Positions 1-64,000 of a stretch of 64,000 nt of DNA are shown piece after piece. The stretch covers positions 10,397,849-10,461,848 of the forward strand of contig OZ014412.1 of NCBI GenBank assembly GCA_963965975.1. Direction: 5' to 3'. The DNA is from Xestospongia bergquistia. Taxonomy: Eukaryota > Porifera > Demospongiae > Haplosclerida > Petrosiidae. Under the pieces are notes generated by a model. The model saw only the letters and a program-made list of their open reading frames with translations, did not search any database and had not been told where the DNA came from. The position numbers and the translations under genes were made by a program. Position 1 is the first letter of the stretch; every line of letters starts with the position of its first letter.

Positions 1-290
1 TTCACCACATGTTTGCTTACATCGTTTGTTTTGTTATTGTGTTCAACTATTTAATGTGAAAAATAGAACACAATGACTGGATTTATACCACAAGCACTGT
101 AATAACGGTGATCTTAATAATAGAAGTATCTAGCCTTTAAATATTCTAGAAAAAATTATGTAGCTGAGCAACAATTTTTACAAATCTCTCCAATTCTTCT
201 TAATTTTATTCTACTAACACAGAATAACCATTAATATTAGGATGATTTTTATTATAATATTGTTTTGACTTTGTGTCTTTCTCCATTAAG

Positions 291-3200
291 CTGGAGAGCG
301 GTTTCTTATCACAAGAGGTCACTAAATCTAAGATTCCATCAATTCTGTCTAAAATACGTACAGGTCTTAATTCACATGGTATTTGTGATATACCAATAGG
401 TTAGTAAAAATGTGTACTGTCATATCATTATTAGTATCATCCTTTGTTTGTAGATGACAGTAACACTTTACGTCTTAAAGTCACTCCAAACCTTCACACT
501 CCACCTCCAGTTCATAATTATCATGTCCCCGTGTTTACCTGTCCCCCTAAAGAACTAACCCAATTATTAGCATCAGACCTTACAATACAAGAGGTATAGC
601 TAAAGAAATTACACATAATGTTTATGGATTGAGGAATCTAATAAACTATAATTATACAAAACCATTATTTATAGTGTACCATCATATACAGTGTCATTCG
701 TCTGTTTGATATCAAATATTATAAAAATCAAAGCACTCAACCACACCTCTCATGTTTTTTTTGTGATGCATTCATTTGGTGCTTTAACTCAGTAATAAAG
801 TATGGCACTCCATTAACAGCCTTAATTAATTAGTTAGTTAGCCACTCCATTAACAGCCTTAATTAATTAGTTAATTAGCCACTCCATTAACAGCCTTAAT
901 TAATTAGTTAATTTGCCACTCCGTTAACAGCCTTAATTAATTAGTTAATTAGCCTTATAGTACTTCTTATAAACTTTTAACCTTTTGTGGTAAATTTAAC
1001 TGATTTGTTTTTCAACATGACACAAAGCTATTTGTTCTACTACTGTTAATATCAGTCTTTAGCTAGTATAATAGCTACATATGTTACATTTAACAAGGTC
1101 TTAAACTTGAAAGAAAAAATGAAGTGATGAGTACATTACTTTGAGCTACATCCACCTTGACAAATCACATTATCTCTTGGGAAATAAAACATTTTCATTT
1201 CACTTAAACACATGAAATTTGTTACCACCATGTTTGACTAGTTAAAAGAAAAAGTTTTCTCAATGCAAGCCTTTCTAACTAAATTTCTGTAAACTATAGT
1301 CAATGTATTTGACCATTTGTATTGTTTAAAATATCCTGTTTATAGATCATTCCTCATATAAATGGATTTAATCACATTGCTAAAATTGCTCATATTTCTG
1401 AAGTCAGTCCCGATATTGTTAAAGAATGTATCCAACATCTTGTGTAAGTATACCATTGTAAAAATTAATATGTCATTTTAACAATTAGTTTGTACTTTAC
1501 ATGGATGGATTCTTATGGAATGTAGAATGTATGTGAATTACTCATGCATTGTATAATTTGTTAGTATAATTATACAAGTACAACATACCAACAATTACAT
1601 AGTGAGTAATTTGAAAGAATTTTATACTCCATAGTAACCCATCCATGTAAACTACGAATTAGTTGTTAAAATGACATATTAATTTTTACAGTGTATAAGG
1701 AATATATAAATATAATTACCATAGCATTATGATGTTATTATGATTTATTATCGATTGTATGTATCACTATAAAAACTGATTAGTTGATTTAACCAATATG
1801 TGGTTTATACTAATAGCATAATACAAACTGTTAACAAGATGTTAGAACTAATAATGATTTTTTATAAGGAAATAAAAACATTTTATAAACAGTAGTAATT
1901 AGTTTACATCATGTTATCTGTATAACTATATATATTGGTTAAATCAATTAATCAGTTTTTATAATATTTTTGTTTCATCATTTAGTATTTATGGATTTGT
2001 CAAATTGTTAAGTATATTTCAAGTCAGTCATTCAATATAAGTGGTTCAAATATGTATTTTACTTGTAGTATTCTAATGTATATGTTGCCACACCCAAACT
2101 CCCTCAACTAATGACAGATAAGAGATTACAACAACAATGTATTCAATATGTAGCTTTGAAAGGTACTGTATTTTATCAAGTGTTTACAATTATGTTGTTG
2201 GCCTAGAAGACAAGAAACCACTCGTGTCTGACATCTTTAGACTATTCTCTAGTTTAGAAGCAGGACTAACAGTTAAAGACATGTGCTTTAGAAGTGATCC
2301 AAATGCTCTAGCCATTGATGAAAGGTATACATATAATACACACATATATAGTTAATACAGTGAGACTTCTGTATATGTAGTATGACCTTCAAAATAGTTA
2401 AAAGGCTCTAGTCATATCTTAATACTCTGTAACACGAAAGTTAATTAGGTCTAATGTGCCACGCCCATTAATGCGTGCACGTGGTTGCACGCACGTTATC
2501 ACGTTGTTTATCAGCGACTCTTAGATTCAATATGGCCTTTTTTCGATACTTCAAGAGGGAAAAGAACAACCTACCCGATCCTCATGGCCCTTTAGCACAA
2601 TCTGTACCATCAACTTCGATTGCAGCTGCCAAGTAGGAAGTTTCAGGACTGCAACTGCAAAAATATCATAGGAGTTGCCAGTTTCTCTCTGGCACTCAAG
2701 TTGTTCCCCAAATTTAGCATCCCAGATCCCTTTGTACTGGTGGTAGCTACGTATCATGGCTTGAATTTCGAAGTACGCCATTTGTACACCACGATATAAG
2801 GGGTGTGGTTTAGACTAGATCGCTCGACCACGAAATTTTTACCACGAACCAACTGACATCCACGAAAATTTTGCTGTATATATAATTTTTTGGAATTACA
2901 GTACTTGTGTGTGATCAGCTGCTATACGGCATTTAGGACTTTAATATCCAAATCTATAATTCAAATAAAAGGTTGATATTGACAAAATCTATCTTGTACT
3001 CCATTTATAAAATGTACTATATCAGCATAAACCTTAGTTTTAATAGGTATATATTATGGTTAATGAGTTTATATAACTGTATTACTAGAGACATATGGTT
3101 TCAGACATATATAGATTACTTTATTTCCATTAGAAAACTAATCCAGTTTGGTTTAATGCAAGACTTAATAAGACATTTACAAAAATATCCTGTACTCAAT

Positions 3201-3407
3201 GGAGATTATGATGATGTTCCTACTGCATTAATACAGTAAGCAAATACACTATAGAATGCTATAACACTGTAATTCCTTTTATATTGTCATAGATATTTAG
3301 ATGGCTTCCACTGCTATGATGAAATATGCTGTGAATTATGTATATCTAATCAAAAACTAGATGATTTATTAGATAAATGTTCCAATGTTGTAGTTTGTTG
3401 GAAATAA
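291..3407 (+). CDS. NPRL2: NPRL2, GATOR1 complex subunit (3' part, eight exons)
   Basis: NPRL2 pairs with NPRL3 and DEPDC5 in GATOR1, the GAP complex that turns off Rag GTPases and TORC1 at the lysosome when amino acids are low (family knowledge). Visible exons: 291-399, 454-593, 1346-1443, 1986-2022, 2069-2162, 2207-2324, 3134-3235 and 3293-3407. All have GT/AG borders and compatible phases, giving 270 residues and a TAA stop. Human NPRL2 has about 380 residues, so the first third lies left of the window. Recognition rests on LESGFLSQEV, a HINGFNHIAKI block, YSNVYVATPK, KLIQFGLMQDLIRHLQKYPV and the terminal CWK. No frame lesions are seen. The introns before exons 4 and 7 are swollen by MITEs and a transposon-derived ORF. 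The next gene downstream is on the same strand but unrelated. Confidence 0.93.
804..951. repeat. Tandem repeat, 4 x 37 bp
   Basis: Four near-identical 37-bp units start at 804, 841, 878 and 915. Each begins GCCACTCC and ends in an AT-rich TTAATTAATTAG stretch that is itself palindromic. It lies in the NPRL2 intron between 593 and 1346. No coding or regulatory role is evident. Confidence 0.9.
1457..1690. mobile_element. MITE with ~52-bp terminal inverted repeats
   Basis: The left arm 1457-1509 and right arm 1637-1690 are reverse complements over about 52 bp with few mismatches, starting TGTAAAAATTAATATGTC. The ~130-bp centre shows weaker inverted symmetry and no ORF. It lies in an NPRL2 intron, right after the exon ending at 1443. 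The flanking dinucleotide could be TA on both sides, which would fit a Tc1/mariner-type MITE, but this is not certain. Confidence 0.75.
1768..1962. mobile_element. Second MITE with ~31-bp inverted repeats
   Basis: The left arm 1768-1799 and right arm 1931-1962 are inverted copies (TATAAAAACTGATTAGTTGA at the left end). The element is about 195 bp, has no coding capacity, and ends about 20 bp before NPRL2 exon 1986-2022. Its sequence is unrelated to the MITE just upstream, so two different families landed in the same intron. Confidence 0.7.
2551..2781 (-). pseudogene. Fragment of a repetitive HIRAN-like ORF
   Basis: A 76-codon minus-strand frame inside an NPRL2 intron starts MAYFEIQAMIRSYHQYKGIW and continues with CQRETGNSYDIFAVAVLK. 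I recognise this as the start of a HIRAN-like domain carried by abundant mobile or multicopy genes in cnidarians and sponges (memory of the family). After about residue 45 the expected domain continuation is lost and the text looks scrambled, so this is a truncated, decayed copy. No terminal repeats were found. The GC content is higher than in surrounding intron sequence, in line with an inserted element. Confidence 0.55.
2877..2919 (+). repeat. 43-bp direct repeat, first copy (second at 3483-3525)
   Basis: The same 43 bp, TATATATAATTTTTTGGAAT through GTGTGTGATCAGC, occurs at 2877-2919 in an NPRL2 intron and at 3483-3525 just past the NPRL2 stop. The two copies look identical. This suggests a small local duplication or two copies of one dispersed element. 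No function is assigned. Confidence 0.85.
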
Positions 3408-4216
3408 TTTCACCATCACGCACTTGTGTCCTTTCTTTATTCACAAATCTAGTATGTTGAGAGGGATAATCAACTTGATGAGTATATATAATTTTTTGGA
3501 ATTACAGTACTTGTGTGTGATCAGCAACCCAGATCAATCTGCTATTGGTTTATCAAGGAGGGATCATATAAAGATATTGTAATGACATGTACATGTGCAG
3601 AAATGATGAAATGAAACCATGCATGTTGAAACTGAAAGGATGATCTACTATCTCTAATATAAAGGACAGCCAAACAAAATATGGCAAAAGTCAACCTGAT
3701 TCAGTTCATCATGAGATTAAATTAAAGAGTTTGTTGTAATTAAATTTTAAAAGATTTTATATATTCGTTTTCTTGTTTCAAAAAAAATACAAGTGGAGTA
3801 AAGACACCAGTTCCACATTACAAACATCTCCTGTGAGATCCTTAGGCACTAGATCATCCTAATAATGTTTCAGTTCCCTTCTCTCGATCTTCTGCTGCCC
3901 TTTACTCTTTCACTTTTCTATGGAGGTCTCTGCCTAGTGAAATCAATAGTCGGTAAATACAGGACGACCAGTAATAACAGGCCTAGGAATGACAATCTAT
4001 GACATACTCTACATACCTGATAAAATATCTGGTTTTTCCTTCTAGTATATCCATCCAGTTTTTTTGTCTAGTTTTTCAAGTTTCAATACACTGATATACT
4101 AATTATAAGCAGGTGCCACAATAATTATTCTTGCAATATAACATCAGCTGTATAGCAGGGCCATGCTATTTATTCTTGTAACAACGTGACTGGCATGCAG
4201 CCCTGGCTTCAAAAGA
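3408..4216. other. Intergenic, NPRL2 3' flank to transporter start
   Basis: No coding exons recognised. It holds the second copy of the 43-bp repeat (3483-3525) and otherwise unremarkable AT-rich sequence that should include the NPRL2 3' UTR and the promoter of the transporter gene. Confidence 0.6.
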
Positions 4217-7200
4217 ATGGCAGAGAATGAAGATAAAGGTAATTTGTAAATTTAAAGTACTAGTAAAACATTAGTTTATTCTCAGAAAACAAAATAAGCT
4301 TAAGGCGTTTGCGTCTAAATTGGCTTCTTACTTTACTACTCGGTGTTAACTTCACTGTTGGTTACTCGATGGCGCTCTCTACTCTGCACAAATTTATGAC
4401 CAATCCTAGAAATGAAACATGTGTAAGAGTTTATCATAAATTTAATGTTCTTACAGCATCTATATATCACCTACAGGGAAGTCCAGGTCTTGGAGAATCA
4501 GAAACAATGTACGCCATTGCATCAGGAATATACAGTGGAGGTGACATAGCTGGTTCATTAACAGCATCAATACTCCTCAATGTTCTCAGCTATCGATTCT
4601 TGCTTGCAATTGGCCCAATAGTACAAATATTAGGTTGTACCCTTTATGGACTGAGTATAAATGGATGGATGGTTATTGCAGGCCGATTCTTAATTGGTAT
4701 TAATACTGGATTAACAATGTCTTCAATAATGTCCTATTACACTGTCAGTAGCTGTATTCATGGGGAACAAGCCTTCAAGAAAAATTCAGGACTAAAAAAA
4801 AGGTTAATGATTGTCTATGGTATAGTCGTTACGTTATCATATCTACCATCAAATGGTGAGTGAGTGATGGAACATCTAATAGACAATGCACTATAGGCCA
4901 TAATGCATTATATATAGCGTTGATCTTTTATACTCCCATAGTAATACTTAGTCTCTTAGTCAATTACTGTATCGAAAAAGACTGTAAAGGACTTTGCATG
5001 TATGCAAGGTTGAATTTCCACTATTCAGAAACTCTATATGATATGCCCTATATATAGGCATACACAAATTATTATCTCCATTATATTACAGCATTGGTAG
5101 TTCTGGTATTTAAGTTTCCAGATGTTAACCAGTTCCGCTGGTTTTCATGGTTTCAAATTGCTTTTGGCATTGCCACTTTAATATTACTGATTTGCCTATT
5201 TAAGAACCACAAGATTGATCATCCAGTTGGACACAAATTCAACTGCACTAGAAAGAACAAGGAAGTTGGAATATCATCAAAGTCAGATGAAAAACTTAAT
5301 CATGTTAATTGGACTTGCTGGACTGCTTTAGTATCCTCACAGTTATATTTATACTAGCTTGCATATGGAAACATCTGTTACTTAAAAGTTGAAGTGTTTA
5401 ATTGTATTTATATGCACAATTAAAATTCCTTTAACAATTATGTATAGGTTGTAGTATACTTGCTTCTTGCTGCATATATAATTGACTCAGAAGTCACTGT
5501 ATTGGATACCCTCACTAGTCCTTTATTGAGTAATACATTTGGATTCTCAAGTAAAAATATTTCATACTTCCTTACGGGATCTCTAGCAATAGTACCAACT
5601 GCCAACTTTATTCTGTAAGATTGAGTTTACTTCAAATCATTTAATTTGAATGTATTTTATTCATTCTATGATAGTTTGTTACTGGAGAGATTTAGAGTAA
5701 GCAGTCGTGTTGTGTTGCTACTGTCATTGTTAATTGGAACAAGTGGATTGATTACTTTGGGTGATTGGCAATCAATATCAGATACCTCATGCAGCAACAT
5801 TTCAAATGTGTCTATTCAATCTAATATCAATAGCTGTAGTATAACTAGCTCCTGTGTTAACAGTACGTTTAATCCTAACACAACAATTTACTTTTACAAA
5901 ATAGACACATCGTTTGACTATAGTTCTTCCTGTACTTCCTGTGATACAGACTGTTTAGCACTTCAGTTATCTGAAGGTAGTCCTTGCACTATTACTGAGA
6001 CTCTTTTATTAATGAAGCAGCAAATGAAGAAAAACCAATGTATGATTCAAAATATTACCTATGCTTTATGCCACTTATTACCTGAAACTTTTGAGTCAAT
6101 TTTCAATCAGTCTGACAGAACAGTTACAACTGAATTAATTATTGATGATAATAATGTAATTTCAAGTAATCAGCAGATATGTGAATCATATGAAGACTGC
6201 TATTGGAACCAGGACTCATATATAACAGGTGATTACTGTGTAGACTGTCTACCTATCTGTAAAAGCAAATCAAAGTCATTGTCATTCATTCAAGCATGCA
6301 TAGGGGTAGGCTCAGTAACATTATCACTTTCAATGGGTCGCTACATACTCTTTCCTATTATGACTAAAGTATCTCCTCCTCAAAGTCAGGTCAGTAGCTA
6401 AACTTAAAACTATACCACAATCAATGACAGCTGTTTACACAGTAATTACTATAGAGATATTTAAATGGTTATGGAAACATGTAACAGTATATACTATATA
6501 AACATTATACAAGATTATTCTGCTTTTTAAAGCATGGCCAAACAAGCTATTCTTGTTTTTGTACAGGCAGTCACAACAAGTCTAGTAGTATTTGTACAAG
6601 CTCTTTCAAGATTAATTACACCATTATGGGGTAAGATAACACTGAAATAATTAGTCAAATACAGCAATAAGGTTTCACTGAAATTAATTTAGATTAGCTG
6701 TTGTATTTCACAGTAGTGTATATAATGTTTTCCATCCATTTTATTATTGTTTTGGACACTGTTAATGCTTCTAAAATTACTTTCTATGTATCAATAAAAG
6801 ATGCAGCTTTTTCTAAGTTATTCTTGCCAATATTTTTTTCACATAGCAAATTCGCTTTATATTGCATCAGGACATCATACTTTCTTGTTAATGGGTGTCA
6901 TGTTACTGTGTCAACTTCCTGTGTATATTGGTTACTGTCTGTTTTGCAGCCATTTAAGCTTCAAGAAGGTCAATGCACATCGACCATCTTTTTCAAGTGT
7001 AGTTCCTTTGGTATCAATTACAGCCATTGATGATGACAATATAAACAATGAAATAGAACAGAACCAAGTAAGTACAGATATTGAAGATTTTACAAAACAT
7101 GAAACTGCGATTGATTCATTTACAATTGAACATCAATGTTTTCAAATTAATGTTCTGGAAGAAAATATTCTTTCAGATACCTTTAAATCCAATTGTTTAG

Positions 7201-7232
7201 AGGATAATATTATTTATGAAACCCCAATTTAA
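4217..7232 (+). CDS. Major facilitator superfamily transporter, loosely MFSD8/CLN7-like (eight exons)
   Basis: A multi-pass membrane transporter; substrate unknown. Exons: 4217-4238, 4286-4855, 4897-4983, 5092-5330, 5448-5614, 5675-6389, 6567-6630 and 6847-7232. Phases fit throughout, giving 749 residues from the ATG at 4217. The N-terminal half reads as paired MFS helices (LLTLLLGVNFTVGYSMAL, then VIAGRFLIGINTGLTMSS, an MFS-like GRFLIGINTG block). Next comes a loop of about 170 residues rich in Cys and N-glycosylation sites (exon 6), further helices, and an acidic C-terminal tail ending IIYETPI. Layout resembles MFSD8/CLN7 (a lysosomal MFS protein of about 520 residues), but the long Cys-rich loop and extra length make it a divergent relative or another MFS family. 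Its second half is duplicated at 12213-13683. Confidence 0.7.
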
Positions 7233-7599
7233 ACTCTATAATCACTATTTTGTGATAACTTTCTTAATATTACATTAGATGCTAAATTCTTTTTGCTATT
7301 ATCTGTTGTCTGATTAATAATGCACTTGAATTAGATAATTTTATTTGGTATATTGTAGACTTGCTTACATTTATATTATTAGTGATGCAACATTATGTAT
7401 AATTAGTATTCACTTATCATTATATTTATAGTAATTTTGGTAAATGGTAAACATAATAAGGTTGATTTATCTATGTGTATGAAAGATTTTTTATTATTTT
7501 AGCTAATCTTAAGTCGTGTTGTTCATGAAGGAATTTTATAATATAGACAGTTTGTTCTTTGCATTAAGATTATGAATTTTCATTCTTACTTTCATCAAT

Positions 7600-8090
7600 A
7601 ATAATGGCACTTCTATTCTTGATAGTGAACCAAGATTGATACCACTCTGAAATAATTTCAATTTTCATTTGGTTCTAGAACATTATCTTTGAAAACAAAT
7701 ATGGCATCCTTAGATGTATTATCAGATTTCGAGAAGACAGAGTTTTAATAAAATGAGAAATCATTGGCAATTGTAGAATGTATGTTTTAGTAGTAGCTTC
7801 CAATATGTACATGTACATTTCATTTAAGTCAACGGTTTGCTTTGGTTTAAGGGTTAATTATTGTCAAACAAATCATGAAAGGCACCACAAGCAATTATAT
7901 TATACGTTCTTTACTAACTAATTGGAGTTTACTATCTAATGCATTACATTTGGCTACTACTTACAGACAATATATAAAGAGTAAAAACTCCATTAATGTT
8001 TAACTAACTAATTGTGCAGTCATTGCATGACTGATATCTCTTGATCATTGTATTCAAACAACCAAAAACCCAAGTGTTTGTATATTCAGA
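7600..8090 (-). pseudogene. Relic exons of an IgGFc/Calx-beta-type gene (unit A)
   Basis: Plus-strand 7616-7745 resembles the exon at 9164-9352 of the neighbouring minus-strand gene (shared pieces around ACATTATCTTTGAAAACAAA and a GGCATC/GTAGCATC region). Plus-strand 8010-8075 resembles the exon at 9648-9767 (GCATGACTGATATCTC is shared). Both are riddled with indels and have no open frame. They are in the order expected for a minus-strand gene, so this is the 3' part of a long-dead paralogue. The remaining sequence 7233-8645 holds the transporter 3' UTR and nothing else I can name. Confidence 0.6.
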
Positions 8091-8645
8091 GAGTGAAACA
8101 GAACAGATAAAGATTATGATATCAGATAAAGTAAACAAGGCATAGAAGTTAATCCAAAAGTTGAAATACCAGTCACACAAAGGAGTTCCTCAACATTTTC
8201 ATATTAATATTAAGAACAAACTGTCATCTCAGATGCCTTCAAATTGACTATTTCATTACAGAATGCATTTATTGATCCCTACCCCCTAAGTCCTAATGTT
8301 AAGCATTAAAGTTTGTGACCCAAGAATCAGAATGACCCATTGGGCCATGCCTAAATGCCAGATTGTCCCATTGAATTAACTATAGCATACGTGCACTTCA
8401 CACTTATAATTGTACTATGTAATCTAATACCTAGGCCAATTTAGCAGTTCATTTGGAAAAATGATATTCTAACATTGCTTCACAACAAAACAAGAGTGTA
8501 TAGCACAATACATGAAGTTGAGCTATCACTCAAATAAAACAATTATATTTAATAAAAATCTCAAAATTTCTAATGTACTACTATACTATTATCTACTCTA
8601 ATAGTTCCTACACATTGTAATCTCTTGACTCATAGTAATGTTTTC

Positions 8646-11254
8646 TTAAAATTTTGAACATTCATATTGATGAGGAATAGTGGATGGAGACTCTTTTTTG
8701 CGCTTCATCCACCACATAATTAAAAAAATGACAAGTGTAGTAATAACAGCAGTAAGCAGAGACGAGAGCAGCATAGTGACTGGAATACTCACTATAAAAT
8801 ATATAATAATATATGACAGTATGCAACTAAGAACAAGTACCTGATAAACATGTACTCTGTCCTGTTTCAGTAGCTACAATATAACATAAAGTAATATAGG
8901 CTAATTTATATATACAACTACCTGGACACACAGGAGTTGAAGTCACCTTAATTATAGAGTTTGTAGTAATAAACAATGTAGCACTTACTGAGCTTGAAAT
9001 ACCTGCATATATAAAATAAATAAACTAATTGTAGCAAGTATATAATAATATTATATGAGATAGAGTATGTATATATACAAGCATTTTATTCTTTCACATT
9101 AATAATAATAAACTTTGAAAAAATATAAAAATAACATTAACTTTAGACTATATGATATCTTACTGCCATCATTATTAGTAAAGATCATTTCAATACTTGA
9201 TGGTGAAGCAAGATTGACACCACTCTCTGAAATAATTCCAATCTTATATGTTTCTTTGGGTTTTAAAATATCATCTTTGAAAACAAAGTAAACGTCTTCA
9301 TGTGTAGCATCAGGTTTAAAATAGACAGATTTCATTGAGAGATCATCTTCATCTACAGAATGCAATTAATAAATTTTTGATGTGATGTGTACATGTGAAC
9401 TAAGTAGATTCATGAATAGCTTTAACACACTGACATTTGCATTATTATTAACTATGCTCATGAAGCATGAGGTATCATGTAAAATCATTTAATCTATGCA
9501 GTATATTTATAATTCTTTTCTGTATATGCAAGAAACACTTAGATTATTTGTTTACTTTCTGACATATTGGCTCCCACTGAGAGAAATATATAAGAAAATC
9601 GAAAAAAAAATTAAATGTTTTTTGTAGTTCGGATATTAACATCTTACCTTTAGTTATATTCAATTGTACAGTTGTTGCATGACTGATATCTCCTGATCGA
9701 TGTACCAGAACACCTAAAAGGCCTTTATTGTTTTCTACACTTGAGTTATTAAGTTTGTAGAAAGTTTCTGCATAAAGAATACAAATAAAATTCTTTGCCC
9801 GTCACTTTACTAACTTACCACCAACAGGTTTCATCCCAAATCCAGCTGGATAGGCATAGCCTTTTTCATGATCTAATTCATTTTTCCAACCATACACAAT
9901 AACATTAAATGAGGCATCTGAATTTGCATGATTAATTGTATAATTAGACACATTAACATTGATACTGATGCCATATCCACAAATGTCATTTGAACTGCAT
10001 GTAATATTGTACCATTTACTTAGGTTACATTCTAGTGGCTTTCCATTCAATAAAATGTCAGTAGGATCAAATTTTGTTCGTACAGTTACGATAATATAAT
10101 GAACTTCACTTGTTAGCAGAGGTGCTTCATCTTGCATTTGTTGATCAGAATTATTATATACATCAGTACTAAATACGTGTTTGTTCAAATATTGACTGAC
10201 AGGAGCTATCCAAACCGAAACTGTACTGTTCTCACTGTTGTTAGTACTGAATCTACTGATATAGCTATACTGCATTACTGCAAATGGCCTATTAGACTGA
10301 ATGCAGCAATAAGAGTCTGCATCTAGTATGAATTCCGTATTTGTGTTATTGATTTCATTAAACTGAAGGTTAGATACAGTTCTATTTTTAGTAACTTCCG
10401 ATCCTGATGTACAATATATGGTAAAGTTAGTTCCTTCAAATCTCTGCCAGACTTTAATCATATAACCACTTCCGTTTTGAAATGGAACTACAAAAAAGTT
10501 GTAGCCCCATGTATAGGAAGGAGGGATCTGTTCAGTAATATGCTCAACACACTCATACAGGTCATTATTACAAATGTTATTAGTCACAAACCCTAATGGA
10601 TTAGTGGCTTCTACTTGAAGACCCTTAAGATTAAAGTCGTTCAATGGACTTAAAACGTTTTTGGTACTAACTGAACTTAAAATTTCACCAAGATAGCTTA
10701 TTTTCACGTACGTGTACGTGTTGCATGTAGCTACAGTTACCGAGTTGTTCATATCTGCTCCAATAGCATAGCTATATTTGGAGATGATTTTGTTTTTTAT
10801 TTGTGGTATAGCTAGAAAAGCAGCACTACTGCCCTGCATATAATTACTAAAAACGATGACCTGTACTACTTCAGATGCTTTTATGGATATGGTTTCATTA
10901 ATATCTCTTTGAAAGAAGTCATTTACAATTGTTCCAGCAGTCACTGTTCCGTTTTTATTGACCCCATTGGATCGAATTATTTCATAATCTGCAGAATCTT
11001 TAGGAGTAGTTAAAATAATTTTCACGCCATAGAGGCGACTATATGCCTGCTTAGCTGTAGGAAGAGCAAAACAAAAAAAATTCCATTGGTTGAGTTTGTC
11101 TCTGGGATATCTACAAAAAGATAAAGCTTATTTTGATTAAGAGCGCAAATTGTATATACATACCTTTGATTCTTTCATCAAAGTCTACAGCAGCATTGCT
11201 ATAACAATACCATATCATCATAAAGAAAACTACTTGTCCACTGACTATAATCAT
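8646..11254 (-). CDS. IgGFc-binding-domain / Calx-beta-like membrane protein, copy A (one frame lesion)
   Basis: Minus-strand gene of eight exons: 11164-11254, 9819-11110, 9648-9767, 9556-9576, 9164-9352, 8922-9002, 8841-8873 and 8646-8791. Exon 1 encodes a signal peptide (MIIVSGQVVFFMMIW...). The large exon 2 has the IgGFc_binding-type fold of FCGBP-like proteins: TTP near the start, HITEQIPPSYTWGYNFFVVP, then SNRPFAVMQYS. Exons 3-5 look Calx-beta-like. Exon 8 carries one TM helix (about 24 residues) followed by MKRKK and a short tail ending YECSKF. It is probably a surface or mucus-type adhesive protein (inference). Exon 2 is 1292 nt where phase requires 1293. The T run read at 11073-11080 has eight T where nine restore the frame, so downstream codons are out of frame: a real disruption or a homopolymer sequencing error. 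Confidence 0.75.
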
Positions 11255-11822
11255 GGTGATCACAAACTTAGTGCTGGATTGAATTTGTTGTTTTTCTTTT
11301 ATATGAAAATGAAATTAATTAAAATGCTTACAATACTATTATCAGATTTACTTAAGTGATATTCAATCTATGTCCATTACTGACCATTTAATCTTTTAGA
11401 GTACTTTGTGTCACCTTAAATGTCATCATAATAAATCAGTGATAACTTATAACGCTCTTGTTAGTATTAATGGTTACAATGGCAGTGCCTATGGGAATGT
11501 AACACTCACATTGTTGAAGAATATACTTAGAATATTCCTCAATACTTTTCAGTGGTTATTCATGGTTTTCAGGCCAAAGTAAGGTATCAAGGTTGAATTT
11601 AAGAAATATTGGAACTGTGGAGACATAACTTCACAACATCATTACACAAATTGTAAACAATTGAAGTGCCTTAATTAACTACATAATCAGAAATACTTGT
11701 ATACAGATTAGTACTTACATATCAAAGTAAGAAAAACTGGAATCTTTTTAATTTATCAGGTGAAAGCTCAAAACCATTAAGATTAAACCATTAATTCTTT
11801 TTCACAAGTTTATACATAATAG

Positions 11823-11823
<1 letters not shown>

Positions 11824-11862
<39 letters not shown>
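11824..11862. repeat. (TA)n microsatellite and intergenic sequence
   Basis: About 19 TA units. The surrounding region 11255-12212, upstream of the minus-strand gene and ahead of the duplication junction, shows no coding sequence. Its right part is the duplicated flank also present at about 18840-19094. Confidence 0.9.
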
Positions 11863-11865
<3 letters not shown>

Positions 11866-12212
11866 ACAAATTAGCAATTTTTCAAAAATTCATGCATGCA
11901 GACAGTCTCTTAAATATACAAATGCCATTTATATTGCTAATAAAATAACCTTAAATGATTATAATATGGGTAAGAAAGTGAGAGGACATTAAATGAAGTT
12001 AATATGAAACAGAGGCAAGATAAGATATAGTAACTACCAACATTAGAGGACTGAATTGACATTAATCATCATGAGTCAACACTTGTGACTTAGAACTGGA
12101 ACACCCAATACATAATTGTGAATTTTTATACATTTAGTGTTATTTATTCTTCTTAAATGAGTTTTCTTTAATGGATGATGATACAAGCAATAAAAACATA
12201 CCTAAGATAAGG

Positions 12213-13683
12213 TTACTTTGGGTGATTGGCAATCAATATCAGATACCTCATGCAGCAACATTTCAAATGTGTCTATTCAATCTAATATCAATAGCTGTAG
12301 TATAACTAGCTCCTGTGTTAACAGTACGTTTAATCCTAACACAACAATTTACTTTTACAAAATAAACACATCGTTTGACTATAGTTCTTCCTGTACTTCC
12401 TGTGATACAGACTGTTTAGCACTTCAGTTATCTGAAGGTAGTCCTTGCACTATTACTGAGACTCTTTTATTAATGAAGCAGCAAATGAAGAAAATCCAAT
12501 GTACAATTCAAAATATTACCTATGCTTTATGCCACTTATTACCTGAAACTTTTGAGTCAATTTTCAATCAGTCTGACAGAACAGTTACAACTGAATTAAT
12601 TATTGATGATAATAATGTAATTTCAAGTAATCAGCAGATATGTGAATCATATGAAGACTGCTATTGGAACCAGGACTCATATATAACAGGTGATTACTGT
12701 GTAGACTGTCTACCTATCTGTAAAAGCAAATCAAAGTCATTGTCATTCATTCAAGCATGCATAGGGGTAGGCTCAGTAACATTATCACTTTCAATGGGTC
12801 GCTACATACTCTTTCCTATTATGACTAAAGTATCTCCTCCTCAAAGTCAGGTCAGTAGCTAAACTTAAAACTATACCACAATCAATGACAGCTGTTTACA
12901 CAGTAATTACTATAGAGATATTTAAGTGGTTATGGAAACATGTAACAGTATATACTATATAAACATTATACAAGATTATTCTGCTTTTTAAAGCATGGCC
13001 AAACAAGCTATTCTTGTTTTTGTACAGGCAGTCACAACAAGTCTAGTAGTATTTGTACAAGCTCTTTCAAGATTAATTACACCATTATGGGGTAAGATAA
13101 GACTGAAATAATTAGTCAAATGTACAGCAATAAGGTTTCACTGAAATTAATTTAGACTAACTGTTGTATTTCACAGTACTGTATATAATGTTTTCCATCC
13201 ATTTTATTATTGTTTTGGACGATGTTAATGCTTCTAAAATCCCTTTCTATGTATCAATAAAAGATGCAACTTTTTCTAAGTTATTCTTGCCAATATTTTC
13301 ATATAGCAAATTCGCTTTATATTGCATCAGGACATCATACTTTCTTGTTAATGAGTGTCATGTTACTGTGTCAACTTCCTGTGTATATTGGTTACTGTCT
13401 GTTTTGCAGCCATTTAAGCTTCAAGAAGGTCAATGCACATCGACCATCTATTTCAAGTGTAGCTCCTTTGGTATCAATTACAGCCATTGATGATGACAAT
13501 ATAAACAATGAAATAGAACAGAGCCAAGATATTGAAGATTTTACAAAACATGAAACTGCAATTGATTCATTTACAATTGAACCTCAATGTTTTCAAATTA
13601 ATGTTCTGGAAGAAAATATTCTTTCAGATACCTTTAAATCCAATTGTTTAGAGGATAATATTATTTATGAAACCCCAATTTAA
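12213..13683 (+). pseudogene. 5'-truncated duplicate of the MFS transporter (exons 6-8 only)
   Basis: Copies of transporter exons 6 (12213-12850, missing its first ~77 nt), 7 (13028-13091) and 8 (13307-13683), with the same splice sites and no stop codons. Changes from copy A are few: one AAC-to-ATC change near 12497, a nearby ATG-to-ACA change, and a 12-nt in-frame deletion in exon 8. Exons 1-5 are absent because the duplication junction falls inside exon 6. Without the N-terminal helices it cannot encode a complete MFS transporter. It could be transcribed as a truncated protein, but no start with a signal or TM helix is visible upstream. Near-perfect identity to copy A points to recent origin or gene conversion. 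Confidence 0.8.
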
Positions 13684-14189
13684 ACTCTATAATCACTATT
13701 TTGTGATAACTTTCTTAATATTATATTAGATGCAAATTTCTTTTTTGCTGTTATCAGTTGTCTGATTAATAATGCACTTGAATTAGATAATTTTATTTGG
13801 TATACTTTTGTAGACTTGCTTACACTTATATTATTAGTGATGCAATATTATGTACAATTAATATTCACTCATCATTATATTTGCAATTTATAGTAATTTT
13901 AACTCTTTTCTATATTATTATATATTTTGTACCTGAATTACTTTAAATTTGAAGAGTTTAATTGTTGAGTTGAGATTCTAACATTTTGTTACAATATAAT
14001 ATATGTTAGTGTGTGTATTAAAGATTATAAATTCGTAAAGAGTAGCTTTATATAACTAAAAAACAAGTAAAACAACTATTTCATAAAATTCTAATGCATT
14101 ATTTTACCACTAGCAACTCTAAACACTGCTTCCAAATTAATCAAAATTTCTATTACAGTATAATTAATATTAATGTTCATATTCATATA

Positions 14190-15110
14190 AGAGTAGTGGA
14201 TAGAGAGTCTTTTTTAACCACAACACTAATTATAGCCAAAATGATAAGTACAATAATAACAGCAGTAAGTAGAGATGAGAGCAGCATAGTAACTAGAATA
14301 CTCACTGAAATATATGACTACATACAACTAATAACAAAAATTACCTGATAAACTTGTGTTCTGTCCTTGTGCAATAGCTACAATAAATAAAAATAACAAT
14401 TCATAAGCTACATTGGAAATACTGGTATCTGCATGGACACTCTGGAGTTGAGGTCATTTTAGTTGTTGTCATTGTTAAAATGGTAAACATTATAAGGTTG
14501 ATTTATCTATGTGTATGAAAGATTTTTTTATTACTTTAACTAAACTTAAGTCATGTTGTTCATGTAACATCTTGAAGGAATTTTACGATATAAACAGTTT
14601 GTTCTTTGCATTAAGATTATGAATTTTCATTTTTACTTTCATCAATAATAATGGTCGCTTCTATTCTTGATGGTGAACAAAGATTGACACTACTCTCTGA
14701 AATAATTTCAATTTTCATTGGGTTCTAGAACATTATCTTTAAAAAAATATGGCATCTTTAGATGTGTTATCAGATTTCAAGGAGACAGAGTTTTTAATGA
14801 AATGAGAAATCATTGGGAATTGTAGAATGTATAGTTTAGTAGTAGCTTTCAATATGTACATATCCATTTCATTTAAATCAACTGTTTGCTTTGGTTTAAG
14901 GGTTAATTATTGTCAAACAAATCATGAAAGGCAATCATGTTATATGTATTTTACTAACTAATTGGAGTTTACTTTCTGATGCATTACATTTGGCTACTAC
15001 TTACAAACAGGAGTAAAAACTCCATTAGTGTTTAACAAACTAATTGTACAGTCATTGCATGACTAATATTACAATACCTGATCATTGTATTGAAACAACC
15101 AAAGGGCCAA
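14190..15110 (-). pseudogene. Relic 3' half of an IgGFc/Calx-beta gene (unit B)
   Basis: In minus-strand order: an exon-3-like remnant (15035-15110), an exon-5-like remnant (14640-14785), an exon-6-like piece (about 14435-14480), an exon-7-like piece (14345-14385) and an exon-8-like TM exon (about 14195-14307), where VSILVTMLLSSLLTAVI is still readable. The first two match the relic in unit A. The last three are missing there, so unit A has a deletion at about 7440. This is an older member of the same family, already dead before the tandem duplication. It explains the extra length of unit B. Confidence 0.65.
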
Positions 15111-15678
15111 GTCTTTGTATAATTTAGAGAGTGAAACAGAACAGATCCATTAAGATAAGGTAAACAAAAACATAGAAGTTAATCCAAAAGTTGAAATACC
15201 AGTCGATTACACAAAGGAGTTCCTCAACATTTTCATATTAATATTTAAGAACAAACTGTCATCTCAGATGTTTTTGAATCAACAATTTCACTAGGGAAGG
15301 CATTTCTTGATCGCTACCCCCTAAGTCCTAATGTTAAGCATTAAAGTTTGTGGCCTGAGGATCAGAGTGACCCATTGGGCCACGTCTAAAGGCCGGATTG
15401 TCCCAATGAATTAGCTATAACAAATGTGTACTTGACACTTCTATTTCATCCTTATAATTCTACGTATACTGTGTAATCTAATACCTAGACCAATGTAGCA
15501 GTTCACTTGACAAAAATGATATTCTAACATTGCTTCACACAACAAAAGAAGAGTGTATAGCATACCACATGAAGTCACCCAAATAAAACAATCTCAAACT
15601 TTCTAATGTACTACTATGCCATTATCTACTCTAATAGTTTCTACACATTGTAATCTCTTGACTCGTAGTAATGTTTTC

Positions 15679-18261
15679 TTAAAACTTTGAACATTCATAT
15701 TCACAAGGAGTAGTGGATGGAGACTCTTTTTTGCGCTTCATCCACCACATGATGAAAAAAATGACAAGAGTAGTAATAACAGCAGATGAGAGTAGCATAG
15801 TGACTGGAATACTCACTGAAATATACAATAATATGTGACTTCATACAACTAATAACAAAAAGTACCTGATAAACATGTGCTCTGTCCTGTTTCAGTAGCT
15901 ACAATAAAATATAAAGCTATATAGGCTAATTTATATATACAACTACCTGGACACACAGGAGTTGAAGTCACTTTAATCGTAGTGTTTGTAGTAGTAAACA
16001 ATGTAGCACTTACTGAGCTTGAACTACCTAAATAAGTTAACTAATAATTGTAACAAGCATAATAATAGTTATATAAGATGTACAAGCATTTATTCTTTCA
16101 CATTAATGATAATGAACTTTGAATAAATATAAAAATAACATTAACATTTAATGATTAGACTATGTGATATCTTACTGCCATCATTAGTAAAGATCATTTC
16201 AATACTTGATGGTGAAACAAGATTGACACCACTGCCTGAAATTATTTCAATCTTAAATGTTTCATTGGGCTTTAAAATATCATCTTTGAAAACAAAGTAA
16301 ACATCTTCATGGGTAGCATCAGATTTAAAATAGACAGATTTCATTGAGAAATCATCTTCGTCTACAGAATGCAATTATACAATTAATAAATTTTTGATAT
16401 GATGTGTACATGTGAAGAACATGCATGAAGGCTTTAACACATTCACATTTTCACTATTATTAAACTATGCTCATGAAGAATGAGGTATCATGTAAAATTA
16501 TTTAACCTATGCAGTAAATTTATAATTCATTTCTATCTATATGCAAGAAACACTTAGATTATTTGTGTTTTTTATAAGCTCACTTTCTGACATGTTGGCT
16601 CCCACTGAGAGAAATATATAAGAAAATTGAAAAAAGAAAATGTTTTTTTGCAGTTCCAATGTTAACATCTTACCTTTAGTTATATTCAATTGTACAGTTG
16701 TTGCATGACTGATATCTCCTGATCGATATACCTGAACACCTAAAAGGCCTTTATTGTTTTCTATAATTGAGTTATTAAGTCTGTAGAAAGTTTCTGCCAT
16801 ACATAAAGAATACAAATAAAACTATTTGCCTCTCACTTACCACCAACAGGGTTCATCCCATATCCAGCTGGATAGGCATAGCCCTTTTCATGATCTTGTT
16901 CATATGCCCAACCATATACAATAACATTGATTGAAGCATTTGAATCAGTATGGTTAATTGTATAATTAGACACTTGAGCATCCATACTGATGCCATATCC
17001 ACAAATGTCATTTGACCTGTATGTGATAATGTACCATTTACTTAAGTTAGGTTCTAATGGCTTTCCATTCGATAAAATGGCAGTAGGACTAAATTTCCTT
17101 CGTACAGTTACAATGATATAATGAAATTCACTTGTCGGTATTCCTGTTTGTGAATCATATACATCAGTACTAAATATGTGTTCATTCAAATATTGACTGA
17201 CAGGAGGTATCCAAACTGAAATCGTACTGTTCTTCTCACTGTCACTAGTGTCACTATACTGCATTACTGCCAATGGCCTATTAGACTGAATGCAGCAATA
17301 AGAATTTGCATCTAGTGTGAAATGCTCCCTTGTGTTATTGATTTCATGAAACTGAAGGCTAGATATAGTTTTGTTTTTAGTAACATTTGATCCTGATGTA
17401 CAATATATGGTAAAATTAGTTCCTTCAAATCTCTGCCAGACTTTAATGATATAACCACTTCTGTTTTGAAATGGAACTACAAAAAAGTTATAACCCCATG
17501 TATAGGAAGGAGGTATCTGTTCAGTGATATGCTCAATACAATTTGCATCATTTTCGCCACATACATAATTAGTCATGAACCCTAATGGATTAGTGGCTTC
17601 TGCTTGAATACCTTCAAGATTAAAACCATTCACTGGACTTAAAACGCTTTCGACACTAACTGAATTTAAAGCTCTACTTGACGCTAGACCAGCGTAGCTG
17701 ATTTTCGTGTACGTATAATCACAGGTAGCGATAGTTATCGAGTTCTGCTCCAATAGCATAGCTATATTTGGAAATTGTTTTGTCTTTTATCAGTGGTACA
17801 GCTAGAAAAGCAGCACTAGCCTGTGGTATCACAGAATTACTAAAAACGATGACCTGGACAACTTCAGATGAATCGATTGCTTTTACAGATATGACTTCAG
17901 AGTTAGTAACAGGTGATCGTAATATTTCTTTTTTAATAGCCCCAGCAGTTATTGTCCCCTTTCTAATGACCTCACTATTATTGAACCGAATTTCATAATC
18001 TGTAGAAACGTTAGGTGTAGTTAAAAAAATTGTTATATGAAATTCGTGATTGTTTGCATGCTTAGGAAAAACAAAACAAAATTCGTTTCCACTTGGAGTG
18101 TTTGTCACTGGGACATCTACAAAAAAGATAAGCATGCATACACTGGTTCAAAATAATAATTATATTATACCTTTGATTCTTTCATCAAAGTCCACAGTGG
18201 CATTGCTATAACAATACCATATTGTCACAAAAAAAGCTAGTTGTCCATTAACTCGGATCAT
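15679..18261 (-). pseudogene. IgGFc-binding-domain / Calx-beta-like membrane protein, copy B (8-nt frame lesion)
   Basis: Same eight-exon plan as copy A: 18171-18261, 16841-18116, 16674-16793, 16584-16604, 16176-16361, 15947-16027, 15866-15898 and 15679-15815. The signal peptide starts MIRVNGQLAFF. The IgGFc-binding-type exon shows HITEQIPPSYTWGYNFFVVP and the gene ends with the TM helix, MKRKK and YECSKF. Exon 2 is 1276 nt where 1284 fits the phases. Aligned with copy A, eight nt are missing between 17743 and 17744, just after the SYAIGA block, which throws the frame into a TGA a few codons later. The rest of exon 2 is open in the shifted frame. The TM exon lacks 9 nt in frame relative to copy A. 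Protein differences from copy A are common, so the two copies are well diverged. Confidence 0.75.
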
Positions 18262-19337
18262 GGTGATCACACTTTAGTGCTGGATGAAAATGTTGTTTTG
18301 TTTCTTTTATATTAAAATGAAAACAATTAAAACGCTTTTAATGCCATTATCAGATTTCCTTAAATGTTATTCAGTTTATATCCATTACTGACTTTTTCAA
18401 CATTTATAGATTACTTTATCTCACTTAAGAGTCATCAAAGTTTATCAATATAATATTCTTGTTACAGTACAAGTTCTTTATATATTGAAGAACATAATAG
18501 CAGTACTCATGCCTATGAGAACATTAAAATTACATAAAGAACATTTCTCAATGATTTATTAGGGTTTATTTATGGTTTTCTGGCCAAAGTAAAATATAAA
18601 AGTTGAAATAAAAAAAAATATTGGAATGCGAAGACGTGGCTTCATAACTTCATTGCAAATTATAAACTATCTTAACCAAATAAGCAGAAATACTTATCCA
18701 CACATTATCACTAGAAATTAAAAGACTGAAATTTTTCTAATTTGCCAGGTGAACTCAAAACAGAGTCCTAGCTTTCACACATGCATATATAATATTTTTA
18801 TGTTGTTAAGAGATGACACAATGATACAAGTCATGTAATTAGTCTCTTAAATATATAGATACCATTTGAATTGCTAACAAAATAATCAATATAATATAGA
18901 CAAGAAAAAAAGAGGACACTAAATAGAGTTGATATGATACAGAGCCAAAATAAGATATAGTAGGCCAGCATTAATTATCAAGAGTCAGCAATTATGTATT
19001 TTTATACACATAATGTTATTCTTACTTCTTAATGAGTTTTCTTTATTTCAGTAATGGATGTTGATACAATAATAAAAACATACCTATAAGATAGTGTTTG
19101 TGTTGATATCGAAGGATGTTGTCAAACAAAATGGTTTAGCCTAAAAACAACATGATATCTTAAGTGAACCATTGGTTACTCAATGAAGTAAGTCAAAACA
19201 TCTACAATGTTTGATATTATATTCCTAAAGCTGCTACAGCACAGTTGTACTTGACATAAGAATGAATTTGTACTATTTAAACAATAAGACAGGACATACA
19301 GAAGTTTAGAGAATAAGTAAATTTTTATAGCTATATC
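18262..19337. other. Intergenic, upstream of copy B
   Basis: Nothing coding seen. It contains the end of duplication unit B (to about 19094), matching 11255-12212 imperfectly, and then single-copy AT-rich sequence. Confidence 0.6.
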
Positions 19338-20043
19338 CATAGGCGTATTTAGGTCTCTAATAGTACTAAGGCATATTAATTATTCATCATTATTAATTAG
19401 TAGTTATTAATAGTTATTAACAATTTTAAACCTTTATTCAACCATGTACATGTACATTAACTTCTGGTATTGTGTGTATATCACTACCTAAACCCTGCGG
19501 ACTCTCTAGATCAACACCATCACCATCTGTATCTGTACAGTACGAGCAAAGTAGAAAGAATAATTTCAAACTACTTTGTTATTAGATTTACACCTAACCA
19601 TCTTGATCATTTAATCCTCTAATTTTTCTGTCAATTTCTTCATTGCTGTCATTTCCACTGTCATCTTCCTCACTTTCTGGAATATTGTATGCTTTTTTGA
19701 TGGACCTACTCCACTACTGCTACTATTACTAGAAGCCCAAAAGTCTTTAAGAGTTCTTTTTCATATTGGCACTCAGTCTGACTCAGATCACACTTCACAA
19801 AATGTTCAAAACTCACTCAAAAGAACTATAAGGCAAAACTCTACAATACAGGTGCTAATTGCTAACTGTGAAGTCATACACATGGACTGGCATGTGTTAG
19901 TGGTTAATCTTCGTGTAAATAAACAAATTATGAATTTTACTTTGGTTAAAGCAATGAATTAATTTTTTGAAAAAATGTAATTAACTTTGGTCTGAGCAAA
20001 AACGGGCAAAGCCCGTGCTGGCCCGGGTCTAAATACGCCTATG
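19338..20043. mobile_element. hAT-type DNA transposon relic with exact 8-bp target duplication
   Basis: Termini are inverted: CATAGGCGTATTTAGG at the left and the reverse complement of CATAGGCGTATTTAGA at the right. The element is flanked by identical 8-bp direct repeats GCTATATC (19330-19337 and 20044-20051), the hAT signature. The interior on the minus strand has a short acidic frame (PESEEDDSGNDSNEEID, about 19620-19680) like a transposase N-terminus, but the catalytic part is missing. It is a 706-bp non-autonomous or internally deleted copy with well preserved ends. Confidence 0.85.
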
Positions 20044-20481
20044 GCTATATCTATGAAGGCACTACATGAGATTCTGTATGAGAATGGTACTGTTCATATA
20101 GTGCTTATAACTCTTCTTCTAATACAATGAATTATATGATACAAATATGAAATCTTTCCACCAACAATCACTTTACACTACAACCTTCAACATTATACTT
20201 ATTTGATTGCAGGGTGGCAGTGTAACACCCTATTGATTTGCTGTAAAACAACTGAAGTTGATGTGTTTTCTTTCCACAGAATTCTACCTATTAAGGTAGG
20301 TACAAACATACACTATATCAATTCATGTTCTAACACATACATCATATGACTAGAAAGTAATGATAATAATGCTAGGCAGACACTAAAATTTGATATTCAA
20401 TATATTCAAACCATCATATACAGGATGAACTAGACATTTACTGACCATCTTCTAGATGTAGACGAACATAATTATATAACT

Positions 20482-21680
20482 TTATACATTAATTGGTACA
20501 TATATATTATTATTCTGCAATTCAATAACATCTTGTCTCAAATTTGAACTTGGAAGGTCATAAATTGGTATTGGATCTCCTTGTCTTTGAAGAGATGAAT
20601 CCAGCATGAACTGTTTCCTTGCAATAAAGCAAACTATAATAGTAGTGATTAAAGCTGTGATGACTGTTGCTAGTAATGCAGTAATAGGTACTGCATATAA
20701 TAATTATAAAGACATATCCATATCAATATAATCATATACATACATAGCCTTTTTCCAATTTGCTGTCTCTTTGTCGATACTTGTTACACTGCATACACAT
20801 CCAGTGCTAATAAAATCTAAGTATATATTCAACCACAATAATACTCTTTTTATAGTTTAATATCTATAATGTTGGTATAAGAGATAGCTTCTGTTGAAAT
20901 CATGGTTATCTTTAATGCTAATATATTTGTTTTGTGATCTCACAGCCACTTTATGATTATAAGCACTTACATGTACTATCAGTTTCCAATAACATTAAAT
21001 CAGTTTTTGTGTGTAATAATGATGTCTCTATGATGACAAAGATTACAAGAATAACATAACTTTTAATTTACCTTGTGCTTGTGCATTAGATGAGATCGTT
21101 GACACTGTATAGTGAATTGTATTATTACAGCAACACGTAACTACGACATTCACCCATTACTGTTGACAAAAGTAAGGAAGCTATTACTAATAAAAACAAT
21201 GATTGAACATTTCAAGACAACCTATACATATACCTTCAATGTTTACTCATGGTCCTTGTCCAACCACATTTTCAGCTGTTACTGTGACACTATACTTAAT
21301 ACCATAACTTGTAACAGTAACAGTAAGCTGTGCTATATTGTACCCAGTGACAATAAGCTTTGGCTGCCTTTAAATGAGGTAAAGTTATGATATATATGAA
21401 AGTGTGTGACTGGGGTCTCAGAGAAGAGAAAGGTAGCTATGAAAAATGAACAGCAATATGGCACTTATATTAATTTACCTTCCATGTAGTTAAGACAATG
21501 ATTTGGATTTGAACAAAAGAATATAAAGATTAAAAACTGGTTCTGGCACTGTAATTATTATTAACTACATTTAAATAGACATTAATAAAATTTTCATTTC
21601 ATCAAATACAAGATATACTGACTGACTATTACTTCCAATTCTACCAGCATGATCAACTCCTTTAATATTAAATGAATGGT
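20482..21680 (-). pseudogene. Decayed FN3 / transmembrane gene on the minus strand
   Basis: The last exon 20482-20690 (TAA at 20482-20484) is open. It encodes a TM helix (ITALLATVITALITTIIVCF), a basic stop-transfer ARK and a cytoplasmic tail with IPIYDLPSS and NNNIYVPINV. Upstream (higher coordinates) are pieces that read as fibronectin type III strands: KYSVTVTAENVVGQGP near 21260-21310, followed at once by a TGA, and SFNIKGVDHAGRIG near 21600-21680. Intermediate exons do not join cleanly in phase. It resembles in plan the intact Ig/FN3 gene on the other strand (22157-24587) and is probably an inverted, inactivated relative, interrupted near a hAT fragment. Confidence 0.5.
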
Positions 21681-21769
21681 TAATTTTTTTTCTAGTCCAT
21701 GTATGGAACATGACAGCATTATTTGTCGTGTTCAATAATGTCATAGTATTGTGTGTTTCAAAAATCTAA

Positions 21770-21930
21770 ATGATCTAAACATTATGAAATGCTACTCTAG
21801 TAGCCTTCCAAATATTTATACTCTCTTGAAGTTATTTGCAACAATACCACTTAGCTCATGCTCCTGTGAAAGATCAGCATCCGTGATTGAACATTACTTA
21901 AGATGTTCTCAAACCCTGTGTACGTGCCTG
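21770..21930 (+). mobile_element. hAT transposase C-terminal dimerisation fragment
   Basis: The plus-strand reading contains LPNIYTLLKLFATIPLSSCS followed by CERSAS, the hallmark of the hAT C-terminal dimerisation region (ZMYM1 / P52-type relatives). Only about 50 residues survive, with no catalytic domain or termini found nearby. It may or may not belong to the same element family as 19338-20043. Confidence 0.75.
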
Positions 21931-21933
21931 ACA

Positions 21934-21996
21934 TGATAAAGAAGCCAGCAGTCTAACTTCATTAAGATGAAGTTAGATTACTGGATTCCTTTATCA
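21934..21996. repeat. Imperfect hairpin, ~30-bp arms
   Basis: TGATAAAG..AACTTCATT is followed directly by its inverted copy ending CTTTATCA. It lies immediately after the hAT fragment. It could be a small foldback element or a residue of the transposon; no transcript role is evident. Confidence 0.65.
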
Positions 21997-22156
21997 TAAA
22001 TCAATGTTGGTCTGAATTGTTTAATATGAGCTGAATAATCAACCACACAACACGTGGTTAGGGTGTCTATTATTTATAATTTTAATAAAATATGTAATTA
22101 AAGCCCCACCCTCAAGCTAATAGGCTTGGTCATAGGAATCGAATACTGTTTTAAAA

Positions 22157-24587
22157 ATGTTGCTATTGCTGGTTTTACTGTCTTTTCTGGCATTTGTAAC
22201 CACCCAAGGTTAGTACATAGTATATTACCTTAGAATTATTATGTTATTATTTTCTATTTTACCTAGTCAACCTACAACAGACCTCCCCCTCATACTCTCC
22301 TGTATGTCCTAGAGACAATGTAGTATTAACTTGTACAGTGACTAGTACTATAATTCAATGGATAAATCCTTTAGACAATACAAACTCAGCATCATTTAGT
22401 GTTATGGCAATTCCTGGTACTAATACTACTATTGGTAACTTTACTGTGATCTTTGTGAGCAGTATATCAAATTCTATTACATCTGTAGCAAGACTTTACA
22501 ATGTATCATCACACCATAATGGAAGTAGTATTATTTGTAGCAATGTTGTTATGGATGTAAGAGACCAAATTGAGGTTGTAGTTTCTGGTAAGTATTATAT
22601 AATTTATTCTATATCCATAATCAGATAATATTATATAGATATACTTTCAAGTCCACAAAATGTCACTTTCTTACCAATAAATTCATCATCTCTAATATTA
22701 TGCTGGTCTGTGCCACTGGAGAATGGACACTGTGTAGTCAATTACATTGTTAAAGTGAATAGTACTTGGCAACAACTAGTAACTAATAATACTTCAATAG
22801 TAATAACTGGTCTATTTGTTGGCTCAATATATGAGATTATAGTAGCTGGAAGAGATAGTGAATGGAGACAAGGAGTCAACAGTGATGTACTAACTATTAC
22901 ATGGGACGGTAAGTAATCAACCTGTTTTTATAACACATTAAGTTTTGTTCAATTAATGATAGTGCCCTTACCAGTTAAAAGCTTATATGCTCAAAGTACT
23001 TATAGTGGACCTCTACTAATTGTTAACATTTCTTGGCAGGTATATAGTATGTTCAATATTAATGTTTAATAAATTAATATTATAGGTTGAACAATATACA
23101 ACTCGACCACCAATTCAATATTATTTGATATTTCATAATATTGATGGCCAAAATGTCACTACTACTAATACAACTAGTATTGTCATTACTTATAACACTG
23201 TTATGCCTGCAGGAGTATATATCATTAATGTGTCAGCTGTAAATGATTTGGGAATAGGTCCTATAGAAAATATTTTAGGTACGTAAGACACATAAAAGTG
23301 TACATTGTTTTAATCAATGTATATCATACTTATATGTAGTTAATGTTGATATTATCAGTGATACAAGTACAGAAAGAACAGGTACAATAGCTATATAATA
23401 GTACAATGATATATCCTTCAGATATGAGATTATCAACTAGCTATGATATTACAGGTACAGCTAATTCAGTTATTCATACAACATTATTTCCTCAAGGTTT
23501 GTTTAGTATATAACTAATTTCCACAATATATTAATTTTCCATGTTAGTGACTACAATGTGTTCCATCTGTCGAGCATCCACCTCTATAATTGAAGATGTC
23601 ATATTCATCACTAGTTCTCCTACACCAACAGTGATTACTACAGATGCTAACACTGTTACTACAGGTATGTTGAGTAAATTGTCACACCTAAATAGCATTT
23701 TGTCATTTTAATTTAATTTTTTTACCATATACTTTCATCAATATGATGTAAACCCAGTACTTAGTTACCACAAAGACAAAACTATATAGTTGTACTCCAA
23801 GTCAACTAGAAGCCAAAAATTAATCATTATAGTTTATTGCCCAGTGATTGAAACCATGAGCAAGAAATAGATACTGTTTAAACTGAACTAACTAAGTTAG
23901 TTTAGTATCTGCTTATGGCTTCAATTGAAGCCATAAGCAAAGATTGCTTTTTGGCTTCTAGTTCGCTTTATACATATTGAGTGAGACTAGCTTGGCTCTG
24001 TGGTAACTTAAAATAGTGCTTGTATCATACTGATGAAACTATGGTAAAAGAGACCTCACTCAAAATGATTAAATGCTTTTTTAAGTGCAATATTATTACT
24101 AGTAGTATAATATCACTTGCTATTATAGTGACAGATGTGTATTACTACTGTTGTAATAGCTCACTTCTATATATAGGACTAAGTGGTGTAGTTATTGCTA
24201 GTATTGTCGTTGGTATTGTCATCTTACTAACACTAATCACTGTTACCTTAATTATTATAGTGATCTTGATATATAAAGGTCAGTATCATATTATTATTAT
24301 AGTACACACAAATTATTCTATTTCCATGTTCTGTCATCCTAGTGTTTAGTACCAAACAAAATGTAGGTGAGACTAGTCCAGTAATAAAGGAATTCTTCTC
24401 AGAAAAAAATGTAGCCTATGGTATAACTAAAGGACCAAATCATCAGTCATCAATTGAAGTGACAGAGAATTTAGCTTATAGTACATTGGAACAACAACCA
24501 TCACTCATTGCTCCACCAGCTTATGAGACAATAAATCAAGAAAATAGTAAAAGTATTGTATATGACAGTATCAATGATTATATATAG
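22157..24587 (+). CDS. Type I membrane protein with Ig-like and two FN3 domains (ten exons)
   Basis: Exons 22157-22208, 22267-22587, 22639-22908, 22963-23039, 23086-23278, 23340-23381, 23455-23496, 23548-23664, 24177-24278 and 24343-24587 join in phase to 486 residues. In order: a signal peptide (MLLLLVLLSFLAFVTTQ); an Ig-like domain with the Cys..Trp..Cys pattern (residues ~20-125); a first FN3 domain (ILCWSVPLENGHC.., ~125-215); a second FN3 split over two exons (~215-305); a Ser/Thr-rich stalk; a TM helix (SGVVIASIVVGIVILLTLI..); and a 75-residue tail with a PPAY motif and several Tyr motifs (AYSTL, VYDSI, DYI). It fits an adhesion or receptor-type surface protein; the ligand is unknown. 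The small exons 6 and 7 are the least certain. The PPAY suggests WW-domain/NEDD4-type binding (inference). The intron before the TM exon holds a MITE. Confidence 0.8.
23761..24010. mobile_element. MITE in the Ig/FN3 gene intron
   Basis: The ends 23761-23820 and 23950-24010 are imperfect inverted repeats (TTAGTTACCACAAAGACA versus the complement of TGTGGTAACTTA, and CTAGAAGCCAAAAA versus TTTTTGGCTTCTAG). The centre has a second small palindrome (GGCTTCAATTGAAGCC). About 250 bp, non-coding. Confidence 0.65.
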
Positions 24588-26918
24588 AGTACAAATATAT
24601 TTCTTAAATGATATTTTAATTGATACAGGGCACATTCGATGTATTTTTAATGATATAAACAATAATACGGGCAATTAAGATGTTGTTCAAGTATATTTTA
24701 AGTTGACACAATTTATCGCTCTGTTTTATAAATATAAGTACCATCATATAATACACAAAACATTCTTCTTACAGGAAACGCACAACTATGAACTGTAAAA
24801 AATAATTGAAGGAAGTATGAGACCTTTACAACTTAGAAAATATAACAAAAAGCACATCTTTAATTTGACACCAGCATAGCATGACCAACAAAGTAATAAT
24901 TTCAGAAGCTAAAATAAATTTAAGAGCACACATAAAATAGAATAAACACAACATATTAATGATTCTAATTGGTTTGATTCCAACCTCAACTTCAAATTCT
25001 CCCAGTTTCATGTGCTTTACATGTGACCATTAAGTATACAACTAAATGTTTACACATATCAAAGAAGTTGTACAGAACTTTGACTTGGAGACCAGCCCTA
25101 ACTTCATCATATCAGATTCCAACTGGCATTGATTCAAATTAGTTTTCCTATTCCTACTTAAAAGGAATGCTTCTATCATTAAGATATATGATGCATAAAA
25201 CTGGAACAATTACTAATTTATCATTTTGTTTGTGTGGCATGGGATGCAAAGTACTTTATACAAACATGTATATGAGTGGGCAGGTTTCCATTTCACTCTG
25301 GAATTATTAATCACTTTTGATGGACTACAAGTAAACAATAAGCTATATCTAGAAGGATGACATATAGCCATCTCAAGAAAGTTATAATGAAATCTCATCC
25401 ATGTTAAACATCTATATCTAAGAACTTATAGATACTTTCAAGAGAAAAAAGTATCCTCTAAGATCATTCATCATTATGCAGCAATATATTAGAGACAGAT
25501 GTTCAACCAACACCAAGAAAAGAGATATATTGAAGTGGACAATATATAGGCTATAAATTAAAGCCTAAAGGACAGAATGGAAACTGGCTATATATATATG
25601 TATGATGAAACACATCAGTGACTATATAGTATATAAATGTTTGGACTTTAAATATACCACACTATTGTACTACATTTACTCGCATGTTGGGAATATAGTA
25701 AGTTGACGTTTTGGGAGATATTATTATGGGAAATTGACGTTTTGATAGATGGTTTATCTAAAGTTGACAATATGATGGTTTTATAATTGAAATAATAGGA
25801 GTTAGACCTAACCACGTATAAAATATAAAGTCCTCCCCAAGTGATTTTTCTATTAGTCTTTTTACAATATAACATTTTTTGTTTTGTTAATGTTTATTTC
25901 CTTATATTCATCTTTTGCTTATTTTTTGTATTGTCTAGCTTTGTTTATCTTTTACCTAAACTTTTCTTATTTGTTTATTTCTTTGATTATAAATATATTT
26001 AAGCTTTTTATATATTTTTGCTTTTAACTTTTGAATTTATTTCTTATTTCAACCTAATAATAATAATCTATTAAAATTATTTCATCATTTATTCCATTTA
26101 TTATAAGTATGCTTTCTTTATTCCAACATCACATTGATTTTACCAAATAGGTTTGGTGCATGATAATTTAAAATTAATTGTATGGACAACACAATATTAA
26201 AGGATTGGTAAACACGCCCATATATATTAAAACAACTTATTTGTTAAGACTTGCCCCCCACTGAATAGTTTACATTCTCCTAGTTAATAATAAAGCAACT
26301 AACTATTGACTATAATATGAATGTAACATGATCAGCATGAGACCTATCAAAACACATGGATACGTACTACATTTTCACATTATTTGGTGTAATGATTATA
26401 GTATCATGTATTTGTAATCACTGACTATAGATACTTGTATGCATTCATATACACATTCATATACAGTTAGCATAATTGTCACATATAGGAATGGAGTATA
26501 GTATGTAGAAATGTCAAAGCAATAGATAGTCCCATGGGATATGTCTTATTTCAGTAGATCTTATCACACATATATTATATAAACTGCTGCTTCTATAATT
26601 TCATTATTGAAGCTATGACAGCAAAAGACTGTTTTCATATAAACTCCACACTTGTACAAACCAAATCCCATGGGACATGCCCTATCAGTTTATTTCATCA
26701 CCCTATATATACTTAACGTTTTTAGAACACTATGTATAATGTAGTCACATCATGATCATTATCAGTTAAATGCCTTTGTTCCTAGACCAATGTATTGATA
26801 TTAGTAGATATCACAATCAAATTATAAATTATAAATTAATAACACACAAAATAAAGTAGAAGAGGCAAAAATTTTAAGGAAAAACGTATTTAACTATATA
26901 CCATGCAATGTATAGTAT
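24588..26918. other. Long intergenic region, no gene recognised
   Basis: AT-rich sequence with only short chance frames. Two loose features: repeats of a GTTGACGTTTTG-like motif at 25704-25770, and inverted TCCCATGGGA-containing segments at about 26528-26545 and 26665-26690 that may be the ends of a decayed foldback element. It should contain the 3' ends of the converging Ig/FN3 and avidin-like genes. Confidence 0.55.
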
Positions 26919-27531
26919 TCACAGTTCAGTGTTTTTACGAAAATCACAATTCTCTGATATTTTTTTAAAGGTATCTTTGCCAATGTAAGTGGATTCCCAG
27001 TTGTTCTCTGGTGTTGTCTGGACAGTGAGGAGCCATGTTGTGTAGATTAGAATGCGATCCTTTTCAGGTTGTAACTGCCACTGCCCAGACCATGTAGCAG
27101 TTCATTCAGCAGTCTGATACTGATTACGATACACAACAGTCCTGCATATTTAATTATTTAAGAATTAATCTGACATCAAATGTTGACTATGCTATCAAAT
27201 CTACACATGTTATAAGCTCCTTACCATCCTAATGTAGCACCTGTTTCTGATCCTCCAGTATCATATCTTCCAACTAAGGCATATTCGTTTGTGGCATTCC
27301 CAACAGCTGAATTATACCATCCATTAAACTGACCAGGATATGGACTTCTTGAATATATACACATGTGAGAGCCTAACTCATTTTTCCACTCTCCAGAAAC
27401 TGGAATGTTAGCTACTGAGTTTGTTGCTACTACAGCAATAATGGTTGCAAAAATACCTGTAAACCTACATCAGAATATTATGATATAACATAATATACTC
27501 ATATATTTAGTAGCTTACTGAGTTATCCTCA
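26919..27531 (-). CDS. Avidin/streptavidin-family protein with an in-frame UGA at the Ser88 position
   Basis: Three exons: 27518-27531, 27225-27464 and 26919-27141. Phases fit, giving 158 codons including the internal UGA. A signal peptide (MRITQFTGIFATIIAVVA) precedes an avidin beta-barrel. Against streptavidin: WKNELGS keeps N23, L25 and S27; GWYNSAVGN keeps Y43, S45 and N49; WSGQ keeps W92; TTWLLT keeps W108 and L110; NNWEST keeps W120; KDTFKK keeps D128. W79 is Tyr. Codon 98 (27104-27102) is TGA exactly where streptavidin has Ser88, and the T90 equivalent is Ala. The downstream 61 codons stay in frame to a TGA at 26921-26919. Likely a secreted biotin-binding defence protein (family inference), disabled by one nonsense change unless this is an allele or read error. 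No clear alternative splice skips the codon. Confidence 0.88.
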
Positions 27532-27771
27532 TATTTATGATCAATGCCTCCTAAAAGTTATAAAATTGAGCTCCAATAGCTTCGCTTTAAATACAACATA
27601 TTGCGGCGCAACCGATGCTGTTCCGATATTCAACTTATCACGATGTACCGCGTATTTCAAAACTCAGGACCGCAGCTTCGTTCACCAAGCAGATCTCGTC
27701 CTATCATTTTTTATAGATATATCGATTCCACAGTACCAGTAACCGGAGTCATTAACTTAAATCAGAATAAA

Positions 27772-27793
27772 ATGGGGAACCAGTGCTTCACAG
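27772..27793 (+). CDS. Possible short first exon (MGNQCFT..)
   Basis: ATGGGGAACCAGTGCTTCAC is followed by a good GTATGT donor and lies in a locally less AT-rich, promoter-like stretch (27600-27770), 240 bp from the divergent avidin-like start. MGNQC would be an N-myristoylation/palmitoylation signal. No second exon was recognised between 27800 and 29400, so the gene is unconfirmed. Confidence 0.25.
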
Positions 27794-29369
27794 GTATGTA
27801 AATATAATTCATTCCTGATCTTGAGGCTGACATTTGATTTGTCTTGTTGGAGCTGTAATATTTGGTCTGAAGTGAAGGTTGCCTAGCTTGAAGTATGCTT
27901 GAATGTATGCACTAAATTGACTTTGACAGGATTGTGAAGACCTTGGGAAGATCTTTCATTGTATGCAGTCAACTGTGTATACGTTTTTGTTAAAAATATA
28001 TTTGTTTCATGATCAGTTAACAATTAATGCATTTGTCTGCTAATTTGTATATAGTGTGATTTTCTGCCAAGCAGTTAAAATGGTGTTTGGTTATTAAACA
28101 TCTCAGAAAATTAGGATATATCTCTAGCTTTGTATGATTATCTGAAATGTAAAAGAACAAAATACATCGGAAAACATACAGTATTTTTTGCCTGAGATGA
28201 AAAAGAAACAGTTCCTTCTTACAGCCTAATAATGCAATATTTGCCTGAACAAAAGTGGGAGGCAAAACCCCTTCATAAATGATATCCCTGGATATGATTT
28301 AAATCTCCTAATCACACAGTACACACCTCCAACTCATCCTATTTAAAATGTTCACAACATGTACATACAAATAATAAAATGGAAACTACAACTGTTTTGT
28401 TATTGTCATATCAACGGATGCATGGATGGATGGACATATTACAGATAGCTAAATACAAAGATTTGTAGATTGACAGATTTATCTCACTAACATATAAAAA
28501 ACCTATACCAACTATAACTAGATGTACATAGAGCTGTTGTAAACAGAAATCACACATTTAATTGAAATAACTGTTAACAGTTTATCCAGATTGTATATGA
28601 TACTTGGCAGTTGGCAATTAATGAATAATCATGCATTGTAACTTTATGTACATGCACATGTTATATCATCTCCTAGCACATTAGTATTGTATTATAAATG
28701 TGATACGTAGGCCAAATTTAGTTTACCTTGTAAATGTACATTTGTATATTATATATACATACATGAATCAATGGCTCTGATATTATGTCAATCAGTGACA
28801 TCAACTTTATATCTGTCAGTCCATGTATCCATCCAAGCATCTGTGTGTCTTTATATAATCCATCTATTATATTTAATTTCAATTCATAAATCAATCTATC
28901 ATTCAGAATTTTAAAATTCATTTCAAAAAATCATTTCAATCAGTTAAGTTATAATCCAGCTTGTTAACATTCATTTTAGACAGGTTGTTAGAACTTTCAA
29001 GCACAAGGAAATGCTCATGCAATATTTACAATACTGCTATTATATGTAAGTCAAAAATTTCTAAAAAAATTTAGTTAATATAGAAATGTTATCTCAGCAA
29101 GTACAAGGTAGGAATGGTAGTATGAACAGCCCTATATAGTAGCCACGGTATTGAGGGCATAATGCTTATTTGTCATAAATAGTTGTAGCAGAATTTTAAG
29201 GCAAACAATCCTAGGTTGTTACATTAAATAGGTCATGATATAAGGATCTTGCTCAGGAAAATACTCACAACATAGTAAAATGTTACTATGGACTTTCTTG
29301 AGTTGTTTTTATACCATCGTTATATTGATTTTAGTGAACTTTTAGATATTATTGTCAATTGCAATTGGA
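27794..29369. other. Intergenic, nothing recognised
   Basis: Only short chance frames and scattered ATGGATGG-type simple sequence (about 28430). No homology, RNA gene or transposon ends seen. Confidence 0.5.
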
Positions 29370-29857
29370 TGAGCGTATATGTATTCAGAATATACTGTAC
29401 AACAGACTGCTTTTATAGTCAATAATGATAATATTATGCATGTACCAGAAAATATGACTTATGTTAATGATTTAATTGTAATATTTCTGCTACGACAAAA
29501 TCATATACCAGTTCTGTTGCTATCAATACACCTTATTACTGAGGTAGATTGCATAACCGTCTCATGGAAGCCTTGTTCTATATGACCCAATCCCTGTAGA
29601 GTTATATTACTTGCATTGCTGATATTTAATATACCTTGTAGAGTATGAGTTCCCTCTAGGAAGTAGAAGATGGCATCATCAGTGAAGTAAAACAGATAAT
29701 CAGCAATATAGTAGGAGAAGTTGTGACAAGGTAAGTCATTATAAGGGCATGATTCTCCATTAGAAGCTGGAGAGACATAATACTCAGAAGCAGTAACACA
29801 TCCACTGTAAATATACAGTATAACTGATGTTATATAATAGATATGACACCAGCTCAT
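29370..29857 (-). pseudogene. 5' fragment of a beta-helix-type surface protein family
   Basis: ATG at 29857 opens a signal peptide (MSWCHIYYITSVILYIYSGC) and the start of an ectodomain: EYYVSPASNGESC, a paired-Cys segment, then TLQGILNISNASNITLQGLG, which reads like a right-handed beta-helix (pectin-lyase-like) repeat. The frame meets a TGA at about 29501 and a further TAA; the same frame continues as CRSRNITIKSLT, confirming decay. This is the N-terminus of a family whose membrane C-terminus appears at 33364-33921 and 43329-45539. I know it only as a large uncharacterised sponge family. Confidence 0.6.
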
Positions 29858-29929
29858 GACAGCAGCCTGTTCAACTGTAGATGAGTGAAATACAGTGGGA
29901 TTTCCCTTTTGCGTCCAAATTCAACTTTT

Positions 29930-30370
29930 AAGTAATGTAAACAACTTTTTTGTCTTATGAGATAATAACATGGGATATTCATCAATGTATTATGGATGCT
30001 AAAGGTAGTATTTTTCACAAAAGTCAGCTTCATTAAAATTAGGAGAGTGTTGAAGTAAAAAAACTCCATACAATGTAAATGACACACTTTACAAATGTCA
30101 TGCCTTAGAGCTAGCTATTATCTCCTTGAAATATAGACTATTGTAGCATTGTTAATTCTTTTATGTCCTTTTAATTCTTTATATTAGCTAATTTGATGAC
30201 AAATACCTCACTTCCCATTCCATACAATTACAATATTTTTTTAATAAGGTCTTAAGTCAAAGTAATCATGCTCTATATATAATGTGATTTCTTTGCATGT
30301 ATATGATATATAAGGATGATCCTATTACCACTGCTGCTACCTTGTTTATGTTTTTATGGGAATGATATAC
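29930..30370. repeat. Inverted segmental duplication, arm 1 (arm 2 at ~46610-47300)
   Basis: This 5' flank of the fragment starting at 29857 reappears in reverse complement at about 46610-47300. Examples: CTTTTTTGTCTTATGAGATA here and the matching AAAAAAGTTG region near 47279-47290; GATGATCCTATTACCACTGC at about 30314 and its complement near 46645. Arm 2 is longer because it holds a MITE (46711-46939). Synteny ends at about 29930 / 47300. The region 30371-31246 between here and the next element shows nothing recognisable. Confidence 0.8.
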
Positions 30371-31246
30371 TAAACCTTCCCTACATCACAACTATATTTC
30401 AAATTATGCACTTATTTATAATTTTTTAACAATGAAATTTAAACCAACTTAAATTTAAATTTTAGCCTCTACTGTGATGATAAGTGTGGACTAACTGAGC
30501 TTTAAACTAAGTTCAACATTTTAGCTAGCTTGCTTCTCTGCCTTCTAGTAATCTGTAGTCTCTCTATATCTTTTACCATCACTTCTGCCTTTTTAGTCTA
30601 TAAAGGTCAGTTTTGTCAGTGACATTAGAAACTTCAACCAATTACAGAATGATTTTATAGCAACAAGTCTTGTTATTATATATGATATAACACTTTTATC
30701 AACGTATTAACAGATGTTGATTTCCTAAGTGATCAAACTCTGAACTCAAACCAACTTTTGGACCCAAAAAGTTAATATTTGACAAAGTGTCATTTCAGGC
30801 TTCAATTTTTTGGCATTAATATAGGCTAAATTTTTACAATTTTTAAAAAATCTTTTAATTCAATTTTTCAGTGATTTTTGTATATCAATATTTGGTATTA
30901 CCTTTAAACAATAAAAATGGTGGACATTATACATATTCTAATGAAAGCTCTCAAGTACAGTACTGAGTATATCTGACAAATTATAATAATTTTTAGCTTG
31001 TTAAGGGCATCAAAGAGAACTTGCTCAAACATTAGAATAAAATAAGCAATAATCTTTGTATCAAAGCTGTTTATCATGGTCATGATAGCCTTTATTAATA
31101 AAGCCACTATCAGGATAACTTCATCACATTGAGTGTATGCCATCAACAATCATGGTTATGGACTTTAATAACACTCTGTAAATCATTACAATTACAATTA
31201 ATACAGTAATCATTGTAATTACAATTATTCATGTGATTGTTATAAT

Positions 31247-31704
31247 CAGAGGGGTAGGAATGAAGTTTAAGTTGGGGAGGCTGATCTTATATTTAGTTGT
31301 GTTATATTATTATACATTAAAAATGACCCAAAAAATTAATTCGTCCATCGTTAAAGGAAACAAACTCTTTAGCTATTTCTAATAAATTTATGTTATCAGT
31401 ACAGTCCTTATATGTATGTAACAGAATGACATGGTTTAGTCGTTCTTGGGTCATAGTACTTTGTAGGTAATTTTTTAGTCAGTGTAAGGTTGAAAAAGTG
31501 CATTCCATTCTATTAATACTTTTGTTATAGCAATTAATTTTACAGAAGGTAACATGACCACACAATAATGTGGTGATTGATTGTTAATGTACACAAATCA
31601 ACACAACAACCACTTCAGTCAAGAGGTTATTGTGTACATAGTCTTGAGTGCAAATCAGGGTGGGCTTCAGCCGCCCCTGCCCCCCCTCCTTTTCTACCCC
31701 TATG
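31247..31704. mobile_element. Non-autonomous hAT-like element, 458 bp
   Basis: Inverted ends CAGAGGGGTAGG and the reverse complement of CATAGGGGTAGA. Flanks GTTATAAT (31239-31246) and GTTATAAC (31705-31712) form an 8-bp target duplication with one mismatch. Internal minus-strand frames are short and unrecognised. Ends and duplication length fit the hAT superfamily, but the terminal sequence differs from the element at 19338, so it is a second family. Confidence 0.75.
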
Positions 31705-32149
31705 GTTATAACTACAATTATTAATTGCAGATATTCTGAAACTGACAGTTTAACACAACTAATGAGATTTGTCATGCATTCTAAAGTACATGTAATAACA
31801 ACACAATTTTATAAATGTTGCATAGTAAGATTTAATGTTAATTGTTCACTAATTACAGTAAAATAAATTATATTACCACTTTTAAAATGTCAACTTTAAT
31901 TACAATTGCAAGGAAAAAAGTAATTGTTAGTAATTAATTACAATTATCAATAATAACAATTACAATGTCCCTAGTAGGCTTAGATATAGTGTTTGTGATT
32001 ATGTACTATATAAGATTTCCATATTACTATTACTACTGATGTCTTTGTTGGTGATTCTATAGTATAGTAAATGACTAAAATCCTTCCCTAATTTTGAAGA
32101 CTGAAGACTTAAGAATTTATATACTGATTAGTTTTGACAGTCACACACA

Positions 32150-32682
32150 ACATTGTAGTGCATGTGGACTAGAAATTAAATTTGGACTGATACCCATTCC
32201 AATGTGACATTAACAATGTCAACAAAGAGTAAGCTAACAATGGTTTCGTTAAAATGTATTTGGTCACTGATATAAATATTGAACCCACAATTTGCTACAG
32301 TTAATGATTTCATTGCAACACTTCTGCTACTAATAAGTTCTATACCACTTTCTCTGCTGTCACTACACATTATAATTGAGGTTCATGTCTCATGAAAACC
32401 TTGTTCAATATGACCCAGTCCCTGTAGTGTTATATTAGATACATTATTGATCTCCAATGTACCTTGTAGAGTATGAATTCCCTTAGGAAGTAGAAGATTG
32501 TGTCATCAGTGAAGTAAGATGCATAATCAGCAGTATAATAGGAGAGGTTGTGACAAGGTAATTCAGTTAGACAAGGTACTCCATTAATAGGTTGCAGAGA
32601 CATAATACTCAGAAGCAGTAACATATCCACTGTAGATATACAGTATAACTGATGTTATATAAGAGATATGACACCAGCTCAT
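32150..32682 (-). pseudogene. Second 5' fragment of the beta-helix-type family
   Basis: ATG at 32682 starts MSWCHISYITSVILYIYSGY, a close match to the fragment at 29857. The frame breaks within about 35 codons. The sequence then continues in another frame (CHNLSYYTADYASYFTDD) and again at 32370-32176 (MKSLTVANCGFNIYISDQIH). Several indels separate it from a functional gene. It is a close paralogue of 29370-29857 and lies in the same orientation. Confidence 0.6.
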
Positions 32683-33363
32683 GATATGGCAAGTGTTACA
32701 AACTGAGATGAAAGAAATACTTATGAGTTGTCATAACTTTCTTTAAAGTTTACTTTTTAGGAGATGCTGTTGTTTCTTTACAAGAACCAAACAGATGCTC
32801 AGTAAAAGTTGATGAAATCAGAAAAAAACTGCTATTAAAATAAAAGTATTGAATACACAGTTTTTGTAATACTTACTTAAACCACACCTAGTAATTATTG
32901 ACTTTGATCAGTTGTGATTGTAACGTTTATTGATTGAGATAACAACAACTCATGAAGCACACATATAACCAAAGTTACTTATATAGGAAATACACTATAC
33001 ACTGATAATACAATAACAAGCATGTATTTGTTCTAACACAATGTACATTGTTCCACTAGACAATTCCACTACAGTGATAGCAACCACATAGTGAGTAGGA
33101 TAATAGGTGACATCAGACATGTAGACTGTTTGTAGTTGTGAAGTAATCTGTTACTATGTGTAAGTAGAAATTAACAGTTTATTATAATAGAAAAGATAAC
33201 TTTATAATTAATAGTCACTAGCCAACAATAACAAAGTAAATAGAACTTTGTAGCACTTGAATAAATCAGTTAGAACAATACAATTTTCTTACAATTCATA
33301 CAACGCCACTCTTTATATAAGACATGACAAATATGAATGATATCATGTCAGAAGCAGCACTAG

Positions 33364-33921
33364 TCATCAAACAATAGTGATTCTCGTCTCATTTCCCTCT
33401 GACAATATTGATGTTGAAGTAGGTTTACTTTCAACACTAGGGGATCCTGGACGGGCTGAAGGAAGTTCTACATCATTAGAACTAGATAGTGGCAGAGATT
33501 TCTTGAATATCTTCTTGAATTTTTCAATTGATATGTGTGAATGAGACTTTAACAGATGATCCCAGATATGATAGAGTATAATACCACAGAATACTACTAA
33601 TGATAATGATATTAAAACAATATTAATACTCGTCACTTGTCTTTTGGGTTTTTCAGACATTGCATATGAGCCATCAACACAAGGTTAAGAATAAAAAACT
33701 CTTCAAGACAAACCAAAGGAAAATGTCGATATATTCCCTTCAAAAGGAGATACCTGAAGATAATAACGACTAAAATAGATGTTAAGTTGTTAACACACCC
33801 AAGCTTACAGTAGCCTCAGTATCTAGAGACACAACCAGTGCTAAGATAACACAAATTAGTAGTAAATATCCAGTCCAAAAACGACACTTGTCCTTATATG
33901 GACCTCCATACATATGTATAT
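33364..33921 (-). pseudogene. 3' fragment of the beta-helix/multi-TM family
   Basis: Matches 43329-43890 of the larger copy: a TM segment (INIVLISLSLVVFCGIILYH) followed by WDHLLKSH and a Ser-rich tail. Upstream in minus orientation a further ~250 bp align with the copy at 43.6-43.9 kb, but with indels and no continuous frame. Similarity stops at about 33921. The 3' flank (about 33020-33360) is also shared with 43040-43320. The rest of the gene is missing. Confidence 0.65.
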
Positions 33922-34009
33922 TACTGTAATGTAATCAATTAATGATATAATTTTATAACATCATTAAAAGCTCTATACATCTAATGAATATGTTACAAAA
34001 ATTGAACAT

Positions 34010-35090
34010 ACAAACTATATACCTTTAAAAGCCCAGGTATGATACATAACATTAATTTGTTTAATAGCAGGGTCTACCCCATATTAAAATTGTGGTAAAT
34101 TGTGTACCAATAGAACAGTTAATAGATCATCCTCTGATAATGACTTCACCTATAATAGAGAGATAATAATTATAATTAATAATGAATTATTAATAATAAT
34201 AACCTATTCTAGATGAACAATGGATAAATGGATCAATTATTGTATACAAGGATTAAATAGACAAATGAATGGATGAATGCATTGATAGATAGACAAATAG
34301 ATGATTAATGGATGAATGAATGGATTGTAAGATATATCAACAGACAAACCTCATTAACTAACATGTTGTGATAATGATGATTGAAGATCATGAGGTAAGT
34401 GATCATTAGATAACTTAATTAAAGGGGTACTGGGTAATAGCAAGATAACCAATGGATCAGTAAGGTAGTAATCTTCAGTACCCTATATACCACTAGAGAA
34501 TATTGAAATGTAATAGTTTAATAGAAGATAAGATGGACAAATATATAAGCATATAATCTAGATAAACAGATAACACGATAAAAGGAACAAAGTTACATTT
34601 ATAATTATTATAGTACAAATATAGATAATGTTATGATATTGGAAGTATATGAAGTACAATACTAGAATATATATTGGTATATATTAATCACACATACCAC
34701 ATATGTAAATGTACCAGTAAAATATTACAACACTATAATATATATTAAGTATATATCACTGTCTATGGGACCTCAATCAAACTTATAACATAGGTATAGT
34801 GTAGTATGGTAATATATCATTATATAGTGATAGAGGGAGATAGTCAGGATCAGTGTGAGGATCTTGTAAGGAAATATGGAAGCCCCTTCATTAAAAGTAC
34901 TTAATGGATGTTTACACTTTGTTCTTGATGACCACCAACAACTGTCACTATCTGAACGTACTATTATAATCAGAAACAAAGAAACGGAAACAAATCATTT
35001 TTCAAATTATTAGCAACTTACAATTACCAGTAATATGCTGATAAGAGATGAGATGAGACCTGAGAAAGTCTCACTTTTAGCAGCCATTTC
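34010..35090 (-). pseudogene. Unrecognised Cys/Trp-coiled-coil family, copy 2 (5' exons)
   Basis: ATG near 35087 opens MAAKSETFSGLISSLISILL (hydrophobic N-terminus, anchor or signal), ending at a GTAAGT donor. The next exon (about 34780-34955) reads VRSDSDSCWWSSRTKCKHPL. Further exons are at about 34430-34345 (LIKLSNDHLPHDLQSSLSQH-like) and 34150-34010 (LSEDDLL.., then an Asp-Pro-Ala-Ile and YHTWAF block). Each matches the copy at 40825-41795. In-frame stops occur in the last block, and the second exon is shifted in its 3' half relative to copy 1. I do not recognise the family. The conserved exon structure in two copies shows it was once a gene. Confidence 0.45.
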
Positions 35091-35559
35091 TTCAAGTGGG
35101 TGTATCTAGTTCACAAACTAATTGCCTGACTTTTTTAGTCAGAAGCATCTTCTATTATAAAGGACAGCAGTACAGTTTGTTCTATTAGTTTCTCAGCAAC
35201 AAGACTTTGAGTAACCCTATCAATGTTAGCTTCAATACTATCACAAAGATCATCAAAATGACAATAAAATACTTAATGTGTAGGAGTATGTTTGATCTCT
35301 GAATGTTAAAAAAATAGGTCAAAGGTGGTTATAACATCATATCCATATAACACACTTTACTATATTAAAAAATACTTTTTAAGAGGAATTCACTATATTA
35401 AATGGAGGTTTATCTCTGCTCAACAGATAATGGCAAAAACTGAACAGAAAATTGAGAAAAAAGTTATACTAACTACAATCATTATTTAGCAAAGGGTTAC
35501 TAATTAATTGGCTATTACTAATACCATTAATGGGATCATAATCATGTACTCAGTGTGAC

Positions 35560-35715
35560 ATGTATCTATCTATCCATCTCTCCATCTATCCACCCATCCA
35601 TCCATCCATCCATTCATCCATCCATCCATCCATCCATTCATCCATCTATCTATCTAATCTATCCATCCATCCATCTATCCATCCATCTATCCATCCATCC
35701 ATCCATCCATCTATA
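35560..35715. repeat. CATC/TCTA microsatellite
   Basis: About 155 bp of CCAT/CTAT tetranucleotide repeats. Complementary GATG-type runs occur at 34220-34330 and 40000-40160 next to the related coiled-coil family copies, suggesting that the microsatellites were carried in the duplicated introns. Confidence 0.9.
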
Positions 35716-36069
35716 TATTCTTATGTGAGATGACCATAAAGACATGAAGGCATCTTTATCACATGCAACAATTGCAATTGAGTAGTTAAGAGATGGGAAC
35801 TTACAGTCATTCATGTCATTTCACCTTTTATGGAAACATTAATAAATTGTCTGTTGGAATTGATTACATCACTCACTATTACAAAAATGGACAAATAGAT
35901 ATTGATTAATGGATACATATATAGGTGTATCAATGGATTGAGAGATAACAAAATGGATTAATAAATAAATAAAATGACTCCTAATATATGTAATCAATGG
36001 ATGATTCATGATGTAAATGGATAAATGAACACACTAGTATGATATGTCCAGATAAACACAATTTGATGA

Positions 36070-36255
36070 TAACTTACTTCAGAGATACTTCTGCTTTGTT
36101 CAGTTCTCTGTAAACATTCTCTTATTATTTCAACTTCTCTAGTTTTAGTTTCTAAATCTTGAACAAGTACTCTAGCTTGAAATGTACCATGAGAGTTGAT
36201 TAGATATTTGATGTGAAGCTTTGTTCTCTTCTTCAAGTTTGGATAATCTAAAAGA
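36070..36255 (-). pseudogene. Coiled-coil exon remnant
   Basis: The minus-strand reading begins KLEEENKASHQISNQL, shifts frame, then reads LVQDLETKTREVEIIRECLQ to a GTAAGT donor after ..SRSISE. Heptad-like and charged, so coiled coil. It probably belongs to a third copy of the coiled-coil family upstream of copy 2. Confidence 0.4.
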
Positions 36256-37197
36256 TGAGATTTAAATTTTGAAGTATCTATCAGTTTCTATATATAAAAT
36301 GAAACATGAGGATTGTAAATGAGACTTATTTGGTATGAGAATCAATTTTTGATATGGGAATGAGACTTTATTAAAAAGTCTCATTCTCGTGCTAACGATT
36401 ACCGCTATATACGGTAGTTGTAAAGAGTAAAGAGGGCATGATAGTTTTTCCTTTATCTTATATGTAATACCTTCACTTAACACATTAACTAATACACATG
36501 AACATGTACAAGTGTACCTATTGAGGGTAGCTTCATACCATTATTACAATATTACATGTACATATACATGTGTACCTATTAAGGATAGTTTCCATACCAT
36601 TATTATCATATTACATGTACATGTACATGTGTACCTATTGAGGGTAGCGTTCATACCTTACTATATGCTACCACATTACATGGACATGCTTGCTATTTGT
36701 GGTAACTTGACTAACCTAACTGTACTTGAATCAGCTAGTGCCAGCTTTCATAAATTTGGATTTTGAAATGTACCATTTCATCCACTCAATTCAGTTCTAA
36801 TTTGATAAAATTATACATTAGCCATTTACACATATTGCTGTATTACATGTAAATCTACTGCAATTGATAAATAAACTTGAATTTTAACAATTAAACACAA
36901 AAATAAAATAAAAATTTAAGAAATAAGTTGATTGAAATAACTGATAGGAGAACTATAGTCAAATTATAGCCAAATCCTAAGTTTCTAACATAATACCTGC
37001 AATCATTGTTTTGTTTATCGACTGATCAATCATAGCTACATAACATTCATAAATATGAAGAGTTCTTTTGACACTCCCTCTTAATACTTTTGTTCTTGAC
37101 ACATTCTATGATATAGTAAGTGAGTATAGTGGAACACTAAAACGGAAAGAGTCAGTCAAAGGAGGGAGAGAGTCCAGTCAAAGGATCAAAGGTCTCC

Positions 37198-37317
37198 AGC
37201 CAATGAGAATTCACATGTTGGTTAGGCGGGAAAATATGACTAGCACACACCTTGGAAGGAACACCAAACGCGTGACCATCACTATTTTGGCGGGAAATAT
37301 TACATTGCACGCGTAAA
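37198..37317. promoter_or_regulatory. CCAAT / E2F / ACGCGT-type promoter-like cluster
   Basis: Within 120 bp: AGCCAATGAG (37198-37207, NF-Y type), GGCGGGAAAAT (37225-37235) and TTGGCGGGAAAT (37287-37298), both E2F-type, and two ACGCGT cores at about 37268-37273 and 37309-37314. In animals this combination is typical of cell-cycle gene promoters. No coding first exon could be attached on either strand, so it is an orphan. The flanks 36256-37197 and 37318-37780 are AT-rich and hold nothing recognised. Confidence 0.4.
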
Positions 37318-37782
37318 GAGAACAGCAAGATATTAATAGATTTTTAATTAATTATTAAAAAAATTTTTTAATTAACTGGTATAGCTTTTTGCTAAAAACA
37401 TTAATGATAATATGATACAAACTAATATTAATAAATTTCTTTTAGTTTAAAAAAAACAATTAACAATAATGGAAAAAGATCTATTTTGGTATAATACATT
37501 AGTTGTAAAAAGATTACTAAGATATTCAGTGTCTATTGTAGTTGTAAAAAACTCAATTCTTAACTAACTCAATTTTCATGAAACAATTTCAAAGTTAAAA
37601 AAAATATAGAATGTTTGATTTGAAGATTAATTAATAAGTTTAATTGAAGATTGACTTTTGACAAAGTTTAGATTAAAAAATGTTTTTGAGAACTTTAAAA
37701 CAATAATACAAACAAACTATAGCATTAAAAATTACAGAAAAAAAATAAAAAATTGAAATAAGACAGTCTCCATAGTTGAAGA

Positions 37783-37847
37783 GTCCTCCAGTCAGTCCAC
37801 AAGAGTCTTCCAGTCAGTCCACAAGAGTCTTCTAGTCAGTCCACAAG
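37783..37847. repeat. Short tandem repeat, ~23-bp unit x 3
   Basis: Three copies of a unit containing CAGTCAGTCCACAAGAGTCT. It is one of three unrelated short tandem arrays in 37.8-38.7 kb. Confidence 0.8.
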
Positions 37848-38093
37848 TAGAGAACATAGAGGAAGAAAAAGAAAGTTATCTGGAACAACTGGATTACTAA
37901 AGAATGGATGGATGGAGAGGTAGCTCACCTTTCAACTGTGCTGCTCCTGCAGGGAAAGAAAAAGAGTAGTCATAACTGAACTGGTGACAATGAATGGATA
38001 GAGAGTGAAGAGAGACAGAGGAAGTGAAAAAGGACTACCAACCTACACACACACACACAGCACACACACACACGCACCCTAGAAGATCAGAGG

Positions 38094-38162
38094 TTCCCCC
38101 CGCCACCTGGCGGCCTTGGATATTAAAAAAAAATTTTTTTGGCCGCCAGGCGGCAGGGGGAA
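38094..38162. repeat. GC-rich hairpin, ~25-bp arms
   Basis: TTCCCCCCGCCACCTGGCGG opens an arm whose inverted copy (GGCCGCCAGGCGGC then AGGGGGAA) closes it, around an A/T-run loop. The GC-rich arms stand out sharply from the AT-rich surroundings. It is preceded by a (CA)n run (38046-38073). A foldback/MITE core is the simplest reading. Confidence 0.75.
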
Positions 38163-38320
38163 TATGATTTTTAAGGATTGTATGAGTGTGTGTATGGTGT
38201 AGATAGGCTAGATAGCCCAAAATAAAATAAAATAAAAAAATAAAAGAAAGGAAAGAAGGCTTGAAGGAAGACAGGAAAGAGTGAGCAGGAGAGCAACTCA
38301 TCTTTTGCGTCCAGAGATCA

Positions 38321-38410
38321 TCAGAGAACAGTCAAGAACATCAAAGAAGAACAGTCAAGAACATCAGAGAAGAACAGTCAAAAACATCAAAGAAGAACAG
38401 TCTAGAACAT
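38321..38410. repeat. Tandem repeat, 23-bp unit x ~4
   Basis: ACAGTC starts at 38328, 38351, 38374 and 38397, exactly 23 bp apart, within AAGAACAGTCAAGAACATCA units. The plus frame is open and would give a Lys/Ser-rich repeat, but no gene context supports translation. Confidence 0.85.
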
Positions 38411-38552
38411 CAGGCCAATCAGTAAGAACTTCCAAGTTGAGTCCTGTAGAAACGAAGGGTGAAAATAAAAATCTTTACACAAACAAAGAATTAAAAAATA
38501 GATAAAAAAAGAAAAGAAATAAATAAAGATTACATAACTAAAAGAAAAAGAT

Positions 38553-38657
38553 GATCCAGCGAAGTGACGAGATGATCCAACGATGAGGCGAGTCGATCCA
38601 ACGATGAGGCGAGTCGATCCAACGAAGTGACGAGATGATCCAGCGACGAGGTGAATC
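38553..38657. repeat. Tandem repeat, 21-bp unit x 5
   Basis: Five units of GATCCAACGATGAGGCGAGT plus one base, alternating between two variants (GATGAGGCGAG and GAAGTGACGAG). The length is a multiple of three, but no start or exon border was found. Confidence 0.85.
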
Positions 38658-39241
38658 GTAGAGAAGATAGAGGCATGAAAAATGGAGTACCTTTTATATT
38701 ATCAAGAGATCTTTCTCACGCTTCAATTTGACAACCAGTCAAGAAAACTCGTGAAAATTTTGTCACCTCCACCACCACCCACGTGACCAACATTAATTGA
38801 TTTTTAATTGTCAATTAACAATTAATTAAAAGTCTCCAACAGTACTTCACTATTCTACAGCTTGTTACTAGAAAGAAATATATTTATAATACAGTGTCTA
38901 TATGTGATATAGGGTACTATATCACATATGTACAGAAAATTCCAAACTAGTCAGTTTAAAGGTCTCAAAATCATTTTCTATTACAATATGTGTATATCAA
39001 TATAATATTATGAATTACTGAAACTAGTAGAAAGCTATCATAGTGTATCCGACTAGTTGTATGAACTCAGATCTGCCAATGCTATATAGTAGCTTGGAGG
39101 GAAGCGCTCTATTTGTAAAGGGTGTGGGAATGGTTTTGCATAGTCTAGCATTCTTACAGTAAATAATGTGCTGAGAATTTGAAGTGTGGTTTATCTGACG
39201 ATAAACTAAGTGTTGAAGTCATGTGACTGGTGGTTGGCAAA

Positions 39242-39306
39242 ATGGGATCATCAGACAGGGGTAACACTTCACTATTAAGTAGTCGAAATTTTGACTATCA
39301 TTGGAG
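39242..39306 (+). CDS. Possible orphan first exon (MGSSDRGNTS..)
   Basis: An ATG at 39242 opens 21 codons (MGSSDRGNTSLLSSRNFDYH then W) ending at a GTAAGT donor. Thirty bp upstream is the E-box palindrome-like GTCATGTGAC (about 39219-39228). A second ATG at 39328 (MEKWLNGLGFAQ) also ends at a GTAAGT donor. No downstream exons were recognised before the antisense coiled-coil pseudogene, so this may be the truncated start of a gene cut by rearrangement. Confidence 0.25.
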
Positions 39307-39461
39307 GTAAGTAATGCATTGATCCCATGGAAAAATGGCTAAATGGTTTAGGCTTTGCACAAGTAAGTGAGTCAGACAATACATATGGTACATGTAGCTC
39401 CACCTCTCTCTTCTCTGTCATCAGAGCCACTCCCCTGTTTATCATTGTCATTCAAATGATC

Positions 39462-41795
39462 TTATTCAGAATAACCACCTATATATCCCTCATTGTGGGC
39501 ATGGTCTTCTTCACCTTTTAAATACTGGACTCGCTGGTGTAGACTACCAATAATATCATTTTTTTGATGGAGTTCCAAAGCTAAGCCATCTCTGTCTTGT
39601 TCTAAACATCGATTTAATTCACGATACTTTTGTCTTTTAGACTTGTATTCTTCAGCTTTTGTCATTAATGCTACAAAATCTTCTTCATTCTGCTTCAAAC
39701 TGGTTTAGAGTTTGGTCATAACTACATCATGTTGTGTTTGTATGTGCTTTAATCTTTCTTTATAACTTATTTTGAGTTGTTTCAAGTTCTCTTTTGCAGT
39801 GTCTCTTTCCTTTTTTGTATTTATCAATTCTTGATTCAATTTGTTAAAGAGTTTTCTTATTTAGTTCTACATCAAGATGTTGTGTTGGTGTTCTCTGTTA
39901 CCCTCAGAATAGAATTGTAGGGATTCTTGAAGTTTTGAGATTTCTATGTCCTTCTCCTCGAGTTATTTGCTAAGAGAACCCACCTGATTGAATGGATGGA
40001 TGTATTAATAATGGATAGATAAGTGGATTAATGGACAGATAGGTGAATAAATCAATTAGTGAATAGAATGATGAGTACATGAACAGCTGAGTGGATGGAT
40101 GCATAGATAAATGGATGGATAGATAGAAGGATGAATGGATGGATGGGTGGGTACTAGGATAGATGAATGTATGTACTGTACAAGTGGATGGTTAAAAGGA
40201 GAAACAAATAATTACCTCTTTCTATAATTTTGTATATTTTTCAAGATCATAAGCTTCCAATAATTCAGCATTTCATTCCAATGTCTGTGTTATCTCTGAT
40301 CTCAGACCTAACAGATCAGTTTCCATTTTAACTCTCAAATTTTGGATCTTTTAACTGCTTCTGACCTTCCTCTATTTTAAGTTGTCGAGCATTACTTTCC
40401 ATAGTAACCAACTAAAAAAATATTAAGTAAATATTATTAAGTTTAATATATAAATTAAATGAATAAATCAAAAGGTGGTCATGATGGGCAGTTTACCAGT
40501 TCTTATAGTATGTGCTTGATGGTACAAACTACTATCTTGACAGCACAAACAGTAACATAATTACCAAGGGTATAGCCATATCTGGAGAATAAAGAGAGAC
40601 ATTTGATTTTTATGTAGTAAGAGACATCACTAGTAATTGTATAGAAAAATATCTAAGTAATTTTTATAGCGGACACATTATAAATAGTGCCCTCAGTTTC
40701 ATACTGAGAGAATTAATTCTGCCTGTAATCAATTAAAGACATTATTTATAACATCATTGAGAGCTCCATACGTCAAATGGGTATAATTATGTTACAAAAT
40801 TGAACAAAAAAAACTCTACCTTCAAAGGCCCAGGTATGATACATGACATTAATTTATTTAATAGCAGGGTCTACCCCATATTCAAATTGTGGTAAACTGT
40901 GTACTAAGAGGTACTAATAGATCATCCTCTGATAATGACTTCACCTATAATAGAGAGATAACAATTAGAATTAATAATGAAGTAATAATAGATTAGTAAT
41001 AACTCATTGTAGATGAACAATGGATAAATGGATCAATGATAGGATACAAGGATTAAATGGATGGATGAATGGATTGATAGATGGACAAACCTCATTAACT
41101 AACATGTTGTGATAATGATGATTGAAGATCATGAGGTAAGTGATCATTAGATAACTTGATTAAAGGGGTACTGGGTAATAGTATCAATATATAGACATAC
41201 AATCTAGATAAACAGACAACTAGATAAAAGGAACTAATTGAAATTTATAATTAGTATAGTACAAATATAGATAATGTTATGATATTGGAAGTATATGTAC
41301 GTATCTAAGTACAATACTAGAATATATTAGTATATATCATTGTCTATGTGACCTCAATCAAACTTACCACATAGGTATAGTGTATTATATAGTGATAGAG
41401 GGAGACAATCAGGATCAGTGTGAGGATCTTGTAAGGAAATATGGAAAGCCCCTTTACTTAATGGATAATATATTAGTATATATCATTGTCTATGTGACCT
41501 CAATCAAACTTACCACATAGGTATAGTGTATTATATAGTGATAGAGGGAGATAGTCAGGATCAGTGTGAGGATCTTGTAAGGAAATATGGAAAGCCCCTT
41601 TACTTAATGGATATTTACACTTTGTTCTTGATGACAAACAACAACTGTCACGATCTGAATATATTATTATAATCAGAGAAACAAAGAAACAAAAACAAGG
41701 AGTAGCATATGATTTGATCAAAGTGATTTTCAAATTTTAAGAACTTACAATTACTAGTATGATGCTGTGAGACCTGAGAAATCTTAGCAGCCATT
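39462..41795 (-). pseudogene. Unrecognised Cys/Trp-coiled-coil family, copy 1
   Basis: Minus strand, in order: start exon near 41790 (MAAKISQ..), an exon at about 41515-41710 (SDRDSCCLSSRTKCKYPLSK then GAFHISLQDPHTDPDYLPLS), a piece at 41165-41095 (LIKLSNDHLPHDLQ), a piece at 40945-40825 (KSLSEDDLLVPL, then a YGVDPAIK block, a TAA, and INVMYHTWAFE), and coiled coil from about 40400 down to 39462 (QLKIEEGQKQLKD; LNQELINTKKERDTAKENLK; EEYKSKRQKYRELNRCLEQD). At least four in-frame stops and several frameshifts. It was probably a membrane-anchored or secreted protein with a C-terminal coiled coil. Function unknown. Confidence 0.5.
41332..41606. repeat. ~139-bp tandem duplication inside the coiled-coil family copy
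   Basis: GTATATATCATTGTCTATGT through CCCCTTTACTTAATGGAT occurs at about 41332-41465 and again at about 41471-41606 with very few differences. It duplicates the 3' part of the Cys-rich exon and its donor. Confidence 0.85.
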
Positions 41796-41859
41796 TCTTC
41801 AAGTGGGTGTGTCTAAATACTTCATGAATAAGTTAATTAGTTTAGCTATTCAGTATGTA

Positions 41860-42190
41860 TTTTTCAAGATCACAAGCTTCCAATAATTGAGCATTTCATT
41901 CCAATGCCTGCCTCCTTTTCTGATCTCAGAACTGACAGATCAGTTTCCATTTTAACTCTCAAATTTTGAAGATCTTTTAACTGCTTCTGACCTTCCTTTT
42001 TTTAAAAATGTTGAGCATTACTTTCCACAGTAACCAACTAATAGAACATTAAGTTCTCTTGTAAATATTATTAAATATGATTATAGCAGAGAGTCTACCC
42101 TCAAGACAATGGTTTAGTGATTGTTCCATAAACTGTTTGTCTCTTTGCATCTGTTCTTAGAGAGCCTGAACATTTTCAAGTTTTACCTGA
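41860..42190 (-). pseudogene. Coiled-coil fragment of a further family copy
   Basis: The minus-strand readings KEGQKQLKDLQNLRVKMETD and LEQMQRDKQFMEQSL-like segments match the coiled coil at 40210-40400. They lie upstream of the copy 1 start, so they are the tail of another tandem copy. Frameshifts are present. Confidence 0.4.
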
Positions 42191-42230
42191 CAGCTAATCT
42201 TTCTCTGTTAGTGTTAGTTTTTATAATATA

Positions 42231-42284
42231 ATGAAGCAATGAGCACTCCTCCATATTATGGAGGAGGAATGCTCATTGCTTCAT
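42231..42284. repeat. Near-perfect palindrome, ~25-bp arms
   Basis: ATGAAGCAATGAGCACTCCT runs into its inverted copy ending AATGCTCATTGCTTCAT, with almost no loop and about two mismatches. As RNA it would form a stable hairpin. It may be a foldback insertion; a small-RNA precursor cannot be excluded. Confidence 0.8.
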
Positions 42285-43328
42285 ATGGAAATAGTAGTTT
42301 TGAAATAGTTAACAGCACTATATACAACAATACTGCATACTCTCTATGCTACTCGAGTTAACATTACTTCAGAAACTAACATTCATTAATTTTTAAAAAT
42401 ATTTTACTTCAATTCAACAAAGTAACCAACAAGCTTGACAGATATCAATCTGCTGTGGTATTAATCAACATTGAAAATATTATTTTTGACCAAATTGAAT
42501 TTAGTGATCATAACACAACAGGTTTAGTGGGTTTTAATAGTTTAATAACTTTTGATAGAAATAATACATTCATAAACAATTAATCTTAGTTGTGATAAGC
42601 AACCTCAAGGTGAGTAGGGTAAATGTGACCTGTACACTCATTTGTAATTGCGCAGTAATCTATCACTATATGTATATAATAATATAACTTCAATCTAATA
42701 ATGATTTTGTTACATTAATAAGTGTTAAGAATACTGTAGATACTTGCTCTAGTCCTATACTACTATACATAACCCACACACAACAGCACCATATATATAT
42801 AGTAGTGATATGAAATTGATGTATTACATCACAAAACCATAGAGTTCTTATGTAGTGTTCTTTTACTGTATCAAGAATACTATAAACAAATTAAATAATA
42901 GACTTAATGTTTAATAAATAACAACTACTCCTGTATTTACTAGTGGAGAAACTCTATAACTAGATCACTAAACAAAATGTAAAAGTTATGGAGCATAAAA
43001 TCTCTACATATTAATTGACTATCATCACCTTGACTTGTCTGTTGTGACAAGCAACCACGCATATGTATAGGTCACCATTTATCATACTTGCCATATATAT
43101 TTATAATTGTCAAGTGATCTGTCACTAGATGTACATAAACATTAACAGCTTATTATATTAGAAAAGTAACTTTATAATTAATTCTCACTAGCTAACAATA
43201 ACACAATAAATAGAATATTGTAATTCTTGAATAATAATATTAGTACAATACAATTTTCTTATTATTCTTACTACACAACTATTATATATGAGACATGTAA
43301 TCAGTGAACGTTGTCTGAATTAGCAGCA

Positions 43329-45539
43329 CTAGTCATCTTGATCAAACAGTATTGATTCTCGTCTCATTTCTACTGACACTACAGATATTGAAATAGATTT
43401 CCCTTCAGCACCAGGGGATCTTGAATGCATTAAAGGAAGTTTCATATCATTAGAAATAGAAAGTGGTAGAGGCTTCTTGAAAATCTTTTGCACTTTTCTA
43501 ATTGTTTGCTGCAAATGAGACTTTAATAGATGGTCCCAGACATGATACAATATAATACCACAGAATACAACAAATGATATTGATACTAAAACAATACTTG
43601 ACACTTGTCCTTTTGAATTGTCATTGTCATTTGAAGTTTGTACATTCATATAAGCCATAAACATGAGGTTAAGAATGGAAAATTCTTCGAGGCAAACCAA
43701 AGGAAAATGTCGATATATTCCCTTCAAAAGGAGATACATGAGCAAAATAACGATTAAAAGAGATGTTAAAACATCTAGATGTACAATAGTTTTAGTATCT
43801 AAAGACACAACCAGTGCTAAGACAACTCTAACTAATAATAAAAATCCAGTCCAAAAACGACACTTGTCCTTATATGGACCTCCATATGCATCAAAGAAAG
43901 GCTTCATATATGTTGCCAACTTTTGGAAGCAACATATGTACTTTGATAGAGGTCCTTCAAATAATGGTATAGTAAGAAGGTAGAAGGTGTATGGAATAAT
44001 AAGTAAAATAAGTACAGCCAGTGAGAACAGGAACAATGGTATATGACAACCTCTTACATATTGGATATTAGCATCAATATACCACCTCAGTAATGTGACA
44101 TTATTCTCACTACATTGTATATTAGTGTAATGAAGGATCTGGAAGACAATACGTATCACTTTGGTATAAGAGAGAAGGATCATAGTGGCTAATACTGGAA
44201 TTACCTGTGTTCCAACAAGTTGAACCACTTTGCTAGAATACCGTGACAAGATTATGATAAGTATTAGAATAAACCAAACATACGCTGGAAAGAAGAACTG
44301 TAGCCATGCCTTACTGCAAGCGCCTATGCCATCAATGAAACAAGTCTTAATTCCCAGATCTAGATTGATCCAGGATATGAACTGACTAAGAAATGTTATG
44401 GGACCATCAGGAAAGAAGATGGGCTCGTATATTTTGACAACATTAGCATAGAATATAAGTCCATTGATTGTACCCACAGACACAGTTAAGTTTAAAATAA
44501 TGAAAAAAGCTACCAGTGCTATACCAGCCACAACAAATGGAATGATAAAAACTATGAAGGTATTAGAACACTGTTTGCATTGATTGAAACCTTACATGAG
44601 ACTAAGTCCTTTGCTACATTGTCCACAGAGTAGTCCAAATCGATTGAGGAGACACTGTGGATGAGGAGAGGTGATTTTAAAATCAACTGTTTCATCATTG
44701 CAGTAATCAAAGGGGCAGTGATGATAAACAATAAGACAGTCTGAGTCATTAGATAACCAATCCACTTATTACCAACTCTAGTTATAATTTAGGAGTTAAT
44801 ATCACAAGTTATTGAAGATGTATTTAATTCAGATCTTCAAACACATGTGTTTTTCTAATGGAAACCCAATTGGACAAGACTCAATCATAACTTCAATGAC
44901 TTTAGCCAAACGATTAGATAAAGGATCACTGACTGCCCTTTCAAGTGTAGCATAGATTCTTGTTGTATTCATTTAAAGGTTTGTTTTTAATGTGAAGGTT
45001 ACATTAGTACAAGTTGCATTTAGTCTATTGTTGTTAGTATGAACTGTTGATGAACTATCTGATGATGTCAATTTTATGACACCCTCAGTTAAACCACCCT
45101 TTATACCAACAGTAGCTAGTGATACATTGACATCAATCCCAGGTATTACAGTTTTATTCATGTTTCTAACAGAGCAATTTGGTTGAAATGATTCACAAAA
45201 ACACACTTGAACAGGGTCTGATGACACTGCTGATAGACCAGATTGTTGAGGGTAGTAAAATAAATGATTAAAGTTGAGTCTGTGTAAGCAGTCATTAATT
45301 TTACCTCCATACAAGATATCACCAGATATGTCAGCTGTATTGTTGACAAAATATAACATTGTTTTAATATCATTAGAATAATGATAAGGAATAACTCTAA
45401 AGGAACAATCAGTAGCAATGTCTACACCAAGAACCATTCTGTAATTTATCATATTCATAAAATTAATAAAGAATTTCATTTTGTTGTTTACAAGTTGATT
45501 CAATGTAGGGCCCATTAAAATACTCTCTGCATGGTCCAT
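43329..45539 (-). pseudogene. Beta-helix/multi-TM surface protein family, C-terminal half
   Basis: The largest surviving member. From 45539 down: an ectodomain segment (LYFVNNTADISGDILYGG, VCFCESFQPNCSVRN), a Cys-rich neck (YHHCPFDYCNDETVDFKI, RFGLLCGQCSKGLSLM), then a 400-residue open frame (44531-43329) with about seven hydrophobic helices and a tail containing CGIILYHVWDHLLKSH. Lesions: TGA/TAA stops in the 44760-44980 region, and a TAA at 44594-44592 between LSLM and GFNQC, just before the membrane domain. The 5' beta-helix part is absent. Role unknown. The architecture (beta-helix ectodomain, Cys neck, 7TM-like region) suggests a surface receptor family (inference). Confidence 0.65.
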
Positions 45540-46230
45540 TAGTTAAACTATATTATATACATCAATATTGGTTTCCTCATGTTTATTGGTAAGAGGTAGT
45601 TTTTGGATAATAAACAAATAATATAATCAGTACTACTTGTACACAATATAGTACTAAAAACTCCATCAATAGTGCAACAAATAAAGATTACAGGTTAAAT
45701 CATTTGTGGTCCATTAGTTAAACTATATATATATAAGTATAGTTTTCCTAATGTTTTGTTGGGGATATATACTTTTGTGTACATCACAAATTAGGAATGC
45801 AATCAGTACTACTTGTACACATTATAGTACTAAATACTCCATATGGATCAAAAGTGCAAGAAATAAAGATTATAAGTTACAACATTAGTGTTCCATTACT
45901 TAAGCTATATATACATCAGTATAGGTTTCCTCATGTTTCGTTGGGAATATGTACTTTTGTGTACATCATAAATTAGGAATGTAATCAGTACTACTTGCAT
46001 ACATTATAGTACTAAATTAAATACTCTGTCAATAGTGCAACAAATAAAGATTACAAGTCAAACAATCTTGTGGCCATTACTTAAGCTATATAGACATCAG
46101 TATAGATTTCCTCATGTTATTGGTAATAGGTAGTTAATCATAAATAAAGAATGCAATCAGTACTACTTGGACACAATATAGTACTAAATACTACCTCAAG
46201 AGTCCCACAAGTAAATATTGCTGGCTAAAC
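45540..46230. repeat. ~176-bp tandem repeat, about four units
   Basis: CAGTACTACTTG recurs at about 45628, 45804, 45986 and 46158 (spacing 172-182). Shared blocks include a CATTAGTTAAACTATATATA-like segment. Units differ by small indels. The array directly abuts the broken 5' end of the multi-TM pseudogene. The following 46231-46610 is AT-rich, with nothing recognised. Confidence 0.85.
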
Positions 46231-46609
46231 AATAGGAACACACACTACCAAATACATCTTAATCATTAATACAAATATAAATAAAGATGCAAACAAATGA
46301 ACAACATTTCCTGAAAATTTAAGAAGTGTGATAGCTAAAGCATTTCTAAAATCTGTTGTAGAAATTGTATTATAACAATTCCATAAAATTCTGTAAAATC
46401 TTAATTTTTTAATTTTTTTTGACTAATCAGAATTATTTTGATCAATGATTGTAATTTGATTGGCTATTATTGAACTTTTATTGAATATTTCTTATAATCT
46501 CATTGGCATAATGATTGATATATGCAATTAATTTTTGAGGGTGTGGTAACTTTCATTGTTTACGTATAAGTGCATATTTTGAAATATGGATGTGATGGAA
46601 GAGGTTTAG

Positions 46610-47300
46610 CATCAATCCCATATAAAAACATGAACATGGTAGCAGCAGTGGCAATAGGATCATCCTTATATATCATATACATGTAAAGAAATCAAATTAT
46701 ATATAGTATGCACTGGTGGATCTAGGGGGATGAACAGGGGACCCCTTTTTTATTCTATAATGATATTCATAGTCAATCATTCAGTCACACCCTGTGGTAC
46801 ATAATTTTACTTTAAGTATATTCATAGCAAATTATTGCAGCAACACCTTACAATAAAAGGGTGTGTGTGCTATGAATATTTATTAGGGTTAAAAATTTTG
46901 CCGCGCCGTCTCTTCACCCCCTATTTGGATCCGCCGGTGGTATGATTACATTGACTTAAGACCTTATTAAAAAAATATATTGTGATTGCATTGAATGGGA
47001 AGTGAGGTATTTGTCATTTAATTGATATTGACAATATGACTAGTAAATTAGCTAATATATAGAATTAAAAAGACAAAAAAAGAATTAACAGTGCTACAAT
47101 AGTCTAGGAGATAATAGCTAGCTTTAAGGTATGACATTTGTAAGGTGTGTCATTTACATTGTATAGAGTTTTTACTTCAACAGCTACCTAATAGTAATGA
47201 AGCTGACTTTCATGCAAAATACTAGCTTCTTCATGTATAATACATTGATGAAAGTCCCATGTCATTATCTCATAAGACAAAAAAGTTGTTTACATTACTT
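46610..47300. repeat. Inverted segmental duplication, arm 2
   Basis: Reverse-complement copy of 29930-30370, enlarged by the MITE at 46711-46939. Beyond 47300 similarity ends and no N-terminal family exon follows. The remaining 47301-47980, up to the receptor start, includes a (TA)n run at 47460-47485 and no other recognised feature. Confidence 0.8.
46711..46939. mobile_element. MITE, 229 bp, 5-bp target duplication with paralogous empty site
   Basis: Inverted ends CACTGGTGGATCTAG and the reverse complement of CACCGGCGGATCCAAA. Flanked by GTATG on both sides (46706-46710 and 46940-46944). The inverted paralogous segment at about 30250-30290 lacks the element and has a single AGCATGATT-like site there. 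The interior has no ORF. Confidence 0.85.
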
Positions 47301-47459
47301 AGAATCCTAAATCAGTTATAGTACTATTTCTAATGAAAATAATAGCATCATTATTAGAGGATGGCTACAAGAAGAAGTTTGCTATGTGGTGTTCTGTGTA
47401 GATATAAAGTTGCTACCTGTTTGAGTTCCTTATTTATGGACTCATGCCAATAAAATCAT

Positions 47460-47491
<32 letters not shown>

Positions 47492-47980
47492 CACATGCAT
47501 TTTAAAGAATGGTTTATTTTGATATAAAGGCATGCAGTTTAAGGTAAGGCTTCACTAATAAAGACCAACAAATTAAATAAATAGATCAAACATAAACATC
47601 AACCAGTCCAGGTTTATATACATATGTGTTTTGAAAAATATACAATACATGTTAAGTCCCACCTCCCTCATTCCCTGGCATCATTTCAGCCGCCAACAAT
47701 AGCTATATGGATACTATTTCAACAATAGGTACAGCTGTGCACATAACTTACAAAGAGCTAGGCTAGCACTCTAATCAATATTCACAAAGAAATTAAGAAA
47801 TTGGTAGTAGCATTATTAAATCACTACAATAGGAATGTAAGAGATATGACGAGTCTCGTTCACCAGTCGTACATCGTGTTATCTAAATAAATATAATATT
47901 AAAACTCAGAAGTGTGCTATTACATAATTATTATTCATTAGTATTAACTATCATACGAGATTAGATGATTAGATAAGAAG

Positions 47981-50127
47981 ATGGCTGTTTCTCCCATCTA
48001 CGAGGGAGACACTATACTCCTTTCGTGGCCTGAAGCGAACGGATATGTCTTTTCATTGCCACCAAGGTAAGTCAGTAATATTGCTGTGTTTGTTATAGTC
48101 TATTGCAATAAGTTTTGTAGACTACTGGTTATCTAGCTTATATAAGTGCATCTGTGGATGAGGTTGGAAGTTTCGTAGTCTAAAAAATAAAACACAATGA
48201 TCATGTTATTAGTAAATTTTATTCTTTTGTCCATGCCTTTTGAGGAAAGTTTATTAAACGTGATCCTGAACTTACTGTATTAGATTTTATGACTTGGCAA
48301 AGCCTATGTTGTATTAGTAGTTATTATTATTTTATTTCTATAGCTCAACATTTAGCAAAGTAACAATATATCAGAGTGACCGACTTGTTTTCACCAATAT
48401 CCACTGTAAGTATATATTAATTGGTATTTTTTATTGTACTTTTTAAGGCAAGAGTGGCCCACAAATTATCCACAGAATATCCCACCCACTTTTTTGTGCA
48501 AACATGAACTAGAGAATGCAATTTTTATGCCATATTAACTGACTATTCATTTATAGTACTAGTTAGGACATCTGTGTAGTTAAGACTTCTTAATACAATG
48601 TACCTCATACAGCAGTGTTGTTATTATATAGCTGGCTTAGTAAACTTTGACCTTTGAATTAAAATGTGTTGAGTTTTGATATAAAAGCATTTCGTTTCCT
48701 TTTAGTTCTGTCATTTCAAGTTCTACCAGAATATGCCGATATTGAGTATGTTGTTTATTATTGTTATATAATTCTTGTACTTTGTTAACTAATTATAACT
48801 AAATAACAAATATTATTATTATATATTATCTTTTAGTCTCAAAAACATGTCACCACTCACTGTCACCAAAGTAAGATATAGTCTTATAATAATTATATAT
48901 ATATATATAATATTCATTATGTATTTATAAATATAAACAAACTCTAACATTGGTATGTATTAATTTAATTAGTAATTGTTATAAGTTTGACTTAATTGTT
49001 GGACATGTTTATTTTGTGCTTAAATAAATAAAGCAATGTGATTTGGTATATCACTGAATATATGACTTGGTTGACATTTTTAAGATTTAAGATAATATTT
49101 GAATTTTAATTAATGACATTTGTTATCAATTAAACTTAGGAGGAAGACAGACCATACATTCATCGTAAACTGGTTTATGGCCGAAAGATAAAGGTATGAA
49201 TGTTTTTGTTCTTAATTTTGATTTACACAAACATTCTCTGTCTGTTTTTCTCTCTGTCTCTGTCTGTCTATCTCTCTCTCTCTCTCTCTTTTCTCTCTCA
49301 CACACATACAGCTACTCCATGTAGCATCTAAGAAATATCTTTGTCTTCCTTCAGTATTGAGCAGTGGCACAGAGAGTAATCCTGTAAGACATATAAATAG
49401 TGTTGTACACAATATAATATTAAGAACAAATATCCAACATAATATGTCCCTATTAGGTGTCAGTGCTGATTGTTTTGTCTATATAATATATGTATATAAA
49501 CAAGACATACTACTTAGTTGTGTTGCTATTAGTTGTAATATTGATTATTATACTTACATAGTTATTACATACATACATATATATATGTGTGTTAAATTTC
49601 TTAATTTGTAGGCCACTCTTGAAGAAAAATTTAATAACTCCTGTTTATTTAGAATTTTGCCAGTTCGAAAGAATAGAGGAGACACTGTAAGTTAGTAAAG
49701 TTACTATTAATAAATTAGTATTCTTTCAGTTTTGTCTAAGTCTTAATAATGCAAGTTTCTATAATTGTATTTTTATGACTATTGTACTACATGACCTTTT
49801 TATTGACTGTTAGCTGATTATAATAATATTCATTGACCATCAGCTATTATTCATATTTAGGTTTGTTCTTGTGAGGGTATAATGCTGGAATCAGTAGAAC
49901 AAAAGGGTTATCATATATTATGTGTTCGTAATACATTAACTCAGAGGTATAATTATTTATATAGTGTTAATAGTGTCCATGTAGAGTTATGTTTGTATAG
50001 TTATGAGTTAAAAATGGCAGTTACTGAGTCTCGATTTATTGTTCACCTGCAAACTAGTAATGAAACTGCCAAAGTTCCCAAAACAATCAGGGTAAGTGGT
50101 TATAATATGATATTTTTATATAGCATA

Positions 50128-50167
<40 letters not shown>

Positions 50168-53100
50168 CTACCTACCTACCTCCTAGGGAGGAAGTGTGGT
50201 TAGGTTTCATAACACGGAATTAGGAGCTTTTCTTGCAGGAAGTGGTTCCACAGTGACTGATGTTTTATCTGGCATTATTGATCACACTTTTCCTATTAAA
50301 GGTAACAGAACTGTAAGAACCAAAACAAGTATATGTTTTTTGACTTAGAATATCCATTTATGTGTATTCTCTTATAATTAAATTTGCAATGCACACTAAA
50401 ACATAATTATGTGTAATATGTTTATAAATTTAATATTGTAATATTATGCATTTAATATTGTTATACATTTAATGTTGTAATATTATACTGACCAAGCATT
50501 TAGACATAATCAAATTATGATTTCACATTACTATATCTAAAGATACCTAAAACTATGATATATAATAATCATCTTATTGGCTTGTATATTATCTCCTTGA
50601 CCCTAAAATTACTACTTATAAATATATGTGTATACATTATTTGATCCATACATTTATTAGTTAGGATAAATTTTATAGTATCAGATAAAGCTAAGTCTAC
50701 TGGGACATTCCTGTAACTACAATGTGTAAACTTTATTGAATTTGGTCACATTTTGCTACATCTTGGTTTCCTTGAGATAATAGATAATAATAGTACTGAT
50801 AACAAAAAGATTGTTAATTAAGTTATTTTTAAACCAATTGCTCAGTCAGTTATCTAATACTTTAATAAATACATTAATAATAATAGTTGATTGTACTTAG
50901 ATCTTGTTATGTTCAATTGAACTAAAACATGCTTTACATAAGGTTTTATATTTGTTTAGTGGGAGCTAGAAAGAAACATGGTCTACATGATATTCAACGA
51001 CCTCCACCTGTTTCTGGAGATAGTTGGTGGCAATTGGAAAAGACTACTAGTTCATATGATGGTAAGCAGGTTATCTGTATATGAGTGAATCCTTGTTAGT
51101 TAATAGGTATAAATGCATGTATTTATGTCTTAATTAGCTACTGTATTTTCTCAAGTAGATGCCACCCTCAAATAGTAGCCTTCCCTTTCTCTGTATGGCA
51201 TCATGATAAAATGTGTGGTTACTTATATGCCTAGCAAATAGCTAATTGAGAGGGTGTGGCTATCAGTTACACTAGCTATATTTATTGTACTGATAGTTGT
51301 TTTAATATAGTAGTTTAATAACTAAATGACTAAATATTAATCATTGCATAATTTATAAAAATAGTAATGTCTTGTGTTTTATAGGTAGTCCATTTTGTTT
51401 TGAGGAAACATGTCATATTAAACATATTCCTACACACAAGTATTTGGCAGTTGTTCAATTTGAAGAGAAAATGCAAGATGAGGCACTAGATGTTAATGTA
51501 AGAGTTGTTGTTAGTTGTTATAAGTGATCATATAAGCCTATATGAATATGTTTCTGAAAATATTAAATGGTATTTCATATTAAATAACTCAAAACTACTA
51601 GGAGTATTGATAAACAAGTTATGTGGTGGTTCACTTCTGTCTGTGTTTTACAGTACATACCAAATGCAACTTAGTTGAACTTAGTGTCACATGCATCTCA
51701 CATGTCTCGAGTATATTAGTTAGTAGACATGTATTTTTGGCTCTGTCCTTGTATGCGATCGATATCGATGTACTTTCATGTGTGAGCAGTAAAAGTCAGA
51801 GCAACATGTTTTCTCTATGCAGGAAAAACTTCCAATATGGTAGTATCTATGTGATTTTACTATCATGTGAACATTGTGTGTGAAACATGAGCCCTTCTAT
51901 TGAAGTACACCATGCCCCAATGTAAGCAGAACTATTTATGTGCAGTAACAATTTCAAGTTTCATATACTGTTAGTCTAGACTATTTTAAACAAAATCTAA
52001 CATTGCTACTTGTGAGTATTAAGTTATGACCTCACATGTTCTTCAAGTTAAGTTGTGAGTGACTCACAAAGTTCAATTTAAGTTGTAACTGGCGTGTACT
52101 GCAGTACTTTGTAAATTTAAGGTATGTCATTAACATGACATGGGTGTTCCTTGTAACATACAAAAACTACTTTCATAGTTTGTTGTAGTTGTGTACCAAT
52201 TTCTGCTTACTTCTCTTGTTGCAGTTTATAAGATGTTTACTATAGAAAAAGTACAAACTCAAATACACAAATATTTAAACGCAACGATACAAACCATTAC
52301 TTTTTAGTCTGAGATAAACTATGTCCAATTTCAGTTTGACCCCTGACTTGGTGTTATATTTCTGGCTAGGAATAAGCTAGAGAGAAATGATTTGTATCAT
52401 TCAAAACATTTGGAGCTCTGTTTAAAATGCATAAAACAAGACTGATAATAGCTGTTCCCAAAGTAGTACTTGAAATTCCACAAAGTCACCATCAACTTTA
52501 AAGTGGTCATGCAGCGTATATAACATTGAGTAGTTAACAATCAAACTCAACTTGAACAGTGTATCTGGTTTGAAGATAGCTTTTTATAATACATGTACAT
52601 GTACAAGGCTATAGTTACAACATAGCCTACTTCCCTCCACGATTATAGAGAGCCTGGAGAGAAAGGTAGAAATGTTATTATAAATATGGAGAGAAAGGTA
52701 GACATGTTATTATAAATAATTCTATGTACATTAGTTACATTGTGTTGTGTCGTATTGTTACATTGTATCATTACTATAGCTTACATTAGCTGATATGGGC
52801 GATCCCGGTCTTGACTATAACTTTGTAATAATGTCAGAGAAAGGAGTAAGTATGTATCACACAATGTCCTTTATTTATCAGTTTATAATATAGACTAATA
52901 AAGATGAAGTGATGTCAGGAAACAGTATTAAACTCATACATGTTATATCTAAGGAACATAACATTTACAAGTACTTGACGTTGGATGGTAAGCATCCTTA
53001 ATACTTTTAATATACTCATAATTCTTAATACCAGTACATGTATAATGTATGGCTGTTATGATATGTTACAATTTTTATGATTATATATGAGTTATATTCA

Positions 53101-56100
53101 ATGACCATAATTTTATATATTGTCTAAATTTCATAGTATTTCTTATTACTATATAATAACATTGAACAACTATTGAATGAGATAACTTTTCTCTTATGTA
53201 GGTAAATCTTTCACATGGAATACAGAGTCTGCTAAGAAGAAAAAGATTGGTAGCAAGTGGTATGATGTAAGCACTTTTAAAGTACACTTATTAATACTGA
53301 GCTGGTCACATGTATCTCTTTATTCATTAACTCTACTATTAGTCATGTGTACTGAATTTAGTGATTTAGTGACTGTCATTATAACTTCATCATGTATAAT
53401 AATATTGTGTCTACTTATACAGTCAGATGTTGTGACTTTATATGGGATGTACTTTTAATACTTTGGTACAAGTTAGTGACTTTTGTAGTTAGGTGGTATG
53501 GTACTTTATTGGTAAACATGTTGTTGGTGGTGTGATTCACACGTGTGTGGAACATTGAGGGTGTGGCTCACACGTGGAAGAATGTTATAGGCTGTCATAT
53601 CTGAGGTTTGTGCCATGACTAAAACAAGTATCTAAGGTTGTGATCCACTTGCCTTCTTTGATCTTATGAAGGACGACGTCGTTGTTTTTGAGAGCCTCAA
53701 TGACCATCACTTTTACTCTGTTTTTTGTTGGTGAAAACTGATCTATGTCCATTTATTTGGCAGTTCAGTAGTTGTCCTTATTATAGGCCACATGCTGTAC
53801 AACTGATGAGGTATATTACATTGGTGGAGGTGCAAATGGCATAGCTTTTCATTTTGTAGGTGATACCTGTGTTATGGCTAGTGAATGTGTCTGTTGTTAT
53901 GATAATAGCACAGGTTCTACATATGTTCCGTTGGCATTGTTGGTTTCCTGGTGGTAGCTTAGGGGGGTGTTGATTTCTGCAAGGATGTTCCTTAGGTTTG
54001 TTGGTCTTCTGTATGCAATGATGTGAGGGGAAGGGATGGTTGTTTTCATATGATCAGAGGATGCTTGTATAAGATGGAGAGCTCAATATATATCTTTCAG
54101 TTTTGGAAGATTGGGATGATAAGTAAATGACTAGAGGTGTGCAATCTGTTGTTTCTTTATTCTCGATTTTTAGGCAATCATCTCCAGTCATTATTGAGGT
54201 ACTGTTGATTTTTTATTGTACTTCGCGTTCTTTGTAGCCTCTCCTGAGTAGATGATGTATAAACTTATCTGTCCTTTGTAAGTTTCTTCTTTTGAGCAGA
54301 TTCTTTGGAGACGTGTTGCTAGACCAAAAGGGATGGTTAGTTTGCAATGAGTGAGGTGGCAGCTGATTTGGTGTAAGTATTGGTGGTTGTCAGTTGGTTT
54401 GACATGGAGGTCTGTGTGGATTGTATTGTTTTCCAGGTGTATTTTGATATCTAGGAAAGTGGCTTCAGAATAAAACCAGTCCCCAGTTATTTTGATGGTA
54501 GGATGGAATTTGTTGATATCTTCTATAAAGTGTTGTAAATTTTCTTAACCTGGTGTCCAGATAATGAATATATCATTGATATACTCCACCAGATCCATGC
54601 TTTGTGTTTTAGGAAGATCTAAATATTCCATGAAAATGTTGGCATAGGATGGGGCCATTTTAGTTTCCATAACTGTTCCTTGAATCTGGAGGAAGTGTTT
54701 TTATTAAAAAGAATGCATTTTTCGTGAAGATGAGTTTAATGAGTGTTAAGATGTCTTTAGTAGGAGGAGGGGGGGGGGGGGGGGGGAATAGATGTTGTCA
54801 TTTACTTAAGGCCATTTCACAGGGTTTCAATCTTTCTGTGTGAGCCATTGGATGACACTATAGGTTGTCCTGGATTACCTGGTGTGTGGAGTTAGGTAGT
54901 AGGTTGAAATGTGGTGGTCCAAATGTTTTGTATATAGAAAGGAAGTCTTTGGTGTATCTGTCAATGGAACCTTTTTGAGCATTTCCCTCATGACTTGGCT
55001 GAATTGGATCATTATATAGTTTTTGGTAGAAGCTGGTGTCACTGTATTGCCTGTTGGCTTTAGTAATATAATCTTGATGACTACAGCTGATCCTTTGTCT
55101 CCTCTTTTTATAATGATGTCATCTCGGTTGTGGAGGTCATTTAGTGTTGTTCTCTCTTGTGGGGATAGGTTTGATCTTCTGGATTTCTTTATTTGTAGCA
55201 ATACTTGCTCTTTTACTTTTTTCGGAAGGCAGTGTTGTATGTTTCTAAGGCTGTATCTCTGCCTTTCATGTAGCTACTGGGTGGTCTTGTTGTTCCTCTT
55301 CAGTAGGTGGGAAATATTCATTTTTGAGCCACACCCATTTTAATCTAATTATAATGGTAACTATTAAAAATTATAAATATTGCCAAATTATTGTATAATT
55401 ATGAGTAATAGAAACTTAAGATATTTTGTAATTATTTACCATACCCTTATACCTAGTGGGATAGGGTTTGTGAGTAAAGCTATATTCTATATAAGGTACT
55501 ATTTTTTAATGATGTCTTTTTATAGCTAATTCTCACTGAAGACAATGATATGAACTTGTTTTGTATCAATGAAGTAAGTATATTTATATAATTTGTTTCA
55601 TTTCTTTTTATTTACTGTTAATTATAAATAACAAATCAATTGAATAATAATATACATGTACATGTACATAAATGACATGTATATATTCTTATTATTAGGT
55701 TAAAGCTACTCTTGTTCATGATATTTATTATTTGGAAGGTGTTAAAGATGTATTCATTCACTATTTACAGAAGGTCAGTTAATAACTATTAAGATATAAT
55801 AATTAACATTATATTTTAATGTTGCAGTCAAAACAGCCTTTTGTTGAAGAATTTGACCAAAACGTAAGTATAAATTACTATAATATGATAGCTTCAGTTC
55901 AATTGACAAGTTAAGATATAATTTTTGCTATTCTATTCCTCATTGTTCTGCTATTATAGTAGATATTTTGTTATTGACTGAGACAGCATACATTATAAAT
56001 ATTGGTGTAAAATTAACCCTTTAGTATTCTTAAGAAAAATAATTGTATTTTGTTTTGTCCTATCTATTATTTTGCTACCTACATTCATAACCATAGACAA

Positions 56101-56901
56101 TGGCAATTATATTTTTAACCCCTTTGTGAATTTGATCATCTTACACACATGTACATATAGTTCACCATGACATGGCTTTCTTACATGTACTCATATAGTA
56201 ATGGTTATCTATGTATGTTTGTAGTTAATTATTAAATAATTTTATTATTATTATATTTAATTTATAGATTGGTGATCCTGGGAGTCAGGTTGAATTATTA
56301 GATGTTCTGGATTGTCTATTGATTTGGATGAAAGAAGGGTCTCCTCATAGTCAAAAGGCTCGTAACAAAATGTTACGAAATAGTCATGTAAGTTGATATC
56401 TACTTAATAATTGTAATTATAAATAACTTTTATAGAATGCACCAAATTTAAATTCATTTCAACATATGCCTACTTACATATATATTTTGCATACTTGCAG
56501 TTGTTTTTAGAATACTTTTGAAGGAATTTTGATACTCTAATGTTAAATTATAATTTTAATACTTATTTGTATACCCTATACATGTACTTATGTACAATAT
56601 GTACTCAAGATGTATATTGATTTTATCTGACTTTAGGTTGTTGATCTATTGGTGGCATGTCTAACTGTCGATGACCAGTAAGTTACTCCGTATTTATAAT
56701 TTGAAACAAGACTATAAAATTGTCCTAGCATTTTGAAGTTATTGTATTATCAATTGAAGTAAATATTCTCTTACAGGAAAATGAATATTAATGTATCTGA
56801 AGTGTTGGAAGCATTTGCTAAAGTGCCAAGTTCTCGATGTCACATGTACTTAGCTCAGGCTAATTTCTTACACATTTTCTTTACTAAGGTACAACAAAAT
56901 A

Positions 56902-56961
<60 letters not shown>

Positions 56962-58159
56962 CATACATACATACATATGTATCTATGTATGTATGTATGT
57001 ATGTATATATGTATGTGTGTGTGTGTATGTATGTATACTGGTTTATATTCTTATACATAGCTTGGTACTGGTATTAGAGTTGAAGAGGTACTTAGTACAT
57101 TAGTTAAAGATGAAATGTAAGTATTAATATACACAATGTACTACTGTGTTTTTGAGTAAGGATGTTGCTGCTCTAATATAGAGCTGGGAATTAGAAGTCA
57201 GCATCTTTGCTTGCAGTTTTTGTAATGTTTAAAAGTTTTTTTACTTCAAAACAATCATTAAACACACCTTTTATAAATTTATTAATTGACTGTCTGGAGC
57301 AAGCACCAAATGCTAGAGAGTTCAGTTTATATTTACAGGCAATATTTTTAAACTCAAAGCACAATAGTTTATACCAGGCTACTTTTGAGCTATGTTTTCC
57401 TCTGACAAATATGTTTTTTAGCATGTGTATAGCTATTGCTAAACTATTTTCTTGAGTTTTAAGGCTTTAACACAGAAAGTTCATAGGACTAGGTTCTGTA
57501 CTTATGAGAACTTTAGTCTATTCTCAGTCTCCCTTAATTTGAGTCTGGTTTTATTAAAGTTATAGCTTACAAAGTTTATTCAGAGCAGTCATTTATTTTA
57601 AGTCTGCGTTTAATGAAAGAAATATCATGTATATGCTTACAATACTACAATACTACAATACAACAATACAACAATGCTGTTACTGAATATGTTATTCTTC
57701 ACAGTGCTATTGCTGAGTTGGTAGTAGCCAAAATACAAAAAATGATGGACATTATTCGAAAACAGTTGGTGAGCCCTATCATCAGATGATATACATTGTA
57801 ATATCACTGTATTACCAATAAGATATCTGTAAATGTTTATTAAGTATGCCTTTTATCATTATTAATATGTTATACCAATATACTAGCAACTAAACATTAT
57901 TGAATTACCTTACCATTTGTGACTGGATTAGAGAAAACAACTCTTTTCTTATAAAAGAATTTGAAACAATACATAACTTATTACAATATGGCCATCTTTA
58001 ACTAGAAGTCTGGTAGGAAGAGTAATGAGAGTCCTCTCTGCATACCATCTTTTATTGACATCTGTTCAAGACAGGCACATAGTAACTGTTCATAGAGTAA
58101 TAAAGTTTGTTCAAAAGACAAGTTCCATTTTTTTGTTTCATGCTTATATAAATATATTA

Positions 58160-58206
<47 letters not shown>

Positions 58207-61200
58207 TATATACTATTGTATATATATATATATATATATATCACATATTGTAAATATTATTATATAGGATGCTGATACACTCAATTTATTAAGTGCTCTT
58301 TGTTTTACTGGTGGTCATCCTATCAGAAGTTTACAAGGTATCATTAAAGTCTAATATATTGCTATAGGACTTATGAACATTGTCATGTTATATCAATGTT
58401 TAAATAATTTAGTTATACATGTATTATTTCTTATTAGAAATGCCATGTGTTAATATATACACATAATACATGTATTTAAACTGTTATTATTATTGATGTC
58501 TTACAGCATCTATTTGTGACAAAATTATCAAGTCAGATCCAGTAAGAAATTATAATATTACTAACATTTCCATTAAACAATTACACATCTATACAACTTT
58601 ATCTTAATATAGGGTAGTTTTATCTTAAGGTTTGTTTACTTAGTTTAATTTGATGATTAGAAGTAATTATAAATCAGATTTTTTAAATTTTTTACAGGAC
58701 TTATTTTTTCGTACTCAATTAAAAGATAATGATGTAGTTTATTATTACAATATTACATCAGGAGAACAACCCCTCAGTGCTATGTGCTCTATTGTAAGTA
58801 TGACATCATATTTAAATAAAATATGTATTGTACCAGTGTTGTTATAATTCTTTTAATTTTTGTTAATAATTTGAAGTTAACTTTTAGAAACAAGCTTAGT
58901 CTGTTGGCTTGTTTCTTAAGCTATTTCAGTTTAACAATCCTAGTACATTTACAGTGAATGTAAACAACACCTTATTGTTAATAATGTTGTATACTTTCTT
59001 TCTTTCTTTTTAAATTGTATTAATTCAACTTTTATTTATTATATTTATCAGATTATAGGTTTTAGAAATACATGTACAATTGTACATGTATGTTGTTAAC
59101 TATACATGTATGTTGGTAACTATACACATATGTTGGTAACTATGCACGCATGTTGGTAACTATACATGTACGTTGGTAACTATGCATGTATGTTGGTAAC
59201 TACACATGTATATTGGTTGGTAACTATGCATGTACATTGGTAACTATGCATGTATGTTGTTAACTATACATGTACATTTTTCTCTGTAGGACAAAGCTGA
59301 CAATAAAGATTTCAAATTTTTTGTTGCTCAATTAAAACTTTTTAGTCAAGTTTGTAAGGCAAGTTATATAGTCAAGAAGAACAGGTTTATTATACCAACA
59401 ATTACAGGGTGTAAATAAGAACTCGATACAGGAAGTGGCACAGTGGATTCTTTTTAAAGAAGCTCTGGCAGTTTTTAACAATGATAGTCTTCATCCATTG
59501 GTAAAATCAGCCTATTTGGATTTTGTTATATCAGTATATATGGATGCCAGTTTTAATGACAGTGGAATTGATATTGATAACTTGTGGCAATGTTTTGTAA
59601 GTGGTAATTGATTTCTTTTCATTGATACTGGGATTTTCACATGTAAAAGGATGTATAGTTTACTATTTTAAGCAAAAAAGAAGCTAATACATAGTTGCTA
59701 GTCAATCATCATAAGTGATTTGGTATATTTACATGTAGCAATGACTTTATTGTGTCTTCTGTAATTTTTGCTTTCAGTTCAATATTGTGTAGCAACTAGC
59801 AAATAAAGTCTATTCACAATTGCTTTGATCTTGTAATCACTTTAATGGCTCTGTCATATTTTAATGCACAAATTTATATGTGTCTTTATAACATTACTTT
59901 ATTTATAAGTAATTCTACTAATTTTGGAAATGTCAAATACATTCATTGCAGACTTACACTACATTAACAGTAAGTACTATTGGTACTTTAGAAAAGTTGA
60001 AGTTATTGTAGAAAAAGAAAGACTAAAGTTAACACATGAAAAGACTTTAGTATGTAAATATTACTTTTATTCTCTAAACTGGTATATTATACTTAATTGT
60101 GTATTTCTACTATGTTGTAATAATGATAATGTATCATACCACACAATTAGCTATGGGAGAAGTTATCTCCTAATCCATTAGCAGCTGCTAATGTGACAAA
60201 GAACTTAGTAACTGATCTCAAATATAGTGCAGATATTGCTACATTTATGGAAATTATTGAAAATTACATTAGCAAAAATCAAGTAAGGAGACCCTCTAAT
60301 ATCTAATTCCTTATTAGTAATTGATATTATGTACTTGTAGGTATTATATGCTACTGGACATTTTACTGGTTATAATGAGCTTCTCAATCAAATGTTAGCT
60401 GCTCTAGAACCTATGGTAGAATATGGCTATTGTTGGAATGTAGATGAAGAGTCAAAATTTGATCTAGAGCATCTCATTTCAATATTAGATGGAAAAAGTG
60501 ATAAATGTTCTGAAGGTAAGTGACAGTAAGTATACAGTAAACATGCTGCCACAGTTATTATAAAAATTCACAGTAGGTATACAGTAAACATGCTGCCACA
60601 GTTATTATAAAAATTCACCAAGTTTGGTTTTCACAAAATAGGAAAATTAAAGAGGTCATTTACGCAGAATATCTTCTCATTTGTAAATACTTTGACAAAT
60701 TAAGAACATTACCATATGATGTACTAGTGATTGTAAAGTGTCCTTAAGGACTTAGAAAAGGATTTGTTGTCGGCTCTAAGCAAGTCATATGGAAGAGAGG
60801 GCAAGGTGTCTCTCTTACCTGACTCCTCGATTCTTCTGTTGTTCTAAGATTTACTACACATCCAATAAGAATACTTTATATTTTTATTATATTCAGGCAA
60901 ATAAATAAATCACTCCCCCCACATATATACAAAAAAGTAATTTATTTTTGTAATAAGAGGTGTGAAATTTTAAGGAATTATGGTATTGTTCAGATCCTTA
61001 CTGATCAAGTTGTGTATGTTAAGGAATATAGAACAATTGCTCAACTATTTCCACGTGTCATGAAGAGTTTCTGTTGAAGAACACTTTCTTATATCAATTT
61101 ATGCAAGGTGTTCTTAACTCTCATTCTCTAAACTTTACTATGGATTAGTATGAAATATTATTAACTATTAAAATCAGAACACTTCTCTAGTTCAGCCCTC

Positions 61201-63564
61201 ATCATTACATTTGTTATTTATTAAGGATGCACACTACACTATGATTATATTAGGACCAGAGTACCTGCTATAGAATGTATTTAGAACATGTTATTGTCTA
61301 TTTATCTAATGACAAACATGTTTAAATGGAGAGCCTTTTTACTATTGTTTTTACTATTATTTTATTTTATGTAGACACAGAATTTGATGATAGTGATCGT
61401 TATAAAATTAATCCACATAACAGAAAAATTTTTCAAGTTAAAATAAGGTTTAATTTCACATAAAGTGTTTTAGCAATAAATCATATATTTTTTAAAACTT
61501 GTAGGGCGGTGAGAATACTCCATGTCTTCTTTAAACAATTATGCTACTTGGCATTGGCAGTAAGTTATTAATATTAATCCTTGCCACCTATTGTGTGGGC
61601 AAGGGTTACAACACTTAGTGTATGTGTGATGTTAACAAGGTACTTCAACTTACTGCATATATATCACAAAACTGCTTAACCTGTAGTATTCTACATTTGA
61701 TCATAAACTGTTCTTTTTATTTTTTATTTTTTAAAGTATATCAGTAACCAAGAAAGCCTCTTAAAAAGGCAGAATATTGACCTGACCATTACAGTAAGGT
61801 TGTGTAGTGTAGTAAACAGAATAGCAGAAGTTTTGATGGTCATGACTTTTTTCTTGTCACTATTCCTGGTGGTACATTAGCTGTTCCTAGAAGAGCATTT
61901 TTATGTTAGCTTTATTGTTACTATAAGTAAATCTTTAGATAAAGAAGAATAGCTTGTGGAAGACCAAATAAAAAGTATTATATTTGCCATTATATTGTCC
62001 TCCTTTATGGCAATAGGTTGGTGTGAGATATGATCTTAGCTGCTAATAGTTTTGTATTCTTTGTTGTGAACTTTTTATGCTATAATGAATTATTGTTGTG
62101 GGTTAATAAAATGTTAGTCAAAGTAAATTATTAACATTGTATTTTTACATAGAAATTTCTCTATGATTTAAAACGTCGACATCAGAACATTGTATTAAGT
62201 AGTGAAGAAGCTTTGACATCTCCCAAAGAACTTCTTGAACATAACATTCAAGCCAAGCTAGATCGCCAGACTTTGTTGTAAGTACACATCTACTGTACTT
62301 ACAAGTTATATCATTTCTGTAGTTCTACGTTGTTTCTGACTTCAGCACATAATACTCTTTTGGGTCATTTCACTGTGGATCGTTACAGCTGCTTTGATGT
62401 GAGAAAAGATGAAGGAAAAAGACTTGTTGAAGTGTTACAAGATTTAATGAAATATGAAGATGATGAACTTAGAGTCTGTAGTGCTAAATTATTGTTTGAT
62501 GTTTACAAGGTATCTGCAATATTTGTATAGAATTTGTATCAGGTACTGGGAATGTGACCACTTCATTTATATGCATAAAAAATACTAGGTTTTGTTTCTG
62601 TACAAGAGAATATAACTATTAGCTTTAAATATAGGAAAACAATAATGCAGCTGTTGATTTTGAATACTAGTTTTGAATTGGCATTAAACTCTGAACTTGA
62701 TTATTCTAATACACATAAGACACAATTACATACTATTATTTTTTTAATTTTATATTAATATATATATATATATAGAAAGAACATATAGTGTTTGAAAAAG
62801 CTCGAGCATCTTACATTGTATTTGGTGATCGTGATATCTATGATGACATGTTGCGTATTGGTTCATTTATTGATAAGGACACTGACCTACGTAGTCTAAT
62901 ACAAGGAACTGCTAATGAAGGTAATATAATTAATAATAAGTACTTCATAAAATGACCTTAAGATTTATAAAGCATTTTCAATTTCAATATATTAATATTG
63001 TCATCTTTATTGAAGTGAAAATGATGTGTGACTTAATTTAGTGAAACTACAAAATTTGAAGGAACAGTTGCATATATGCATTTGCTATGAGACCAGGATG
63101 TTTACCAAATTTAGTATCCCAGTACTTCAATGATAGACCTTCTTGGATACTGAGTTTGCTATACATTATGTACAAAAAGGGCTTTGTAGCAATAGTGTAT
63201 GCTCAACCATTTGTTTTTAAGTTTTTTTAGCACAGCATGTGTGTTTTTCCCAAATTAGGCCACATATATACAATGGGAAATATTGGTGAGGGCCTTAATA
63301 TGATATTTGATGATCAAATATTTGAAAAATTTATGCTGCCATGCCTAAACTTTACTCCTTTTTTGATATTTCCAACTCACAAAATTGTAATTTTAGAATC
63401 AATTTTTCGAACTTCTGCTTCCCAATAATTTACTGCTTTTTATATATAGTATTCACTTTGTTACTTTTCATTATACATAAAATATTTGTTATTATAATTA
63501 TGCAATAAAAGTTTTAACTTGTATTTTATTACTGTTACTTATATTTTACACGTACAATAACTTA

Positions 63565-63601
<37 letters not shown>

Positions 63602-64000
63602 GTACAATGTGCATGTATAATGTGACCCAATATATCTGTGTTTAAAGCATGTTAAAATCTAAATGCACTTCATTCAACTCTGTTGCTATAGTAACTATTC
63701 TATGTATATATTAGAGCTTGCTGAGACTCTTGAAGGTATGGGTGGTGCTTTTATTATTAGAGAAGATGAAACAGAGATGGCTACTTGTACTCAAAACATA
63801 GCTTATACTACTGGTAAGAAAACAGCCACCATTATTATCAATGTTATGTGTCACTTACTACAACAGGTGTTTTCTCAGCTTTGTTGAGGTATGTATTGAA
63901 GTTTAGTACTATGAATGCACCAAATCAAGAGAAGCTATTAAGATGCTCCTGTTTGACTTTACAGAAAATGGCCCGTGGAAATAGCAGGGTATACTACATA
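47981..64000 (+). CDS. ITPR: Inositol 1,4,5-trisphosphate receptor-like Ca2+ channel (N-terminal part)
   Basis: An ER Ca2+-release channel gene running off the right edge. Exons: 47981-48066, 48344-48405, 48706-48745, 48837-48870, 49140-49193, 49312-49383, 49612-49686, 49861-50091, 50187-50301, 50960-51061, 51385-51497, 52780-52845, 52894-52987, 53202-53266, 55526-55573, 55699-55773, 55828-55863, 56268-56387, 56637-56677, 56777-56888, 57061-57116, 57705-57768, 58268-58337, 58507-58541, 58698-58793, 59290-59358, 59408-59603, 59952-60049, 60151-60282, 60341-60515, 61375-61447, 61505-61559, 62153-62277, 62323-62509, 62776-62920, 63715-63866 and 63965-64000: 1135 codons in phase. Trefoil/MIR-type N-terminus ([23 protein letters not shown]), then RIH-type helices. 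The K508/R511 pair is kept (NKMLR, residues 489-493); other IP3 contacts look changed. The donor at 59358 is GC (AAG|GCAAGT). The border at 59603/59952 is the least certain. Residue comparisons are by eye. Confidence 0.88.
53600..55201 (-). mobile_element. Decayed Penelope-like retroelement in a receptor intron
   Basis: On the minus strand the readings run: [20 protein letters not shown] and [10 protein letters not shown] (54.9-55.2 kb, start of the Penelope RT region), FTKNAFFFN (about 54.7 kb), [14 protein letters not shown] (a degraded form of the YIDD-type catalytic block, about 54.57 kb), then a Cys/His-rich stretch and NVIYLISCT with CGL (about 53.8 kb), the start of a GIY-YIG nuclease domain, followed by a MNGHRS-like remnant. 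Many stops and frameshifts. Antisense to the host gene and confined to the intron 53267-55525. A (G)n run sits at 54767-54786. Confidence 0.8.
56900..57000. repeat. (AT)n / (ATAC)n / (ATGT)n microsatellites of the receptor introns
   Basis: A compound microsatellite lies between two receptor exons. Similar (AT)n or (TC)n runs in the same gene are at 48896-48912, 49262-49290, 50131-50165, 58165-58240 and 62757-62775, several directly forming the polypyrimidine or AT tract ahead of an acceptor. Confidence 0.9.
59079..59276. repeat. Minisatellite, ~10 x 20 bp, in a receptor intron
   Basis: Units of ACATGTATGTTGGTAACTAT with point variants, one carrying a 4-bp insertion. It ends 14 bp before the acceptor of exon 59290-59358. 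Each unit contains a small ACATGT palindrome. Confidence 0.9.
60526..60619. repeat. 47-bp tandem duplication in a receptor intron
   Basis: Two adjacent, nearly identical 47-bp copies (GTATACAGTAAACATGCTGC through ATAAAAATTCAC) lie just after the donor at 60515. The second copy changes one base (AAG to AGG). The remainder of the intron to 61374 shows nothing else. Confidence 0.9.

Follow-up and report, generated by a model that had tools for sequence, protein, structure and literature searches.

A small family of streptavidin-like avidin genes in the sponge Xestospongia bergquistia, one with an in-frame UGA at the biotin-pocket position Ser88

Streptavidin of Streptomyces avidinii (L026) shares the AVGN, WSGQ and DTF blocks with the sponge gene described here, which differs from it in a UGA at position 88, in Tyr79 and Ala90, in its two introns and in a Cys pair of the animal genes. 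Streptavidin C1 of Streptomyces cinnamonensis (PDB 7cpz), the best PDB match to the sponge gene apart from two linked-dimer streptavidins, has Tyr79 and Ala90 as well, but it carries Ser at position 88 and forms a separate group next to streptavidin in the tree. Its Kd for biotin is about 3 pM (PMC7924230). The vertebrate avidins (chicken avidin, xenavidin and zebavidin) belong to the same family and are encoded, like the sponge gene, by intron-bearing genes. For zebavidin, PMC3811995 gives four exons of 87, 211, 120 and 42 bp; counting from the start codon would yield phases of 0, 1 and 1, compared with three exons and phases 2 and 2 in the sponge. The zebavidin count is unsure because the total of the four lengths is not divisible by three. 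Young nonsense pseudogenes and null alleles in animal gene families likewise combine a single stop in a kept frame with an open paralogue elsewhere, and nothing distinctive sets the present case apart from them. Judged by title, none of the papers listed in searches of the open literature (in one of them 20 of 1,497) appears to deal with sponge avidin genes, and the word "avidin" occurs 0 times in the main text of the Amphimedon paper (PMC4784904).

The window, i.e. the whole stretch of 64,000 nucleotides analysed, covers positions 10397849-10461848 of contig C2 (OZ014412.1) in an assembly of 146 Mb and 21 contigs. Matches to Wnt, an animal protein family, occur at three places in this genome (on C6, C9 and C13; nine matches) and in none of 14 control genomes, which marks it as that of an animal; GC content, compactness and the small Wnt set would suit a sponge. 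Its avidin gene, hereafter the C2 gene, runs on the minus strand from 27532 to 26919 in three exons. Exon 1 (27519..27532), predicted from an ATG and a GT donor in phase 2, contributes 14 coding bases and the start of an apparent signal peptide. It is followed by intron 1 (27465..27518; 54 bp, GTAAGC..TGTAG), and an intron of the same phase also fits the paralogue C9. Exon 2 (27225..27464) encodes the N-terminal part of the avidin domain (Pfam Avidin, E 3.4e-11). Intron 2 (27142..27224; 83 bp) splits the Trp codon of an LGW motif, and its position and phase are identical in C9, C7a and C7b, with splice sites read by eye. The C-terminal part of the domain lies in exon 3 (26919..27141; E 4.8e-8, the stop being entered as X), which ends with NTEL and the terminal TGA at 26921-26919. 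Both introns have GT..AG ends and are in phase 2; the first-pass annotation had noted two introns in phase. With the exons joined and X placed at the stop, the Pfam Avidin model (PF01382) is matched at E 8.2e-25 and 87.9 bits against a curated cut-off of 24, and the C2 gene is one of a small set of avidin genes in this animal genome. An open reading frame on the plus strand, starting at 27772 (MGNQCFTG...) and with a possible splice donor, lies head to head with the avidin gene at 240 bases from its start; a shared promoter is possible.

The frame comprises 159 codons in all. It is interrupted at codon 98 by a TGA (27102..27104; minus strand, 27110-27090: GCT GAA TGA ACT GCT ACA TGG), so that a complete avidin domain is not encoded in one frame. 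This TGA, whose presence in an avidin-family gene had been reported from the first reading, is the sole disabling change seen. The frame behind it is clean as claimed; it holds 60 sense codons, and the 61 counted earlier are reached only by including the terminal stop. In an alignment of 37 rows, the C2 gene included, the stop occupies the column of streptavidin Ser88, in agreement with the first-pass annotation. The other 36 rows show Ser in 34 cases, Thr in one and Arg in one, and Cys in none.

The biotin pocket was compared at 17 positions that we take to represent the contact residues. All of these are streptavidin-like in the C2 gene, with the same residues at 23, 27, 43, 45, 47, 49, 92, 108, 120 and 128, except for the stop at 88 and for Tyr79 and Ala90, which are Trp and Thr in streptavidin; the pocket set described as nearly full is so apart from these three positions. 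The Tyr79/Ala90 pair is also present in seven of the bacterial rows fetched (six Streptomyces loci and 7cpz). Decay of binding through W79Y and T90A was considered and rejected, as these seven rows read the same and streptavidin C1 binds biotin tightly. The C2 gene and the group of streptavidin C1 apparently acquired Tyr79 and Ala90 convergently, because the tree sets streptavidin C1 in its own group beside streptavidin; this hints that sites 79 and 90 change as a pair. The coincidence of the stop with a pocket residue had been stressed; its position stands, but 60 codons of the frame, codon 98 among them, are one base from a stop and eight of these 60 are pocket codons. A nonsense change would therefore land on a pocket codon with a chance of about 13% by this simple, unweighted count, and the location needs no explanation.

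Three further gene types occur in the same genome, none of them with a stop at the Ser88 column. The open gene C9 (L009; C9:6330476-6329984) has introns in the same phase as the C2 gene, carries TCA (Ser) at the Ser88 column and, among the pocket positions compared, has the streptavidin residue everywhere except for Asp at 49. C7a and C7b are present in two copies each, in a tandem repeat with units about 15 kb apart. C7a has Ser at column 88 in both copies, with TCA in the copy at L010, where the codons were read out; the proposal that the intact codon was TCA is borne out by C9 and this C7a copy. The C7b copies show Arg and no stop at this column. Trp108 and Trp120 are lost in C7a. Both C7a copies (L010 about 1627-1900; L011 about 1641-1915) have a TAA directly after the shared C-terminal Cys, sooner than in the other types, and an in-frame HCEL past this TAA is followed by further codons rather than by a stop. 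Partial copies of avidin exons were seen further along both C7 arrays (L010 about 6172, L011 about 6101; C7:6888737-6888802 and 6903621-6903707). A Cys pair, one in an MCIY-like block and one near the C-terminus, is common to all four types.

At the amino acid level the C2 gene is 46% identical to streptavidin (52/113) and 45% to streptavidin C1 (53/118), against 31% for xenavidin (35/112), 34% for part of chicken avidin (32/93) and 23–24% for the Xanthomonas and Burkholderia avidins (32/137 and 34/139). The greater closeness to streptavidin than to chicken avidin noted from the sequence is thereby upheld. The same holds for the shared AVGN, WSGQ and DTF blocks, but not for NNWEST, which reads NAWKST in streptavidin. 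In the tree, the four animal genes group together (99/99), and a weak branch (73/84) sets this clade on the side of streptavidin; long branches, two of them animal rows, drew a warning from the program, and the bacterial rows had been fetched with patterns taken from the animal sequences, so that their sampling is biased. Among 396 genomes from the phylum of Streptomyces olivoreticuli (G001), an avidin match was returned by this genome alone. Plasmid sequences searched with the C2 gene at E up to 10 gave 88 records, of which two from Streptomyces were at 41% and the other matches listed had E ≥ 8e-3, some plainly not avidins; with C9 as query, two Streptomyces records at 39–40% were obtained. 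The 36 pattern matches in viral contigs included no relative. A horizontal origin followed by gain of introns had been offered for testing. The streptavidin-like sequence and the phase-2 introns fit a bacterial origin, and horizontal transfer is plausible, if weakly supported: the animal rows do fall on the streptavidin side, but the branch value of 73/84 and the biased sampling limit what this placement conveys. The exon/intron comparison with zebavidin, the tree and the identities are consistent with a separate gain of introns; they do not prove transfer.

The remainder of the C2 gene is well kept. In a set of 28 streptavidin-type rows, of which two are identical, thirty columns never vary; 29 are left when column 88 is omitted. 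The C2 gene retains 17/18 of these before and 11/11 after the stop (28/29 in total), C9 15/18 and 11/11, C7a 15/18 and 7/11, and C7b 14/18 and 5/11. The end branches of the tree measure 0.27 for both C2 and C9, 1.14 for C7a and 1.69 for C7b. Between the C2 gene and C9, pairwise dN/dS (Nei–Gojobori) is 0.385 over 126 codons (bootstrap 0.21–0.65), with 0.42 before the stop and 0.34 after it (58 codons); since dS is high (0.9), these ratios mostly reflect the time before the lesion. Tajima-type counts against a streptavidin consensus gave five changes in C2 and three in C9 (p 0.73), and after the stop four and zero (p 0.125), the lone hint of relaxation. When C7a served as outgroup, the counts were 9 and 14, and 3 against 3 after the stop. 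Relaxed selection on the C2 gene was accordingly set aside, four changes against none being too few to show it.

The rest of the frame offers 84 possible single-base nonsense changes. At 0.01 neutral changes per site, the frame would have escaped all of them with a chance of 0.76, and at 0.05 with a chance of 0.25; the absence of a second stop therefore makes the lesion probably young, although a base error or recoding would predict the lack of a second lesion equally well. Decay is also seen nearby, in the Trp108 and Trp120 losses of C7a, the partial copies in the C7 arrays and an unrelated, frame-shifted tandem gene in the window itself. The latter, an IgGFc-binding-domain gene at 16836-18147 on the minus strand, has an 8-base gap that shifts its frame relative to the tandem copy at 9805-11127 and is apparently a second broken gene in the window. 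The window also holds a duplicated block of 1.68 kb (5752-7427 and 12213-13882; 97% identity) near a sugar-transporter-like open reading frame.

We consider it likely that the TGA arose very recently as a nonsense allele, which has either just been fixed or is still segregating; the stop as such probably represents the ordinary loss of a gene. The C2 gene would have encoded a streptavidin-like, secretory and presumably biotin-sequestering protein with an apparent signal peptide, and it would have been under purifying selection until very recently. A nonsense change, if the allele is real, would then have stopped the gene at codon 98, leaving a predicted product of 97 residues that lacks the contact positions 92, 108, 120 and 128 together with the later strands and would be expected to be null. 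With the stop placed by the model in the last exon, the transcript would not be expected to undergo exon-junction-dependent mRNA decay. The first-pass annotation had left the lesion as very recent, polymorphic, an error or recoded; the first three fit the conserved frame downstream, whereas recoding finds neither a convincing SECIS element downstream nor a Cys at this position in the 37 rows.

A base error in the assembly, with the gene in truth intact, is the alternative to be taken most seriously, although we regard it as unlikely. An error would be in keeping with a frame of 159 codons in which nothing else is damaged and which is conserved to a similar degree before and after the TGA. The C2 gene moreover occupies a single place in the assembly, so that no second haplotype offers a comparison: a DNA search of the sponge's own genome returned only the place in the window and two matches to C9 exons (73% and 70%). 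Against this, substitution errors away from simple repeats are unusual in long-read assemblies, and the TGA would have to be one of them. If instead the stop were real and had been kept, the 97-residue secreted product might have taken on a new role. The mRNA may escape decay with its stop in the last exon, and nothing else speaks specifically for such a product; a selected truncation would not for long have maintained the 11/11 invariant columns downstream, and we hold this reading to be improbable.

Reading of the UGA as an amino acid, by selenocysteine insertion or programmed readthrough, would yield a full-length protein from the 60 codons that are open and conserved past it. The genome contains one SECIS match above the Rfam cut-off (C2:8770329; 133 of 3264 candidates were scored), so that the selenocysteine machinery is likely to be present. 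Over the window, Rfam models gave no match at gathering score. A permissive search of 25700-27480 (E up to 10) yielded nothing but a weak snoRNA-like match to the plus strand. A custom scan for quartet-plus-stem elements, with one positive control and with 20 shuffles of two-base blocks as a rough control, recovered the genome's own SECIS (L017; −12.5). In the 3 kb downstream of the gene it found only three weak stems, the best at −7.7; the shuffles gave 0 to 4 stems each, and two of the 20 (−9.2 and −9.4) were better than the best real stem. A selenoprotein was consequently rejected, with no convincing SECIS in the window or in the 3 kb downstream and with Cys at column 88 in 0/36 homologues, or 0/37 rows with the C2 gene counted. 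Any form of recoding also has to accommodate UGA as the true terminator of the C2 gene, C9 and C7b, and the base that follows the UGA is A, whereas known strong readthrough sites have CUA after it. We therefore judge recoding very improbable. Still harder to credit is the joint proposal that in an animal lineage a streptavidin-type gene from actinobacteria acquired two introns and a KDEL-like tail, placing avidins in the secretory pathway, with the UGA of one member decoded into a full-length protein at a regulated level. Transcripts that splice around codon 98 are hardly to be expected, as the codon sits 37 bases into exon 3 in a stretch needed by the barrel, and use of one AG-ended acceptor just downstream, which was followed by eye (after TCTGGGCAG), would shift the frame into an early stop.

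Three of the gene types encode endings in -EL, namely SDEL in C9, NTEL in C2 (26919-26933, beyond the UGA) and HSEL in C7b (L010 and L011). We take SDEL to fit the KDEL-type ER-retrieval pattern, and NTEL and HSEL to be looser versions of it. This suggests, on the strength of the tails, that avidins of this genome, at least that of C9, may be subject to ER retrieval. According to a survey of avidins the known eukaryotic members are secreted, and an ER-retained avidin would therefore be unusual.

With the nonsense allele as the likely account of the stop, the main interest lies in the family to which the C2 gene belongs: streptavidin-like avidins in an animal genome, with introns of their own, a shared Cys pair and one ER-retrieval-like tail. 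These genes are relevant to the question of how avidins arose in animals.
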